Assembly (NCBI GenBank): GCA_009777415.1 | Contig: WRLX01000003.1 | Coordinates: forward strand, 1 to 47,615 | Direction of reading: 5' to 3' | DNA from: Oscillospiraceae bacterium | Lineage (GTDB): Bacteria > Bacillota > Clostridia > Oscillospirales > Ruminococcaceae | DNA length: 47,615 nt | Shown: piece by piece, positions 1 to 47,615 of the stretch | How positions within the stretch are numbered: the first letter of the stretch is position 1 | Layout of the letters: the number at the start of each line of letters is the position of its first letter | Made by a program: the position numbers and the translations under genes | The notes under the pieces: generated by a model | The model's input: only the letters and a program-made list of their open reading frames with translations | Told to the model about the DNA's origin: nothing | The model's database searches: none

Positions 1-152
1 TTTCCTCAATCGGCTATCAAAAGCTTAAACACGGTTATCGCCCAAAGCACTACATCTTATCGCCATGCTTTTACCCTTTCCTCAATCGGCTATCAAAAGC
101 TTAAACACGGTTATCGCCCAAAGCACTACATCTTATCGCCATGTTTTTGCCC
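1..152 (-). repeat. Two tandem 76-bp leader units downstream of fliP
   Basis: Two near-identical 76-bp units (1-76 and 77-152) follow the fliP stop codon and lead towards the next gene, presumably fliQ, outside the window. Read on the minus strand each unit has a Shine-Dalgarno (GAGGAA, GGGTAAAA), then ATG (142-140 and 66-64), then a 13-residue ORF MAIRCSALGDNRV with TAA. The same frame continues past this stop and ends GGG-TAA exactly 4 nt before the next ATG. Start-to-start distance is 76 nt. The peptide does not resemble the N terminus of FliQ. The sequence differs from the cassettes before flbD or flgB but the architecture is the same. Whether the peptides are made is unknown. Confidence 0.75.
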
Positions 153-165
153 CTTCCTCAATAAG

Positions 166-1044
166 CTATCCGTATCTGAACGATGTGACTATTGCCCCGA
201 CTAACATTTGCCATCCATCAACAAGCACAAACAGCATAATCTTAAACGGCAAAGAAATCATCGCCGGAGGAAGCATCATCATTCCCATTGACATCAGCGT
301 TGATGCAACCACCATATCTATTATCAAAAACGGAATAAACAGCAAAAACCCCATTTGGAACGCCCTTGAAAGTTCGCTTATCATAAAAGAGGGAATGACC
401 ACCCGCAAGCTTAACTGCTCTTGATAGTTAAGGTAATTGACCTCACCTGTAGGCAGTATCGGGATTTGGTTGCCCTCCTCGTCTAAGTCAAACAAAGTCG
501 CATCGGCTAAATCCATGAAAAAACGCATATTAGCCGGGGTTGTCTGTCTAAGCATAAAAGTTTTCAGCGGTTTGCCCGCTTCCTCAACTGCTTCCCACGC
601 AGTATATTCCCCGTTTACATAGGGTCGGTATGCCTCATCATTAATCTGCGCAAATACCGGCCACATAATAAACATTGTAAGGAACAAAGCAAGTCCCGTT
701 AAAACTTGGTTCGGCGGCGTTGATTGGGTACTCATTGCGTTTCTCAAAAACCCGAATACAATTATTATACGGGTAAACGATGTCATCATCAAGAGAATCG
801 ATGGTGCAACCGATAAAATCGTAATCAGCAACAGGATTTCCAACGGCTGTGAGCCGTCTACGCCAATCAAGTCATTTAACGCCGAGGATTCGGGTTCGGG
901 TGCAAGTTCCACCCCTTCGTTAGCCGCATCAGCCATCAGTCCGGTTTCGCCCGGTGCCGATGTTACCGTCATTGTGAGCATGGAAACAAAAAGGGCTATT
1001 ACAGCGAAAAAAACAAAAAATCTCGCAATTTTAAAAACTTTCAT
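166..1044 (-). CDS. fliP: Flagellar export gate protein FliP
   Basis: FliP is a core subunit of the inner-membrane export gate of the flagellar type III secretion system (FliP5-FliQ4-FliR1). The 292-residue protein starts with a hydrophobic segment that looks like the cleavable signal sequence of FliP. The family hallmark follows, with SVAPSILLMMTSFTRI near residue 100 and RNAMSTQSTPPNQVLTGLAL just after it. Two more hydrophobic segments lie near the C terminus, where MLPPAMISLPFKIMLFVLVDGW is also typical. The start codon lies inside the end of fliO (14-nt overlap), so the two genes are probably translationally coupled. Length is slightly above the usual 220-260 residues because of an acidic insert (about residues 35-60) before the first conserved block. 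Confidence 0.96.
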   Translation of the reverse strand: MKVFKIARFFVFFAVIALFVSMLTMTVTSAPGETGLMADAANEGVELAPEPESSALNDLIGVDGSQPLEILLLITILSVAPSILLMMTSFTRIIIVFGFLRNAMSTQSTPPNQVLTGLALFLTMFIMWPVFAQINDEAYRPYVNGEYTAWEAVEEAGKPLKTFMLRQTTPANMRFFMDLADATLFDLDEEGNQIPILPTGEVNYLNYQEQLSLRVVIPSFMISELSRAFQMGFLLFIPFLIIDMVVASTLMSMGMMMLPPAMISLPFKIMLFVLVDGWQMLVGAIVTSFRYG

Positions 1045-1387
1045 CGTCTTTCTCTTTCTTTTTCCCCATAAAACTACTTAATATATCCGAAAAAGGCAAT
1101 ACGCCCTTTTGTGTATTGCTGAACGCCGTTTCAACGTACTCTTCCTCGGTAACCTCTAAGTCCGCCAATTTTTCAACCCGTTGGGATGAAACACCCACTA
1201 ACATAAGCTTGCCGCAGACCGATACAACCAACATCATGGAATCCCGACCCAAAGTCGCTCTGTCAATTACACGCAGTCGCCCGCCTGTAGTGGATATACG
1301 ACGATTAAGCATCCTAAGCCCGAAAAATGTCAAAAACATTAAACCCAAAACACCTAAAAGCGAAACAATCATCCACAAAAATTCCAT
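1031..1387 (-). CDS. fliO: Flagellar biosynthesis protein FliO
   Basis: FliO is a small membrane protein that helps assemble the FliP ring of the flagellar export gate. The protein has 118 residues with one N-terminal membrane segment (about residues 5-23), a basic RMLNRR stretch, and the FliO core with RLRVIDRATLGRDSMMLVV followed by VGVSSQRVEKL. The C-terminal tail is charged and lysine-rich. The position between cheY and fliP is the usual one. The ATG at 1387 follows the Shine-Dalgarno GAAAAGGGG with GTAAAA before the start, the same ribosome-site style as the leader cassettes. The 3' end overlaps fliP by 14 nt. Confidence 0.9.
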   Translation of the reverse strand: MEFLWMIVSLLGVLGLMFLTFFGLRMLNRRISTTGGRLRVIDRATLGRDSMMLVVSVCGKLMLVGVSSQRVEKLADLEVTEEEYVETAFSNTQKGVLPFSDILSSFMGKKKEKDDESF

Positions 1388-1490
1388 TTTTACCCCTTTT
1401 CAATGTTAGTTGCAAAAGTATCAATCTTTCTATATCAGTCAATAAGCTTCTTTGCGCTATGTGGGAAAACCCTTTTCAATACAAGTTGCC
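1388..1490 (-). repeat. Degenerate 76-nt duplication of the fliO ribosome-binding region
   Basis: The roughly 207-nt gap between cheY and fliO holds no gene. On the minus strand the segment ending in ATTGAAAAGGGG before fliO recurs exactly 76 nt upstream (CCTTTTCAAT on the plus strand at 1395 and 1471). The preceding 9 nt are also similar (CAACTAAC versus CAACTTGT). The upstream copy has no start codon at the equivalent position. It therefore looks like a decayed relic of the tandem start-region duplications seen elsewhere in the window. Confidence 0.45.
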
Positions 1491-1594
1491 GGATTTTTAC
1501 GGATAGTCAAAACAAGAGGATTAACCGCTTTTATTTTCGCGCGTCCCTCCTCTTATTCTACCCTATATTGCCAAACATCCCCTCAAATACTTTC

Positions 1595-1957
1595 TTAGCC
1601 TAATATTTTTGTTACCGTTTGGAGAATCCTGTCCGGCTTAAACGGCTTAACAATAAAGTCAAGCGCGCCTAACTTAATCGCTTCCACAACCATTGCCTCT
1701 TGCCCCATCGCAGAACACATAATTACCTTTGCCGATGGGTTCTTGCCTTTAATCTCTGCCAAAGCCTCAATCCCCGTCTTGTTCGGCATAGTTATGTCCA
1801 TGACTACAAGGTCGGGTTTTTCCGCCTCGTATACTTGGCAGGCGATTTCACCGTCCGCCGCCTCAAGGATATTAGTGTACCCGTTTTTTGTCAATGTGTC
1901 CCTTATAAGCATTCTCATAAATGCGGCATCGTCAACCAGCAATATTTTTTTGTCCAT
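1595..1957 (-). CDS. cheY: Chemotaxis response regulator CheY
   Basis: This is a single-domain receiver of 120 residues. Phosphorylated CheY binds the motor switch (FliM/FliY) and changes the direction of flagellar rotation. The acidic pocket is D9-D10, the phospho-acceptor is D54 in LVVMDITMP, S82 replaces the usual Thr/Ser (VIMCSAM), and K104 lies in FIVKPFKPDR. There is no output domain. It sits between fliY, whose product probably dephosphorylates it, and fliO, the arrangement found in Bacillus and Clostridium flagellar operons. The ATG follows AAGGAGTAATTTTTATC, a normal ribosome site. Confidence 0.93.
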   Translation of the reverse strand: MDKKILLVDDAAFMRMLIRDTLTKNGYTNILEAADGEIACQVYEAEKPDLVVMDITMPNKTGIEALAEIKGKNPSAKVIMCSAMGQEAMVVEAIKLGALDFIVKPFKPDRILQTVTKILG

Positions 1958-2013
1958 GATAAAAATTACTCCTTAAATTTATTCCTTAAAATTATTTCTT
2001 AAACACGCCAAAC

Positions 2014-3198
2014 CTATTCCTTGCCCAAAGAATCCATGAATTTTGATTTTATTATCTCGGTTATTCTCACGGCAAAGTTGTCATCGATTACCACCACGTC
2101 CCCGCGGGCAATCAAATTCCCGTTTACTACAATGTCCACAGGCGCACCCGCCTGACGCTCAAGCTCAATTATCGTACCGGGGGTGAATCCCAAAATCTCT
2201 TTTACCCTTTTGCGTGCCGTCCCTATTTCTACTGAAATTTGCAACGGAACACCCATAAGAAGTTGCAAATTATCTCGTTGGTCCTCAGTTAAATTAACAT
2301 CGAAGTTCTCGAACTGGTGGAACTGGGCGTTTTGAACATTAATCGGCTGCATTTGCATAGGATACCCTCCGTATTGTTGATACCCGTAAGGGGGCATTAC
2401 CATTCCTTGCTGAACTCCCTGCGGCGGGTAGCCCTGCGGCGGATAACCCGGCGGAGGATAGCTCGGCGGTACTCCTTGCATCGGCGGCATTCCCTGCATC
2501 ATCGGCTGCCCTTGCGGCATTTGATTAGTCGCTTGCGGCATTTGCTGCGACTGTTGTGCCGGGGCAGGCGCGGCAACGGGTTCAGGCTCAGCCTGCGGTG
2601 TGTTAAGGTCAATCAGCCTGTTCGACAACTCCTGTGCCAAAGCAACGCTCATAACCGATACAAACTCGGAGTTTATGACATCTTCAATAGTCAAGTTGAA
2701 GTTTACCGCAACAACCATATCTTCCGGCTCAAAATCCTGAAGCTGCGTGAGATTAATTTGCTCCATTATATGAGGGACCGGAGTTGATATGTCAATGTTC
2801 ATGTCGAGGAATTTAGACAGTGCAGTCGAGCATGAACCCATCATTTGGTTCATAACCTCCGACACCGCGCTTATATTCAGCTCATCAAACTCAAAATCCG
2901 GCAATAGCTCCAACGGCTGACCCATGAGCTGGTTCAAAATCATCTGAACGTCATTTTGCTTGAGAATCATCAGGTTTGAACCGCTTATACCCTTTGTATA
3001 GACAATTTTGACACATATAGCCGGTTCAAGCTCTTCTCTCTTCATTGTCGATGCTTGCAGAACACTTACAGTAGGCGTTGTAATCCAAACCTTGGCATTG
3101 AGCAACTCCGATGCAGCCGTAGCCGCACTGCCCATACCAATATTCATTATCTCGCCTATCGCATCCTTCTGAACATCCGTTATTTCATTAATCGCCAT
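2014..3198 (-). CDS. fliY: Flagellar motor switch phosphatase FliY (CheC-FliN fusion)
   Basis: FliY is a switch-ring component that also removes phosphate from CheY-P. The 394-residue protein has a CheC-like domain (about residues 1-200) with two phosphatase signatures of the form (D/S)xxxExxN: DAIGEIMN near residue 11 and SAVSEVMN near residue 110. Both centres therefore look intact. A Pro/Gln/Met/Gly-rich linker follows (about 205-295, including repeated PPQGYPPQG-type units). The C-terminal SpoA/FliN domain contains LLMGVPLQISVEIGTARKRV and IARGDVVVIDDNFAVRI. It lies directly upstream of cheY and downstream of fliM. The long low-complexity linker is unusual; the domain assignment is firm. 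Confidence 0.94.
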   Translation of the reverse strand: MAINEITDVQKDAIGEIMNIGMGSAATAASELLNAKVWITTPTVSVLQASTMKREELEPAICVKIVYTKGISGSNLMILKQNDVQMILNQLMGQPLELLPDFEFDELNISAVSEVMNQMMGSCSTALSKFLDMNIDISTPVPHIMEQINLTQLQDFEPEDMVVAVNFNLTIEDVINSEFVSVMSVALAQELSNRLIDLNTPQAEPEPVAAPAPAQQSQQMPQATNQMPQGQPMMQGMPPMQGVPPSYPPPGYPPQGYPPQGVQQGMVMPPYGYQQYGGYPMQMQPINVQNAQFHQFENFDVNLTEDQRDNLQLLMGVPLQISVEIGTARKRVKEILGFTPGTIIELERQAGAPVDIVVNGNLIARGDVVVIDDNFAVRITEIIKSKFMDSLGKE

Positions 3199-3237
3199 TT
3201 ATATGTCCAATTCCTTTCCATATACTGCTTTTGCGCT

Positions 3238-4242
3238 TTATGCCTCAAAATCGCTTTTCAGCACAGTTTCAATTTTAATCGCCTTTTTGCTGTTATACAC
3301 CCCGAGTTTCCCATCGAACCAAGTCTGCCCCGCAATATTGAGCATTATGTTTCCGTCTATGCTCTTCCCTAAAGGGATTATATCCCCCATTTGAAGATTC
3401 ATCACATCAAACATATCAAGATTGGTTTCGCCGAGAACCGCAGTCACGTTCAGCAACGACTGCGAAAGAGTCGTCATTATTGTTTCCTTGCGTTCGTCTT
3501 CGCGTGCCGCATCGCTCTTTCTGTTACCCCTTACATTAAAGGTTGCATACTTTTGCATTACTCCGTCTAACTCCAACGCAGGTATACACACCGAAACAAT
3601 TGACTTAATATCGTTCAAGTGAACTTCTAACACCGCGATTACCATTGTATCATCGTACCCAATGTTGGAAATAACCCGTGAGTTTGTCTCAATTTTTTCA
3701 AGCACGGGGTCAAGCTCCACATAGTTTTCCCATGGTTCTTGGAACATTCCTGCCAAGCTTTTAATAATTCCGTTCATTACGTTTATTTCAATCTCGGTGA
3801 AATCCCGCTCCGAATCGGTGTATTCGCCCTTCCCCCCCAATAGTCGGTCTATCATAATATATGATATTGAGTTGGAAAGCTGCACAATCGCAGTAACATC
3901 GTCAACATCCTCATCGTCAACTTTAAGGCTGATAATCCCCATCATTACATAATCGGGCAACGCGTTGTTAAACTCGAAATATTTTTGCTCTTCAATCGAA
4001 ACGAGCGTCACTTTACAGTAAAGCCGCAACAACCCCGTGAGGTAAGACGACATAAGGCGCGCATAATTGTCAAATATATTGTCGAGAATCTTCATTCTCT
4101 CTTTAGTCAGCTTTTTCGGTGCGCGGAAGTCGTAGTCCTTTACCGTGATTTCTACGGCAGAGGGATTTAATTCAAGTGCCTCGCCCGACATGGCGCTGTT
4201 TAGCATCGCGTCTATTTGTTCTTGTGTAAGAGCATCTGCCAA
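3238..4242 (-). CDS. fliM: Flagellar motor switch protein FliM
   Basis: FliM forms the middle of the C-ring and receives CheY-P. The 334-residue protein begins with the CheY-binding segment LTQEQIDAMLNS. It continues with the CheC-like middle domain (RMKILDNIFDNYARLMSSYL, then SYIMIDRLLGGKG) and ends with a SpoA domain that contains MGDIIPLGKSIDGNIMLNI. Translation starts at TTG (4242), preceded by AAGGGTGGTGATG. The gene follows motB after a 63-nt gap. In most related operons fliL stands between the motor genes and fliM; there is no room for it here. Confidence 0.95.
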   Translation of the reverse strand: MADALTQEQIDAMLNSAMSGEALELNPSAVEITVKDYDFRAPKKLTKERMKILDNIFDNYARLMSSYLTGLLRLYCKVTLVSIEEQKYFEFNNALPDYVMMGIISLKVDDEDVDDVTAIVQLSNSISYIMIDRLLGGKGEYTDSERDFTEIEINVMNGIIKSLAGMFQEPWENYVELDPVLEKIETNSRVISNIGYDDTMVIAVLEVHLNDIKSIVSVCIPALELDGVMQKYATFNVRGNRKSDAAREDERKETIMTTLSQSLLNVTAVLGETNLDMFDVMNLQMGDIIPLGKSIDGNIMLNIAGQTWFDGKLGVYNSKKAIKIETVLKSDFEA

Positions 4243-4305
4243 CTCATCACCACCCTTATAAATTTAATTTGTTAGTCGCTATTAATCCCGCGGTTACTCC
4301 CGTTG

Positions 4306-5340
4306 TTATTCATTGTTGTCGTCGTTATTATCGGTGCGACCGGACAAAACAGGTATTCCAGGAATTACCGGCCCCCACTCGTCAGCATCGCTGCCTACTA
4401 ATGCCCTGTCATCCGCTTCATCATCGGCAATACCGTAGCGTTCGAGCAGTTTTCTTGCCACCTGTGCAGCTCGGCTGTGGTCTTGTGGAGACGGATGCCT
4501 GTCACCGCCCGGGGTCGCCCCCAATCCATAGTCATGCACAAGCATATCAATAATTTCACCTGTGCGTTCAACCTCAAAATCATTACGGGTAATTACAAGC
4601 TCAACCCGACGATTCCGCCTTCTTGTGGATTCATCTTCGTTAGACAAATAAGGATGATGCTGTGCATATCCCGCTGTTTGGAATTTACTTGACTCAACCA
4701 TTCTCGCCCAATAATCTAAGTAGTCGGTCACGGTAACAGCGCGTTGACTTGATAAATACCAGTCATTTATCCCGCCACGCCCCCCGCCCGGGACTGCCGC
4801 AGTATGACCCGCGACTTCAACCGAATCGATATAATCGCCGACCGCTTTGATTCCGGGGTGGATTAGGTTCAGTGCCGCTCTCCCTGTAGGCAACAATTCA
4901 AAACTATCCGGCGCGAACATAATATCCGCATCAAACCGCACATGAAGTTTCCCCTGCGACATTCCGACTGTAATTGCCGTGCTGAAATCGCTTGCATCAA
5001 CTTTTTCCGACACCCAATTGTACAAATCATCGAAAGTCAGCGGCATCGCACCCGGAACTCCGGGGCGTTCGCCTGTAGCCGTTGCGGGGTCATCGGGACC
5101 GGGATGGTCTTCCTGTTCTTCCGTGCGGCTGTCGTCAGTCGGCTCAACCGCCACAGCTTGGACTGTTTCGCCTCTGAGATTTTTGAACGACTGCATAATA
5201 AACTGCATCCGCGTTTCATCCGGAACAGAAGCCGTGTACATCATAACGAAGAAACAAAGCAACAGTGTTACCATGTCGGCATATGTGTTCAGCCACGCAT
5301 CGGTATTAACCGGCTGCTCTTCCTTTTTTTTCCTTGCCAT
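4306..5340 (-). CDS. motB: Flagellar stator protein MotB
   Basis: MotB is the peptidoglycan-anchored half of the proton-driven stator. The 344-residue protein has one N-terminal membrane helix with the proton-carrying aspartate D22 in NTYADMVTLLLCFFVMMYTA. A disordered acidic/Pro-rich stretch follows (about 60-95). The OmpA-like peptidoglycan-binding domain has VAGHTAA, LSSQRAVTVTDYL and RRRNRRVEL. The last 50 residues form a very acidic tail rich in Asp and Asn, which is longer than usual. The Shine-Dalgarno AAAGGGGG lies 10 nt before the ATG. motA is upstream after a 100-nt AT-rich gap. Confidence 0.94.
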   Translation of the reverse strand: MARKKKEEQPVNTDAWLNTYADMVTLLLCFFVMMYTASVPDETRMQFIMQSFKNLRGETVQAVAVEPTDDSRTEEQEDHPGPDDPATATGERPGVPGAMPLTFDDLYNWVSEKVDASDFSTAITVGMSQGKLHVRFDADIMFAPDSFELLPTGRAALNLIHPGIKAVGDYIDSVEVAGHTAAVPGGGRGGINDWYLSSQRAVTVTDYLDYWARMVESSKFQTAGYAQHHPYLSNEDESTRRRNRRVELVITRNDFEVERTGEIIDMLVHDYGLGATPGGDRHPSPQDHSRAAQVARKLLERYGIADDEADDRALVGSDADEWGPVIPGIPVLSGRTDNNDDNNE

Positions 5341-5384
5341 AATCGTGTTGACCCCCTTTTTGCAATTTTATTAAGTCTGTTCAT

Positions 5385-5450
5385 TACAGTATAACACAAT
5401 AATTTCAAAAAAGCAACAATTATTTTAATTAAAAAATAATTTATACTGTA
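5385..5450 (-). promoter_or_regulatory. Inverted repeat and possible weak promoter between motA and motB
   Basis: The AT-rich motA-motB gap is bounded by a perfect 10-bp inverted repeat, TACAGTATAA (5385-5394) and TTATACTGTA (5441-5450), the second arm covering the motA stop. Inside lies another near-perfect palindrome (AATTATTTT, AATT, AAAAAATAATT). On the minus strand TTGCTT, 17 nt and TATACT give a possible weak internal promoter for motB. Which role is real, if any, cannot be decided from sequence alone. Confidence 0.35.
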
Positions 5451-6238
5451 CCCGCCGCTTTTCCTTTGCTTACATCGGATTTTGCGAGCATAAATTCCAG
5501 TTTTTCCCTAATTAATCTCGGATTAGAACCTGCCGCGATTGACATAACGCCCTCCACAACCAACTGCATACACAAAACTTCTTTGTTGTGTGCGTTTTTA
5601 AGCGCACTCCCCAAAGGTGCAAACAATACATTCGCAAGCAATGAGCCGTAGAAAGTCGTAATAAGGGCAACCGCCATTGAGCCGCCCAAGTCCGAGCCTT
5701 CGTTCCCGAGAGTTACAAGCATCAGGATTAATCCGATAAGTGTTCCTATCATACCGAACGCAGGCCCTAACGCCATACCCTTTTCGCACACCGATATACC
5801 GACCGAGTGACGTTCTGTAGTAAACTCAATCGAGTCCTCAAGCATTGCCCGCACTTTGTCGGGGTCATTCGCGTCAACCACAAGCATAATCGCCTGTTTA
5901 AGGAATACATCCTCGCATTTGTTTGCGGGGTCCTCAAGCGCAAGCAAGCCTTTGCTCCGCGCTGTCTGCGCAAACAATTCGATTTGGTCTATGTATTCCT
6001 TCGGTTTGTGTTTAGGCGGAAAAACCGCAATTTTCACAAGCTTGGGAACTGTTTTTAAAACCTCCATCGGGAACGATGCAATAAGAACGCCAAATACACC
6101 GCCGACGACGATAAGCGCACTGGGTAAATGCGTGAATACGAGTATGCTCGCAAGCGGCCCTTCTTCGCCACCGCTTATGATTCCGAAAAGAACCATCCCC
6201 CAAGCTACAATACTTCCTATAATAAACGTAAGATTCAT
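5441..6238 (-). CDS. motA: Flagellar stator protein MotA
   Basis: MotA is the four-helix stator subunit that pairs with MotB and pushes on FliG. The protein has 265 residues with hydrophobic helices near 2-20, 32-50, 150-170 and 180-205. The cytoplasmic loop has the conserved RSKGLLALE and DPDKVRAMLE stretches. The MotA/TolQ/ExbB signature region has MALGPAFGMIGTLIGLILML and a GGSMAVALITTFYGSLLANV block with the expected glycines, threonine and alanines. The ATG follows AAAGAGGG. The gene is 23 nt downstream of flbD. The motA and motB genes lie inside the flagellar operon rather than as a separate unit. Confidence 0.95.
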   Translation of the reverse strand: MNLTFIIGSIVAWGMVLFGIISGGEEGPLASILVFTHLPSALIVVGGVFGVLIASFPMEVLKTVPKLVKIAVFPPKHKPKEYIDQIELFAQTARSKGLLALEDPANKCEDVFLKQAIMLVVDANDPDKVRAMLEDSIEFTTERHSVGISVCEKGMALGPAFGMIGTLIGLILMLVTLGNEGSDLGGSMAVALITTFYGSLLANVLFAPLGSALKNAHNKEVLCMQLVVEGVMSIAAGSNPRLIREKLEFMLAKSDVSKGKAAGTV

Positions 6239-6261
6239 GCTGTTTCCCTCTTTAACTTTTA

Positions 6262-6465
6262 TTAATCGTTTGAACGACCGGGTCTGCGCCTCGTCAGTCT
6301 GTTAAATTCCACTATCTTGTCCTTAATCTCGTCAAGTTTTTCCGACACAATGTAACTGTGTCCGTTGTTCATGGTAATCACCGTGTCGGGGGTCTCTTGT
6401 GCCGTTTCAATAAGCAACTCATTAATGAGTATTTCTTTTCCGCCGAGTTTAGTCAATAAAATCAT
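6262..6465 (-). CDS. flbD: Small flagellar protein FlbD
   Basis: FlbD is a small protein of unknown mechanism found between flgE and motA in many Clostridia and spirochaetes. The protein has 67 residues and begins MILLTKLGGKEILINELLIE, followed by TPDTVITMNNGHSYIV, both typical of the family. An in-frame ATG 27 nt upstream would add nine residues, but that stretch is the ribosome-binding repeat itself, so ATG 6465 is the better start. It follows GAAGGGGCAGGGG by a normal distance. Two tandem 76-bp leader cassettes precede the gene. Confidence 0.9.
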   Translation of the reverse strand: MILLTKLGGKEILINELLIETAQETPDTVITMNNGHSYIVSEKLDEIKDKIVEFNRLTRRRPGRSND

Positions 6466-6655
6466 AGTTTTACCCCTGCCCCTTCTGCACAATCGGGTGT
6501 TAAAAGTTTCGTTTTCCGCATTTACTCGGATTTACTTTCAAACTTTTACCCCTGCCCCTTCTGCACAATCGGGTGTTAAAAGTTTCGTTTTCCGCATTTA
6601 CTCGGATTTACTCTCAAACTTTTACCCCTGACCCTTCTGCACAATTAGCAATAAT
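6466..6655 (-). repeat. Tandem 76-nt leader cassettes before flbD
   Basis: Two full 76-bp units and a third partial unit lie between flgE and flbD (TTTTACCCC on the plus strand at 6468, 6544 and 6620). On the minus strand each has GGGTCAGGGG or GGGGCAGGGG, TAAAAGT, a TTG start, the 13-residue ORF (L/M)(R/K)VNPSKCGKRNF with TAA, then TTGTGCAGAAGGGGCAGGGG. The frame after the first stop encodes IVQKGQG and closes with TAA 4 nt before the next start. AAAAGTTT near the TTG start and AAACTTTT at the first stop are perfect complements, so each unit could fold as an 8-bp stem enclosing most of the peptide ORF. Confidence 0.85.
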
Positions 6656-6679
6656 CTGCACAATTAGCAACGATGAGCC

Positions 6680-6709
6680 GGCAGTGAGGAGTAAACCTCC
6701 TCAACTGCC
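6680..6709 (-). other. Strong hairpin between flgE and flbD
   Basis: GGCAGTGAGGAG and CTCCTCAACTGCC form a 12-bp stem with one bulged A and a 5-nt loop. It lies 16 nt after the flgE stop. No T-run follows on the minus strand, so it is not a classical intrinsic terminator. It could stabilise the upstream flgE message or mark a processing site. Nearby, a 21-bp direct repeat of CTGCACAATTAGCAA also occurs. Confidence 0.5.
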
Positions 6710-6725
6710 AATCACCGATTGCTCA

Positions 6726-8636
6726 CTATCTCTTCAAGTTCACAAGTTCTTCAAGCATAGAGTCAGACACTGTGATAATTCTTGAGTTCGCCTGGAATCC
6801 CCTTTGAGTGATAATCATGTCGGAGAATTCGTTCGACAAGTCTACGTTCGACATTTCAAGCGCACCCGAAACAATGAAAGATTCGGATTCCGCCTGAGGA
6901 ATACGCACCTGTGCCGGTCCGGATGCAAGTGTTTCTCTGAAGTAAGATGTACCCACCTGCTGTAAACCTTCCGGATTTACAAAGTCAACAATATCAACAC
7001 GACCCAACAACAGTAACCCGTGAACAGGGTGTTCGCCGTAGATTACGCCGTCTCTGTCAACGAATATATCCGCAGTATCGGGAGTCTGCGGCCCTTGGTA
7101 CGAACCGCCGCGCAACTGCATTGTAGAAAGGCTTGTAAATGCCCTTTGGAAAAAGCTGTCTTCGCCGCCCGACATACCGATTCTGAGTGTCATGTTGTTT
7201 GTAATGCCCGATGAATCAATATTTCCGGCAGTGTATGCGGGGTTATCAATCGTCGGCGGCTGATAAGCCGGGTTGGCAACCATCGGCGCAACAGAACCAT
7301 CGCCGGGGTCAACCCAAGTGGGGTCGGGAATTCTTATAGGTATATCGGGGTCAAAAGCCGGGTTGGGAAGGGTTGCATACACGGGATTTCCGGTCGCATC
7401 AAAGGTAAATGCGCGAACATTGATTATCGGTTGCCCCGCCGCGGGGTCGCCCGCACGTGTTACACCTGCCGTAGATGCCGGATTAGCTCCCGCTCTTGCA
7501 ATTTCCGCTTGGATTTCAGCTTCCGAAACTGCTCTGTCACGCGGCAAAGTTATTTCCAAAACATTTCCGCGCCATTGAGCCGAAACGCCGCCCATTCCCG
7601 CAACAGTTGAAACGGTTACTTCATATCTGTTCCCACTTGCACCCGGTGCAGTTACTTCAAATTCAAGATTAATATCCGTACCCGGAATGCTTCTGTAATT
7701 GTTTGCCCATTGTGCGGCAGTAACCGAAGGTACAGAACTGAATTCAATTTCGAGAGGAAGCAAGGCTTCATCAACATTTACGCCGCCGATACGGATAGCC
7801 TCATTTAAGTCGGTAGCAAACAGATGTGAAATTCTTTCTAAAAGCTCCTGTTCCCATTCTGCGAGTGCCAACATTTCAGCAGGAGTAGGAGGCGCGCTTA
7901 ATGTAGGTTCGGGAGGCATCGGCGCACCCGCCACTACATCGCCCGGTCTTCCCGCAATTGCTTCCGCCCTGTAGTCGTGAGTCAAGTCCATTTGCACGTT
8001 AAGCCCTTGTGTACCGCTCATAATCGCAAAAGGCGAGTTTGAATGGGTAATAGTCAAGCCGATATTACCGCCCGGGCCGTATTGTCCCGCTCTGATTGCT
8101 ATTTCATAGATATTACGTCCCATAACAAATTCACTGATGGCAACTGCGCGTTGGTCGGGTATATCGGGAATAGTTATGTTAATCCTCTGTGATGCGGCTT
8201 GAACTCCTGTGGGGTTGCCCGAAACACCGAGAACCATATTTCCGTTGGGGTCAACTAAGTTTCCGAAATCATCAAGACCGAATCTGCCGAGACGAGTATA
8301 GAAAATGTTGCCCGCTTGGTCCATTACTTGGAAGAACCCGCTGCCCTCAAGTGCCATATCGAACACACTGTCCGAGTAAGTCAAGCCGGACTGGGTCATA
8401 ACTTTGCCCACAGTCCCCAACTGTACACCCATACCTGTTTGAATTGGGTTTACGCCACCTTGTGTAAAGTCACCGCCCGATGCTCTCTGCCTTGTTTGGT
8501 AGTAAACGTCTTTAAAAGTAACAGTCCCCGCTTTAAACGCGGTTGTATTTACGTTAGAGATGTTGTTACCGATAACGTCCATTCTTTGGTTGTGTGTTTT
8601 TAACCCGGTCACTCCGGAATATAGCGATTTAATCAT
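6726..8636 (-). CDS. flgE: Flagellar hook protein FlgE
   Basis: FlgE polymerises into the hook that joins rod and filament. The protein has 636 residues. The N-terminal rod/hook motif is MIKSLYSGVTGLKTHNQRMD followed by VIGNNISNVNTTAFK. The C-terminal hook domain has LEMSNVDLSNEFSDMIITQR, GFQANSRIITVSDSMLEELV. The first 160 residues also show the FlgE-specific DMALEGSGFFQV. The central region is about 230 residues longer than in short enterobacterial hooks and is rich in Pro, Ala and Gly (runs such as PPEPTLSAPPTP). It probably forms the variable surface domains. The ATG follows GAAAGGAAAAAATCTAAT. The 145-nt gap upstream holds no gene. Confidence 0.95.
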   Translation of the reverse strand: MIKSLYSGVTGLKTHNQRMDVIGNNISNVNTTAFKAGTVTFKDVYYQTRQRASGGDFTQGGVNPIQTGMGVQLGTVGKVMTQSGLTYSDSVFDMALEGSGFFQVMDQAGNIFYTRLGRFGLDDFGNLVDPNGNMVLGVSGNPTGVQAASQRINITIPDIPDQRAVAISEFVMGRNIYEIAIRAGQYGPGGNIGLTITHSNSPFAIMSGTQGLNVQMDLTHDYRAEAIAGRPGDVVAGAPMPPEPTLSAPPTPAEMLALAEWEQELLERISHLFATDLNEAIRIGGVNVDEALLPLEIEFSSVPSVTAAQWANNYRSIPGTDINLEFEVTAPGASGNRYEVTVSTVAGMGGVSAQWRGNVLEITLPRDRAVSEAEIQAEIARAGANPASTAGVTRAGDPAAGQPIINVRAFTFDATGNPVYATLPNPAFDPDIPIRIPDPTWVDPGDGSVAPMVANPAYQPPTIDNPAYTAGNIDSSGITNNMTLRIGMSGGEDSFFQRAFTSLSTMQLRGGSYQGPQTPDTADIFVDRDGVIYGEHPVHGLLLLGRVDIVDFVNPEGLQQVGTSYFRETLASGPAQVRIPQAESESFIVSGALEMSNVDLSNEFSDMIITQRGFQANSRIITVSDSMLEELVNLKR

Positions 8637-8781
8637 ATTAGATTTTTTCCTTTCGATAGTGCAGCGGTTTTATCGCTTATCTGTCAGTCAAAGCGAATCT
8701 GTCCCCTTTGTCGGCGTTAGACAAGTTAAAAACTGCCCTTGCTCAACAAAAGTCCGACATTTTTTAAGCTGCGTTTTAAAT

Positions 8782-9186
8782 TTAAATAATAATAGTGGAA
8801 TCAATGTTTGTGAATACGTTCCCTTGTAAGTCCGCGCCGTTCATTGTTGTTATTACCTTGTTGTTCTTGACACTTACCACAAATGCTGTCGAATCGACTA
8901 AAACCAATGCGTCGCTGCTTCCTTTCCGCGCCGCTAACTCGACTCCTCTGTTGAGCCTGTCGAGCTTGGAATTTTGGGTTATATCTATGCTTCTGCTTTC
9001 GATACGCCTCATTGCATGACCTGAAAATTCAACGCCGCTTTTGCTTTTTGCGAGAATATCTGCAAAGCTTTCGCCGTTTTCGTTTACTGCGGGCTGTGTC
9101 TTTGTAACAGTATCATGCGTCCCCACTTGCCCTGTCGAAACATTGATTTGTCTGTTATTCATTTTCAGGAAATCGTTAAGCAGCAT
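8782..9186 (-). CDS. Small flagellar operon protein (TIGR02530 type)
   Basis: This 134-residue protein lies between flgD and flgE, where a small flagellar operon protein of unknown function is usual in Firmicutes. Visible features are a polar N-terminal half and the conserved block FSGHAMRRIESRSIDI. LNRGVELAARKGSSDALVLV, and then VDSTAFVVSVKNNKVITTM, follow and match my memory of the TIGR02530 family. There is no signal peptide or membrane segment. ATG 9186 is chosen because it lies 7 nt after the strong site AAAGGAGG; a GTG two codons earlier overlaps that site. It may help hook-cap or hook-length control, by context only. Confidence 0.8.
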   Translation of the reverse strand: MLLNDFLKMNNRQINVSTGQVGTHDTVTKTQPAVNENGESFADILAKSKSGVEFSGHAMRRIESRSIDITQNSKLDRLNRGVELAARKGSSDALVLVDSTAFVVSVKNNKVITTMNGADLQGNVFTNIDSTIII

Positions 9187-9216
9187 AATCACCCCTCCTT
9201 TCTTTTAATGAACACC

Positions 9217-9906
9217 TCAATCGCCATTCACTTGTGTTTCAACGCTTCCTCCCGGTTGCCACGCATCAGTTTCCTCGGTTGCCGTTTCGGCAGGCTCAAC
9301 TTTTGCAACGCTTGAGAGCGGGTATGCAATATCGGCTATTATTACTTGGATTTGCCCGTCTTTAATCTCGATTCTCTGCACTATTCCCGATTCTACAACA
9401 GGTGTTCCCGCGCTGCTGACTAAGCCGATTGTGACATTTTTCCCGATAAGGCTTGTTGCGAACGCTCCGTTGTTTCCTCCCGCCATTCCGTCATAGCTGT
9501 TATCGAGGACTTCCATAATATTACTGAGCGGATACTCTTTGCCGTTGACTGTTACCAAAAATTCTCCGCCCGAGAGGTTGACATTCGTGACTACTCCTTG
9601 CTGAACGTCTAATCCGTCTCCCCCTGTGCTGTAGGCTACTATCACCGATTTCCCCGCCAATGACGATGCGTAATTAGCGTTGTTGTAGTACAACGCCTCC
9701 TGCTGAACCTGCAATGATGTAAACGACGCCATTTGGGATATAAACTCGGTGTTTGACATAGGGTCAAGCGGGTCTTGGTTGCTCATTTCTGCAATTAACA
9801 ACTGATAAAAAGTCTCTATCGAAATGTCCGACTTTCGGGTGTCTTGGAAAAGCTCCGCATACTTTACCCTGTTATCAAGAATATTACCAACACTGTTTAC
9901 AGCCAT
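9217..9906 (-). CDS. flgD: Flagellar hook capping protein FlgD
   Basis: FlgD forms the temporary cap under which FlgE subunits assemble the hook. The protein has 229 residues. The conserved N-terminal block reads FYQLLIAEMSNQDPLDPMSN and TEFISQMASFTSLQVQQEAL, and is unmistakable. The rest has alternating strands (for example GVVTNVNLSGGEFLVTVNGK), as in the hook-cap tudor/Fn3-like region. The last 25 residues are acidic and low-complexity. The gene starts 49 nt after fliK with GAAAGGGGTGATTAGTAAAAATG. Confidence 0.94.
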   Translation of the reverse strand: MAVNSVGNILDNRVKYAELFQDTRKSDISIETFYQLLIAEMSNQDPLDPMSNTEFISQMASFTSLQVQQEALYYNNANYASSLAGKSVIVAYSTGGDGLDVQQGVVTNVNLSGGEFLVTVNGKEYPLSNIMEVLDNSYDGMAGGNNGAFATSLIGKNVTIGLVSSAGTPVVESGIVQRIEIKDGQIQVIIADIAYPLSSVAKVEPAETATEETDAWQPGGSVETQVNGD

Positions 9907-9955
9907 TTTTACTAATCACCCCTTTCGATAATTTAAGGCGCGAGATTTATTAAAC

Positions 9956-12016
9956 TTAAATCATAGTTTGAATAAATTCCGCAAAACTTATTTCATTCTG
10001 TTCTTGTTCGGATTCGGATTCTTTTTGATTTTCTGCGTTGTTTTGCCCGTTTTTGCCGCTCTCATCATCAAGAATATCGCGTGCGGTTTCGTTTGCGGAT
10101 GTTATTATTTGGTTTTCACCGTCCGTAACAACATCATACCGCTCAACAGTAACTCCGCTCAACTCAATCATCACCCGTACAGAACCCGCCCTTGCAATGA
10201 GCAAATCGCGTACTTTTTCGCTCGCCGCAATAATCTGAACCGCTACCTTTACTTCCCCCGGAATTTTCTCGCTCGTTACTAATTTAACAGTCACCTTACC
10301 GAGATGTTCCGGATTCAGCGTGATTTTGAACTCGCTCGCTTCACTTCCGAAAGCTTTTGCTGCGGCAGTCACGTTCGTAGACTTTGTGACAATTTCGCCA
10401 CTTCCTTTAAGAATTTCCGCAGACGGGTCGAGCATTGTTTGCGTTTCAGTCGTTCCATTTGCCTGTGAAATAATCTTTTCGAGGTTTTCAACAATCGAAC
10501 TGCTTACTTGAAGGGCAACCTGTTGCCCGAATACAGGGGCTTGCGCATGAATCGAAAATTCAGTCGGCAGAGTTTCTTTCGTTTCTAACGCTTTTGTTTT
10601 TGCCGCCTCTTTTTTTGTTTCCGCATTTACTGTGTGAGCAACCGCTTTTGTGTCCATGGAAGTTTCGTCAAACTCAATTAATTCATTCGATTCCGGCGAT
10701 TCAAGCTTTGCATTGCTTATTTCAGCCGTTTCAGAAACAATTACTTCTCCGAAAATAATCGGGCGTTGATACATAATCGTTTCCGTTTGCCGCCCGGTAT
10801 TGTTTTCGCCGAAAAGCTTCGTAACCTCATATTCGGTAATGTCTTGTGCGATATTACTTGAGACATACCGGAATTTTTCCGAACCCGGAACACCAAACAC
10901 CGATTGAGAACCCTTGGTATTTAGTGCCTGCCCGAATTGCCCGTTTTGCGCACTCGAAAGAGTTTGCGACAGAGTAACACCGTGTAGTGTTTTAGGGGTT
11001 TCAATTGACACTTCATTTTGCACAGTGTACAGTTCCGACTTTGCGATGCCGGATGCGGATTGTATTGTTTTTGCGGGGATAGCCGTTTGAGTTATTTCCC
11101 CCGATTGTGTTAAGCCGTGTACATTCGGTACATACGATTGAGACGCTGATTGTTTAAGTTCCTGCGAGTTTGGCTTTGCCGTTCTGTAAACAGCATTGCC
11201 GCCAACGCTCTCATTTGCCTCAATTAGTGGCTTTGCGCCGCCCTTAGTCGGTTGAGCTATAATAGACCAATCCTCAGTTTTAGGGTAAACTTTTTTAAGT
11301 AACTGTGTTATCAGTTCCCCTGTTTTTTCGTGAAGTTGGTAAACTGCTCTTCCTTCCTCGGTCCCGGCATTGTTTTCGATTGCTCCAACCCGTTTTTCGC
11401 GTTTTGCCAAAATTTCGATGATTGCATCGATTTTTTGTTTCTCGTCAATTTCTTCGCCTTTGCCGTAATTGATGAGAATAATGAAAATTTCCACAAGTTC
11501 TTTCACAAAATCCTCATATTGCGCAACCCGCGCCGTCTGCGTTTTGGACACTTTTGTTTTATCGTTTGCTAAATCAACCTCAATCTCGCCGTGATTCTGC
11601 TCCGTTAATGCCCCCTGCGCCGTTAATGTCCCTTGCGTAAACGCCCCCTGTAACTTTTGCCACTCTTCCCACACTGTTTTGACAAGCTGTGTCAATTGCG
11701 TGATTTGCGCCTGCGGTTGGCTCTCATTTAATCCGCACACCTTTTCCGTTACACTTTCGACAGCTTTACTGTAAATTTCAAGCAATGGATTATTTTCCAA
11801 TTCAATGCTCGGCGCAGTCCGCTCAATTTCATCAGTCGCAACCTCGGATTGCGTTGAAATGTCCGTTTTAGGCAACTCCAAATTTTGCAGACAGTCGGCG
11901 AATGTGGCGGATTCGGGCGATTGCGCAAGCTCCGTCCCATACTGTGTTGATTTTGTCAAAGCTTTCGGCAAAATCGTCTCATGCGAAACGGGGTTTGCCA
12001 TGCTTACAACATTCAT
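9956..12016 (-). CDS. fliK: Flagellar hook-length control protein FliK
   Basis: FliK is the secreted molecular ruler that fixes hook length and switches export specificity through FlhB. The protein has 686 residues. Most of it (about 20-530) is low-complexity, Gln/Thr/Glu-rich and poorly conserved, as expected. The C-terminal Flg_hook domain contains SEFKITLNPEHLGKVTVKLV and, after a few residues, VKVAVQIIAASEKVRDLL. The end is very acidic (Glu/Gln/Asn). Position between fliJ and flgD supports the call. ATG 12016 follows TTAAGGT; a better Shine-Dalgarno (AAGGAGGTGA) lies 13 nt upstream inside a five-codon ORF. A later ATG (codon 6) is an alternative start. Confidence 0.92.
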   Translation of the reverse strand: MNVVSMANPVSHETILPKALTKSTQYGTELAQSPESATFADCLQNLELPKTDISTQSEVATDEIERTAPSIELENNPLLEIYSKAVESVTEKVCGLNESQPQAQITQLTQLVKTVWEEWQKLQGAFTQGTLTAQGALTEQNHGEIEVDLANDKTKVSKTQTARVAQYEDFVKELVEIFIILINYGKGEEIDEKQKIDAIIEILAKREKRVGAIENNAGTEEGRAVYQLHEKTGELITQLLKKVYPKTEDWSIIAQPTKGGAKPLIEANESVGGNAVYRTAKPNSQELKQSASQSYVPNVHGLTQSGEITQTAIPAKTIQSASGIAKSELYTVQNEVSIETPKTLHGVTLSQTLSSAQNGQFGQALNTKGSQSVFGVPGSEKFRYVSSNIAQDITEYEVTKLFGENNTGRQTETIMYQRPIIFGEVIVSETAEISNAKLESPESNELIEFDETSMDTKAVAHTVNAETKKEAAKTKALETKETLPTEFSIHAQAPVFGQQVALQVSSSIVENLEKIISQANGTTETQTMLDPSAEILKGSGEIVTKSTNVTAAAKAFGSEASEFKITLNPEHLGKVTVKLVTSEKIPGEVKVAVQIIAASEKVRDLLIARAGSVRVMIELSGVTVERYDVVTDGENQIITSANETARDILDDESGKNGQNNAENQKESESEQEQNEISFAEFIQTMI

Positions 12017-12085
12017 ACCTTAACTATTCACCTCCTTTCATTAAATATCACCTCTTATTATATATAACTATTAATAAAAAGTCAA
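12017..12085 (-). promoter_or_regulatory. Internal sigmaA-type promoter and MKGGE mini-ORF before fliK
   Basis: On the minus strand TTGACT (12085-12080), a 17-nt spacer and TATAAT (12062-12057) form a strong sigmaA-type promoter inside the operon. Just downstream AGAGGTGATATTTA precedes ATG-AAA-GGA-GGT-GAA-TAG, a five-codon ORF (MKGGE) whose codons spell a second Shine-Dalgarno. Its stop lies 10 nt before the fliK ATG. The promoter would give fliK, flgD, flgE and later genes extra transcription. Confidence 0.7.
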
Positions 12086-12140
12086 GAAAAATTATTTTAC
12101 AATTCCTCACAAATTTTTTGGGAGTTCTTTTTACAAGCTC

Positions 12141-12593
12141 TTACTGAATCATTTGCTGTCTTGTGCGTTGATTGCTCACAAACTCCTCAATAAAGAGTTC
12201 ATCCTCTTTAAGTGCGGCGTATTTGTATTCCTCCAACTGGCGTTCTTCTAACTTTTCGAGGGTATTAACCTCCTTAGTCGTCCCGATTACAACCTCTAAC
12301 TGCCGCTCAATTTCCTCTTCTTTGAGCGTGATTGCCCGCCTTAGTGTGTGTACCTCCTGTTGCTTAAAGGTGATAAACCGCTTACTTGCCGCAAAGTCGG
12401 TCGGAGTAACGCTCCGAATCATCATGTGGGCAAGCTCATCGCTTTTCAGGTTAATCAAGCTTATCAATCCGTCAAGCTCGGAGTTGAGTGCGTGAAGTTC
12501 GCTCCTCAAAATCCCGAGTGTGTTTTTCTCCGATTCAAGAATCTGTTCTTTATAATTTTGCAATTTGTCAAGCGAAAACTTAAATTTTTTCAA
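12141..12593 (-). CDS. fliJ: Flagellar export chaperone FliJ
   Basis: FliJ is the coiled-coil stalk protein of the flagellar ATPase complex and escorts export chaperones. The protein has 150 residues and is almost entirely helical with heptad-like spacing. The N terminus FKFSLDKLQNYKEQILESEK matches the FliJ pattern (F-x-(F/L)-L-x-x-L). Translation starts at TTG 12593, five nt after AGGAGG. The gene follows fliI after 16 nt and precedes fliK. The call rests on position and helical pattern, because FliJ is weakly conserved. Confidence 0.88.
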   Translation of the reverse strand: MKKFKFSLDKLQNYKEQILESEKNTLGILRSELHALNSELDGLISLINLKSDELAHMMIRSVTPTDFAASKRFITFKQQEVHTLRRAITLKEEEIERQLEVVIGTTKEVNTLEKLEERQLEEYKYAALKEDELFIEEFVSNQRTRQQMIQ

Positions 12594-12609
12594 TTTTCCT
12601 CCTAACTTT

Positions 12610-13920
12610 TCAGCTCTTCAACACCACCTGCTTCAACATTGCAACCGTGTCAGCCAAATCAAAGGATTCATTTACCTTTTGCTTTAAAAACGCATTAATC
12701 TCGTCAATTTTATCTATAGCCTCGTCTAACTTGCTGTTAGTGCCTTTTTTATACGCCCCGATAGTAATCAAGTCATAGTTAGTGTCGTAAAGCGACAGCA
12801 AATCGCGCAGACGGTTGGCGGCATCGTTATGGTCATCGGGACAGATAATCGTCATAAGCCTTGATATACTGCCGAGAATATCAATCGCGGGATAGTGATT
12901 ACGCGCCGCAATTTTCCTCGAAAGAATAATATGCCCGTCAATAATCCCTCTCACTGTGTCGGAAATAGGCTCGTTAGTGTCGTCCCCCTCAACTAACACA
13001 GCGTAAATCCCGGTTATGCTCCCTTTCTCGAAATTGCCCGCCCTTTCGAGCAATTTAGGCAAAGCCGAATAAATTGACGGAGTATACCCCCGCGCAATCG
13101 GCGGTTCTCCTATAGAAAGCCCCACTTCTCTTTGCGCCATGGCAAACCTTGTGAGGTTATCCATCATTAACAAAACGTCCTTACCTTGTTGCATGAAGTA
13201 TTCGGCAATAGCCGTCGCGGTCAGCGGGCATTTATTACGTAACATCGCAGGCTGGTCACCTGTCGCCACTACCACTACCGAACGCGCCATTCCTTCCTCG
13301 CCGAGGTCGTTTTCGATAAACTCACGGACTTCACGTCCGCGTTCCCCTACTAACGCAATGACATTGAGGTCGGCTTTGACTTTTCGCGCAATCATGCCCA
13401 TAAGTGTGGACTTCCCCACGCCCGAACCGGCAAAAATGCCAATCCTCTGCCCTTTTCCCAAAGTCAAAATGCCGTCAATTGCTTTTACGCCCATTTCAAG
13501 CGGCTCGGCTATTTTCGGACGTGTGAGCGGATTTACGGCAATTCCCGTAATCGGCATACTTCCGGAGTATCCTATTTCGCCTTTGCCGTCAAGCGGTCTG
13601 CCAATCGCGTCAATAATCCGCCCCACCAAGAAAGGCGAAGTCTTAACCATCAGCTTATCGCCTGTATTATCAACGATACTCCCCGGCCCAATCCCTTCAA
13701 TATCGGTATACGGCATCAACAAGACTTTGTTTGAGTTAAATCCCACAACCTCCGCAAAGACGTGTTCTCGCATATCCTTGGAAAAAATCCTGCAAACGTC
13801 CCCGATATTGCATGAAGGACCCGTAGCCTCAATAGTCATGCCGATAATCTTTTCGATTTTGCCCATATTGCGGTAAGAATCGAATTGTTCCAACTCTTGG
13901 CGAAAGCCTTTTAAATCCAT
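12610..13920 (-). CDS. fliI: Flagellum-specific ATPase FliI
   Basis: FliI is the hexameric F1-beta-like ATPase that unfolds substrates for flagellar export. The protein has 436 residues. Walker A is GSGVGKST (about 165-172), Walker B lies in DVLLMMDNLTRFAMAQREVG, and the family signature GEPPIARGYTPSIYSALPKL is present. GRPLDGKG and PLTRPKI are also typical. The ATG immediately follows the fliH stop codon with no gap, so the two are translationally coupled. Length and motifs are normal. Confidence 0.97.
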   Translation of the reverse strand: MDLKGFRQELEQFDSYRNMGKIEKIIGMTIEATGPSCNIGDVCRIFSKDMREHVFAEVVGFNSNKVLLMPYTDIEGIGPGSIVDNTGDKLMVKTSPFLVGRIIDAIGRPLDGKGEIGYSGSMPITGIAVNPLTRPKIAEPLEMGVKAIDGILTLGKGQRIGIFAGSGVGKSTLMGMIARKVKADLNVIALVGERGREVREFIENDLGEEGMARSVVVVATGDQPAMLRNKCPLTATAIAEYFMQQGKDVLLMMDNLTRFAMAQREVGLSIGEPPIARGYTPSIYSALPKLLERAGNFEKGSITGIYAVLVEGDDTNEPISDTVRGIIDGHIILSRKIAARNHYPAIDILGSISRLMTIICPDDHNDAANRLRDLLSLYDTNYDLITIGAYKKGTNSKLDEAIDKIDEINAFLKQKVNESFDLADTVAMLKQVVLKS

Positions 13921-14823
13921 TTACTCACCACTTAAATCCGGCTTATTCCTAAACTTGCCTTTGCCGAGATTTTCTATCATTTTTAACTGGGTTTGAATCC
14001 CGGCATCGGCGATTTCGCTGCCGTTGTCTAATATCAGAGTGCCTTTCGGCGCATCTTTAAGGACTTCAAACTCAATGTGCTGGTTATCCCCGAAGACACG
14101 GGTCAAATCCTCTAAATCTACATTAACCGATTCTTCTATATCTAATTTTGACAGGGATATTTTAACAAACGCTGAACCTCTGAAATTTTTTGCCGCTTCT
14201 TTCAACATCTTTGAAATTACCGCTTTGTCTTTTTGGTTAAGGCTTCCCGCAGTAATTTTGTTGGAGATGGTAAAAATCAAATCAAACAGTTGATTCTCAT
14301 AATCTTTGAAGATTTGCTCTTTTTCTTTTAGTGCATTTTCGAGAATCGCGCCTAACTCTTTCAGCGTTTCGGTACAATCGTCCTTGCCTTTTTGGAATCC
14401 CGTATCATAGCCCGGCTTTTCCCCGGCGGCAAACCCGTCCGAATACCCTGTTTCCTCTGCTTTTTTGCGCAACTGCACACAATCATTCTCGGCATTTTCA
14501 CGCAAAGTTTCTATCATGCTGTTTGTGTCGTCAATTAACTTTTCGGCATTCTCCTCAGCCTGCCTCAAAAGCTCATCACATTCCCGCTTACATTGCTGTC
14601 TCAATTCCTCAAGCTCTGCCTCTTGTTCATCGAGGATACGTTTTGCCTCAATTTCCGCCTTAGATAAAGCCGCCGCAATTGTCTCCTGCTCTGTAGGCAC
14701 TTGATTTTTAGGTTTGGGCTTTTCGCCGTTATCAATTGAGCGGGTGGGGGTTTGCATACCACCTGGCAAGGGCGCAACACCGGTAACACTGATAAACCCG
14801 CCCTGTTTTATTACACCCTTCAT
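13921..14823 (-). CDS. fliH: Flagellar assembly protein FliH
   Basis: FliH dimerises and controls the FliI ATPase, docking it to the C-ring. The protein has 300 residues from ATG 14823 (after AAAAAAAGGGGGG). An upstream in-frame TTG at 14868 would add 15 residues but overlaps a hairpin and lacks a ribosome site. The N-terminal third is Pro/Gly-rich and disordered. A long Glu/Arg/Ala coiled coil follows (about 60-130), then a GxxxG-type stretch GYSDGFAAGEKPGYDTGFQK. The C-terminal domain binds FliI (KISLSKLDIEESVNVDLEDL). It sits in the usual place between fliG and fliI. Confidence 0.9.
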   Translation of the reverse strand: MKGVIKQGGFISVTGVAPLPGGMQTPTRSIDNGEKPKPKNQVPTEQETIAAALSKAEIEAKRILDEQEAELEELRQQCKRECDELLRQAEENAEKLIDDTNSMIETLRENAENDCVQLRKKAEETGYSDGFAAGEKPGYDTGFQKGKDDCTETLKELGAILENALKEKEQIFKDYENQLFDLIFTISNKITAGSLNQKDKAVISKMLKEAAKNFRGSAFVKISLSKLDIEESVNVDLEDLTRVFGDNQHIEFEVLKDAPKGTLILDNGSEIADAGIQTQLKMIENLGKGKFRNKPDLSGE

Positions 14824-14864
14824 ACTCCCCCCTTTTTTTAGAGTCTGTTTATACTGCTTGTCGG

Positions 14865-15018
14865 ACAAAAATCCTTGATTTTTGTTAATTCGCCTTTGGC
14901 GAATTATGGCGTGAAACTCCTCCCGACACTACGTCATGACGCTTCACCGTTGGCTTTAGCCAACATCAATTGACGACACGGTCGTCAATTACATTAAAAA
15001 TCCAGTGGGATTTTTAAT
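14865..15018. repeat. Run of perfect hairpins in the fliG-fliH gap
   Basis: The 219-nt gap between fliG and fliH contains consecutive perfect inverted repeats. They are ACAAAAATC/GATTTTTGT (14865-14885), TAATTCGCC/GGCGAATTA (14886-14906), GTGAA/TTCAC (14911-14947) enclosing CGTCATGACG (14932-14941), GTTGGCT/AGCCAAC (14949-14964), AATTGACGAC/GTCGTCAATT (14968-14990) and ATTAAAAATCC/GGATTTTTAAT (14993-15018). Loops are 2-4 nt, apart from GTGAA/TTCAC, which encloses the CGTCATGACG palindrome. The stems are unrelated in sequence, so this is not a simple repeat. On RNA of either strand it would fold as a string of beads. It carries no recognisable gene. Confidence 0.85.
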
Positions 15019-15042
15019 AGTTAAGCGGTATATAAATCCTGT

Positions 15043-16062
15043 TTAAGCGATAATATCATCGCCGCCGCCTTTGTTTATTTCGAGTACATTTTCGTCCTCA
15101 AGCCGCCGTATTACGGCAACGATTCTTTGTTGCGCTTCCTCAACATCTCTCATTCTTACATTTGAGAGGTATTCCACATCTGTTTGTGTTGTCTCGCGCA
15201 TACGGCTCGACATATTCGCGTAAATAACTTCCGCAACCTCCGCACTTGAGCCTTTTATGGCGATTGACAGGTCTTTTGCATCTATTTCCTTGAGGAACGC
15301 TTGTATTGCCATAGAATCGAGAAGAGCAATGTCCTCGAAAACGAACATTTTTTGGCGAATGTTTTCGGCAAGCCTCGGGTCTCTTTGAATCAGCTCATCG
15401 AAAATGAACTTTTCGGTAGCTCTGTCAACATTATTGAGTACATCTGCGATATAATTGATACCGCCGACCTCCATAGAGTCCATAGTAACAAGGTTGGCAT
15501 ACTTTCTCTCAAGAGTCGCTTCTATTGACCTTACTACATCCGGTGCGGCAGCATCCATACGCGCAATCCGCTCAACAACATCAATCCGCACTTCTTTGGG
15601 AAGCTCCGACAAAATTGCCGACGCTTGGTCACTCCGTGAATATGACAGTATAAGCGCGATTGTCTGCGGGTGTTCATTTTGAACAATTGCGAGCAGGTTT
15701 TTGTAGTCCGCCCTGCGTACAAATGAAAACGCCTTAGTTTTAAGCTGTTTTGTAATTTTTTCAAATAAAATGTCTGCCTGTTGCTGTCCGAATGCTTTTT
15801 GGAGAATCTCTCTCGCATAATCGACCCCGCCCTCGGAAATAACCTTTTGAGTAAGGCAAAGCTCGTAGAAGTCGTTAAGAACCGCCTCAACTTGCTCTGC
15901 GGGCCAGTAGTCAAGCTTTGCGACTTCCAATGTCAATCTCTCTATTTCATCATCGGAAAAATGCTTAAATACATTTGATGCATTTTCCACACCGATTGAA
16001 GACAGCACTAATGCCGCTCTTTGCATCGGGTTCATTTCAACTTTTTTATCATCAGCCGCCAT
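15043..16062 (-). CDS. fliG: Flagellar motor switch protein FliG
   Basis: FliG is the C-ring component that contacts the MotA stator and generates torque. The protein has 339 residues. The N-terminal domain shows NPMQRAALVLSSIGVENAS. The middle domain has the EHPQTIALIL motif, and the C-terminal domain has QKMFVFEDIALLD and IQAFLKEIDAKDLSIAIKGS. Length and motifs are standard. The ATG follows AGAAAGGAATGCTTTGTAAAA, which resembles a worn copy of the ribosome site in the leader cassettes. The gene is 57 nt downstream of fliF. Confidence 0.97.
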   Translation of the reverse strand: MAADDKKVEMNPMQRAALVLSSIGVENASNVFKHFSDDEIERLTLEVAKLDYWPAEQVEAVLNDFYELCLTQKVISEGGVDYAREILQKAFGQQQADILFEKITKQLKTKAFSFVRRADYKNLLAIVQNEHPQTIALILSYSRSDQASAILSELPKEVRIDVVERIARMDAAAPDVVRSIEATLERKYANLVTMDSMEVGGINYIADVLNNVDRATEKFIFDELIQRDPRLAENIRQKMFVFEDIALLDSMAIQAFLKEIDAKDLSIAIKGSSAEVAEVIYANMSSRMRETTQTDVEYLSNVRMRDVEEAQQRIVAVIRRLEDENVLEINKGGGDDIIA

Positions 16063-16119
16063 TTTTACAAAGCATTCCTTTCTCTATAAATATCGGATAG
16101 TGTCAACACGCTCCCTGCT

Positions 16120-17757
16120 CTAAACTTCGTCGTCGCGCAGCCATGTTCTTATCAATTGTGCGATAATATCCGGATTTGTTTTTGAAAACTCTTTTATTTC
16201 GCGCTTGAGCACAACATCCTTTGTATCGGTTTCCTCAAGCAGACTTTGCAGTTCAAATGCATCTTGGTCGGGAATAACCGGCTGAAATGAATCATCGCTG
16301 ATATATCCGCCCGCGCCTTCTGTTGCATACGCCATTGTGCGGTTGCGGACAAAACGTTTTTTCTTAGAGCCGGATGTAGTTATCGCCAAGATAAACAAAA
16401 TTACCAAAAGCACGCCCAATGCTACAATAATCCATATAAGGATGTTGCGTGTCATGTCGCCCGATTCGAAACCGATTCGGTCTCCCGGAGTCTGGCTGAG
16501 GGCGAAAACTCGCGTTGCCACAGTAACTTCCATCGCGCCTGTTGCGTTTTGGACAATTCCCTGCCACGTTTCAATTTCGGCGGGGGCAAGCGGCTCGGAA
16601 TCGACTACAAGAGAAGCAGTCGTTCTTTTTATCCGCAGACCCGTATTCTTATAGGTTTCGAGCCGTCTGTTAATCTCGTGGTACACATCCCGTCCCCATT
16701 CCACGTAAAACTCTCCACCCGGCTCTACTTCGGGGACTGTCGGGTAATCGGGGGCAACGTCCCCGTTGTTGGGAAACCCTATCAATCCGCCGTCTAACGC
16801 AGTTCCTCCCGCCGCGGCTTTTTCCGAAATAGTCCTTATAATTCCGCCGTCAAGCCCTTCCACAGGTGTAAATATCTCTTCAATTACTTCTCCGTCATCG
16901 CTGAAGTCCAACTCAACATTAACCGCAACATAGTAGCCGCCTTCGCCCCATACAGCCGCCAACAGCGGATTAAGCCGCGCCTCGGCGTTATCTGCCATGA
17001 GCGAAATCATGCCCGCCTCCAACGTGAGTCTTTGCTGCATTAATGCGAGGTCATCGCTTGCCCTTCCCGACAAGTCATCGGGTATAAGCTGAATACCATT
17101 TCCGTCTGTTACAGTTATATTATGCTCCTTAATGTCGGGAATAGCGTTTAAAACCATCAAGTGAATCCCTTTTATTTGTTCGTTACTGAGCGTTTGACCC
17201 GCTTTCAAGGTGAGCATCACAGTTGCACGCGGTTCTTGCCTGTCTTCTACCATTACGTAATTCTGAGAGTTTGGAATATGTAATATTACCATTGCACTCT
17301 CAACCTGGGGAATACTTGTCATTTGCGCCATTATCCATTCTTGGAGTTGATGCTTGGCTTTTTCGTTCTTGTCCCTGTCTGTCGAGAACATACTGACACC
17401 GGTGTCCCACGTGTCATAGTTAAATCCTGGACGCGGCAAACCTGCATCAACAATAGTTGTACGCGCAAGAACGACAACATTTTCAGGTACAAGAACATCA
17501 TTGTTAAGATTAGTCCTGACATCGGCAATCCCCGCCGTCGCCAAAACATTGGTTATTTCAAGTGCTTCATCTGCACCGGATGTTTTACACAGCAAAACAT
17601 GGCTTGATGTGTTCAAAAGTGCTGTTATTACAATTGCGGACACGATAATAACTCCGGCAACCGCGAGAATTACCGCCCTAGTTTTCCCGGCAAGCCCCGT
17701 CCATTTCTCTTTTGTCGTTGTGTATGTTTTCGAGAAAGTCTCTTTCACTTTTTCCAT
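16120..17757 (-). CDS. fliF: Flagellar MS-ring protein FliF
   Basis: FliF builds the MS ring, the base of the flagellum in the cytoplasmic membrane. The protein has 545 residues from ATG 17757. Two membrane segments flank the periplasmic ring-building region: one near residues 28-50 (VILAVAGVIIVSAIVITALL) and one near 440-465 (WIIVALGVLLVILFILAI). RPGFNYDTWDTG and KAKHQLQEWIMAQMTSIPQV are typical FliF blocks. The C-terminal tail (FSKTNPDIIAQLIRTWLRDD) is the FliG-binding peptide. An upstream in-frame ATG (17793) lies within the leader cassette and is a less likely start. Confidence 0.96.
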   Translation of the reverse strand: MEKVKETFSKTYTTTKEKWTGLAGKTRAVILAVAGVIIVSAIVITALLNTSSHVLLCKTSGADEALEITNVLATAGIADVRTNLNNDVLVPENVVVLARTTIVDAGLPRPGFNYDTWDTGVSMFSTDRDKNEKAKHQLQEWIMAQMTSIPQVESAMVILHIPNSQNYVMVEDRQEPRATVMLTLKAGQTLSNEQIKGIHLMVLNAIPDIKEHNITVTDGNGIQLIPDDLSGRASDDLALMQQRLTLEAGMISLMADNAEARLNPLLAAVWGEGGYYVAVNVELDFSDDGEVIEEIFTPVEGLDGGIIRTISEKAAAGGTALDGGLIGFPNNGDVAPDYPTVPEVEPGGEFYVEWGRDVYHEINRRLETYKNTGLRIKRTTASLVVDSEPLAPAEIETWQGIVQNATGAMEVTVATRVFALSQTPGDRIGFESGDMTRNILIWIIVALGVLLVILFILAITTSGSKKKRFVRNRTMAYATEGAGGYISDDSFQPVIPDQDAFELQSLLEETDTKDVVLKREIKEFSKTNPDIIAQLIRTWLRDDEV

Positions 17758-17833
17758 TATTTTACCCTTGACCTTTCTGCACAAACGTGCCATAAAAGTT
17801 TCGTTTTCCCATTCAACAAGTGCCTATTTTCAA
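17758..17833 (-). repeat. 76-nt leader cassette before fliF
   Basis: A copy of the leader family runs from a TTG at 17833 to the fliF ATG at 17757, exactly 76 nt. The TTG frame stops early (LKIGTC). A second start, ATG 17812, opens MGKRNFYGTFVQKGQG with TAA at 17764-17762, 4 nt before the fliF ATG. The C-terminal half (NFYGTFVQKG) is shared with other copies. GCACGTTTGTGC and AGAAAGGTCAAGGG precede the gene start. Upstream (17834-17882) there is AT-rich sequence with no gene. Confidence 0.75.
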
Positions 17834-17882
17834 ACTTTGTGACCTTGACCTTTCCTATCTATATTCCAAACTTTCACCTTTA

Positions 17883-18188
17883 CTAAATTTGCATTCTTAT
17901 AATTTCGTTGTAGGAATCGAGGACTGTATTCCTCACGTTTGTGAGCAATTCTACTGCAAGCCCCGCCTTTTCCTTATTAAGCTGAATCATTTCCAAGTCG
18001 TCTGCCTCACCTAACACTAATCTGATTTTATCCGCCGCCGAAATCTCCGACATTTCAACCGCATCGCCGAAAATACGTGTGAATACATCAAGAAAAGTCG
18101 GTTGCCCCGATGAACCCGTATTAGTAACCGGAGCGGTAACTGTTCCCCCTCCAACCTGCGGAATACCGATAATATTAGTAATGTTCAT
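17883..18188 (-). CDS. fliE: Flagellar hook-basal body protein FliE
   Basis: FliE links the MS ring to the proximal rod. The protein has 101 residues from ATG 18188. The conserved C-terminal region includes VNLNKEKAGLAVELL-type sequence (here IQLNKEKAGLAVELLTNVRN) and TVLDSYNEIIRMQI. The N-terminal part is flexible and Thr/Gly-rich. An upstream ATG (18215) would only add the ribosome-site sequence read as codons. The gene stands between flgC and fliF, as in most flagellar operons. Confidence 0.92.
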   Translation of the reverse strand: MNITNIIGIPQVGGGTVTAPVTNTGSSGQPTFLDVFTRIFGDAVEMSEISAADKIRLVLGEADDLEMIQLNKEKAGLAVELLTNVRNTVLDSYNEIIRMQI

Positions 18189-18225
18189 GTTTTTACCCTT
18201 GTCCTTTCTGCACAATATGTGCCAT
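18189..18225 (-). repeat. Short leader cassette before fliE
   Basis: Only the 3' half of the leader family is present between flgC and fliE. ATG 18225 opens MAHIVQKGQG with TAA at 18195-18193, again 4 nt before the fliE ATG. The Shine-Dalgarno is AGAAAGGACAAGGG, and GCACATATTGTGC gives a small inverted repeat just before it. The frame and the VQKGQG ending match the full-length copies. Confidence 0.65.
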
Positions 18226-18233
18226 AAAAATTA

Positions 18234-18719
18234 TCAGCCGCGACCCATCGCAATTGTTCTTTGTGCCATTTGCACCAAAGTGTCATACACGGCAAGGCTG
18301 TTTAAATAGGAATGCGTCGCCGCCATTAAATCAAGCTGTTCCTCGGCAACGTCGACATTCGGCAGATAATAGTACCCGTCTTCATCGGCGTGAGGATGTG
18401 TCGGGTCGTAAACAGGAGTAAAAGGCGAATCCTCGTCCTCTAACTTCCGCACTTCCGCCACTTGAACTCCGCCGTTTTTCAATTCTCTGCGTTCTGCAAG
18501 AGTCATATTAAGAATGTCGCCGAAACGCCTGTTTCTCCCGATATTTATGTTCTTAAACTCCTTAACTTCGCCGAAAAGAGTAACCTGCCGTCTGTACGGC
18601 CCGCCCTCTTCGGTTTCAGTAGTCGTTGCATTCGCTATGTTTTGGCTTATAACGTCCATTCGCAAGCGTTGCGCGGTAAGCCCGGAAACAGCCGTATTAA
18701 GATGTGACAAAAAAGCCAT
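18234..18719 (-). CDS. flgC: Flagellar basal-body rod protein FlgC
   Basis: FlgC is a proximal rod subunit. The protein has 161 residues. The N terminus (HLNTAVSGLTAQRLRMDVIS, then QNIANATTTETEEGGPYRRQ) is the rod signature. The C terminus (PNVDVAEEQLDLMAATHSYL, then NSLAVYDTLVQMAQRTIAMG) is the FlgC ending. The central segment is slightly longer than in model proteins. The ATG follows GAGGGAGAAATACG. It follows flgB, but a 162-bp MITE-like element sits between the two genes. Confidence 0.95.
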   Translation of the reverse strand: MAFLSHLNTAVSGLTAQRLRMDVISQNIANATTTETEEGGPYRRQVTLFGEVKEFKNINIGRNRRFGDILNMTLAERRELKNGGVQVAEVRKLEDEDSPFTPVYDPTHPHADEDGYYYLPNVDVAEEQLDLMAATHSYLNSLAVYDTLVQMAQRTIAMGRG

Positions 18720-18744
18720 CGTATTTCTCCCTCATTTATAATAG

Positions 18745-18906
18745 TATAGTCGGTCAGTTTGAGTTTAGTCTGCTGATTTGTGAGCAGATTTTTTGTCAAA
18801 CAAGACGATTTTTGCGCGAATATCCGTGCATATTTAAGTAAAAATCAACGCAGTATGGCGGAAAATATGCCGCAAACGGCGACTAAACTTAAACTGACCG
18901 ACTATA
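18745..18906. mobile_element. MITE-like palindromic element A between flgB and flgC
   Basis: The element is 162 bp with 25-bp terminal inverted repeats (18745-18769 and 18882-18906) that differ at one base; the outer part reads TATAGTCGGTCAGTTT. Flanking TA dinucleotides would fit TA target duplication as in Tc1/mariner-IS630 MITEs. The interior is largely self-complementary (GATTTTT and AAAAATC; AATAT and ATATT). It encodes no protein. From TGCTGAT (18771) to GCGGAAAAT (about 18868) it matches the element at 35758-35926, although the ends of the two elements are unrelated. It lies inside the flagellar operon. Confidence 0.8.
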
Positions 18907-18919
18907 TACAGGTGAACGC

Positions 18920-19288
18920 TTAATTGCGTCTCATCGCCGTCCGCATTGAGCTCATTGAACCCTCTAAATGTGTCATAATCGCATCCTGCCACAGTGCGTT
19001 GCTTTTCAGCATTGCCGCTTGAACCTCATAATCAACATTGTTTTCGTCCGGCTGACCATTGGTAATCTCGTCGACATAAACATCGTTTATCCTTAAATGA
19101 AGCTCTTTCTTAAATTTGGCATTCGGATTCATCTTTTCGCGCAAAACCCCCGAAAAAGTCAAATACTTGGACTTATAGCCGGGTGTGTCAATGTTTGCAA
19201 TATTATGCGCAATTATCTTCTTATTCTCGGCAGAAAAATTCAAACCCTGCTCTAATATCCTAAAAGAAGTCGTATTAAATAACCCCAT
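18920..19288 (-). CDS. flgB: Flagellar basal-body rod protein FlgB
   Basis: FlgB is the membrane-proximal rod subunit and the first gene of this operon. The protein has 122 residues from ATG 19288. The N-terminal rod motif FSAENKKIIAHNIANIDTPG and the C-terminal NNVDYEVQAAMLKSNALWQD are typical. An in-frame ATG 27 nt earlier only translates the Shine-Dalgarno region. A promoter lies at 19435-19463, with a full leader cassette between promoter and gene. Confidence 0.94.
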   Translation of the reverse strand: MGLFNTTSFRILEQGLNFSAENKKIIAHNIANIDTPGYKSKYLTFSGVLREKMNPNAKFKKELHLRINDVYVDEITNGQPDENNVDYEVQAAMLKSNALWQDAIMTHLEGSMSSMRTAMRRN

Positions 19289-19364
19289 GTTTTCACCCAT
19301 GCCCCTTCTGCACAAATGTGCCGTTGAAAGCCTCTTTTCCGCATTTACGCAGATTTACTTTCAA
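19289..19364 (-). repeat. 76-nt leader cassette and leader ORF before flgB
   Basis: TTG 19364 starts an uninterrupted 23-residue ORF (LKVNLRKCGKEAF followed by NGTFVQKGHG). It ends in TGA at 19295-19293, 4 nt before the flgB ATG; start-to-start is 76 nt. It is one of the few copies without an internal stop. The upstream ribosome site for this TTG is poor (AAGAGGATAAAAG). The GCACATTTGTGC palindrome and AGAAGGGGCATGGG lie at the 3' end. As the first translated unit of the operon it could couple flgB translation to a leader peptide. Confidence 0.75.
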
Positions 19365-19434
19365 ACTTTTATCCTCTTTACTCTCTTTACTTGCATTTAC
19401 TTACTTTTTCATTTTGATTAATTGTGATTTATCA

Positions 19435-19463
19435 ATTATACTACATCTTTTTATGAATTTCAA
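19435..19463 (-). promoter_or_regulatory. SigmaA-type promoter of the flagellar operon
   Basis: On the minus strand TTGAAA (19463-19458), a 17-nt spacer and TATAAT (19440-19435) form a near-consensus promoter about 150 nt before flgB. The region 19365-19530 around it is very AT-rich and has no gene. No sigmaD (FliA)-type site was noticed. Confidence 0.8.
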
Positions 19464-19530
19464 CACATTTTTTTATTTTGGCAAAAATTCATCAATTTGT
19501 CCTAAATTTTTTAAAACATTTTTGTACAAA

Positions 19531-20247
19531 TTACCAATAATCTTTCATTTTTTTGGATTTGTCGCGAGCCTTGCGAGCTTTTACAAATGACATTTCCTCA
19601 AAAACATACGGTTTTGACGGCGGAAGATGACCCATACGCTCTTTCGCGGCGAAAACAGAGCTGACAATTTCCTCCGCATTTTCAAACAGGCGCGGTACTA
19701 AAAATTGCTCCTCCGATTTAAATCCGCATTCTTCAAAGTAAAATTCTTTAAATTTCAAGTTACCGTCCTTGAAATAATACCCTAATCTGTCGGTATTTCC
19801 TATATAATCGCGAATTGCCGATGGTTTAGCCGTTATCAGGATTTGTTCTTTTTTGGTAACATTTGCCGCTTCAAGCTTGTCGAGCGGAATTACGATTAAC
19901 CTGCGCAGGACTGTTTGCCCCCCCCTGTGAACATAACTGCCCGCATACAGGCTGATTATAACGTCCTTTAACCCTATTTCCGCATATGTATACTTGGAGT
20001 GAACTCTTACCTTGTGTTCGGCAACCTCAAGCATAATGCGGACAATCAGCGCGAAGACGAATATTACGGCGAGAATAATTCTCGCGGCGGGCAAAAGCAA
20101 CTGGCTCTGCATAAGATTTCGCAGACTCAGCAACAGGCAGAGCGTTAAAAACACAGAAATAAGGACAATGGGTACAGCGGTGTACTCTAAGAATGTCCTG
20201 ACCCTTTTTCTATACATATTCGCATCACAGTGGAAATAGCATTTCAT
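19531..20247 (-). CDS. Membrane protein of unknown function, PH-like cytoplasmic part
   Basis: I do not recognise this 238-residue protein. It has two adjacent membrane helices (about 24-45 and 55-75; PIVLISVFLTLCLLLSL and ARIILAVIFVFALIV). A soluble region with alternating strands follows (KYTYAEIGLKDVIISLYAGS, then LRRLIVIPLDKLEAANV and KKEQILITAKPSAIRDYIGN). The layout recalls bacterial PH-domain membrane proteins. The C-terminal tail is Lys/Arg-rich. It lies upstream of the flagellar promoter on the same strand. Its own promoter is at 20294-20322. Function is unknown. Confidence 0.6.
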   Translation of the reverse strand: MKCYFHCDANMYRKRVRTFLEYTAVPIVLISVFLTLCLLLSLRNLMQSQLLLPAARIILAVIFVFALIVRIMLEVAEHKVRVHSKYTYAEIGLKDVIISLYAGSYVHRGGQTVLRRLIVIPLDKLEAANVTKKEQILITAKPSAIRDYIGNTDRLGYYFKDGNLKFKEFYFEECGFKSEEQFLVPRLFENAEEIVSSVFAAKERMGHLPPSKPYVFEEMSFVKARKARDKSKKMKDYW

Positions 20248-20293
20248 TTTTGTATTATCTCCCGTAAGTTTATTCGCTTTTCCGACAAAATAC

Positions 20294-20322
20294 AGTATAG
20301 CATAGTTTTTTCGATTTGTACA
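20294..20322 (-). promoter_or_regulatory. Promoter of the 19531-20247 gene
   Basis: On the minus strand TGTACA (20322-20317), a 17-nt spacer and TATACT (20299-20294) lie about 47 nt before the start codon. It is back to back with the promoter at 20375-20403. Confidence 0.6.
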
Positions 20323-20374
20323 GTATCAAATTATGGCAAGATAAATATTTTTTTCTTAATTTGCAATTTGAGAC

Positions 20375-20403
20375 TTGATTTATCTTAACTATTGTTGTAT
20401 AAT
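20375..20403 (+). promoter_or_regulatory. Promoter of the PilZ gene cluster
   Basis: TTGATT (20375-20380), a 17-nt spacer and TATAAT (20398-20403) form a good sigmaA-type promoter 56 nt before the PilZ gene. The next genes follow closely and probably share it. Confidence 0.75.
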
Positions 20404-20458
20404 GAGTTGAAATGCGATTCAATTTTAAGATGAATAATTTTAAGAAGGGGTGGGTCAC

Positions 20459-21142
20459 TTGAACGAAAAGATTAAGACAATCCAAATATTTAACCAAAAT
20501 AACGAGATGATTCTCGAGTGCAGCAAAGGCTTTTCTTTCCTCACGAGAACGGTGAACAGAAAGCAGGTCGATGATGTTTTAATGATAAGAGGGAAGAATA
20601 TTCCGCAGATTGCTTCCGGTGAGGCGGCAGATGTGGTAATTACCACCCGCGGCGGCGACAGGATTAAATATTTTTGCACGGTCGGCATTTGTACAAGTCG
20701 GCAGTTGCGTGTGATTCTCAACATTGAGAAAGCGAAAAAGCTCGAAAACCAAAGGCGGTATTACAGGATAAAAACTGCCATAAACTGCCGCATTGCCGAT
20801 GTAACAAGGGGAGAGAGTGTCACGCCCTATAATCCTAATCTTTACGGGAAAATTTATGACATAAATATCGGGGGCGTTTTTATCGCCGTTGAAACCGATG
20901 AAAAGTACCGCGAGAATGATTTAATCTCGTTTACGACTATACTCAACTCCAATAGGTTAGAAGCGACGGCAAAGGTTCTGAGGATTCAAGTTACCGATGA
21001 GGGCGAGGTTGTCGGCTACAGGTGCTGTTTTATAGCAATGTCATCACATCAGGAGGACATGATTTCCTCTTATATAAACTACCTGCAGCTTGAAGAACGC
21101 CGTATTGAGCTTGAAATTGAAAAAATGAAGAAAGATTCTTAG
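20459..21142 (+). CDS. PilZ-domain protein, YcgR-like c-di-GMP receptor
   Basis: PilZ proteins bind cyclic di-GMP; YcgR-type members slow or steer flagellar motors. The 227-residue protein has an N-terminal beta-rich YcgR/PilZN-like half (about 1-95). The PilZ domain opens with QRRYYRIKTAINCRI, giving the RxxxR motif. The second motif is DINIGGVFIAVE, where the usual (D/N)xSxxG has Asn for Ser. Translation most likely starts at TTG 20459, seven nt after AAGGGGTG; the GTG at 20450 lies in the ribosome site. The place next to the flagellar operon and the later GGDEF gene fits motility control, but the target is not shown. Confidence 0.85.
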   Translation: MNEKIKTIQIFNQNNEMILECSKGFSFLTRTVNRKQVDDVLMIRGKNIPQIASGEAADVVITTRGGDRIKYFCTVGICTSRQLRVILNIEKAKKLENQRRYYRIKTAINCRIADVTRGESVTPYNPNLYGKIYDINIGGVFIAVETDEKYRENDLISFTTILNSNRLEATAKVLRIQVTDEGEVVGYRCCFIAMSSHQEDMISSYINYLQLEERRIELEIEKMKKDS

Positions 21143-21149
21143 GTGCTTT

Positions 21150-22019
21150 GTGCGAAAAATTAAGAAGATAACGGCTCTGTTTATTGCTGTGCCTTTTGTT
21201 TTGGTGTCAATTGCGGGATTAATTTCACTTTTGAATTTTTGGTCGGGATTAAATGCCGAAACCAATGCCGAGGCGGGCTATTCAAAAGCACTTGGGATTA
21301 CCGCTTTAGTCGGCGAATACAATGCTTTTTTAACTGCTGCCGCCGAGCTTGACGCGGTAAAAGCCGCTGCCGAAAAATCCGATGCGGGGAGGGCGGTCGT
21401 CCCGCTTTTATCGGCTTACGCAGAGAGCGGATTCGGGATTTACGACATATTGATAACCAATAGCCGAGGCGATATTTTTGCCAGCTATACCGGCGATTAT
21501 AACAGTTCGGAGAGTTTCCGCGATGTTGCGGAATTGACAAGCCTTGCACCAACGCCCGTTCCCGTTTCGGGATTTTATGAGGGCGGCAGGTTTTATTGCG
21601 CAAAACCAATAAAAAAAGACGGGGATATAATAGGGTATATAATACTGAAAGCTCGGGCAGAGCTTATTTCCGACTATGTATCGCAGGCGGCAAACGGGAA
21701 AAGCACCTTTGCAGTGTTTGACGAAAGCGGGACTGTTATAAGCTCAACCGACACAGTAAGCGCGACTTTGAGGGACAGTGCCGCGGCGTACAGCGACAGA
21801 AGCGGTACTGAGCGGTATGAACTTTTTGAAAAGGGCGGGAAATCAGGCGCGGTGGGAAATATCGAAGGGACAAGGTGGAGGTGGATTTCGCTTCAGCCTG
21901 TATCAACGGCAACGTCATCGGCATTCTCTGTGTTCGCTATAGCTTTTGCAGTCGCCGGGGGAGTTTGCGCCGTAAATGCCGTTGCGATGATTGTAATTAT
22001 AAAGAAAGGCATAGTATAG
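21150..22019 (+). CDS. Membrane-anchored Cache-domain protein without output domain
   Basis: The 289-residue protein has a membrane helix near each end (about 6-28 and 260-285). The extracellular region between has a Cache-like pattern: AESGFGIYDILITNSRGDIF, then YEGGRFYCAKPIKKDGDIIG and TFAVFDESGTVISSTD. Such domains sense small molecules. The protein ends just after the second helix, without HAMP, kinase, GGDEF or methyl-accepting part, so it cannot signal alone. It could be a truncated chemoreceptor or a partner of another protein. It starts at GTG 21150, 8 nt after the PilZ gene. Confidence 0.6.
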   Translation: MRKIKKITALFIAVPFVLVSIAGLISLLNFWSGLNAETNAEAGYSKALGITALVGEYNAFLTAAAELDAVKAAAEKSDAGRAVVPLLSAYAESGFGIYDILITNSRGDIFASYTGDYNSSESFRDVAELTSLAPTPVPVSGFYEGGRFYCAKPIKKDGDIIGYIILKARAELISDYVSQAANGKSTFAVFDESGTVISSTDTVSATLRDSAAAYSDRSGTERYELFEKGGKSGAVGNIEGTRWRWISLQPVSTATSSAFSVFAIAFAVAGGVCAVNAVAMIVIIKKGIV

Positions 22020-22106
22020 TTTGAAAAGTATCAAGAAAGGGACGTGTGTAAACTGCAATTTTCACTGCTCGACAGTGCGTGCGGTAAACCACACATTGTG
22101 TGTGAA

Positions 22107-22928
22107 ATGGCAAGAATTATCACTATAACCAATCAAAAAGGCGGTGTAGGGAAGACTACCGTCTGTGCGTCTATTTGCGGTTGCCTGTCTGAAATGGGCA
22201 AATCCGTCCTCGCCATTGACCTTGACCCGCAGGGGAATTTGTCGTTCAGCTTAGGGGTTGATGCAACTTCGGGCGGCTATACCATGTATAACGCACTCAA
22301 ACAAACGGTCGGGATTTATGATATAATCCAGCATACCGAAATATGCGATGTTGCCCCGGCTAATATTACTCTTTCGGCTTGTGAGCTTGAATTGACCTCG
22401 GTAGGGCGGGAACATATCCTTAAAGAACAGATTGATACCGTTGCTGCCGATTATGACTATATCTTGATTGATACCCCGCCCGCGCTGTCGGTGCTTACAA
22501 TCAATGCTTATGTCGCGTCGGACTGGCTTATTATCCCCATGATTCCCGAGATTTTGTCGTTGCAGGGGTTCGCCCAATTGCAAGAAACTATTTATGCCAT
22601 TAAAAAGTATTACAACAAAATGCTCGAAGTCCGCGGAATTGTGCTTAACCAATATAACCCGCGTCTCATTTTAACTAAGGAAGTCGAGGAACTCGCCAAT
22701 ATAATCGCCGAACAGCTTGATACCGATGTGTTTCAGCAAAAAATAACGAGCAGCGTTGCGATTGCCGAAGCACCCGCTCACGGTAAGACAGTGAGCAATT
22801 ACGCGCCGCGTTCTAAATCGTCAATGGAATTTTCCGACCTTACATACGAGATATTGGGATTGGAAAGACCTAAACGCAAATCGTCTAAGAAAGGGCGTGG
22901 ACGTGTTAAGAAGGATGTGAAAGCTTGA
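22107..22928 (+). CDS. ParA/Soj/MinD-family ATPase
   Basis: ParA-type ATPases position chromosomes, plasmids, chemoreceptor arrays or flagella. The 273-residue protein begins MARIITITNQKGGVGKTT, with the deviant Walker A KGGVGKTT, followed by AIDLDPQGN (Walker A') and DYILIDTPPALSVL (Walker B). The C terminus is Lys/Arg-rich. No parB gene is adjacent. ATG 22107 gives the normal family N terminus but has no clear ribosome site. GTG 22044 follows AAGAAAGGGAC and would add 21 residues, so the true start is open. It overlaps by 4 nt the truncated ubiA copy. Its task here is unknown; placement of motility or envelope machinery is possible. Confidence 0.85.
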   Translation: MARIITITNQKGGVGKTTVCASICGCLSEMGKSVLAIDLDPQGNLSFSLGVDATSGGYTMYNALKQTVGIYDIIQHTEICDVAPANITLSACELELTSVGREHILKEQIDTVAADYDYILIDTPPALSVLTINAYVASDWLIIPMIPEILSLQGFAQLQETIYAIKKYYNKMLEVRGIVLNQYNPRLILTKEVEELANIIAEQLDTDVFQQKITSSVAIAEAPAHGKTVSNYAPRSKSSMEFSDLTYEILGLERPKRKSSKKGRGRVKKDVKA

Positions 22929-22999
22929 AGCATATAATAAGGGCAATGCGACCTAAAAGCTGGAGTAAAAAAGAGCTGGGAAGTGTTAAAAGGTGGTGA
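22925..22999 (+). repeat. Truncated duplicate of the ubiA start region
   Basis: About 53 bp spanning the ribosome site and the first 16 codons of the following gene occur twice (22918-22971 and 22997-23050), with one base change. The first copy has its own TTG (22925, overlapping the parA-like stop) and encodes LKHIIRAMRPKSWSKK, eight more residues and TGA. That stop lies 4 nt before the TTG of the complete gene; start-to-start is 79 nt. Its size and spacing match the leader cassettes elsewhere, but the sequence is gene-specific. Confidence 0.85.
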
Positions 23000-23003
23000 A
23001 AGC

Positions 23004-23864
23004 TTGAAACATATAATAAGGGCAATGCGACCTAAAAGCTGGAGTAAAAATGTTTTCATTTTTATCCCGATTGTTTATGCACTTGAGTTGTTTAATTCCG
23101 ATAAAATGTTGTCCGTTATTGTCGCTTTTGCCGGGTTTTGCTTTATTTCATCGGCAGTGTACCTTTTTAACGATGCATACGATGCCGAAAAAGACGCGGC
23201 GCATCCCGTAAAAAAACACCGACCGATAGCGTCCGGCATAATCTCAAAATCAAAAGCATGGTTTCTTGCGGGATTACTTGCCGCCGTTGGTGTTTCTGCC
23301 ATGGCTTCCTTGACTCTTTTTTGGGGGAGTTGTGCAACTCTGATATTCAGCGTTATATACTTAGCTTTAAATGTTGCGTATACGCTGAGTTTAAAGCATA
23401 TGCCTATTATCGACTGTTTTTGTATAGCGGCGGGGTTTTCGCTCCGCATTTACATAGGAGGTGCGGCAAGCGGTGTAGCCGTTTCGGATTGGCTTTTTTT
23501 GACAGTTGTTGCCGCCTCATTGTTTATGGCATTCGGTAAGCGACGCGGCGAAATGATTATGAGCGAAAACGCCGACGAAACGAGAAAATCCCTGACACAG
23601 TATAATTTGGACTTCCTGAAAGGGGTTGTCTTCATCTGTGCCGCTTTGGCAATTGTTTTTTACTCGCTTTGGACGTTGGAGAGAGGGAACAATATGGTCT
23701 ACACCGTCCCGCTGATTATATTCATCGTGTCTAAGTATCTGCTCTTAATCCATGAAGTTAATTCACACGGCGACCCCACTACCGTAATATTCGGCGACAA
23801 AACATTTCTGCTGTCATGTGGGCTGTATGCGGTTTTGACCGTTTTGCTACTATATAGTATATAA
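23004..23864 (+). CDS. UbiA-family prenyltransferase, phosphoribosyl-polyprenyl synthase-like
   Basis: UbiA proteins are membrane prenyltransferases. This 286-residue protein has the motif NDAYDAEKDAAHPVKKHRPI followed by ASG near residue 60, the pattern of decaprenyl-phosphate phosphoribosyltransferase (DprE pathway, Rv3806c-like) rather than of quinone enzymes. About eight hydrophobic helices are visible. Such an enzyme would attach phosphoribose to polyprenyl phosphate for a cell-surface pentose polymer; this is inference from the motif. TTG 23004, seven nt after AGGTGG, is the likely start. It is followed at once by a polytopic membrane protein that could use the lipid-linked sugar. Confidence 0.82.
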   Translation: MKHIIRAMRPKSWSKNVFIFIPIVYALELFNSDKMLSVIVAFAGFCFISSAVYLFNDAYDAEKDAAHPVKKHRPIASGIISKSKAWFLAGLLAAVGVSAMASLTLFWGSCATLIFSVIYLALNVAYTLSLKHMPIIDCFCIAAGFSLRIYIGGAASGVAVSDWLFLTVVAASLFMAFGKRRGEMIMSENADETRKSLTQYNLDFLKGVVFICAALAIVFYSLWTLERGNNMVYTVPLIIFIVSKYLLLIHEVNSHGDPTTVIFGDKTFLLSCGLYAVLTVLLLYSI

Positions 23865-23894
23865 AAAAGTAATAGGATGATAAGGGGAAAACGA

Positions 23895-25589
23895 ATGGGC
23901 AAAAATTTGAAATTGGAATCAAAAAAAGTATGGCTAATCGCGATTAAAATGATAGTGGCATTGAGCGGGACTTATCTTTCGCTTGTTTTTAACGCTTATG
24001 GGCAAGGTTATTTTGTGTCTGCGTTTAACGAAAATACAACTATGGCATTTTTTTTCGTGTGCCTGCTCGGGGGATTTGTGCTTGCGGGGCTTATTGTGAT
24101 TTTATTTAAGCTGGATTTCCTCGAAAAGCTTTACGACAGACTGCTGAAAAAGCCTAAACCTGCAAGAATTATACTTGTTATTTATTCTTTAATATGCGGC
24201 TTTTTTTACGTATCAAGGTTTAATCATCATGTCACCGAACGAATTATTCACCACGGTGAAACACTGTGGACACCGCTTCCGCCTTTGTGGGCTTTGGTCT
24301 TGCCGCTGGCGTTAATGTACGTTTTCTTTTTAACTGTGTTGATTGACTTTGTAGTGGGATTGTTCAAATCGTTCAGCCGCTATGAATTGGTGTTTTTTGT
24401 AGTGTTTACCGTCATTGCGATTAGCTATATAGACGTTCTTTACAATTCCACCGATGTTTATCATAAGCATTTTTCCGGTAACGGTTTCATGTATTCTTAT
24501 GACACGCTCCCCGATGCGATATACTTGTTAGACCCGTTTTATATATGGTCTTATTATCAATACCCCCTACAGCCGAACTTTGCAATGCCCTTGCTCTTGT
24601 TTACAATTCCGCTTTCCCGCTTCGATGGGTTTTGGGAAGTAATTGTGAGGCAAATTGTTCAAGTTGAGCTTCTTTTATTGGCTATTATAGCTTTGTCCCG
24701 CATGGTATCTAAAAATATCCGTGTACGCATTATCGCCCTGCTGATTTTTTCCTTTAGTTACCCTAATGTAATTTTAGCCATGATTGTTGAGCGGAGACTG
24801 TTTGCCTTGGTTTTCTTAGTCCTTGCGATTTATCATAATATCTATTTACGCGGAGTCGAAAAAAACAAGGGCGAAGATGCATTATGGTTATCAGTTGCCT
24901 CAGGAATGATAGTTACTAACGTCTATGTATTCCTTTTAGCGATTGAACCCGTAAGGGCAGGGGTAAACATAAAAAATTGGCTCAAATCAACCCTTAAAAA
25001 TGTTTTTTTGTACAGCTCGGTCTTTGTGTTTATTACGACATTTTTCGGGAAAATCGGGGGATTGGTTGATTTACGGGCACAGGTGAACGCTTTTAACGAT
25101 TACGGTTGGCTTTTTAATGACTACAGCTTTGGAACAAGGCTCACACATTTTATGTATTTTATAGCGTCGTGCTTATTCCCCGCTCCGTCCGGAATACGCC
25201 CGGCTACCGGAAACCAGTGGTGGCAAACAGAGCCGAGCATGGAATCGCCATATTTTTGGCTTGGCATAATTATATCCGCATTCGCCGTTTTAGGATTTAT
25301 TCTGAATTACAAAAACAGATTTGCCCAAGTTTCATTTGCCGGGATTTTGATGTCAACTTATTTTATCCTTATGTCATCGCTAAACATCGGCGAAAACGCA
25401 GTGGTACTAAGCACATTGTTTTACTCGTGGGCAGTTATCTCACTGATTATAATGGGCATTGACAAGCTTTTTGTCGGAACTAAGGCGAAGACAAGGGTGT
25501 TGGCGGGATTAGCGGGAGTGTGCCTTGTGTGGAGCGTTATTGAAGCTGTGAGACTGTACCAATTTGGATTAGAAATACACCCCGTTTAA
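23895..25589 (+). CDS. Polytopic membrane protein, possible GT-C glycosyltransferase
   Basis: This 564-residue protein has at least ten hydrophobic segments spread over its length. Soluble loops carry TDVYHKHFSGNGFMYSYDTL and YYQYPLQPNFAMPLLLFTIP. Topology and length suit GT-C glycosyltransferases, which take sugars from lipid carriers on the outer face of the membrane. I see no motif that settles it. ATG 23895 follows AAGGGGA; an upstream ATG (23877) precedes that site. It is 30 nt after the UbiA gene, so the two probably work together on a lipid-linked sugar. A terminator follows. Confidence 0.55.
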   Translation: MGKNLKLESKKVWLIAIKMIVALSGTYLSLVFNAYGQGYFVSAFNENTTMAFFFVCLLGGFVLAGLIVILFKLDFLEKLYDRLLKKPKPARIILVIYSLICGFFYVSRFNHHVTERIIHHGETLWTPLPPLWALVLPLALMYVFFLTVLIDFVVGLFKSFSRYELVFFVVFTVIAISYIDVLYNSTDVYHKHFSGNGFMYSYDTLPDAIYLLDPFYIWSYYQYPLQPNFAMPLLLFTIPLSRFDGFWEVIVRQIVQVELLLLAIIALSRMVSKNIRVRIIALLIFSFSYPNVILAMIVERRLFALVFLVLAIYHNIYLRGVEKNKGEDALWLSVASGMIVTNVYVFLLAIEPVRAGVNIKNWLKSTLKNVFLYSSVFVFITTFFGKIGGLVDLRAQVNAFNDYGWLFNDYSFGTRLTHFMYFIASCLFPAPSGIRPATGNQWWQTEPSMESPYFWLGIIISAFAVLGFILNYKNRFAQVSFAGILMSTYFILMSSLNIGENAVVLSTLFYSWAVISLIIMGIDKLFVGTKAKTRVLAGLAGVCLVWSVIEAVRLYQFGLEIHPV

Positions 25590-25605
25590 AAGTTCTCTAA
25601 AACAA

Positions 25606-25637
25606 AAAGACTACCATAGAAATCCACGGTAGTCTTT
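25606..25637. terminator. Bidirectional terminator
   Basis: AAAGACTACC (25606-25615) and GGTAGTCTTT (25628-25637) form a 10-bp stem with a 12-nt loop. A T-rich stretch (TTACTTATTTTTG) follows on the plus strand and AAAAA on the other side gives T-runs on the minus strand. It separates two convergent genes. Confidence 0.8.
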
Positions 25638-25658
25638 ACTTATTTTTGTTTACTAAAA

Positions 25659-27197
25659 TTAACGTATCAAAATATTTATGCTGTCCTCGGTAAGCTCAAA
25701 CACTTTGAACAAGTCCGATGCAAATTGCCTATCGGGCGACCATGGCTGACCGGTGAAAGCTTCGATTGCGCCGTCTGAGATTGTGTAAAAGCTGTCGCCG
25801 TCGGTCAACAATTCGGAACTGTTTTTGTAGAACGCAAGCCCTCCGGGGGAGTCCACCCATTCGGTAAAGGATTGATTCCTTGCAGTAAACACGCGCGATT
25901 CGCCGTTCAGGTTCATTACAAAAGCGGATAAGTTTGCATTTCTTTCAAAACTCACCGCTTCACCGAACGCGCTGAACAATTCGGTTGAAACACCCGCCTT
26001 CATATCGTATTTGTAAATTGAGGTATTCAGCGAGAAATAGAGGTCGTCACCGTGGACAGCGAGAGTAACCGCATCGTGCGATGAATTTTCCACATGAGCA
26101 ACGTCAAAGGTATTTCTGTCTATAACGTAAATTGCGTTATTTTCCTTATCCCTCACCCTCACAATAATTCTGCGACCTATATCGTCATAAAACGCGTTAA
26201 GCAGTTCGCCTGAACCGACTATATCGCTTACATCAATGCTGCCGACACTTTGCGTTTCCGCATCTGCCAAGAGCAATACGGGTTTCCCTCCGTTAGTCCC
26301 TATATAAAGTGAGGAACGCCCGGTGATTGATGAACGCTTCCTGTGATTGCTCAGAGAATGCTCGGAAACGGGATTTATTTCAAAGCTTTCAAAATTATTC
26401 GCCGATATTTCATAGAGAGTAACGGCATTTTTAGTCACCGCAATAAACCGATAATCGCCGATAAAACTCGCCTCAATCACATCAGGCACACTAAGATTAA
26501 CAAACTTTTCAAAAGACGGCGGCACACTTTCATGCGGCGAATCTGTTGTTTCATCGGTGTGTTGCGGCGTTTCGGTAACAGGAGTTTCTATTTCCTCAAT
26601 AATAAGCGGGATAAAATCATCATCGCTCATACTGTCGCTCCCTATTTCCGCGAGTGATACACCTCTTTGCTGTTTTAAATCGTCAATTAATGCGGCGGGT
26701 GCATAAACCTTCGCGCCGATAATTTTTGCCGAGTTGTTATTAAACTCGTTCAGCCCGCTGTTATCTTCGGAAAGACTGAATGACGAAACTTGATTATTTT
26801 CATCAAGGATGTACAATGTTCCGACAACGATATTCCCCGTATCCGAAACAGAGTCAAGCGTATTCCGCATCTCGTGAAGTGTGATAGAATTGTTAAACGA
26901 GAGGAACAAAGTTTTAGTCCCAAATCCGAGCGTTGCCGTTTCAAGTGCCGATGTTGATTCGCCGATTCCGTTTGTCGGGAATGACGGCGATGAACCGCTG
27001 CCCGCATTGTAGAAAAATGAGAACAGCCCGACCGTGAGCGAAACCGCCGCAACCGCAACAGTTGACGGAATATGCCACCAACGCCTGCCCGTGAAATTCA
27101 GGGAGGAATATTTTTCGCGTTTTGATGTGCGACGAACCTTAGCCGAATCAAAAGTATACTCTTTCATCAGTTCTTTGTAAAATTCATGTTTGTTCAT
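25659..27197 (-). CDS. Membrane-anchored propeller-like protein, putative anti-sigma factor
   Basis: The 512-residue protein has a basic cytoplasmic N terminus of about 43 residues, one membrane helix (about 44-63) and a long external region. That region has repeated blade-like units such as FIAVTKNAVTLYEI, IIVRVRDKENNAIYVIDRNT and DDLYFSLNTSIYKYD, suggesting a beta-propeller. A Pro/Thr/Glu-rich spacer near 205-225 links it. The gene directly follows an ECF-like sigma factor, the classical place for its anti-sigma. No HxxxCxxC zinc motif is present in the short cytoplasmic part. I infer an anti-sigma or sensor role from the pairing. Confidence 0.6.
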   Translation of the reverse strand: MNKHEFYKELMKEYTFDSAKVRRTSKREKYSSLNFTGRRWWHIPSTVAVAAVSLTVGLFSFFYNAGSGSSPSFPTNGIGESTSALETATLGFGTKTLFLSFNNSITLHEMRNTLDSVSDTGNIVVGTLYILDENNQVSSFSLSEDNSGLNEFNNNSAKIIGAKVYAPAALIDDLKQQRGVSLAEIGSDSMSDDDFIPLIIEEIETPVTETPQHTDETTDSPHESVPPSFEKFVNLSVPDVIEASFIGDYRFIAVTKNAVTLYEISANNFESFEINPVSEHSLSNHRKRSSITGRSSLYIGTNGGKPVLLLADAETQSVGSIDVSDIVGSGELLNAFYDDIGRRIIVRVRDKENNAIYVIDRNTFDVAHVENSSHDAVTLAVHGDDLYFSLNTSIYKYDMKAGVSTELFSAFGEAVSFERNANLSAFVMNLNGESRVFTARNQSFTEWVDSPGGLAFYKNSSELLTDGDSFYTISDGAIEAFTGQPWSPDRQFASDLFKVFELTEDSINILIR

Positions 27198-27227
27198 TTA
27201 AGCTTCCCCCTCTCTTTATAACTTAAG

Positions 27228-27302
27228 CATTTTATTAAATTTAAAAGTTTAAATATTAAATTCAAACAGCTTATTAAATTCAAAAGTTAAATATTAAATT
27301 TC
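27228..27302 (-). repeat. Tandem duplication at the 3' end of the sigma factor gene
   Basis: An AT-rich unit of about 40 bp containing TATTAAATTTAAAAGTT and AAATATTAAATT occurs twice with few changes (about 27228-27266 and 27269-27302). The copy nearer the gene includes the last codons (KKFNI) and stop of the sigma factor; the second lies in the gap before the anti-sigma gene. It is a local duplication with no evident function. Confidence 0.55.
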
Positions 27303-27844
27303 TTTTTTTGGCGTTCAATAGTTCGATAAAGCTTATTCTTTACCGATGACAGCGTGATGTCCAACTCCTTGGCTATCTCGTCCAGTTTTTTATCGCAGAC
27401 AAAATGCAGGTAAAAGATTTTTCCTGTAAGCGAGTCTTGCGATGCAATGTCTTCAAAAATTTGCCGCGCCAACATTTCATTACACAGCACGTCCTCAAGA
27501 CGTTTGGAATTTTTAGACATTTCAGCTTCAATCTCGTACATCTGCTCTTCGGAATAGTCCGCAAAAGAACTGACAGGAGAATGTTTCTTTAGTCCGCCGA
27601 AATAATTCTTACATTCAAACTTGGCTATATTAATCAAAAACGCTTCCGGGTTTTCGATGTCGCTGTGTCCTTTTTTGAGGATTCTGCGAAAAAAACGTGC
27701 ATATATATTTTGCAGAATATCCTCGACATCGAGAATGTTCCCGCACTTGTTTACGACAAAACGAGAAACAGCATTAACTGTTTCAGCATACACGTTATTA
27801 AAATAATAGTCAAGCTCATATTTTGGAATATCGGGATTATTCAT
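27287..27844 (-). CDS. ECF-type RNA polymerase sigma factor
   Basis: The 185-residue protein has sigma region 2 (NKCGNILDVEDILQNIYARF, then NPEAFLINIAKFECKNYFGG) and a region 4 helix-turn-helix (KKLDEIAKELDITLSSVKNK, LYRTIERQKKKF). It lacks regions 1 and 3, so it is an extracytoplasmic-function type. ATG 27844 lies 10 nt after AAAAGG; a TTG two codons earlier (27850) is an alternative. The following gene probably encodes its membrane regulator. Targets are unknown. A hairpin CGGTA/TACCG lies between it and the divergent spoIIR. Confidence 0.82.
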   Translation of the reverse strand: MNNPDIPKYELDYYFNNVYAETVNAVSRFVVNKCGNILDVEDILQNIYARFFRRILKKGHSDIENPEAFLINIAKFECKNYFGGLKKHSPVSSFADYSEEQMYEIEAEMSKNSKRLEDVLCNEMLARQIFEDIASQDSLTGKIFYLHFVCDKKLDEIAKELDITLSSVKNKLYRTIERQKKKFNI

Positions 27845-27994
27845 ATTCAAAAAGCCTTTTCACTTTAGTAGTACGGTATTTTACCGAAAAAGTTTCACCA
27901 TTGACGCTAATTTTTGTATAACTGTGATAAATTGCCCAATAATTATATTAACAGGTATAAATTGTAATAAAATTATCAGTAAGGAGAAATTAGT

Positions 27995-28633
27995 GTGAAA
28001 ACATTTATAGCGGATTTACTTAAAAAACACGCATTGAGCATTGCCATGCTTGCGGGGGCGATTGCATCGGTTGCAATTGCGGGGTTCGGCTCATTTGCCG
28101 CAGATTGTGAGCGGATTCCCGATGAGGTGTTGCGTCTGCATATAATTGCCAATTCAGACTCAAAAGAAGACCAACAGTTCAAATATAAGCTCCGCGACCG
28201 CATTTTACAAAACTTTACGCCGATACTGGGGGAGTGCGGCACATTAGAATCCGCAAAACGGACAAGCGAGAGCCTGTTGCCCGAAATAGAAAAACTGTCA
28301 CGCGAATTTGCGGCGGAAAATAATTACAATACCGAAATCACGGCGGAAATCACAGAAATGTATTTTACAACAAGGGTCTATGACAACCTAACCCTGCCCG
28401 CAGGTAATTATACCGCGCTGAGAATCACTATCGGCGAGGGAAACGGCAAAAACTGGTGGTGCGTAATGTTCCCGCTTTTGTGTGTCCCCGCCGTCGCTGA
28501 CAATTCCGAAGTCGAAACAACAGATGCAATCAACGTCCGCAATGCTTCAACAGAAGACGGCAATGAAGCTGCTAACGATGCCCCTAAAGTAAAATTCGCC
28601 GTGTTTGAGTTTTTGTCGGGATTTTTTAAATAA
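27995..28633 (+). CDS. spoIIR: Stage II sporulation protein R
   Basis: SpoIIR is made in the forespore and exported so that SpoIIGA cleaves pro-sigmaE in the mother cell. The 212-residue protein has an N-terminal membrane/signal segment (about 12-32) and the family signature DEVLRLHIIANSDSKEDQQF, followed by KYKLRDRIL. LPAGNYTALRITIGEGNGKN and WWCVMFPLLC are also typical. GTG 27995 follows AAGGAG by 8 nt. Upstream, GTATA with 15 nt to CCAATAATTA resembles a sigmaF site only in its -35 half, so forespore control is expected from the family but not proven by the sequence. The C terminus has an Asn/Glu-rich insert. Confidence 0.93.
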   Translation: MKTFIADLLKKHALSIAMLAGAIASVAIAGFGSFAADCERIPDEVLRLHIIANSDSKEDQQFKYKLRDRILQNFTPILGECGTLESAKRTSESLLPEIEKLSREFAAENNYNTEITAEITEMYFTTRVYDNLTLPAGNYTALRITIGEGNGKNWWCVMFPLLCVPAVADNSEVETTDAINVRNASTEDGNEAANDAPKVKFAVFEFLSGFFK

Positions 28634-28652
28634 TAGACCTCTTGAGAAGGTG

Positions 28653-29684
28653 TCACCAAAAAAATTCGCGTTCGTCACGTTGGGGGCGGTTCATTAAACC
28701 TTGCAATGCTTTTTCCGGTGCAAACCCCTCATAGCAGACTTTGTATAGTTGCTCAAAAATGGGAATGTCTATTCCCCTCTCCTTTGCGAGCCGCAACGCA
28801 ATTTTGACACACTCATATCCCTCAACAGTCCCGACCTGTTTTACTGCATCGGACGCAGAAACACCTTGCCCGATTAACAGCCCTGCCCTATGATTGCGGG
28901 AATGCTTGGATGTGCAGGTGACTATTAAATCGCCGACTCCCGCAAGCCCGGTAAAAGTTTGCCACTTTGCCCCGAGAGCAGTCCCCAACCGCTTTATCTC
29001 GGACATTCCTCTTGTCATGATTGCAGCGACTGCATTATCACCTAACCCCATTCCCAATGCAATTCCGCAACAAAGGGCAATGGGGTTTTTCAACGCGCCG
29101 CCCAGCTCGCTCCCCACAATGTCATCGTTTATATAAATCCGAAAACTTTTAGTCTGAAGGGTTGTTTGAATATATTCGGCATACTCTCGCGCAAGGCTTG
29201 CGGCGACTACCGCAGTGGGGCATCCGCGCCCGACTTCCTCCGCGTGGCACGGGCCTGTCAATATTACCATCGGATTCCGCTTGACAAAAACACCTATAAT
29301 CTCCGAAAGTCGGCATATAGGGAGAGTATGTGAACTGCCGCAGTCGTTTTCGCAAACACATTCGGCAAAGCCTTTGCTTACATTTACAACGACTGCATTT
29401 TTCGGAATATAGGGGGCGGCCTCCATGGCGGCTTGCCCGATAAACTTAGACGGGACTGCGAATACTACAATGTCTGCATTGGCGGCTTTTGATATGTCAC
29501 AGGTAAACTCTATCTCAGCGGGTATAGCAATACCCGGGAGCAGTCTTTTGTGTTCGCCCTCACGCTTAATCGTCTCTATCTCTTCCGGGAAATTAGAGTA
29601 ACAGATAACCCTATGCCCGGCGTTGCTCCAAAGTACTGACAAAGCAGTCCCAAATCCACAACCTAAAATAAAAATATTTGCCAC
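28653..29684 (-). CDS. gpsA: NAD(P)-dependent glycerol-3-phosphate dehydrogenase GpsA
   Basis: GpsA reduces dihydroxyacetone phosphate to sn-glycerol 3-phosphate for phospholipid synthesis. The 343-residue protein begins VANIFILGCGFGTALSVLWS, the Rossmann dinucleotide motif. FAVPSKF and NVSKGFAE follow, and the catalytic lysine lies in the ELGGALKNPIALCCGIALGM block. Translation starts at GTG 29684; the longer in-frame reading to 29741 runs through the leader cassette. plsY, whose product uses glycerol 3-phosphate, is immediately upstream, so the pair is a coherent lipid operon with der. Confidence 0.95.
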   Translation of the reverse strand: MANIFILGCGFGTALSVLWSNAGHRVICYSNFPEEIETIKREGEHKRLLPGIAIPAEIEFTCDISKAANADIVVFAVPSKFIGQAAMEAAPYIPKNAVVVNVSKGFAECVCENDCGSSHTLPICRLSEIIGVFVKRNPMVILTGPCHAEEVGRGCPTAVVAASLAREYAEYIQTTLQTKSFRIYINDDIVGSELGGALKNPIALCCGIALGMGLGDNAVAAIMTRGMSEIKRLGTALGAKWQTFTGLAGVGDLIVTCTSKHSRNHRAGLLIGQGVSASDAVKQVGTVEGYECVKIALRLAKERGIDIPIFEQLYKVCYEGFAPEKALQGLMNRPQRDEREFFW

Positions 29685-29760
29685 TTTTTTACCCTTGTCC
29701 TTTCTGCACAAGCATGAAATCAAAAGTTGCGTTTTCCGCATTTACCAAGAACACTTTTAA
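29685..29760 (-). repeat. 76-nt leader cassette before gpsA
   Basis: The copy runs from 29760, where TTA stands in the position of the usual TTG start, to the gpsA GTG, exactly 76 nt. The frame ends LVQKGQG with TAA at 29691-29689, 4 nt before the gene. With the start codon mutated, an internal GTG six nt on is the only nearby start. The AGAAAGGACAAGGG ribosome site is kept. It suggests that the 3' ribosome site is under selection even where the leader ORF is damaged. Confidence 0.7.
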
Positions 29761-29784
29761 AGCTTTTACCCTTACCCTCTCCCT

Positions 29785-30519
29785 TCATTCCTTACGTCCC
29801 AATTTCTTCTCCGTCCCGTTAAACAGCCGCTTAATATTCCCCCTGTGCTTAAAAACCAATAACACCGCAACCGCAATTGAAAATACCGCGCCTACATTGT
29901 TTACCGATGGGGGCTTCTTCCACACATACGCGCCGATTACGTACACAACAACAGGGTAAAGACTGCCGGCAATTACCGAGCCGAGCGAAACGTATTTGGT
30001 AATCACCACTATTATTATAAACAAAGAAAGCAAAATTAATGCCGCGAGCCAATCTATCACAAACAAAGTCGCAACAGTGACAAGAATCGCCTTTCCGCCC
30101 TTGAACTTATAATAAACGGGGTAACAGTGTCCCAATACGGACGACAACGCGGCAATCCAAAGAAAAAACGACAAACTGCGATAGTCGAATACAATACGCC
30201 GCAGGTCGAAATACGATGAAAGGGGTTGTGCGATTTGAATCCACCATAATCGATAAAGCCCCCATACCGCAAAAATCGAGATTACTCCTTTAAGCACGTC
30301 AAACAGCAATACAAGACCCGCCGCACCTTTTCCCATAGTCCGCAACGTGTTGGTAAGCCCCGGATTGCCCGAGCCCATTTCCCGTATATCCTTGCCGTGT
30401 TTTATTTTTGCGGCGATAATTGCGGGATTAATGCTGCAAATAAGGTATGGGGCGATAATTGCAAAAGCAATACAAATATTATAAAAAAGATTGCTACTAT
30501 AAAGCATACCGTAAAGCAT
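29785..30519 (-). CDS. plsY: Acyl-phosphate:glycerol-3-phosphate acyltransferase PlsY
   Basis: PlsY is the membrane enzyme that transfers the acyl group from acyl phosphate to glycerol 3-phosphate, giving lysophosphatidic acid. The 244-residue protein has several membrane helices. The motif GSGNPGLTNTLRTMGKGAAG lies near residue 50, and KFKGGKAILV is the glycine-rich motif 2. The N terminus and middle loop are longer than in the usual 190-220-residue enzyme. The ATG lies one nt after the der stop, and GGGGAG inside der is its ribosome site. Confidence 0.94.
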   Translation of the reverse strand: MLYGMLYSSNLFYNICIAFAIIAPYLICSINPAIIAAKIKHGKDIREMGSGNPGLTNTLRTMGKGAAGLVLLFDVLKGVISIFAVWGLYRLWWIQIAQPLSSYFDLRRIVFDYRSLSFFLWIAALSSVLGHCYPVYYKFKGGKAILVTVATLFVIDWLAALILLSLFIIIVVITKYVSLGSVIAGSLYPVVVYVIGAYVWKKPPSVNNVGAVFSIAVAVLLVFKHRGNIKRLFNGTEKKLGRKE

Positions 30520-30520
30520 A

Positions 30521-31867
30521 TTATTCTCCCCGCTCTCTCGGAATAATCCGTATAGGAGTCATATCCAATCCGAACGCCTCACGAATCTGATTTTCAATAT
30601 ACCTTTGATAAGAAAAATGAAACAAGTCAATCTTATTGCAAAAAACTACAAAAGTCGGCGGCTTGACATCAGCTTGAGTGATATAATAAAGCTTGAGTCT
30701 TCTGCCGCGGTCAGTCGGCGGCTGAACCCGCGAAGTCGCATATGCAAGCATATCATTGAGCCGCCCCGTGCCTATACGAGTGAGGTTTTGCTCTAAAGCG
30801 GCTTTGGCAATTTCAAACAGCTTGTCAATCCTCTGCCCGGTAAGCGCGGAAATAAATACATACGGCGCGTAAGACATGAACGAGAAATCGACCGCCAATT
30901 GCTTTTTAAATACCGACATGGTTTTGCCGTCCTTTTCGACCAAATCCCACTTGTTAATCGCGATTACCGTTGCCTTGCCCTTTTCGTGAGCATACCCGGC
31001 AATTTTGCTGTCTTGCTCGGTGAATCCGACACACGCATCAATCATGATTACGGCAACATCGGCACGCTCAACGGCGTTTAACGCACGGATAACGCTGTAA
31101 TGCTCAATATTCTCAATCACCCGCGATTTACGCCTTAATCCGGCAGTGTCTATCAACAAAAACTTCTCGCCGTTACGCTCCGCAATTGTATCAAGCGCGT
31201 CTCGCGTAGTCCCCGCTATGTCGGAAACAATTGCCCGTTCCTCACCTACAATTTTGTTGACTAACGAGGATTTACCCGAATTAGGTTTGCCGATTATCGC
31301 AATTTTGGTAATCTCTTTATATTCGTCTTCGTATTCAGAATCGGGGACAGGGAGCAACTTGACAATCGCGTCAAGCAAGTCGCCCGTGCCATGCCCGTGA
31401 ACCGATGAAACTGCAAACGGTTCACCCAAGCCCAAGTTGTAAAATTCATAAAAATCCGGGTGAGTTTCGCCGACATTGTCGCATTTATTAACGCAGAGCA
31501 GAATAGGTTTACCGCTTTTAAGCAAAATATTGGCTATATCCTTGTCTGTTGCACTCATTCCCGTGCGAATATCAACGACTAACACAATCACGTCCGCACT
31601 TAAAATTGCGACTTGCGCCTGTGCGAGCATTTTCGACAGGATTAAATCCTTGGAATCGGGTTCAAGTCCGCCTGTATCAATCAAGGTAAACTCCCGCCCG
31701 TTCCAGTCGCTCTGCCCGTAAAGCCGGTCACGAGTGACCCCCGGCGAGTCGTCTACTATAGCGGTGCGTGTACCTATAATTTTGTTAAACAGCGAGGATT
31801 TACCCACATTCGGTCTCCCCACGATTGCCACCATCCCGGTTTGCTTTATACTGTTATTGTAAGACAT
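30521..31867 (-). CDS. der: Ribosome assembly GTPase Der (EngA)
   Basis: Der is an essential GTPase with two GTP-binding domains needed for 50S ribosome assembly. The 448-residue protein has the first G1 motif at GRPNVGKSSLFNK and DTGGLE, NKCD further on. The second is GKPNSGKSSLVNK with DTAGLRRKS and NKWD. The C-terminal KH-like domain (LYYITQADVKPPTFVVFCNK) is intact. The ATG at 31867 lies 22 nt inside the immA gene and follows AAGGAAAAATT. An ATG closer to the first G1 motif is a weaker alternative. Cotranscription with an immunity-type protease is unusual for this gene. Confidence 0.96.
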   Translation of the reverse strand: MSYNNSIKQTGMVAIVGRPNVGKSSLFNKIIGTRTAIVDDSPGVTRDRLYGQSDWNGREFTLIDTGGLEPDSKDLILSKMLAQAQVAILSADVIVLVVDIRTGMSATDKDIANILLKSGKPILLCVNKCDNVGETHPDFYEFYNLGLGEPFAVSSVHGHGTGDLLDAIVKLLPVPDSEYEDEYKEITKIAIIGKPNSGKSSLVNKIVGEERAIVSDIAGTTRDALDTIAERNGEKFLLIDTAGLRRKSRVIENIEHYSVIRALNAVERADVAVIMIDACVGFTEQDSKIAGYAHEKGKATVIAINKWDLVEKDGKTMSVFKKQLAVDFSFMSYAPYVFISALTGQRIDKLFEIAKAALEQNLTRIGTGRLNDMLAYATSRVQPPTDRGRRLKLYYITQADVKPPTFVVFCNKIDLFHFSYQRYIENQIREAFGLDMTPIRIIPRERGE

Positions 31868-32493
31868 AATTTTTCCTTGTTTTTAATTACATACTCATCT
31901 ATAAGACTTTCGTATTTTTTCATTATTTCATGTTTAAGATAAGCCGAGAAACATTCCCTGCGTTCGATTTGCGAAATTCGCGTATTTGCCGCACTAACCG
32001 AAACGCCGAACAACCCGCTCAGTTCATGAGTCGGCAAGCTTCTTTCAAGTCTGCGCTTTAACTCAAGAATAACCAACTCGGGCATAAGCAACTCCGACGC
32101 GAATAAGTTGGCTTGACGCTCTTCTTCGGCATCGTCCTTAATATGCCCTAATATAACATGACCGACTTCATGCGCCAAAGTCCAGTTATTGCGAAATTGT
32201 AAATTCCGCAATCTTGTCGCCGTGTCCGATGAAACGAAACGGTGAAGCATGGCTTTCGGTAAAGCATGAGTCAAGATTATATGAGTGTCGGCATTTATAA
32301 GAGTACACCCGTCCTTTATTCGGTTAAACAACAACGGAGGGACACCCGTTAATTTTGCATAATTTTGAAAAGTATCAAAAATGATATTTTTCTCAAACCT
32401 CATCCCCCTAATGTCCGATTCGAACGAGGGCAGACCACACTCCTCACCTTGATTTACTAATATTTCCCGCGCTTTATTTATTACTTTCTGCAT
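31846..32493 (-). CDS. ImmA/IrrE-family metallopeptidase
   Basis: ImmA-type zinc proteases cleave a partner XRE repressor and so switch on mobile elements or stress genes. The 215-residue protein has the HEVGHVILGH zinc motif near residue 110 and a downstream acid/Asn cluster (DDAEEERQANLFASELLMPE) in which E and N complete the site. A C-terminal helical part follows. Its start overlaps the XRE gene by 20 nt and its end overlaps der by 22 nt. The pairing with XRE matches ImmR-ImmA of ICEBs1 and relatives. Confidence 0.88.
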   Translation of the reverse strand: MQKVINKAREILVNQGEECGLPSFESDIRGMRFEKNIIFDTFQNYAKLTGVPPLLFNRIKDGCTLINADTHIILTHALPKAMLHRFVSSDTATRLRNLQFRNNWTLAHEVGHVILGHIKDDAEEERQANLFASELLMPELVILELKRRLERSLPTHELSGLFGVSVSAANTRISQIERRECFSAYLKHEIMKKYESLIDEYVIKNKEKLCLTITV

Positions 32494-32800
32494 TTTGTCT
32501 GTTCCTCAAATATACGTCAATAGTATCGCTGAATTGGTTTAAGAGCTTACCCCTGTCTTCATCAGTAAGTCCCGAAATCCTTGTTAAAAGGAGCAATTCG
32601 GCGGATTGACCGTCGCTCAAAAGATAATCAATAGGCACTGTAAAATAATTGGAAAGCTTGCGCAACATTTCGGCATCGGGAGTTCTTTTGCCCGTTTCCC
32701 ACTTGCCGACCGTCCCCTGAGTGACTCCCATTTTCTCCGCCAATTGAATTTGGTTTATGGCTTTGTCAGCTCTCAGCTGTTTTAGTCTTTGCGGCAGCAT
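32474..32800 (-). CDS. XRE-family repressor, ImmR-like
   Basis: The 108-residue protein has a helix-turn-helix N-terminal domain (LKQLRADKAINQIQLAEKMG, VTQGTVGKWETGKRTPDAEM) of the cI/Xre type. NYFTVPIDYLL marks the end of the DNA-binding part. The C-terminal tail is short and polar and is the likely cleavage region for the ImmA partner. ATG 32800 follows AAAAAAAGGGGGGG; a longer reading reaches 32845 but lacks a ribosome site. The gene has its own promoter, with repeated half-sites nearby that it may bind. Confidence 0.88.
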   Translation of the reverse strand: MLPQRLKQLRADKAINQIQLAEKMGVTQGTVGKWETGKRTPDAEMLRKLSNYFTVPIDYLLSDGQSAELLLLTRISGLTDEDRGKLLNQFSDTIDVYLRNRQNAESNK

Positions 32801-32833
32801 AAATACCCCCCCTTTTTTTTCCTGCTGTAGGAC

Positions 32834-32874
32834 AGTATAACACACTTCGACAAATATGTCAATAATAAATATGT
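32834..32874 (-). promoter_or_regulatory. Promoter and half-sites of the xre-immA-der operon
   Basis: On the minus strand TTGACA (32862-32857), a 17-nt spacer and TATACT (32839-32834) form a strong promoter 33 nt before the xre ATG. AAATATGTC occurs twice (about 32852-32860 and 32867-32875); the first is part of the palindrome GACAAATATGTC. These are candidate operator sites for autoregulation. Confidence 0.75.
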
Positions 32875-32904
32875 CAAAAAGGAATAAAAATTTTTAAAAA
32901 GGGG

Positions 32905-32965
32905 TTGACAAGCAATTAAAACTATGTTATTATTCCTTTATGGAATATTCCTCAAAGGAATAATA
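32905..32965 (+). promoter_or_regulatory. Divergent promoter with large palindromic operator
   Basis: TTGACA (32905-32910), a 17-nt spacer and TATTAT (32928-32933) form the promoter of the gene at 33078. Overlapping its -10 is a 12-bp perfect inverted repeat, TATTATTCCTTT (32928-32939) and AAAGGAATAATA (32954-32965), with GGAATATTCC (32942-32951) between the arms. A further AAAAAGGAATAA half-site lies at 32876-32887. The symmetry and the overlap with the -10 point to a repressor site; the XRE protein is the natural candidate. Confidence 0.8.
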
Positions 32966-32983
32966 TTTAGTGAATTATAAAGA

Positions 32984-33077
32984 AAGGGCAGGGGTAAAAG
33001 TTTGAAAGTAAATCTGCGTAAATGCGGAAAAAGAAACTTTTAAAGTACATTTGTGTAGAAAGGGCAGGGGTAAAAAA
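32984..33077 (+). repeat. 76-nt leader cassette before the 33078 gene
   Basis: AGAAAGGGCAGGGG (about 32971-32994) precedes TTG 33002, which opens LKVNLRKCGKRNF with TAA at 33041-33043. GTACATTTGTGTAGAAAGGGCAGGGG then leads to ATG 33078; start-to-start is 76 nt. In the same frame the last codon before the gene is again TAA, 4 nt upstream. Both the leader and the gene thus have nearly identical ribosome sites. Confidence 0.85.
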
Positions 33078-33542
33078 ATGAGTAAATCGGCAAAAATCAG
33101 GATTCCGAAAGATGTAACGGCACTATGTGAGCAAGTCGCAAAGGGGTACGAAAGGCGCAAAAAGGACTATGAAAACAGGAGGATGGACATAATTTACTCG
33201 CACACATCCGGGTTTGAGGGTGCAGTCGGCGGGGCAAGAGGGAACAGTGTATCAGACCCGAGTGCGGCAAAAGCCGAACGGCTTGAAAAACTCGAGGAGA
33301 GCCTTGATGCCAAGTTTGTACGCGCAGTGGAGCGGGCGATTATATCGTTAGGGGCAGACGTTGCGCGGGATTCACGCGAGAAATTACGAAAGGCAGTTCT
33401 GCTTAACTGTGAAAACGGGCATGAATACCCGTATGAGATTTTGGGGATTGACGAATTTTCAAGAAGAGAATTTTACAGAAGGAGGAAAAGTTTTATCGTA
33501 GAAATCGGCGCTGAATTAGGCTTGCTCAACTTTGACAGTTGA
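33078..33542 (+). CDS. Putative phage-type regulator (ArpU/RinA-like)
   Basis: The 154-residue protein is basic and helical. The C-terminal part (IDEFSRREFYRRRKSFIVEI and GAELGLLNF) resembles the end of ArpU/RinA-type late regulators of Gram-positive phages, but I recognise this only by pattern. A Gly/Ala-rich loop near 50-60 separates an N-terminal Lys/Arg-rich helix. It is transcribed divergently from the xre-immA pair across shared operators, like the first early gene of an integrative element. No integrase or other phage genes are present, so it may be a domesticated remnant. Confidence 0.5.
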   Translation: MSKSAKIRIPKDVTALCEQVAKGYERRKKDYENRRMDIIYSHTSGFEGAVGGARGNSVSDPSAAKAERLEKLEESLDAKFVRAVERAIISLGADVARDSREKLRKAVLLNCENGHEYPYEILGIDEFSRREFYRRRKSFIVEIGAELGLLNFDS

Positions 33543-33580
33543 AATCGGCAAAAAAATCGGCAAACATGGCAGATTTTTTC

Positions 33581-33609
33581 TTGACAACCTCTCTGAAATA
33601 TGATACAAT
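33581..33609 (+). promoter_or_regulatory. Promoter of the antiporter gene
   Basis: TTGACA (33581-33586), a 17-nt spacer and TACAAT (33604-33609) lie 42 nt before the ATG. Confidence 0.8.
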
Positions 33610-33650
33610 ATGAAAATAAGTGTAAAATATTTTAAGAAAGAGAGGGATTT

Positions 33651-35150
33651 ATGTACATCATTTTAATTATAGCGTCGATAATCATTCTTTTGTGTGTCCT
33701 TTTAAGCAAGGCTCTGCATCGCTTCGGCGTTCCGTCGCTGTTAATCTTTGTTGTCTTGGGAATGCTTGCGGGAATGGTCATAAGAACGATAATGAGGGGA
33801 GGCGGATTCGGCGGAATATTTACAGATGATGCAAGCGTTACGGAGGCGATTCCGGTTGACACAATCGCCTCGTTTGCGTTAGTGTTTATCATGTTTTACG
33901 GCGGGTTTGCAACAAAGTGGGAAACGGCAAAACCTGTCGCGCTAAGGGCGGGGATTATGTCATCGCTCGGAACAATTATAACCGCTTTCGGGATTGCCTC
34001 GTTTTGCTTTGTTATCTTTAATGTTCCGTTTTTATACGGATTGTTGTTCGGCTCGGTAGTGTCGTCAACCGATGCGGCATCGGTATTTTCGATTCTACGT
34101 TCAAGGAAGTTGAACCTTAAAGGTGGGCTTGCGCCTTTGCTCGAGATTGAAAGCGGGAGCAATGACCCGTTTTCGTATATGCTTACGATTATATCAATTA
34201 CCGCACTCCAAGCACAAGGAAGCGGAATGTCGCTTACCCAACTCATAAAACTCATTTTAATACAAATAACAGCCGCGCTTATAATTGCCGCTTTAGCTTC
34301 GGTTTTGGCAGTTTTGCTGCTGAAACGCCTGAATCTGGAGAATACCGGATTTTACCCGATATTAATCTTTGCGATTATTATGATGAGCTTTTCAATTTGC
34401 ACGTTAGTAAACGGGAACGGGCTTTTGTGCGTATATATCACGGGAATAGTAGTCGGAAACAACAAGTTCAGCCATAAAAAGCACACAGTCCAATTTTTTG
34501 ACAGCATATCGTGGCTTATGCAGATTGTGCTTTTCTTTATGCTCGGGCTGATTTCACATCCGTCAATGCTTCCCGCGATTGCCGTTGAAGGGACTATATT
34601 GTCTGTTTTGCTTATTATTGTGGTACGCCCCGTTGCGACTGCCCTCATTTTGAGCTGGTTTAAAACCCCGATTAAACAGCAGATTTTCGTGTCATGGGTG
34701 GGGCTTCGCGGCGCGGCTTCAATCGCTTTTGCCATTATAGCTACCGAGGCACTTGAAGGGAGCTTGCCCTACGACCTGTTCCACCTTGTATTTTATGTGG
34801 CACTGTTTTCGGTAATGGTTCAAGGCACGTTAATCCCGTTTGCAGCGAAAAAGCTTGATTTAATCGATGACAGCGATGAAAATGCGGTTATGAAAACTTT
34901 TACCGACTATTTCGACGGTGTCAGTACGCAACTATATGAGTATAAAGTCGAAGAGGGTGATACATTTGCGGGGAAATCAATTACCGATGCGAACATTCCT
35001 CAAGATATGCTAATCATCATGATTAAACGAAAAAACAAAGTAATAGTCCCTAAGGGAACAACCCAGATTATCAAAAACGATGTCTTAGTCGTAAGCGGGC
35101 AGGATTTTAGCTTTTTTACCGACGAAAAGGCTGCATTCGGCTCGGCATAA
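33651..35150 (+). CDS. Cation/proton antiporter with TrkA-C domain (CPA1, NhaP2/CvrA type)
   Basis: The 499-residue protein has about twelve membrane helices (residues 1-400). GSVVSSTDAASVFSILRSRK and LLEIESGSNDPFSYMLTI carry the acidic residues of the CPA ion-binding core, and FVSWVGLRGAASIAFAIIAT is the conserved helix near residue 345. The cytoplasmic C-terminal part (about 415-490) has a TrkA-C-like fold (VEEGDTFAGKSITDANIPQD), which in relatives binds nucleotides. It probably exports K+ or Na+ in exchange for protons. The ATG follows GAAAGAGAGGG. It stands alone with its own promoter. Confidence 0.88.
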   Translation: MYIILIIASIIILLCVLLSKALHRFGVPSLLIFVVLGMLAGMVIRTIMRGGGFGGIFTDDASVTEAIPVDTIASFALVFIMFYGGFATKWETAKPVALRAGIMSSLGTIITAFGIASFCFVIFNVPFLYGLLFGSVVSSTDAASVFSILRSRKLNLKGGLAPLLEIESGSNDPFSYMLTIISITALQAQGSGMSLTQLIKLILIQITAALIIAALASVLAVLLLKRLNLENTGFYPILIFAIIMMSFSICTLVNGNGLLCVYITGIVVGNNKFSHKKHTVQFFDSISWLMQIVLFFMLGLISHPSMLPAIAVEGTILSVLLIIVVRPVATALILSWFKTPIKQQIFVSWVGLRGAASIAFAIIATEALEGSLPYDLFHLVFYVALFSVMVQGTLIPFAAKKLDLIDDSDENAVMKTFTDYFDGVSTQLYEYKVEEGDTFAGKSITDANIPQDMLIIMIKRKNKVIVPKGTTQIIKNDVLVVSGQDFSFFTDEKAAFGSA

Positions 35151-35178
35151 AAAATTTTTAAATTCAATAAATTACCTA

Positions 35179-35207
35179 TTGACAAACAAAAAAAGATGTG
35201 ATATACT
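35179..35207 (+). promoter_or_regulatory. Promoter of the 35243 gene
   Basis: TTGACA (35179-35184), a 17-nt spacer and TATACT (35202-35207) lie 35 nt before the ATG. TATAAT overlaps just downstream (35214-35219). Confidence 0.8.
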
Positions 35208-35242
35208 ACATGGTATAATTAGGTTCGGAAAGGGGAAAAACT

Positions 35243-35632
35243 ATGCAATTCAAACATACTGCGGTTGTTAAAAGAGTCACTGCGCTTACGTTATCGTTAT
35301 GCGTTGCATTAGTTTTTTTGCTTTCGGATAACGTAGGGTTTTCGCTTATTAATCACGAACACGAGCATAGTTGTATCGAAGATTACGGCGATTACCAAGA
35401 GAGCAACAAGGAAAACAAGGGAGAACAAGAAGAGGAATGCGATGACATTGCCAAATGCTGTAAAGTATGCTTACATATTAACGGCTTAAAAAAATTCAAC
35501 TCCAAAGCGGCGGTTTTAGGTGTAGCATCCGCTAACTGTAAAGTTGCGATTACTGCGGCAATTTCAAAGTCGGCATTTCCGAAAACAGTCTTTGCAACAC
35601 CTGTATCCTTGAAAACACAACTAAATAATTAA
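35243..35632 (+). CDS. Small His/Cys-rich exported protein of unknown function
   Basis: The 129-residue protein has a hydrophobic N-terminal helix (about 12-35) that may be a signal peptide or anchor. The segment NHEHEHSC is followed by an acidic Asn/Glu/Lys-rich loop and by DDIAKCCKVCLHINGL. The His cluster and CC-x2-C suggest metal binding. It recalls short Clostridia proteins with a hydrophobic lead and HxC..CxxC, which I cannot name. The ATG follows GGAAAGGGG. The next gene is 417 nt away. Confidence 0.55.
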   Translation: MQFKHTAVVKRVTALTLSLCVALVFLLSDNVGFSLINHEHEHSCIEDYGDYQESNKENKGEQEEECDDIAKCCKVCLHINGLKKFNSKAAVLGVASANCKVAITAAISKSAFPKTVFATPVSLKTQLNN

Positions 35633-35643
35633 TATGCCCAAAT

Positions 35644-35740
35644 AAGACTTATGCTCATTCGGGACTTTTTGCCGTGCCGTGGAATGGGGAACTACCCCAA
35701 CCCTCGGTAGGCGTGGTTTTGTATGTCATTAGGTCTTTTT
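35644..35740 (+). ncRNA. Unassigned structured RNA candidate
   Basis: AAGAC-TTATG (35644 onward) can pair with CATTAGGTCTT (35727-35737), and the closing arm runs into TTTTT, as in a terminator. Inside, TGCC/GGCG, GCCG/CGGT and GGGG/CCCC (loop AACTA) can stack as one long hairpin. I compared it mentally with common riboswitch consensus sequences and recognise none. It could be a 3' regulatory hairpin of the 35243 gene or a leader for the gene at 36050. It is not shown to be a functional RNA. Confidence 0.35.
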
Positions 35741-35757
35741 CCTATGCCTGAAAATAA

Positions 35758-35926
35758 TTAAGAACCTGTCTTCTATAAGCAACGTGCTGATAAAACGAGC
35801 GGATTTTTCGTCAGACAAGGCGATTTTTGTGCGAATATCCGTGCATATTTAAGCAAAAATCAACGCGCAGTATGGCGGAAAATCCGCCGTTTTAGCAGTG
35901 TGTTTGCTTATGAAGACAGGTTCTAA
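35758..35926. mobile_element. MITE-like palindromic element B
   Basis: The roughly 169-bp element has a perfect terminal repeat AGAACCTGTCTTC (35761-35773) and GAAGACAGGTTCT (35912-35924), followed by imperfect complementarity. GCGGATTTT and AAAATCCGC, then GATTTTTG and CAAAAATC, continue the palindrome inwards. From TGCTGAT (35785) to GCGGAAAAT (35884) it matches element A at 18745-18906, whose terminal repeats are different. No ORF is present. It makes up much of the gap before the lipoprotein gene. Confidence 0.8.
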
Positions 35927-35931
35927 GACTT

Positions 35932-36049
35932 CTTACAGCACACTCGTGCAGAAAGGGAATGGGTAAAAAGTTTGAGAATCAATCTTCGAATAAATGGGAA
36001 AACGAATTTTTACAGCACACCCGTGCAGAAAGGAAATGGGTAAAAAGTT
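35932..36049 (+). repeat. Leader cassette before the lipoprotein gene
   Basis: A ribosome site CAGAAAGGGAATGGG precedes TTG 35972, which opens an uninterrupted 23-residue ORF (LRINLRINGKTNF then YSTPVQKGNG) with TAA at 36041-36043. The CGTGCAGAAAGG segment recurs 77 nt downstream (35945 and 36022). Six nt separate the stop from ATG 36050; start-to-start is 78 nt. Confidence 0.8.
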
Positions 36050-36607
36050 ATGAAAAAAACTCTGCTTGTTATTCTTTCGGTGATTAGCGTGTTTCTTTTA
36101 GCGGTCAGCGTGACTGTACTCTTCACATCTTGCAGTCACAGTAATGCGCAACCGCTTGAATCCACAACCGAAGCCACAGAACTCACAACAACAGACTCAA
36201 CAACCGCTACTCAGCGGACAACTGCCGCATCGGCAACCACCACTAAAAAAGAAACAACCACAGTTGTAACAACAACACTTGCGGCTACAACATCAAAGAC
36301 TAATAATGCGATACCGGCTAATAATGCACCGGCGGCCGATAATACTCAAGCGGCTAACAACACTCCGCCTCCGCCACAGCCTACCGGCCCGCCACCGACT
36401 AACAACACTCCGCCACCGCAGCAACCTACCAACCCGCCACCTCCTCCACCGCAGCCTACCGCTACCGACCCGCCACCTCCTCCTCCGCAACCTACCGACC
36501 CTCCTCCACCCCCGCCACAGCCTACCGACCCTCCTCCACCTCCACCGCAACCTACCGACCCGCCGCCTCCTCCTCCGGATGACGGCTGTTGCCCGGATTG
36601 CGATTAG
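36050..36607 (+). CDS. Thr/Pro-rich lipoprotein with PPPPPPQPTD repeats
   Basis: The 185-residue protein has a lipoprotein signal peptide; the lipobox is FTSC with C28. A Thr/Ser/Ala-rich segment follows (about 35-80), likely glycosylated. Asn/Ala-rich sequence leads to a Pro-rich wall-spanning part with four copies of PPPPPPQPTD or close variants (encoded by 30-bp tandem repeats, about 36430-36580). The tail is DDGCCPDCD, a compact Cys cluster at the extreme C terminus. No enzymatic domain is visible. It probably acts as a stalk displaying the Cys tip. It is preceded by a leader cassette and followed by one before the next gene. Confidence 0.7.
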   Translation: MKKTLLVILSVISVFLLAVSVTVLFTSCSHSNAQPLESTTEATELTTTDSTTATQRTTAASATTTKKETTTVVTTTLAATTSKTNNAIPANNAPAADNTQAANNTPPPPQPTGPPPTNNTPPPQQPTNPPPPPPQPTATDPPPPPPQPTDPPPPPPQPTDPPPPPPQPTDPPPPPPDDGCCPDCD

Positions 36608-36708
36608 AACTCGGTTCTTTGCAACATTCGCACCCACTAAAAAATAACAAATTTTTGAATGTACTATAAAATTAAAATGTAGTACGGAAAATTCAAGCGC
36701 GTTTTGCG

Positions 36709-36803
36709 CAGAAAGAAAATAGGTAAAATAATGAAAATAATCTATGTAAATGGGAAAACGAACTTTTATGGCACATTTGTGCAGAAAGGGAATGGGTAAA
36801 ATA
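36709..36803 (+). repeat. Leader cassette before the repeat-containing surface protein
   Basis: ATG 36731 opens an uninterrupted 22-residue ORF (MKIIYVNGKTNF then YGTFVQKGNG) with TAA at 36797-36799, 4 nt before ATG 36804. The start-to-start distance is 73 nt. The ribosome site before ATG 36731 is worn (GCAGAAAGAAAATAGG). In another frame ATG codons in the cassette run into the gene and would only extend it by the ribosome-site sequence. GTACTA and TAGTAC (36661-36685) form an inverted repeat upstream, in the otherwise empty gap after the lipoprotein gene. Confidence 0.75.
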
Positions 36804-38657
36804 ATGAAAAAAATATTAACTTTAATGCTTTTAACAGCATTCGTACTTTCGGTTTGTCCTTTTGTGAGCTTTGCCGACACAAAAAACGACCAAATCTTAT
36901 GGATTCTTAACTCGGCACAAGGCAACGGCGAATTCAGCTATAAATTTGAACTCGCACGTACCCAAGCGCAGATTGATGCGGAACAACGCGGTCAAACCGG
37001 TATCGTCGAAGGCAAAGACGGGCATATCAGAGTTTTCCACGAAAATCGTACCGACGGTGTACCTAACGGCACATACACCGAAACTACCAACTCCAATGCA
37101 ATGGCAGTTTTTGCAAGGAATTACAGGCTTCTCACAATTGATACGGCACAGTCATGGTTCATTTTCGAGGGTGACACAATGTGTGGTGTGACAACGACTG
37201 ATTTCAACGGTAATACTGTTACGAAACAAATCAGTGAACTCAAAAACAGCCTCTCGGGGCTTACTGCCAATGCACCACACTCAAATAAAACTCAGCTTTG
37301 GTGGCTGATTGATGCCGCACGAGGCAAAGGCGAGTTTAGTTATGAGTTTGAACTCGCCCCCTCACAAGCGCAGATTGATGCGGGAACTCACGGACAACGC
37401 GGTGTAGTCGAAGGCAAAGACGGGAATATAAGAGTTTACCACCTTAACTCAAACGGAACGTACACCGAAACAACCAACTCAAACGCAATGGCAATCTTCG
37501 CGCGAAATTACAGATTTCTTACTCAACGTAACCACAATCACAACAATGCAGGTCAGCCCGGACGCATTGAGCCGTCATTCCCCGCGTGGTTGGGATTCGA
37601 CAACAACGGTGAGGAATTCGGAAACTCAAACTTTGAGCTTTTCCCGTTAGTGAGCCATGCAACTTTGACAGGGGCGGCAAACCCGTATGAAATGAACCTC
37701 TTGTCTGCTGACACCGAGCGCGAAAAAGCTATGCTGTTCATCTACGAAGGCGGCACTATGAGTGCAGTTCGCTACTATATGCCAAACGGTGATGCAGTGC
37801 TTAAAAAAATCACTAACTTAAAACCCGCGCTTTCGGGGATTGAAGGAATTGCAAACGCAAACCATTCAAATAAAACTCAGCTTTGGTGGATTATTGACTC
37901 AGCCCGCGGCAAAGGCGAATTCAGCTTTAGCTTCGAACTTGAGGACGGCACAAAAGGCAGTGTGCAGGGAAAAGACGGCACAGTGAGCACTTACACCGAT
38001 GACGGCAACGGGACATATAGTGTTGCCCCCGGTTCGGTTGTGGCGACTACATTCGCATCCCGCTTCAAGCTTCTTACTCAATTTAGCCATAATCACAACA
38101 ACGAAACAACTGCGGGCGAACCCGGTTCACGTCCTTTCCCCGCGCCTCACCCCGAATGGCTGGGATTAACCGATAACGGCGTTGGATTTGCCAACGGAAA
38201 CTACGAACTCTTCCCGTTGGTAGCCGAGGCAACATTAACAGGTGCGGCAAACCCGTTTGAAATGAATCTCACACCGGAAAGAGCGACTTCCGGCGAGATT
38301 GAGCGTACAGGCGATATGTTCTTCGTCTACGACAACGGTGTAATGAGTGCGGCTTGTTTTAACAACACTTATATAAAAATATCGAATTTGAAAAATAGTG
38401 TTGAAAGCGCGATTCAGCCTGATTTCATTTTAGGGCGAATCCTCGACAATAACGACGAACCCACAATCTTTGACGTACTTGAAATATTAAAACACATTGT
38501 CGGTATGAACGGCGTGATTAAATCCGGCGGACCGGACTCCCGTGCATGGAATGCGGCGTTGATTACGCCTGAGTCGCAAGTGAGCGGTACGCCTACTATA
38601 TTTGATGTGCTGGAGATTTTGAAGTATATCGTGGGGATGGATAGTTTGGTTGGATAG
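36804..38657 (+). CDS. Surface protein with three repeats and dockerin-like C terminus
   Basis: The 617-residue protein has a signal peptide (about 1-24, cleavage near FADT). Three internal repeats begin DQILWILNSAQGNGEFSYKF, TQLWWLIDAARGKGEFSYEF and TQLWWIIDSARGKGEFSFSF. Repeats one and two also share GKDGxIRVxH, GTYTETTNSNAMAxFARNYR, and two and three share LFPLVxxATLTGAANP. The C-terminal 75 residues contain two copies of TIFDVLEILKHIVGM-type helices with a preceding Asn/Asp loop, a degenerate dockerin-like pair that also ends the LRR protein at 43231. It probably attaches to a scaffold or the cell surface. I do not recognise the repeat. Confidence 0.7.
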   Translation: MKKILTLMLLTAFVLSVCPFVSFADTKNDQILWILNSAQGNGEFSYKFELARTQAQIDAEQRGQTGIVEGKDGHIRVFHENRTDGVPNGTYTETTNSNAMAVFARNYRLLTIDTAQSWFIFEGDTMCGVTTTDFNGNTVTKQISELKNSLSGLTANAPHSNKTQLWWLIDAARGKGEFSYEFELAPSQAQIDAGTHGQRGVVEGKDGNIRVYHLNSNGTYTETTNSNAMAIFARNYRFLTQRNHNHNNAGQPGRIEPSFPAWLGFDNNGEEFGNSNFELFPLVSHATLTGAANPYEMNLLSADTEREKAMLFIYEGGTMSAVRYYMPNGDAVLKKITNLKPALSGIEGIANANHSNKTQLWWIIDSARGKGEFSFSFELEDGTKGSVQGKDGTVSTYTDDGNGTYSVAPGSVVATTFASRFKLLTQFSHNHNNETTAGEPGSRPFPAPHPEWLGLTDNGVGFANGNYELFPLVAEATLTGAANPFEMNLTPERATSGEIERTGDMFFVYDNGVMSAACFNNTYIKISNLKNSVESAIQPDFILGRILDNNDEPTIFDVLEILKHIVGMNGVIKSGGPDSRAWNAALITPESQVSGTPTIFDVLEILKYIVGMDSLVG

Positions 38658-38666
38658 AATGTGTGT

Positions 38667-38696
38667 AAAACCCGCTCTTTTGACAGAGCGGGTTTT
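38667..38696. terminator. Bidirectional intrinsic terminator
   Basis: AAAACCCGCTCT (38667-38678) and AGAGCGGGTTTT (38685-38696) form a 12-bp stem with a 6-nt loop between two convergent genes. Its A- and T-runs serve both strands. Confidence 0.9.
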
Positions 38697-38726
38697 GATT
38701 TTTAGTAAACTAAGCTCACCCATATA

Positions 38727-39944
38727 TTATGCCACCACTGCTCTGTTTCGCCCGGCGTCCTTTGCCTCATACAATGCCTTATCGGCGATGTTTAGCGCGT
38801 CTTCGAGGTCATTCGCATTATTTATGTGGGTAATGCCGAAACTTGCCGAAACGCTGAGAGAAATACCGTCATCAAATGACATATTATTGATATTTATCGC
38901 ACTTCGTATACGTTCTGCATACATTTCTATATTTATCTTGTCTTTGTCATAAATAAATAAAACGAACTCCTCTCCGCCGTAACGAGCAAATAAGTCGCTT
39001 TGTCGTATTGATTTTTGCACCCTTTCAACGGCACATTTAAGTACATTGTCGCCTGTTTTGTGACCGTGTGTATCATTCACGCTTTTAAAATGGTCTAAAT
39101 CAAAAATGATTACATACGCATCACCTTTTACTAATTTTATTTCCTCAAACAGTTCGGAGGCAAGTTTCATAAACTGCCGCCTGTTCATAATCCCCGTAAG
39201 CGCGTCAATGTAAGCGATTTCCTCAACTTTCTTTTTCGCGCTCTCGACAGATAGTTTTTCATTATAATAAAGCTCCCGAAGAACACGGTCGGGATTTTCA
39301 ACCGTAAGATAAACCGCCAAAGTAATCAAAGTTGTACCAAGCCCCGAAACGAGCAACGTCGGAATAAAAAGCTGAACTACCGAAATACAGCTTTCCGACA
39401 GCAATGCTATCAGCATAATCCTGCGCTTTTCGGCATCTATTTTCGCCCAATACCGTAAAATATAAAAAATCATAGCCGCAATGTATATGCCTACAACAAC
39501 ATAAACTATGCTTGCACCGACTCCGACAGCATAATTTGTTATATCTGCTTCTGCGTAGCCCAATGGCGCAAAAGTGACGGCGACAATCGACAACGCCGCC
39601 GGAATGCCTAATATCACAATCATTTTTTTGCCGCGGTCGTCTCCCAACGCCAATTGCCTGACATAAATGAATGTAAAAAATGTAAAACAGCACAATGCGT
39701 AAATAAAGACTATGTGGAAAACCCTATTTAAAAGCGGCGGCACAACATCAAGATTATTAACCGTGTATACCGTAATCATATCGAATATCAATGAAATTAC
39801 TTGAAAAAGAAGCACAAAACGAAATAATGTATTCGCGAAGTTTGCCGTCCGCTTAATTGTTAAAAACGGGATTGCTATAGCAACTGTAAAACACATACAA
39901 GCTAACTGCAACCTAAGAACCATCAATAAATTTAACCCTTCCAA
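38727..39944 (-). CDS. Membrane diguanylate cyclase (GGDEF domain)
   Basis: GGDEF proteins make cyclic di-GMP. The protein, about 405 residues, has seven or so hydrophobic helices in the N-terminal 220 residues. The cyclase domain follows: LTGIMNRRQFMKLA, IFDLDHFKSVNDTHGH and the catalytic site RYGGEEF. No RxxD inhibitory site is seen just before it. TTG 39944 lies five nt after GAGGT; an upstream ATG (40001) and a later ATG (39923) are alternatives. The PilZ protein at 20459 is a possible receiver of its signal. Confidence 0.9.
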   Translation of the reverse strand: MEGLNLLMVLRLQLACMCFTVAIAIPFLTIKRTANFANTLFRFVLLFQVISLIFDMITVYTVNNLDVVPPLLNRVFHIVFIYALCCFTFFTFIYVRQLALGDDRGKKMIVILGIPAALSIVAVTFAPLGYAEADITNYAVGVGASIVYVVVGIYIAAMIFYILRYWAKIDAEKRRIMLIALLSESCISVVQLFIPTLLVSGLGTTLITLAVYLTVENPDRVLRELYYNEKLSVESAKKKVEEIAYIDALTGIMNRRQFMKLASELFEEIKLVKGDAYVIIFDLDHFKSVNDTHGHKTGDNVLKCAVERVQKSIRQSDLFARYGGEEFVLFIYDKDKINIEMYAERIRSAININNMSFDDGISLSVSASFGITHINNANDLEDALNIADKALYEAKDAGRNRAVVA

Positions 39945-40056
39945 ATCTACCTCACAAAAGTTTAATATTTTTATTATGACAGTTTCACTCCGAAAAATCA
40001 ACCTATTATATTATATAATCGAAATAAAGTTTTTAAAAAATTTTATAATAATCCTC

Positions 40057-40115
40057 TTGACATTCTCAAAAAAACATGATAAATTATATTAGCAGTCTTG
40101 TTACAAGAGTGCTAA
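40057..40115 (+). promoter_or_regulatory. CIRCE operator and promoter of htpG
   Basis: TTAGCAGTC (40089-40097), a 9-nt spacer and GAGTGCTAA (40107-40115) form a CIRCE element with one mismatch to the consensus TTAGCACTC-N9-GAGTGCTAA. TTGACA (40057-40062) stands 17 nt before a weak -10 (TAAATT, 40080-40085). CIRCE is the binding site of the HrcA heat-shock repressor. Confidence 0.92.
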
Positions 40116-40148
40116 TATAACTTCAAAACAGAAAGGAATGATTGTATA

Positions 40149-42083
40149 ATGTCAAAAAAAGAGGGGACTCCTTTGAAAGCTTTTAAAGCGGAGTCGAAAC
40201 GGCTTTTAGAGCTGATGATTAACTCAATTTACACACACAAGGAAATTTTTTTGAGGGAGCTTATTTCAAATGCGTCCGATGCAATGGACAAGCTGTACTA
40301 TAAGTCTATGAGCGAGAATCTCGGGCTGAGTCGCGGCGAGTTTGAGATAACAATACACCCCGATAAAAAAGAGCGGACTCTCACTATTACCGATAACGGA
40401 ATTGGTATGACTAAGGACGAATTAGAGAAAAATCTCGGAGTAATCGCACAGTCGGGAACACTTAGGTTTAGGGATGACTTAAACAAGTCCGCTGAAACTC
40501 CGGAGGACTTGTCGGTAATCGGGCAATTCGGTGTAGGTTTTTATTCTGCGTTTATGGTTGCAAAAAAAGTCATAGTAAAGTCAAAGCAATACGGCGTCGA
40601 TGAGGCGTTTATTTGGTCATCCGAGGGCGCGGACGGTTACACTGTCGAGCCGTGTGAACCGGAATCGCACGGGACGAGTATTACACTGTTTATCAAGGAA
40701 AATGCCGATGATGAAAGATATGACGAATTCCTTGAGCAATACCGTATTAAGAACTTAATCACCAAGTATTCCGACTATATTCGATACCCGATTAAAATGG
40801 AGATGACATCAAGCAAGCTTAAAGAGGAAACGGCAGAATCCGATAACCCGGAATATGAAGACACTGTTGAAGTCAAGACACTTAACAGCATGGTGCCTAT
40901 TTGGAAGAAAAACAAATCCGAGCTTAAAAATGAGGATTATCACGATTTTTATAAGGCGAAATTCATGGATTACACCGAGCCGCATTCGGTAATCCACGAC
41001 AAAACCGAGGGCGGAGCTACCTACTCGGCATTAATGTTTATCCCGAAAAAAGCTCCGTTTGACTATTACACTAAGGAATATGAAAAAGGCTTACAGCTTT
41101 ATTCGAGCGGCGTTATGATAATGGAAAAATGTTCCGACCTCTTGCCCGACCATTTTTCTTTTGTGAGGGGTCTTGTGGACAGCGAGGATTTATCGCTCAA
41201 CATTTCAAGAGAAATGCTGCAACATGACAGACAGCTAAAAGTAATCGCTAAAAGCATTGAGCGTTCAATCCGCTCAGAGTTAAAGAAGATGCTCCGCTCA
41301 GAGCGTGAAAAATACGTTGAGTTTTGGGGTGCGTTCGGAACTCAAGTAAAATTCGGCGTGTATAACGGGTTCGGACAAAACAATGACGCGCTGAAAGATT
41401 TGTTAGTGTTTCACTCAAGCTCCGAAAACGCACTCACAACCTTGGACGAATACGTAACGCGCATGAAAGAAAATCAGGAGGCTATTTACTATGCGGCAGG
41501 TGACACAATTCAGCGAATTGACTCACTCCCGCAGGTTGAAACACTTAAAGATAAGGGATTTGAAATTTTATACCTCACTGAAAATGTCGATGAATTTTGC
41601 CTGCAAATGTTGGCGCAATACGGGAAAGATGACGAGAGTGCAAAACCTTTCAAGTCAATCCAAAGTGCGGATGTTGATGTTGCGGACGAATCCGAAAAAG
41701 ACGAAATTAAAAAAATCAACGATGATTCCAAAGCACTGTTAGACGTGATGAAAGAGGCATTAGGTGATAAAATCGCCGATGTAAAAGTCTCGAAACGCCT
41801 TAAAACTCACCCGGTTTGCCTTACAAGCAGCGGACTGCTGACTACGCAAATGGAAAAGGTATTGAGTGCGATGCCTACCGATAACAAAGCTAAGGCAGAC
41901 AAAGTTTTGGAAATCAATTCCGGGCATCCCATATTCGAAAAACTGCAATTCCTATACGACAACGACAAGGAAAAGCTCGGAGTTTATGCCGATATTCTGT
42001 ATAATCAAGCGTTGTTGATTGAGGGAATGCCGGTCGAAAATCCCGCCGAATTTGCACAAAAGATGTGCGGATTAATGATTTAA
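40149..42083 (+). CDS. htpG: Chaperone HtpG (Hsp90)
   Basis: HtpG is the bacterial Hsp90, an ATP-driven dimeric chaperone. The 644-residue protein has the N-terminal ATPase domain with FLRELISNASDAMDKLYY, ITDNGIGMTKDEL and IGQFGVGFYSAFMVA. The middle domain shows LYSSGVMIMEKCSDLLPDHF and VDSEDLSLNISREMLQ. The C-terminal dimerisation domain is present. The length is normal. The ATG follows CAGAAAGGAATGATTG. It stands alone between a GGDEF gene and a terminator and has a CIRCE operator. Confidence 0.97.
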   Translation: MSKKEGTPLKAFKAESKRLLELMINSIYTHKEIFLRELISNASDAMDKLYYKSMSENLGLSRGEFEITIHPDKKERTLTITDNGIGMTKDELEKNLGVIAQSGTLRFRDDLNKSAETPEDLSVIGQFGVGFYSAFMVAKKVIVKSKQYGVDEAFIWSSEGADGYTVEPCEPESHGTSITLFIKENADDERYDEFLEQYRIKNLITKYSDYIRYPIKMEMTSSKLKEETAESDNPEYEDTVEVKTLNSMVPIWKKNKSELKNEDYHDFYKAKFMDYTEPHSVIHDKTEGGATYSALMFIPKKAPFDYYTKEYEKGLQLYSSGVMIMEKCSDLLPDHFSFVRGLVDSEDLSLNISREMLQHDRQLKVIAKSIERSIRSELKKMLRSEREKYVEFWGAFGTQVKFGVYNGFGQNNDALKDLLVFHSSSENALTTLDEYVTRMKENQEAIYYAAGDTIQRIDSLPQVETLKDKGFEILYLTENVDEFCLQMLAQYGKDDESAKPFKSIQSADVDVADESEKDEIKKINDDSKALLDVMKEALGDKIADVKVSKRLKTHPVCLTSSGLLTTQMEKVLSAMPTDNKAKADKVLEINSGHPIFEKLQFLYDNDKEKLGVYADILYNQALLIEGMPVENPAEFAQKMCGLMI

Positions 42084-42091
42084 AGCATCAA

Positions 42092-42125
42092 AATTCCCGC
42101 AAACGAAAATTCGTTTGCGGGAATT
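42092..42125. terminator. Bidirectional terminator after htpG
   Basis: AATTCCCGCAAACGAA (42092-42107) and TTCGTTTGCGGGAATT (42110-42125) form a perfect 16-bp stem with a 2-nt loop. TTCTTCT follows on the plus strand. The next gene converges from the other side. Confidence 0.85.
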
Positions 42126-42128
42126 CTT

Positions 42129-43190
42129 CTAACTCACTATCTGACGTTCGCTCCCATCGGGTCTCATTTTATAAAGCACAGTGCTACCTGTTTCGGGGTC
42201 TATATCGCCGAAATTGCTGTAATAAATCCAGTTTCCGGCAAGGTTTATGCGTCCGCTGTCATCGCTGTTCAACTTCATTTTGTCTGTGCCGTCGGTGCGG
42301 ACTCTGTAAATACTCCCGCCGTCGCCGATGTTGCTGTAATACATCCATTCGCCGTCATCGTCAACATTGATATACTCGCCGTCATCGTCGGTGAGCCTTG
42401 TTTTGCCCGAACCGTTGACATTTATTTTGAAAATGCCCAACTCGTCATCATTTTCCGTGTCGTCGGCGTTTACATAGTAAATCCAATTGTCGACAATGGT
42501 GACATATTCGGTATCACCCTCGATAATCACTTCCCTATCGCTCCCGTCGGTGCGAATCCTGTACATTTCCCAGCCGCTGTCGCTTATATTGCTGTAATAT
42601 ATCAGGTTTCCGACAACTCCGACATACTCGCTTTCATCGTCATTCAGCTTTGTCCGCTCCGTGCCGTCGGTTTTGATTTTATAAATTTTGCCCTCATCAT
42701 CGCCGTTGCTGTAGTACACCCAGTCGCCGACTACATTGACATACCCGGCATTGTCCGCGGTCAGCTCTGTCCACTCTGTGGAATCTGTCTTGATTTTGTG
42801 AATCCCGCCGTACAAACTCGAATAATAAACCCACTCGCCGATAACATTGAGCCACAAAGCGTAGTCGCCGCAAACCAATACTCCGGCAGACACTCTGTCG
42901 GCGCGGGTCTTGAAAACCTGAAAGTTTGTCGCAACATAATAAATCCAATTCCCTTGAACTGCCGCCAACCCGTAATTGTTAATATTCCCGCTACTGTTGC
43001 CTCTTAGGTTGACATCAAGGCGTACCGCATCGGCATCCGCCGCCTCCCAATCAAGTGTCGGGATTGATGGGTCACGTTCCCCCCTGTCACTGCGTCCGTT
43101 TTCGTCATCATTGTTCCTGTCGCAAGCAGACAGGCTTACGAGCATGATTAGTGCCGTCAGCATTGCGATTGTTTTTTTCAGATTAGTCAT
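42129..43190 (-). CDS. DUF5050-like lipoprotein with YWTD-type repeats
   Basis: The 353-residue protein has a lipoprotein signal (LSAC, C23) and an acidic Asp/Asn/Arg-rich linker. The rest is at least seven repeats of about 40 residues with the pattern NWIYYSNxxDxxxIYRIKTDGTxxTKL, known in DUF5050 and YWTD-propeller proteins. Most repeats carry Asp-Asp loops between NxxGxWVYYSN and TDGT. Only the first repeats are less regular. No catalytic residues are evident. The ATG follows AAAGGAGAACTC. It lies 40 nt downstream of the LRR surface gene and may share its operon. Confidence 0.75.
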   Translation of the reverse strand: MTNLKKTIAMLTALIMLVSLSACDRNNDDENGRSDRGERDPSIPTLDWEAADADAVRLDVNLRGNSSGNINNYGLAAVQGNWIYYVATNFQVFKTRADRVSAGVLVCGDYALWLNVIGEWVYYSSLYGGIHKIKTDSTEWTELTADNAGYVNVVGDWVYYSNGDDEGKIYKIKTDGTERTKLNDDESEYVGVVGNLIYYSNISDSGWEMYRIRTDGSDREVIIEGDTEYVTIVDNWIYYVNADDTENDDELGIFKINVNGSGKTRLTDDDGEYINVDDDGEWMYYSNIGDGGSIYRVRTDGTDKMKLNSDDSGRINLAGNWIYYSNFGDIDPETGSTVLYKMRPDGSERQIVS

Positions 43191-43230
43191 TTGTTTTTGA
43201 GTTCTCCTTTTAAATTATAATAATTGAGTT

Positions 43231-44871
43231 TTACCAACACAAGCCGCATAAACATTGGTCACGACCCCCAAAATAACCACATTCCGTAAAACGGGACATA
43301 ATTACGTCTATCACACTGGGCATACCTACTAAATGCTTCAACATCTCCAACACATCAAAAATAATAGGCTTATTTTCAACAGGACGTTCGTCAACAATCA
43401 ATGCCGCATAAAGCGCGTACCCACATTTGTCAACTGCGCTATCTATTCCCACTATACTCTTAAGGACTTCAAGCACATCTAAGATTGTGAGTTCTTCATT
43501 GCCGAGAATGTGACCTGCCTTAAACCTGCCCCCTTCACACATACTGCAATTATCACAGGGGTCGGGTACAAATACAAGAGGTATAATATCATACACAATA
43601 AACTCCAGTACCATTCGATACTCCGCCATTGCTCCGAACGGCACATATAAAGTAGCCAAAAGAGGCGCGTTATACACCCAAATGTCAAAAAACTCCACTT
43701 GTGGCGGTGCTGAACCTTTAAAAGTCAAAGAAGTCAAGCTTGTGCATTCATAAAACGGTTGCTCCTCTATTCTTGAAACACTTGCGGGGAATATTACCTC
43801 TGTCAAACTGCTACTATACGCAAACGCAGACCTGAGTATTTGGGTAACTCCTTCGGGAACTACATATACACTGTCCGTTCTGCCCGGCGGGTATTGAACA
43901 AGCCGCATATCATTTCTCTCTGCAATTCCGTAAAACAAAACTCCGTCAATAGAGTAATAATAGCGTTCATTATCGGGGCTGACGTTAATATTAATCAAAC
44001 TTGTGCAACCGTAAAACGCCGTTCTGGCTACCATGCTGACTTTAGCGGGAATTGATACTTCGGTAAGTGCTACACAATGGGCAAAAGCGCGCCCTATGTG
44101 GGTGATGCTGTCGGGGATTGTAACAGACGTTAAATGTTTGCTGTAAGCAAATGCCTCATCAGATATATACGTAACTTCATCGGGAATTGCGTAATGACTG
44201 TCAGTTCTGCCCACCGGATACGCCACCAAAAAATGGTTATAATAGACTTGCACATCTATGTCTGATAATACAACATGATTTGACTCTGAGAACAACACGC
44301 CGTCAACAGCGTAATAATAACTAAAATCCTTTTCATAATCAAGGTTTTCTCTTTTTTGAGCGGCATTTATCTGAGTAAGGGCAGTGCAACCGCTAAACGC
44401 TTCGTACCCTATCCTCGTAACGCTATTCGGGATTGTAATTTCTGTTAAATTTTGGCAAAAAGTAAACGCCCACTCACCTATATACGTCACACTATCGGGG
44501 ATTATAACCTCGGTTAGGTTATTGCAACTGTTAAACGCGCTTCTCCCTATCCTCGTAACGCTGTTCGGAATTGTAATTTCGGTAATATTTACTTGTGAAA
44601 AAGCATAGTCGCCTATCTCGGTAACTTTGTCACCGATTATTATGTTCTTTATGTCGTGAGGACTGACAACATCGTTGCTATAAATAAGTGCGTTTGTCCA
44701 AGTGTCTTTCCAAGCTGTCGTACCTTCGTTTGTAGTGACTGTAAGCGTTCCTGTTGAGAAATTATAGTGCCAGCCGTTACCCTGACTATCGGATACTGCC
44801 GCCATAACTGTCGGTATAGCCGCAAACACCATTGCAACTATAATAAGAATTGCTAAAAACCTGTTTTTCAT
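43231..44871 (-). CDS. BspA-type LRR surface protein with dockerin-like C terminus
   Basis: The 546-residue protein has a signal peptide (cleavage near VMAAV). It has many leucine-rich repeats of the BspA/LRR_5 type, for example IPNSVTRIGRSAFNSCNNLT, VIIPDSVTYIGEWAFTFCQN and IPDSITHIGRAFAHC. A Cys-containing linker (CDNCSMCEGG) precedes two dockerin-like units (LGNEELTILDVLEVLKSIVG and IIFDVLEMLKHLVGM). A short Cys-rich tail ends in QCLCGLCW. Such proteins bind host or plant surfaces in other species. ATG 44871 is chosen; an upstream ATG (44883) lies within the Shine-Dalgarno. The promoter is at 44933-44960. Confidence 0.85.
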   Translation of the reverse strand: MKNRFLAILIIVAMVFAAIPTVMAAVSDSQGNGWHYNFSTGTLTVTTNEGTTAWKDTWTNALIYSNDVVSPHDIKNIIIGDKVTEIGDYAFSQVNITEITIPNSVTRIGRSAFNSCNNLTEVIIPDSVTYIGEWAFTFCQNLTEITIPNSVTRIGYEAFSGCTALTQINAAQKRENLDYEKDFSYYYAVDGVLFSESNHVVLSDIDVQVYYNHFLVAYPVGRTDSHYAIPDEVTYISDEAFAYSKHLTSVTIPDSITHIGRAFAHCVALTEVSIPAKVSMVARTAFYGCTSLININVSPDNERYYYSIDGVLFYGIAERNDMRLVQYPPGRTDSVYVVPEGVTQILRSAFAYSSSLTEVIFPASVSRIEEQPFYECTSLTSLTFKGSAPPQVEFFDIWVYNAPLLATLYVPFGAMAEYRMVLEFIVYDIIPLVFVPDPCDNCSMCEGGRFKAGHILGNEELTILDVLEVLKSIVGIDSAVDKCGYALYAALIVDERPVENKPIIFDVLEMLKHLVGMPSVIDVIMSRFTECGYFGGRDQCLCGLCW

Positions 44872-44908
44872 AATTACGACCATTCCTTTCTACACAAACG
44901 TGCGACCC
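44872..44908 (-). repeat. Remnant of a leader cassette before the LRR gene
   Basis: On the minus strand GCACGTTTGTGTAGAAAGG, AATGGTCGTAATT and ATG resemble the 3' part of the tandem cassettes at 46301-46539 (TGTGCAGAAAGGGCATGGTC). The leader ORF part is missing, and the unit is fused directly to the gene start. Confidence 0.6.
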
Positions 44909-44932
44909 AATTATTTTTATGGTAATAATTAC

Positions 44933-44960
44933 ATTATACACCAAAAATTCAAAAAGTCAA
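44933..44960 (-). promoter_or_regulatory. Promoter of the LRR surface gene
   Basis: On the minus strand TTGACT (44960-44955), a 16-nt spacer and TATAAT (44938-44933) lie about 60 nt before the ATG. Confidence 0.75.
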
Positions 44961-44982
44961 TAAAAAATTTTTTATAAAACCC

Positions 44983-46224
44983 TCACAAGCCAATCAACCT
45001 CTCAACCGCCGACAAAACCCCAATCCTACCCGAGGCAAAAGTCATACCCCCCTGTAAAAACACAGTGTAAGGTTCGCGTATCGGCGCGTCCGCACTTAAC
45101 TCAATCGACGCTCCCGAAGTAAACGCTCCCGCCGCCATAATTACCTTATTATTATAGCCCGGCATATCCCATGGCTCGGGTGCGGCAAAACTGTCAATCG
45201 GGCTTCCCGCTTGGATTCCCTCGCAAAAAGCGCGTAGTCGGCTTTCGCATTTAAGGTTGATTGCCGCGATTATATCAGTTCTGCACTCATCGTCAAAGCG
45301 CGGAAAACACTCATACCCCAACAGCGACATTAACGCAAGCGCAAACGCAGACGTTTTAAGTGCGGCGGCAACAGTTTCGGGTGCGCGAAAAAGCCCCAAA
45401 TACATGGCGCGGTTTTGGTTAAGGCTGCACCCGGCTTCCGAACCGATTCCGGGTACGGTAAGGCGGCAGGCACACAGCTCGACTAAGTCATCGTTGCCCG
45501 CAATGTAGCCGCCTGTTTCGGCTATTCCGCCGCCGGGGTTTTTAATAAGACTTCCCACTATTAAATCCGCGCCGACTGATACAGGCTCAGTCTTTTCGCA
45601 AAACTCGCCGTAGCAGTTATCAACCATAACAATTGCGGAAGGATTTACCCCCTTGACCGTTGTCACAATTTCGCCGATTTGGCGGACAGTCAGCGGTTTT
45701 CGCAGGGAGTATCCCCTTGAACGCTGAACAAACACCGCTTTAACCCTTGAATCGGCACACTCCCGCCGAATTGCGGGAAAATCGGGTTCAAAGTCAGGGA
45801 GAAGCTCAACTTGGCTGTATTCTATGCTGTATTCTTTCAGAGAGCCGCCTGTGTCACCGCTAATCACACCATGCAGTGTATCATAAGGTTTACCCGTTAC
45901 CGAGACAAGCCTGTCCCCCGCCCGCAATACGCCGAAAAGCGCAACGGTAATCGCATGAGTTCCGTTAATAAAGTTGTGGCGGACTAACGCGCTTTTTGCC
46001 CCCAATGATTCGGCAAATACTTTGTCAAGGGTATCCCTCCCCTCATCACTATAGCCGTAACCGTTGCTCCCCCGCAGATGGTGCTCGGATACGCGGTTGT
46101 TAATGAACGCGCTTAATACTTTTTCGCCGTTGTGCCGCGCAATTTCGTCAAAACGCTTGAAGACAGCGGAACACATTTCCTCAGCTTGATTCGCTTTTTT
46201 AATTAACTTGTCGTTAAATTTCAT
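44983..46224 (-). CDS. Methionine gamma-lyase family PLP enzyme (aluminium-resistance family)
   Basis: The 413-residue protein belongs to the PLP family often called aluminium-resistance or methionine gamma-lyase-like (YnbB), by its typical blocks. These are RHNFINGTHAITVALFGVLR, SVTGKPYDTLHGVISG, FVQRSRGYSLRKPL and MVDNCYGEFCE. SLIKNPGGGIAETGGYIAG holds the likely PLP lysine. The true substrate of the family is uncertain. The ATG follows GGAGGAATTATTT. The gene has a strong promoter and is divergent from the small anchored protein at 46540. Confidence 0.92.
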   Translation of the reverse strand: MKFNDKLIKKANQAEEMCSAVFKRFDEIARHNGEKVLSAFINNRVSEHHLRGSNGYGYSDEGRDTLDKVFAESLGAKSALVRHNFINGTHAITVALFGVLRAGDRLVSVTGKPYDTLHGVISGDTGGSLKEYSIEYSQVELLPDFEPDFPAIRRECADSRVKAVFVQRSRGYSLRKPLTVRQIGEIVTTVKGVNPSAIVMVDNCYGEFCEKTEPVSVGADLIVGSLIKNPGGGIAETGGYIAGNDDLVELCACRLTVPGIGSEAGCSLNQNRAMYLGLFRAPETVAAALKTSAFALALMSLLGYECFPRFDDECRTDIIAAINLKCESRLRAFCEGIQAGSPIDSFAAPEPWDMPGYNNKVIMAAGAFTSGASIELSADAPIREPYTVFLQGGMTFASGRIGVLSAVERLIGL

Positions 46225-46262
46225 AAATAATTCCTCCGATTTTGTCTAATAATATATTATGT

Positions 46263-46291
46263 ATTATAATATTAAAAAGACCGATTGTCAA
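46263..46291 (-). promoter_or_regulatory. Promoter of the PLP lyase gene
   Basis: On the minus strand TTGACA (46291-46286), a 17-nt spacer and TATAAT (46268-46263) form a near-perfect sigmaA promoter 39 nt before the ATG. Confidence 0.85.
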
Positions 46292-46300
46292 CCGCCGGAA

Positions 46301-46539
46301 AGGGCATGGTCATAAGTTTGAAAATAAATCTACGTAAATGGGAAAACGAATTCTTATGGCACATTTGTGCAGAAAGGGCATGGTCATAAGTTTGAAAACA
46401 AATCTACGTAAATGGGAAAACGAATTTTTATGGCACATTTGTGCAGAAAGGGCATGGTCATAAGTTTGAAAACAAATCTACGTAAATGGGAAAACGAATT
46501 TTTATGGAACATTTGTGCAGAAAGGGCATGGGTAAAAAA
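46301..46539 (+). repeat. Three tandem 74-bp leader cassettes before the 46540 gene
   Basis: Units 46301-46374, 46375-46448 and 46449-46522 are nearly identical and a partial unit leads to ATG 46540. TTG starts lie at 46318, 46392 and 46466, all 74 nt apart and 74 nt from the gene. The first two ORFs encode LK(I/T)NLRKWENEF and LWHICAERAWS with TAA 2 nt before the next TTG. The third, because GGTCATAA became GGGTAAAA, runs on and stops in a TGA overlapping the gene start (ATGA). This is a chain of three leaders that could hand ribosomes on to the gene. It fills the 315-nt gap with the divergent promoter at 46263-46291. Confidence 0.9.
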
Positions 46540-47022
46540 ATGAAAAAAAAGATGATTTTTATATCGATTTCGGTTGCGGTTGCAGTCATTGCCGTAGCGG
46601 CTTATAAACTCTTCAATCCGCCCGTTGACAGTGTACCGTTGCAGAAACTTCAAGAGGAAATGTTCCTTTACGACAACTGGGCTGTCTTCCAAAAAAGCAC
46701 CGGCAGCCCTGTTATGGATGAGCGAGTTGCCGTTTATGCCGACAAAATGCTGGAGGAAGCGCGAAACAGCGGAATCGGGTTCAGCGAAGCTTCCCGCTAT
46801 GACTTGGGCATAGTTTTAGTGGACTTTGACGACGATGAGTCGGGCGAGTGGTTCAGGCGCAACTCATGGCGATTTGGTTTTAATTATCAAGGTGAGCGGG
46901 ATATGCAGGATAATGAGGCGGATTTCCGCTTTGTAGGCGTGTTCCCCGCCGAGCAAATGTATTACTCGGGCGTAAAGCCGGACGAGTATGCTGAGTTCCT
47001 TTCTTATCACGCTTTTATATAA
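46540..47022 (+). CDS. Small membrane-anchored protein of unknown function
   Basis: The 160-residue protein has an N-terminal basic end and one hydrophobic helix (IFISISVAVAVIAVAAYKLF), most likely a membrane anchor. The external part is acidic: QKLQEEMFLYDNWAVFQKST, then MLEEARNSGIGFSEASRYDL and IVLVDFDDDESGEWFRRNSW. There is no Cys lipobox and no recognised domain. It is the only gene in the window with three leader cassettes, which may mean that its translation is finely adjusted. The tRNA-Gly gene follows. Confidence 0.6.
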   Translation: MKKKMIFISISVAVAVIAVAAYKLFNPPVDSVPLQKLQEEMFLYDNWAVFQKSTGSPVMDERVAVYADKMLEEARNSGIGFSEASRYDLGIVLVDFDDDESGEWFRRNSWRFGFNYQGERDMQDNEADFRFVGVFPAEQMYYSGVKPDEYAEFLSYHAFI

Positions 47023-47056
47023 ATAAAAAATTTTTTTATTTTTTTTAAAAAAAGTA

Positions 47057-47085
47057 TTGACAAAACGATTTTTACTGTGTATAAT
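47057..47085 (+). promoter_or_regulatory. Promoter of tRNA-Gly
   Basis: TTGACA (47057-47062), a 17-nt spacer and TATAAT (47080-47085) give a consensus sigmaA promoter 25 nt before the tRNA. Confidence 0.92.
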
Positions 47086-47110
47086 CTATAAAGTCAGGCA
47101 AATACAAATT

Positions 47111-47183
47111 GCGGATCTAGCTCATCCGGTAGAGCGCCACCTTGCCAAGGTGGAGGTAGCGAGTTCGAGCCTCGTGATCCGCT
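47111..47183 (+). tRNA. tRNA-Gly (anticodon GCC)
   Basis: The acceptor stem GCGGATC pairs with GATCCGC. The anticodon stem CCACC/GGTGG encloses TTGCCAA, so the anticodon is GCC, glycine. The T arm is GCGAG-TTCGAGC-CTCGT. The 73-nt gene has discriminator T and no encoded CCA. D loop and variable loop are normal. Confidence 0.97.
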
Positions 47184-47191
47184 TATTGAAA

Positions 47192-47277
47192 GTAAGGGTG
47201 TAACACCCCGCTCCTCCGGGGCGGCACTCTCGCCCGTAGGCGAGGGGTGCAAGGCTTGCCTTGCGGTGTTACCTTAC
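47192..47277 (+). other. Cloverleaf-like four-way junction after tRNA-Gly
   Basis: An outer stem (GTAAG/CTTAC and GTAACACC/GGTGTTAC, with small bulges; arms 47192-47207 and 47265-47277) encloses three adjacent perfect hairpins. They are CCGCTCC/GGGGCGG (47208-47224, including one G-T pair), CTCTCGCC/GGCGAGGG (47227-47246) and GCAAGG/CCTTGC (47249-47264). The segment is much richer in GC than its surroundings. It contains no ORF and is not tRNA-like in sequence. It could be a structured RNA, a processing signal or a small mobile palindrome. Confidence 0.6.
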
Positions 47278-47286
47278 ATTGCTTTT

Positions 47287-47319
47287 AACCCCGCTTAATC
47301 GAAAGGATTAAGCGGGGTT
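47287..47319. terminator. Terminator hairpin between tRNA-Gly and murB
   Basis: AACCCCGCTTAATC (47287-47300) and GATTAAGCGGGGTT (47306-47319) form a perfect 14-bp stem with a 5-nt loop between convergent transcripts. The T-tracts on both sides are short (TTCTTAATT; TTAAAAGC on the other strand), so efficiency is uncertain. Confidence 0.75.
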
Positions 47320-47324
47320 CTTAA

Positions 47325-47615
47325 TTACTCCCAAACCAAAATCTCGCGTTCAAGCGTAACTCCGGTCTTTCTGTAAACCTCATTTTTAACAATGTCAATA
47401 AGCCTTACTACATCGTCGAACGATGCTCCGCCTTTATTAATCACAAAGCCGGAGTGTTTCTCGCTGACTTCCGCGCCTCCGACAGCCGCGCCTTTCAAGC
47501 CGCAGTCTTGTATAAGTTTCGCGGCGAAATGCCGGAGAGGCCTCTTAAAAGGGCTTCCCGCACTGTGGAACTCTAACGCCTGTTTATCCCGGCGGGCGGG
47601 GGGAATTTCATCCAC
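47325..47615 (-). CDS. murB: UDP-N-acetylenolpyruvoylglucosamine reductase MurB, C-terminal part
   Basis: MurB reduces the enolpyruvyl group of UDP-GlcNAc-enolpyruvate to give UDP-MurNAc for peptidoglycan. The 96 residues in the window are the C-terminal domain. The signature FHSAGSPFKRPL, then GLKGAAVGGAEVSEKHSGFV and INKGGASFDDVVRLIDIV, includes the catalytic serine (SAGS) and the glutamate in VSEKHSGF. The 5' part, with the FAD-binding domain, lies beyond the end of the window. Confidence 0.93.
   Translation of the reverse strand: MDEIPPARRDKQALEFHSAGSPFKRPLRHFAAKLIQDCGLKGAAVGGAEVSEKHSGFVINKGGASFDDVVRLIDIVKNEVYRKTGVTLEREILVWE

Follow-up and report, generated by a model that had tools for sequence, protein, structure and literature searches.

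The repeats that precede many start codons in this Oscillospiraceae genome are probably copies of a mini-cistron, roughly 77 nt long, dispersed and apparently mobile, which, judging from its sequence context, would insert in the sense orientation between the Shine–Dalgarno sequence (SD) of a gene and its start codon and hand ribosomes over to the host gene. The key to the nature of the unit is the gene's original SD directly upstream of it, which the sequence-only reading of the same DNA had overlooked. The window is the whole stretch of 47,615 nt that was analysed (contig C3); G000 denotes the genome under study, and other G numbers denote further genomes, sister species among them.

The sequence-only reading had described a family of 76-nt leader cassettes, and every site that it listed in the window was recovered, including two full 76-nt units and a partial tail upstream of flbD. 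Copies were present at all of the genes named, but at the LRR gene only a tail is left, and at fliE only the 3′ part of a unit, of about 38 nt. The copies in the window are as follows:

6468–6543, minus strand: gene-proximal flbD unit (flbD start codon 6465–6463, leader TTG 76 nt upstream); the leader ORF stops early (LKVNPSKCGKRNF, then stop)
6544–6619, minus strand: second tandem flbD unit
6620–6650, minus strand: partial tail GTGCAGAAGGGTCAGGGGTAAAA of a further unit, upstream of the flbD units
17758–17836, minus strand: fliF unit, upstream flank AGGAAAGGTCAAGGTCACAA; leader ORF broken, stop at −58
18189–18232, minus strand: 3′ part of a unit at fliE, hairpin-like GCACATATTGTGC plus SD
19289–19367, minus strand: flgB unit; leader ORF LKVNLRKCGKEAFNGTFVQKGHG, with the stop 7 nt before flgB
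19368–19385, minus strand: SD region of flgB itself, GTAAAGAGGATAAA, on the upstream side of the inserted unit
29685–29764, minus strand: diverged gpsA unit (gpsA start GTG), with TTT in place of the unit TTG
32983–33077, plus strand: unit and upstream tail before gene 33078; leader ORF broken
35928–36049, plus strand: partial and full unit before the lipoprotein-like gene 36050; leader stop 9 nt before the gene
36731–36803, plus strand: unit of the surface protein gene 36804; leader starting with ATG (MKIIYVNGKTNFYGTFVQKGNG), stop 7 nt before the gene
44872–44908, minus strand: tail remnant CGCACGTTTGTGTAGAAAGGAATGGTCGTAATT at the LRR gene (44871)
46298–46539, plus strand: three tandem 74-nt units before gene 46540; the last leader ORF overlaps the gene by 4 nt (ATGA)

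The distance from the unit TTG to the gene start is 76 nt at fliF, flgB, gpsA, and 33078, 78 nt at 36050, 73 nt at 36804, and 74 nt at 46540. The proposed period of 76 nt is indeed the distance seen most often between the last unit and its gene, but inside arrays the commonest spacing is 77 nt (18/39), followed by 76 and 74 nt.

Two tandem duplications of other sequence also lie in the window. An unrelated 76-nt tandem array of like layout occupies positions 1–170 (minus strand) and runs onto contig C24 (L156:1–212), between putative fliP (166–1044) and fliQ, both read from their translations; it contains ATGGCGATAAGATGTAGTGC, a 13-codon ORF (MAIRCSALGDNRV, then stop), and then TTGAGGAAAGGGTAAAAAC before the next ATG, was found at this locus only, and is one within which contigs break. 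At 22911–23050 (plus strand), the start region of the 23004 gene is duplicated in tandem (79 nt); the duplicate is a 24-codon mini-cistron (LKHIIRAMRPKSWSKKELGSVKRW, then stop) ahead of the real start, and it looks as if the gene is here giving rise to a leader mini-cistron for itself.

The census covered 447.6 kb, namely the 47.6-kb window and 20 stretches of 20 kb from G000, drawn from the largest contigs and amounting to about 25% of this 1.78-Mb genome of 162 contigs. An iterated profile search of the sample returned 133 units in 88 arrays of one to four tandem copies (59 single, 16 double, 10 triple, and 3 quadruple, i.e., 29/88 with two to four units), these copy numbers being uncertain because MAG assemblies break in such repeats; the identical profile gave 0 matches on the reversed sequence of the same 447.6 kb. 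A same-strand ORF start lies no more than 25 nt past the array end in 78 of the 88 arrays, as against about one expected by chance (419 ORFs), and the earlier description of a sense-oriented leader family that abuts gene starts and brings a start codon and a ribosome site of its own thus extends well beyond the window. The unit is present at 73 of 383 large ORFs, or about one-fifth of the larger genes in the sample, where AGGAG-type ribosome sites are the ordinary pattern at genes without a unit; extrapolation would give about 350 arrays and 500 units in the whole genome. That the served genes are functionally unrelated was correctly noted, but the suggestion that this speaks against ordinary operon structure was not quite right: 69 of the 88 arrays follow a co-directional gene at a median gap of 32 nt, and most arrays therefore lie within operons.

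The nearest named relative found through FliF is a termite-gut Oscillospiraceae MAG (35% identity), and the bacterium is taken to be of a termite-gut type. The Termite-flg RNA motif is located upstream of flagellar genes. This motif (RF01729), listed from termite hindgut DNA only (PMC2864571), was rejected as an identity for the unit because the flagellar region gave no Rfam match even at a permissive E-value and because the served genes are not only flagellar.

The G000 consensus of the unit is AGTTTGAAAGTAAATCTGCGTAAATGCGGAAAACGAAACTTTCAACGGCACATTTGTGCAGAAAGGGCATGGGTAAAA, followed by about 2 nt and then ATG, with an SD-like AGAAAGG within the last 25 nt of the unit. The core (GGAAAACG) and tail are strongly conserved across all species with units, and the unit TTG stands at the same place in 142 of 160 units, two of these having GTG instead. 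At served genes, anti-SD pairing peaks at −5.2 kcal/mol about 11–20 nt before the ATG, slightly farther than at ordinary genes. The 5′ flank, where it is not the tail of another unit, is mostly a normal SD and spacer, as in AATAGGAGACAAA leading into AGTTTG, TTAGGAGGGTTAAAA into AGTTTA, and AAAGGAGTAAAAAACA into AGTTTG. Upstream of 66 element 5′ ends, the anti-SD energy peaks at −5.1 kcal/mol, compared with roughly −0.5 to −1.3 at more distant upstream positions (Wilcoxon p = 6 × 10−7; it should be noted that this and all other significance values given here are optimistic, as the copies share ancestry and p-values overstate their independence). The peak window starts at −12 from the element end, i.e., at −15 from the unit TTG, and in 60 ordinary orthologous genes the peak lies at −15 from the ATG; since both peaks are at −15, the unit TTG holds the start-codon place relative to the gene's own SD. 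In two copies, L042:13794 and L048:12819, the middle of the unit is deleted and the arms GTTTGAAAG and CTTTCAAAC are kept as a stem, which suggests either that the segment separating the arms was lost or that the stem has some function.

In G000, the frame that begins at the TTG mostly ends at the unit end, either with the TAA of GGGTAA or with a TGA that overlaps the next TTG (TTGA). Among gene-proximal units, a stop falls within −15 to +30 of the gene start in 26/46 TTG frames versus 10/92 of the other two frames (p = 2 × 10−8), and early stops interrupt 15/46 and 76/92, respectively. The exact ATGA overlap with the gene is found in 5/46, TAA about 4 nt before the gene being commoner than an exact NTGA overlap, and many 77-nt arrays have unit-to-unit TTGA. 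Array spacing is mostly 77, 74, or 80 nt according to species, i.e., in steps of three, and equals 2 modulo 3 in 23/39 cases in G000 (p = 9 × 10−4) and in 13/15 cases in other genomes (p = 3 × 10−5), which is what a 4-nt start–stop overlap needs. The leader peptides themselves differ, being MKVNLRKCGKRNFQRHICAERAWVK in G000, MKEPVQIGENETFKCTFVRKGHGE in G045, MKINPRKYGRTYFQSAFVQKGHV in G100, and MKQNTTETGKTLFSFFVGEERT in G011 and nearly so in G053, the last three each followed by a stop. They are not conserved because G045, G000, and G026 each read the common core in a different frame, all of these frames staying open; a conserved leader peptide was rejected on this ground, and it is openness and register that are kept, not the peptide product. 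About one-third of the leader ORFs in G000 (15/46), those at flbD, fliF, and 33078 among them, are broken, so the gene can do without an intact leader, and the element's own SD may be enough in places. Units are 94.7% identical within arrays versus 73.3% between arrays, which indicates that arrays grow by local duplication.

Empty sites are found in sister species. At flgB, G046 reads AATAAGGAGTTCGGT directly followed by ATGGGT, and G000 reads TAAAGAGGATAAA, the unit, and ATGGGG; none of the sister orthologs found carries a unit at flgB (0/14), fliF (0/15), or fliE (0/2). Likewise, G022 has AAGGAGTAAATC joined to ATGAAAATAGGA, compared with AAGGAGTAGA, the unit, AAATT, and ATGAAAATAGGA in G026, and in a second pair from the same genomes AGGGAGATAATT joined to ATGATTAATCAA is matched by AAAGGAGATA, units, and ATGGTTAATCAA; in both pairs the SD is shared, and the presence or absence of the unit makes the difference. 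Across 63 cross-species ortholog pairs of served genes, the unit is present in both species for only two distinct genes. One ortholog with an 80% identical protein (L042:1260 in G000, and 16393 on the minus strand of L122 in G026) has units in both species, but of quite different sequence; the insertion may be old and shared, or the gene may have been hit twice independently.

With a sequence-only model, copies were found in 14 of 71 genomes of one genus, seven of which are rich (33 to more than 100 matches) and the rest of which have few or none, and no match was obtained outside the genus in a sample of 295 genomes from the order. Every unit-rich species has its own consensus. In G011, 15 identical 52-nt cores occur at 14 sites, a different SD precedes each wherever the 5′ flank is readable, and all stand directly before TATG, the one exception being the first of the two units in a double array; G045 also has identical cores at unlinked genes. 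Such identical cores point to recent bursts of dispersal. The young copies of G011 and G045 show unrelated host SDs, and a target-site duplication of the SD region was set aside for this reason; the variants that flanks and tails share in older arrays, which had suggested such a duplication, are taken to stem from local duplication. For the unit we identified neither terminal repeats nor a target duplication, and neither a transposase nor an insertion event; plasmids, phages, and IMG/VR (strict pattern) gave no match to the element. Integron attC sites were rejected, as the units lie at ordinary chromosomal genes on both strands.

The conservation of core and tail and the constant location within the 5′ leader could also be expected of a cis-regulatory RNA element of a large regulon, either riboswitch-like or a protein-binding leader, whose core would bind a ligand or regulator and whose tandem copies would strengthen the effect. 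Some copies can fold (TTTGAAAG with CTTTCAAA and, in L062, TTTGAAAC with GTTTCAAA), and the shortened copy L042:13794 retains a perfect stem. However, RNAalifold gave no consensus pairs for 42 cross-species units and no consensus fold for 55 G000 units, single units fold no better than shuffled sequences (z from 0.3 to −1.3, one shortened copy excepted), and Rfam scans gave no match for the unit; a structured RNA was rejected on these results. Moreover, unit positions are not conserved between species, the served genes are unrelated, and a regulatory site needs neither placement between SD and start codon nor a length of 2 modulo 3, and we regard regulation of this kind as unlikely.

Local tandem duplication of initiation regions with gene conversion between genes, i.e., spread without an insertion mechanism, would fit the higher identity within arrays, and G000 does contain two other start regions that are duplicated in tandem and unrelated to the unit, one of 76 nt ahead of fliQ and one of 79 nt ahead of the 23004 gene. 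Gene conversion, however, needs a prior copy, yet identical units stand at 14 unrelated G011 genes with different SDs directly upstream, which makes this route quite improbable. It is also conceivable that the unit is a translational enhancer cassette selected for higher expression and spread by rare recombination only: the intact leader frames are enriched, and bicistronic expression designs likewise combine a new SD with a leader ORF. In these, as in natural leader mini-cistrons, a short translated leader ORF holds the SD of the gene and its stop overlaps or abuts the gene start (PMC12548453, where they are treated alongside MIRUs). Those systems share the layout but are engineered or limited to single genes, not dispersed repeats. 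Against selection for expression, most sister species are without units, the orthologs of served genes manage without them, and degenerate copies are common, so that this explanation seems very improbable indeed.

The mobile mini-cistron would work as follows. The element would insert in the sense orientation between the SD and the start codon, and the old SD would then drive initiation at the element TTG, at the normal distance. The ribosome would read the 22–26-codon open frame, which has no conserved product, and stop at the gene start or a few nucleotides before it, with TAA about 4 nt before or with the 4-nt NTGA overlap, and the second SD near the 3′ end of the element (AGAAAGG...) would support re-initiation or new initiation on the gene. 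With ribosomes handed on in this way, insertion would be tolerated even in essential or operonic genes, and local tandem duplication would add units in coupled register. Location, orientation, the order of SD, element, and start, the empty sites, the frame and stop statistics, and the species-specific bursts are read from the sequence; that the copies reach new sites by inserting at start codons, and not through some other copying process, and that leader and gene are translationally coupled, we infer. More tentatively, the insertion machinery might recognise the translation initiation region itself and place the unit between the SD and the start codon of any gene, in the sense orientation only and perhaps via an mRNA or single-stranded intermediate, and thereby have captured the initiation of about one-fifth of the larger genes.

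Among known repeats, REP/BIME, BOX, Correia, and other MITE-like elements resemble the unit in being dispersed, short, partly tandem, and patchy among relatives, but they are palindromic and intergenic, can point either way, and have no fixed relation to start codons. A palindromic dispersed repeat of MITE type, about 160–170 nt long, is present in the window at 18737–18908 and 35797–35866, on C10, C12, and C118, and in many sister species, and triggers spurious plant-miRNA matches in Rfam.

The mycobacterial MIRUs are closer. They occupy a few dozen loci, compared with the extrapolated 350 or so arrays per 1.78 Mb here, and have no strong dyad symmetry, in line with the absence of RNAalifold structure and the weak z-scores of our units; we know of no established mechanism of MIRU movement. 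A 2025 review describes MIRUs as apparently mobile; when they insert at a start codon, they bring a small ORF that is coupled to the gene by 4 nt, and this softens the insertion (PMC12548453, which cites Supply et al. 1997). A 77-nt class I MIRU forms a whole 5′ UTR in M. bovis (PMC4128351), and senX3 is separated from regX3 by tandem units of 77 bp (PMC4213456). The earlier statement that no repeat family of this form has been described therefore does not stand, since MIRUs, as the review presents them, share the design. Both are short (77 bp in class I), apparently mobile, often tandem (29/88 arrays here), and located in 5′ leaders or between operon genes in the direction of the gene (78/88 arrays sense and at starts here). 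The leader ORF of the unit is a candidate counterpart of the gene-coupled small ORF of MIRUs: it stops near the gene start in 26/46 cases, five of them exactly as ATGA, and is broken in 15/46. Both also point to insertion at start codons, here by a 5′ end at start-codon distance from the host SD, by empty sites, and by the G011 cores before TATG. Unlike MIRUs, the unit belongs to another phylum (Bacillota, Oscillospirales-type), carries its own 3′ SD and sits after the host SD, and more often ends its leader with a TAA some 4 nt ahead of the gene than with an exact NTGA overlap (5/46). We would describe the unit as MIRU-like and reserve the name MIRU itself for the mycobacterial repeats, the likeness being one of features rather than of compared sequences.

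Repeats that target start codons have hitherto been exemplified by MIRUs. The family described here is independent and far denser, includes identical copies of recent date, and has sister species with empty sites; it offers a comparative system for studying how such an element finds start codons and how translation of the host gene is maintained by leader ORFs. The family also matters for annotation, since a leader ORF and two ribosome sites in succession precede about one-fifth of the larger genes in this genome.

Follow-up and report, generated by a model that had tools for sequence, protein, structure and literature searches.

The two palindromic elements A and B of the window (the whole stretch of DNA that was analysed, 47,615 nt) are probably members of one superfamily of non-autonomous hairpin transposons, in which the ends are exchanged, the core is inherited and the transposase acts in trans. 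The sequence-only reading had claimed that A and B have a common core and different ends, and this was borne out by a whole-genome search: the cores are 91% identical over 85 bp (E 2.7e-28), while the ends are unrelated, with a similarity not above chance. A common core of about 100 bp had been proposed; the core is indeed common, but the core proper comprises only about 88–89 bp (Table 1), and the TGCTGAT regarded as its start is part of the inner arm, which is only weakly common to A and B. The arms of element A, TATAGTCGGTCAGTTTGAGTTTAGTC, have a length of 26 bp, and the TA at either end acts as target duplication. For element B the inverted-repeat arms are AGAACCTGTCTTC.../...GAAGACAGGTTCT with the target duplication TAA, and its core contains two additional bases (GC) compared to the consensus AACGCAGTATGG.

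Table 1. Positions of elements A and B and of their parts in the window
Feature	Position	Strand	Remarks
Element A, 162-bp palindromic MITE, end type TATAGTCGGTC	18745..18906	+	IS630-family end-type match
A, left inverted-repeat arm	18745..18770	+	96% complementary
A, right inverted-repeat arm	18881..18906	-	
A, conserved core	18782..18866	+	91% to B core; core covariance model 100.3 bits
Element B, 164-bp palindromic MITE, end type AGAACCTGTCTTC	35761..35924	+	
B, left inverted-repeat end	35761..35781	+	
B, right inverted-repeat end	35904..35924	-	
B, left target duplication TAA, last A common with repeat	35759..35761	.	
B, right target duplication TAA, first T common with repeat	35924..35926	.	
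B, conserved core, contains TTTTTCGTCAGACAAGGC and AACGCGCAGTATGGCGGAAAA	35797..35884	+	core covariance model 103 bits

Two further kinds of repeats were observed in the window. A repeat of 74–76 bp, dispersed as well as in tandem and carrying GCACATTTGTGC and AGAAAGGGCATGGGTAAAA, is present at 6458-6594, 17750-17810, 18181-18241, 19281-19341, 29677-29737, 33021-33088, 35914-36058, 36747-36814 and 46335-46550; on either strand it directly precedes the starts of genes and appears to carry the ribosome-binding region, and one of its copies adjoins element B. Additionally, tandem repeats of 30–45 bp encoding proline-rich stretches are located at 36404-36589, inside the frame 36050-36607.

The copies of the core in the source genome were collected and their ends were clustered, as had been suggested together with the original observation. 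The assembly of this genome has a size of 1.78 Mb in 162 contigs, is 87% complete and is broken at repeats. The core pattern matched at 63 places, compared to none for the reversed control pattern, and at least seven end types were found around the one core, several of them in multiple copies: AGAACCTGTCTTC (B), TATAGTCGGTC (A), AGAAGCTGTGTTC, AGAGCCTGTTTAGATTC, TATAGTCGTTTAAC, TAGACCTCTTGCGTAATC, TAGACCTCCTTGG and TATACTCATTAACG. A single dominant end type accompanied by a decayed copy was not seen among them. Because several end types are each present in many copies, neither A nor B is a chimeric or decayed copy, and this candidate explanation was rejected. About 20 further clearly distinct end types were identified in related genomes, i.e. 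Oscillospiraceae assemblies from termite gut, rumen and chicken, the isolate Lutispora saccharofermentans, and others. The length of the 87 elements measured was between 158 and 166 bp, mostly 161–163 bp, with a fixed architecture of a left arm of 35–37 bp, a core of 88–89 bp and a right arm of 37–38 bp. Inner arms such as GAGTGGATTT are common to several end types. Since the end types are related to one another, counts over end types are not independent.

The elements have the usual properties of MITEs, being shorter than 500 bp, non-coding, bordered by terminal inverted repeats and target duplications and dispersed in many copies (the 63 places in the source genome). They deviate in one respect: instead of conserved ends that define the family and an interior that is free to vary, the interior is conserved and the ends vary. 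The reversal of the usual MITE pattern that had been noticed for A and B is general beyond this pair. In some cores an additional hairpin of about 60 nt (GTGTCGGCGGCTTCGCCGTCGAGCAGGCTGCTTGAAGTC), a second, nested palindromic element, was observed as an insertion at one spot of the core, CGCAG/TATGG (carriers L066/L067 in the source genome, C76; C14, C16, L085, L094, L104 and L110). Moreover, exact 16-mers TATAGTCGGTCAGTTT are present at L049, L053, L056 and L069 (source genome C10, C16, C22 and C88), where no partner end was found within 1.2–1.5 kb; they represent either remnants or the termini of longer elements. The copy at L049 breaks off at the 75-bp repeat and comprises one half of a core element.

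In order to follow the core across genomes, a covariance model of the core was used. Matches were obtained in 72 of 391 genomes of the class, representing 47 of 222 genera and often with at least 10 copies each, and in 17 of 399 genomes of the phylum; these matches bring other ends again (GTAAACACTGATTAAAT, TAGCCTGACGCTTCC, TAGTGCCCTGTCAACC and more). Most of the reported matches score between 45 and 105 bits, and the best score in 519 kb of unrelated viral contigs, which served as false-positive control, was 15 bits. No core was detected in viral contigs or in phages. A sequence search that started from a core element of a different class within the phylum led to plasmids of Streptomyces (50 bp, 88%, E 2e-6). 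The Streptomyces elements again have the architecture of about 162 bp with a constant core and variable ends, and a search with one of them matches the others solely over the core, because their ends differ. The core pattern was also present in an Acidobacteriota assembly (L163; JAISUT010000010.1, 4596-4667), which results either from a true transfer or from wrong binning of the contig.

Two readings of the A/B pair had been offered, namely one core carried by different transposases, or a core that itself moves and recruits flanking palindromes; the former is supported by the ends, the latter was not supported (see below). Two end types match elements of the IS5 family and one matches an element of the IS630 family, with differing duplications (TNA, ANT and TA), which argues for one core being mobilised by different transposases, and at least 17 changes of end class on the core tree point the same way. 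The search for transposases flanked by each end type thus yielded partners for three types (TAGRCCTTGTTTGA, AGAGCYTGTTGACAC and TATAGTCG) and none for the type of B. In an uncultured bacterium (G406), an autonomous IS5-family element of 851 bp with two overlapping transposase frames and the ends TAGACCTTGTTTGAAAAAT directly adjoins a core-MITE with the ends TAGGCCTTGTTTGAAAATT. Related IS5-family elements from the same bacterial family carry the ends TTAGAGCCTGTTGACACT, which match the core-MITE type AGAGCTTGTTGACACT. The end TATAGTCGATTAACTTAAAAAACC, which belongs to the class of element A, was found in G401 at a distance of 14 bp from the stop of IS630-family frames that contain the motif YSPDLNPIE; these IS630-family partners are fragments at contig edges, and the core-MITE found in G401 has another end type. 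At L192 only about the outer 19 bp are common to the IS and the adjoining MITE, and the usual origin of MITEs as internal-deletion derivatives of an IS was therefore rejected, the subterminal identity to the parent IS being absent there.

In the source genome, with its 87% complete and repeat-broken assembly, no autonomous partner was detected for any end type, the exact ends of A and B included. Partners were likewise not found for the end type of B, AGAACCTGTCTTC, in any genome searched, nor for the Streptomyces end types. Among the other PF01609 transposases of carrier genomes only L192 matched, and screening viral contigs with the end patterns brought up no usable autonomous partner. Target-site duplications were found above shuffled pairing for two classes: a TNA duplication is present in 21/28 elements of the AGAACC/AGAGCC class compared to 12.2 after shuffling (0/5000), and an ANT duplication in 13/18 elements of the TAGACC class compared to 7.3 (9/5000). 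In the TATA class the target duplication TA is located inside the end itself.

The history of the end exchange was analysed with a core tree of 86 elements, which contains at least 17 end-class changes, the least possible number being 3; several changes per class are required even if only the well-supported branches are considered. With about 94 columns as its basis, the tree leaves many forks open, so that the exact number of changes is soft; the mixing of the classes is not. The mean core similarity was 0.746 for elements with the same host and different end classes and thus higher than the 0.695 for elements of the same class from different hosts. It is unlikely that all elements descend from one ancient MITE whose ends diverged stepwise with diversifying transposases, with no switch between families and with a slower drift of the core. 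Graded series of ends do exist among the IS5-like elements and likewise among those of the TATA set, and the inner arms common to several end types would be expected as well. However, IS5-like and IS630-like ends are wholly different, as are their duplications (TNA/ANT compared to TA), the classes are mixed on the core tree with its 17 changes, and the cores track the host more than the end class.

The whole element forms one hairpin fold with z-scores of -12 and -14. Over 32 end types 92% of the cells pair, and covariation amounts to 336 two-sided changes, compared to 109 in shuffled controls and at most 102 for slid pairings, i.e. it exceeds both controls as expected of a structured RNA. In and beside the internal loop the core contains an invariant sequence, ACAAGGC opposite AACGCAGTAT. 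The forward strand folds better in 41/41 end types, by a mean of 20.8 kcal/mol, and in 13/13 of the Streptomyces elements. The outer 20 pairs vary from type to type, and among them G-T was counted 56 times and A-C 14 times; G-T is tolerated better than A-C both in folded RNA and in single-stranded DNA. Two U-G pairs are conserved, in 28/32 and 26/32 end types. The strong covariation together with the strand asymmetry in 41/41 end types points to selection on a strand-specific hairpin, and judging from the modelled folds it appears to be such a hairpin, of RNA or of single-stranded DNA, that is under selection. An orientation bias relative to neighbouring genes or to GC skew was not found, so that read-through from the host is no obvious source of RNA. 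In two two-hairpin relatives of 277–286 bp the strand asymmetry is little or absent. In relatives of this length (L330-L341; G437, G435) a second conserved hairpin domain, CGGATTGTCG..AGGCGNCAGCCT..GCACC, lies between the left end and the core and is common to different bacterial families. Within the internal loop of the core of element B, GAC (35814-35816) is opposite AGTA (35869-35872); the same letters occur in the sarcin-ricin (bulged-G) motif of RNA, which is a lead only, as ordinary pairing is possible too.

Two other explanations of the conserved fold were considered, both of low probability. The strand asymmetry might result from strand-biased mutation, C to T on an exposed strand, rather than from selection on the fold; one-sided deamination would leave an excess of G-T over A-C too, but the conservation of the two U-G pairs (28/32, 26/32) and pair changes on both sides far above the controls speak against it. 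Equally improbable is a functional non-coding RNA or regulatory hairpin of the host, dispersed by transposons by chance and kept by selection at the level of the host. The strong covariation, the strand asymmetry, the near-invariant sequence of the internal loop and the intergenic position of the copies near genes would all fit such a host RNA; its distribution is nevertheless very patchy within a family, with the near-exact motif in 5/398 genomes, many near-identical copies are present per genome, the orientation relative to genes is unbiased, and no single-copy syntenic form was seen.

The possibility that the core itself moves was examined by means of cores without ends and ends without core. 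Three identical coreless copies of 74 bp with TATAGTCG ends were found in the source genome (C23:18199-18272, C30:10315-10388 and C140:2680-2753; the sequences of the C23 and C30 copies were read and that of the C140 copy was deduced from matching ends and spacing), and one coreless copy of 59 bp is located at C45:2128. A complete core outside of inverted-repeat ends was not found among the copies examined, the exceptions being cut by contig ends or truncated, and some seemingly end-less cores turned out to be the two-hairpin relatives of 277–286 bp with ends of their own. The core as independently mobile element was rejected on this ground, and the constant length and ends that move coreless speak further against the suggestion that it recruits palindromes. 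Very improbable, accordingly, is a nested insertion of a mobile core into existing palindromes, which the coreless 74-bp and 59-bp versions might suggest: the complete cores examined all lay within inverted-repeat ends, the element length is constant, the core passes into the arms gradually and without sharp borders, the stem pairing covaries over the core-arm border, and the 74-bp form is compatible with a deletion at the hairpin.

For the superfamily with exchanged ends, the following mode of propagation is proposed. The outer 15–20 bp would be whichever end a DDE transposase of the host lineage reads, the readable ends being IS5-like (3-bp TNA or ANT duplication), IS630-like (TA) and others, and the matching transposase would move the element in trans. 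The inner core of about 88 bp would be inherited through repeated end exchange and kept by selection on the folded form of one strand. As the length stays constant and the arms remain complementary, an arm might first be replaced and its sequence then transferred to the other arm through the palindrome, by template switching or recombination. The core hairpin may bind a common host factor and thereby aid persistence under any transposase; that it would do so as an RNA hairpin is a tentative suggestion of somewhat less than even probability, and possibly it acts as a strand-specific hairpin of single-stranded DNA. A more far-reaching interpretation, which we regard as rather doubtful, is that of a selfish non-coding RNA or single-stranded DNA hairpin that persists across phyla by changing its transposase, with the folded core as the heritable unit and the ends as replaceable parts.

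Both the classification and the detection of bacterial MITEs rely on the ends, and under this practice a superfamily whose common feature is its interior would not be recognised as a unit but would be scattered over dozens of unrelated families. It would also represent a testable case of a transposon parasite outliving each transposase, and it hints at a host factor or function that recognises the conserved hairpin in Bacillota and Streptomyces. The elements matched no Rfam family at curated score, and the matches below threshold, to plant miRNA or sRNA models, had weak E-values. In the literature searched, which lay mostly outside subscription papers where single end types may be described, no core sequences were found in a relevant context.

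Prokaryotic MITEs such as Correia/NEMIS, RUP and ERIC (PMC10969869, PMC2229807) are likewise shorter than 200 bp and non-coding, with inverted-repeat ends and target duplications, and have in common with the core elements the long hairpin, the intergenic position and the mobilisation in trans; for RUP the use of an IS630-family transposase was proposed (PMC2229807). The MITEs of these studies are described by their ends (PMC10969869, PMC2229807), which are conserved, while their interiors are variable or decaying, whereas the core elements exchange their ends and retain a conserved interior in different phyla. REP/REPIN sequences with RAYT transposases (PMC3733652) are also imperfect intergenic hairpins with a strand-specific fold; the core elements differ from them by inverted-repeat ends and target duplications, and no tagged REP ends were seen. 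The IS5 family (two-frame, IS427-like) has the ends and the 3-bp duplications of several core-element types, but its interior is the transposase without a core, and the match is limited to about the outer 19 bp. Similarly, the IS630 family has TATAGTCG ends and a TA target, and its transposase, which carries the YSPDLNPIE motif, stops 14 bp before the end; it differs in that the match does not extend beyond about the outermost 18 bp. In eukaryotes, SINEs such as Alu are structured non-coding modules that borrow the mobility machinery of other elements. The core elements, which have no known parent RNA, would borrow their mobility likewise, but by means of DNA transposases and inverted repeats instead of reverse transcription.
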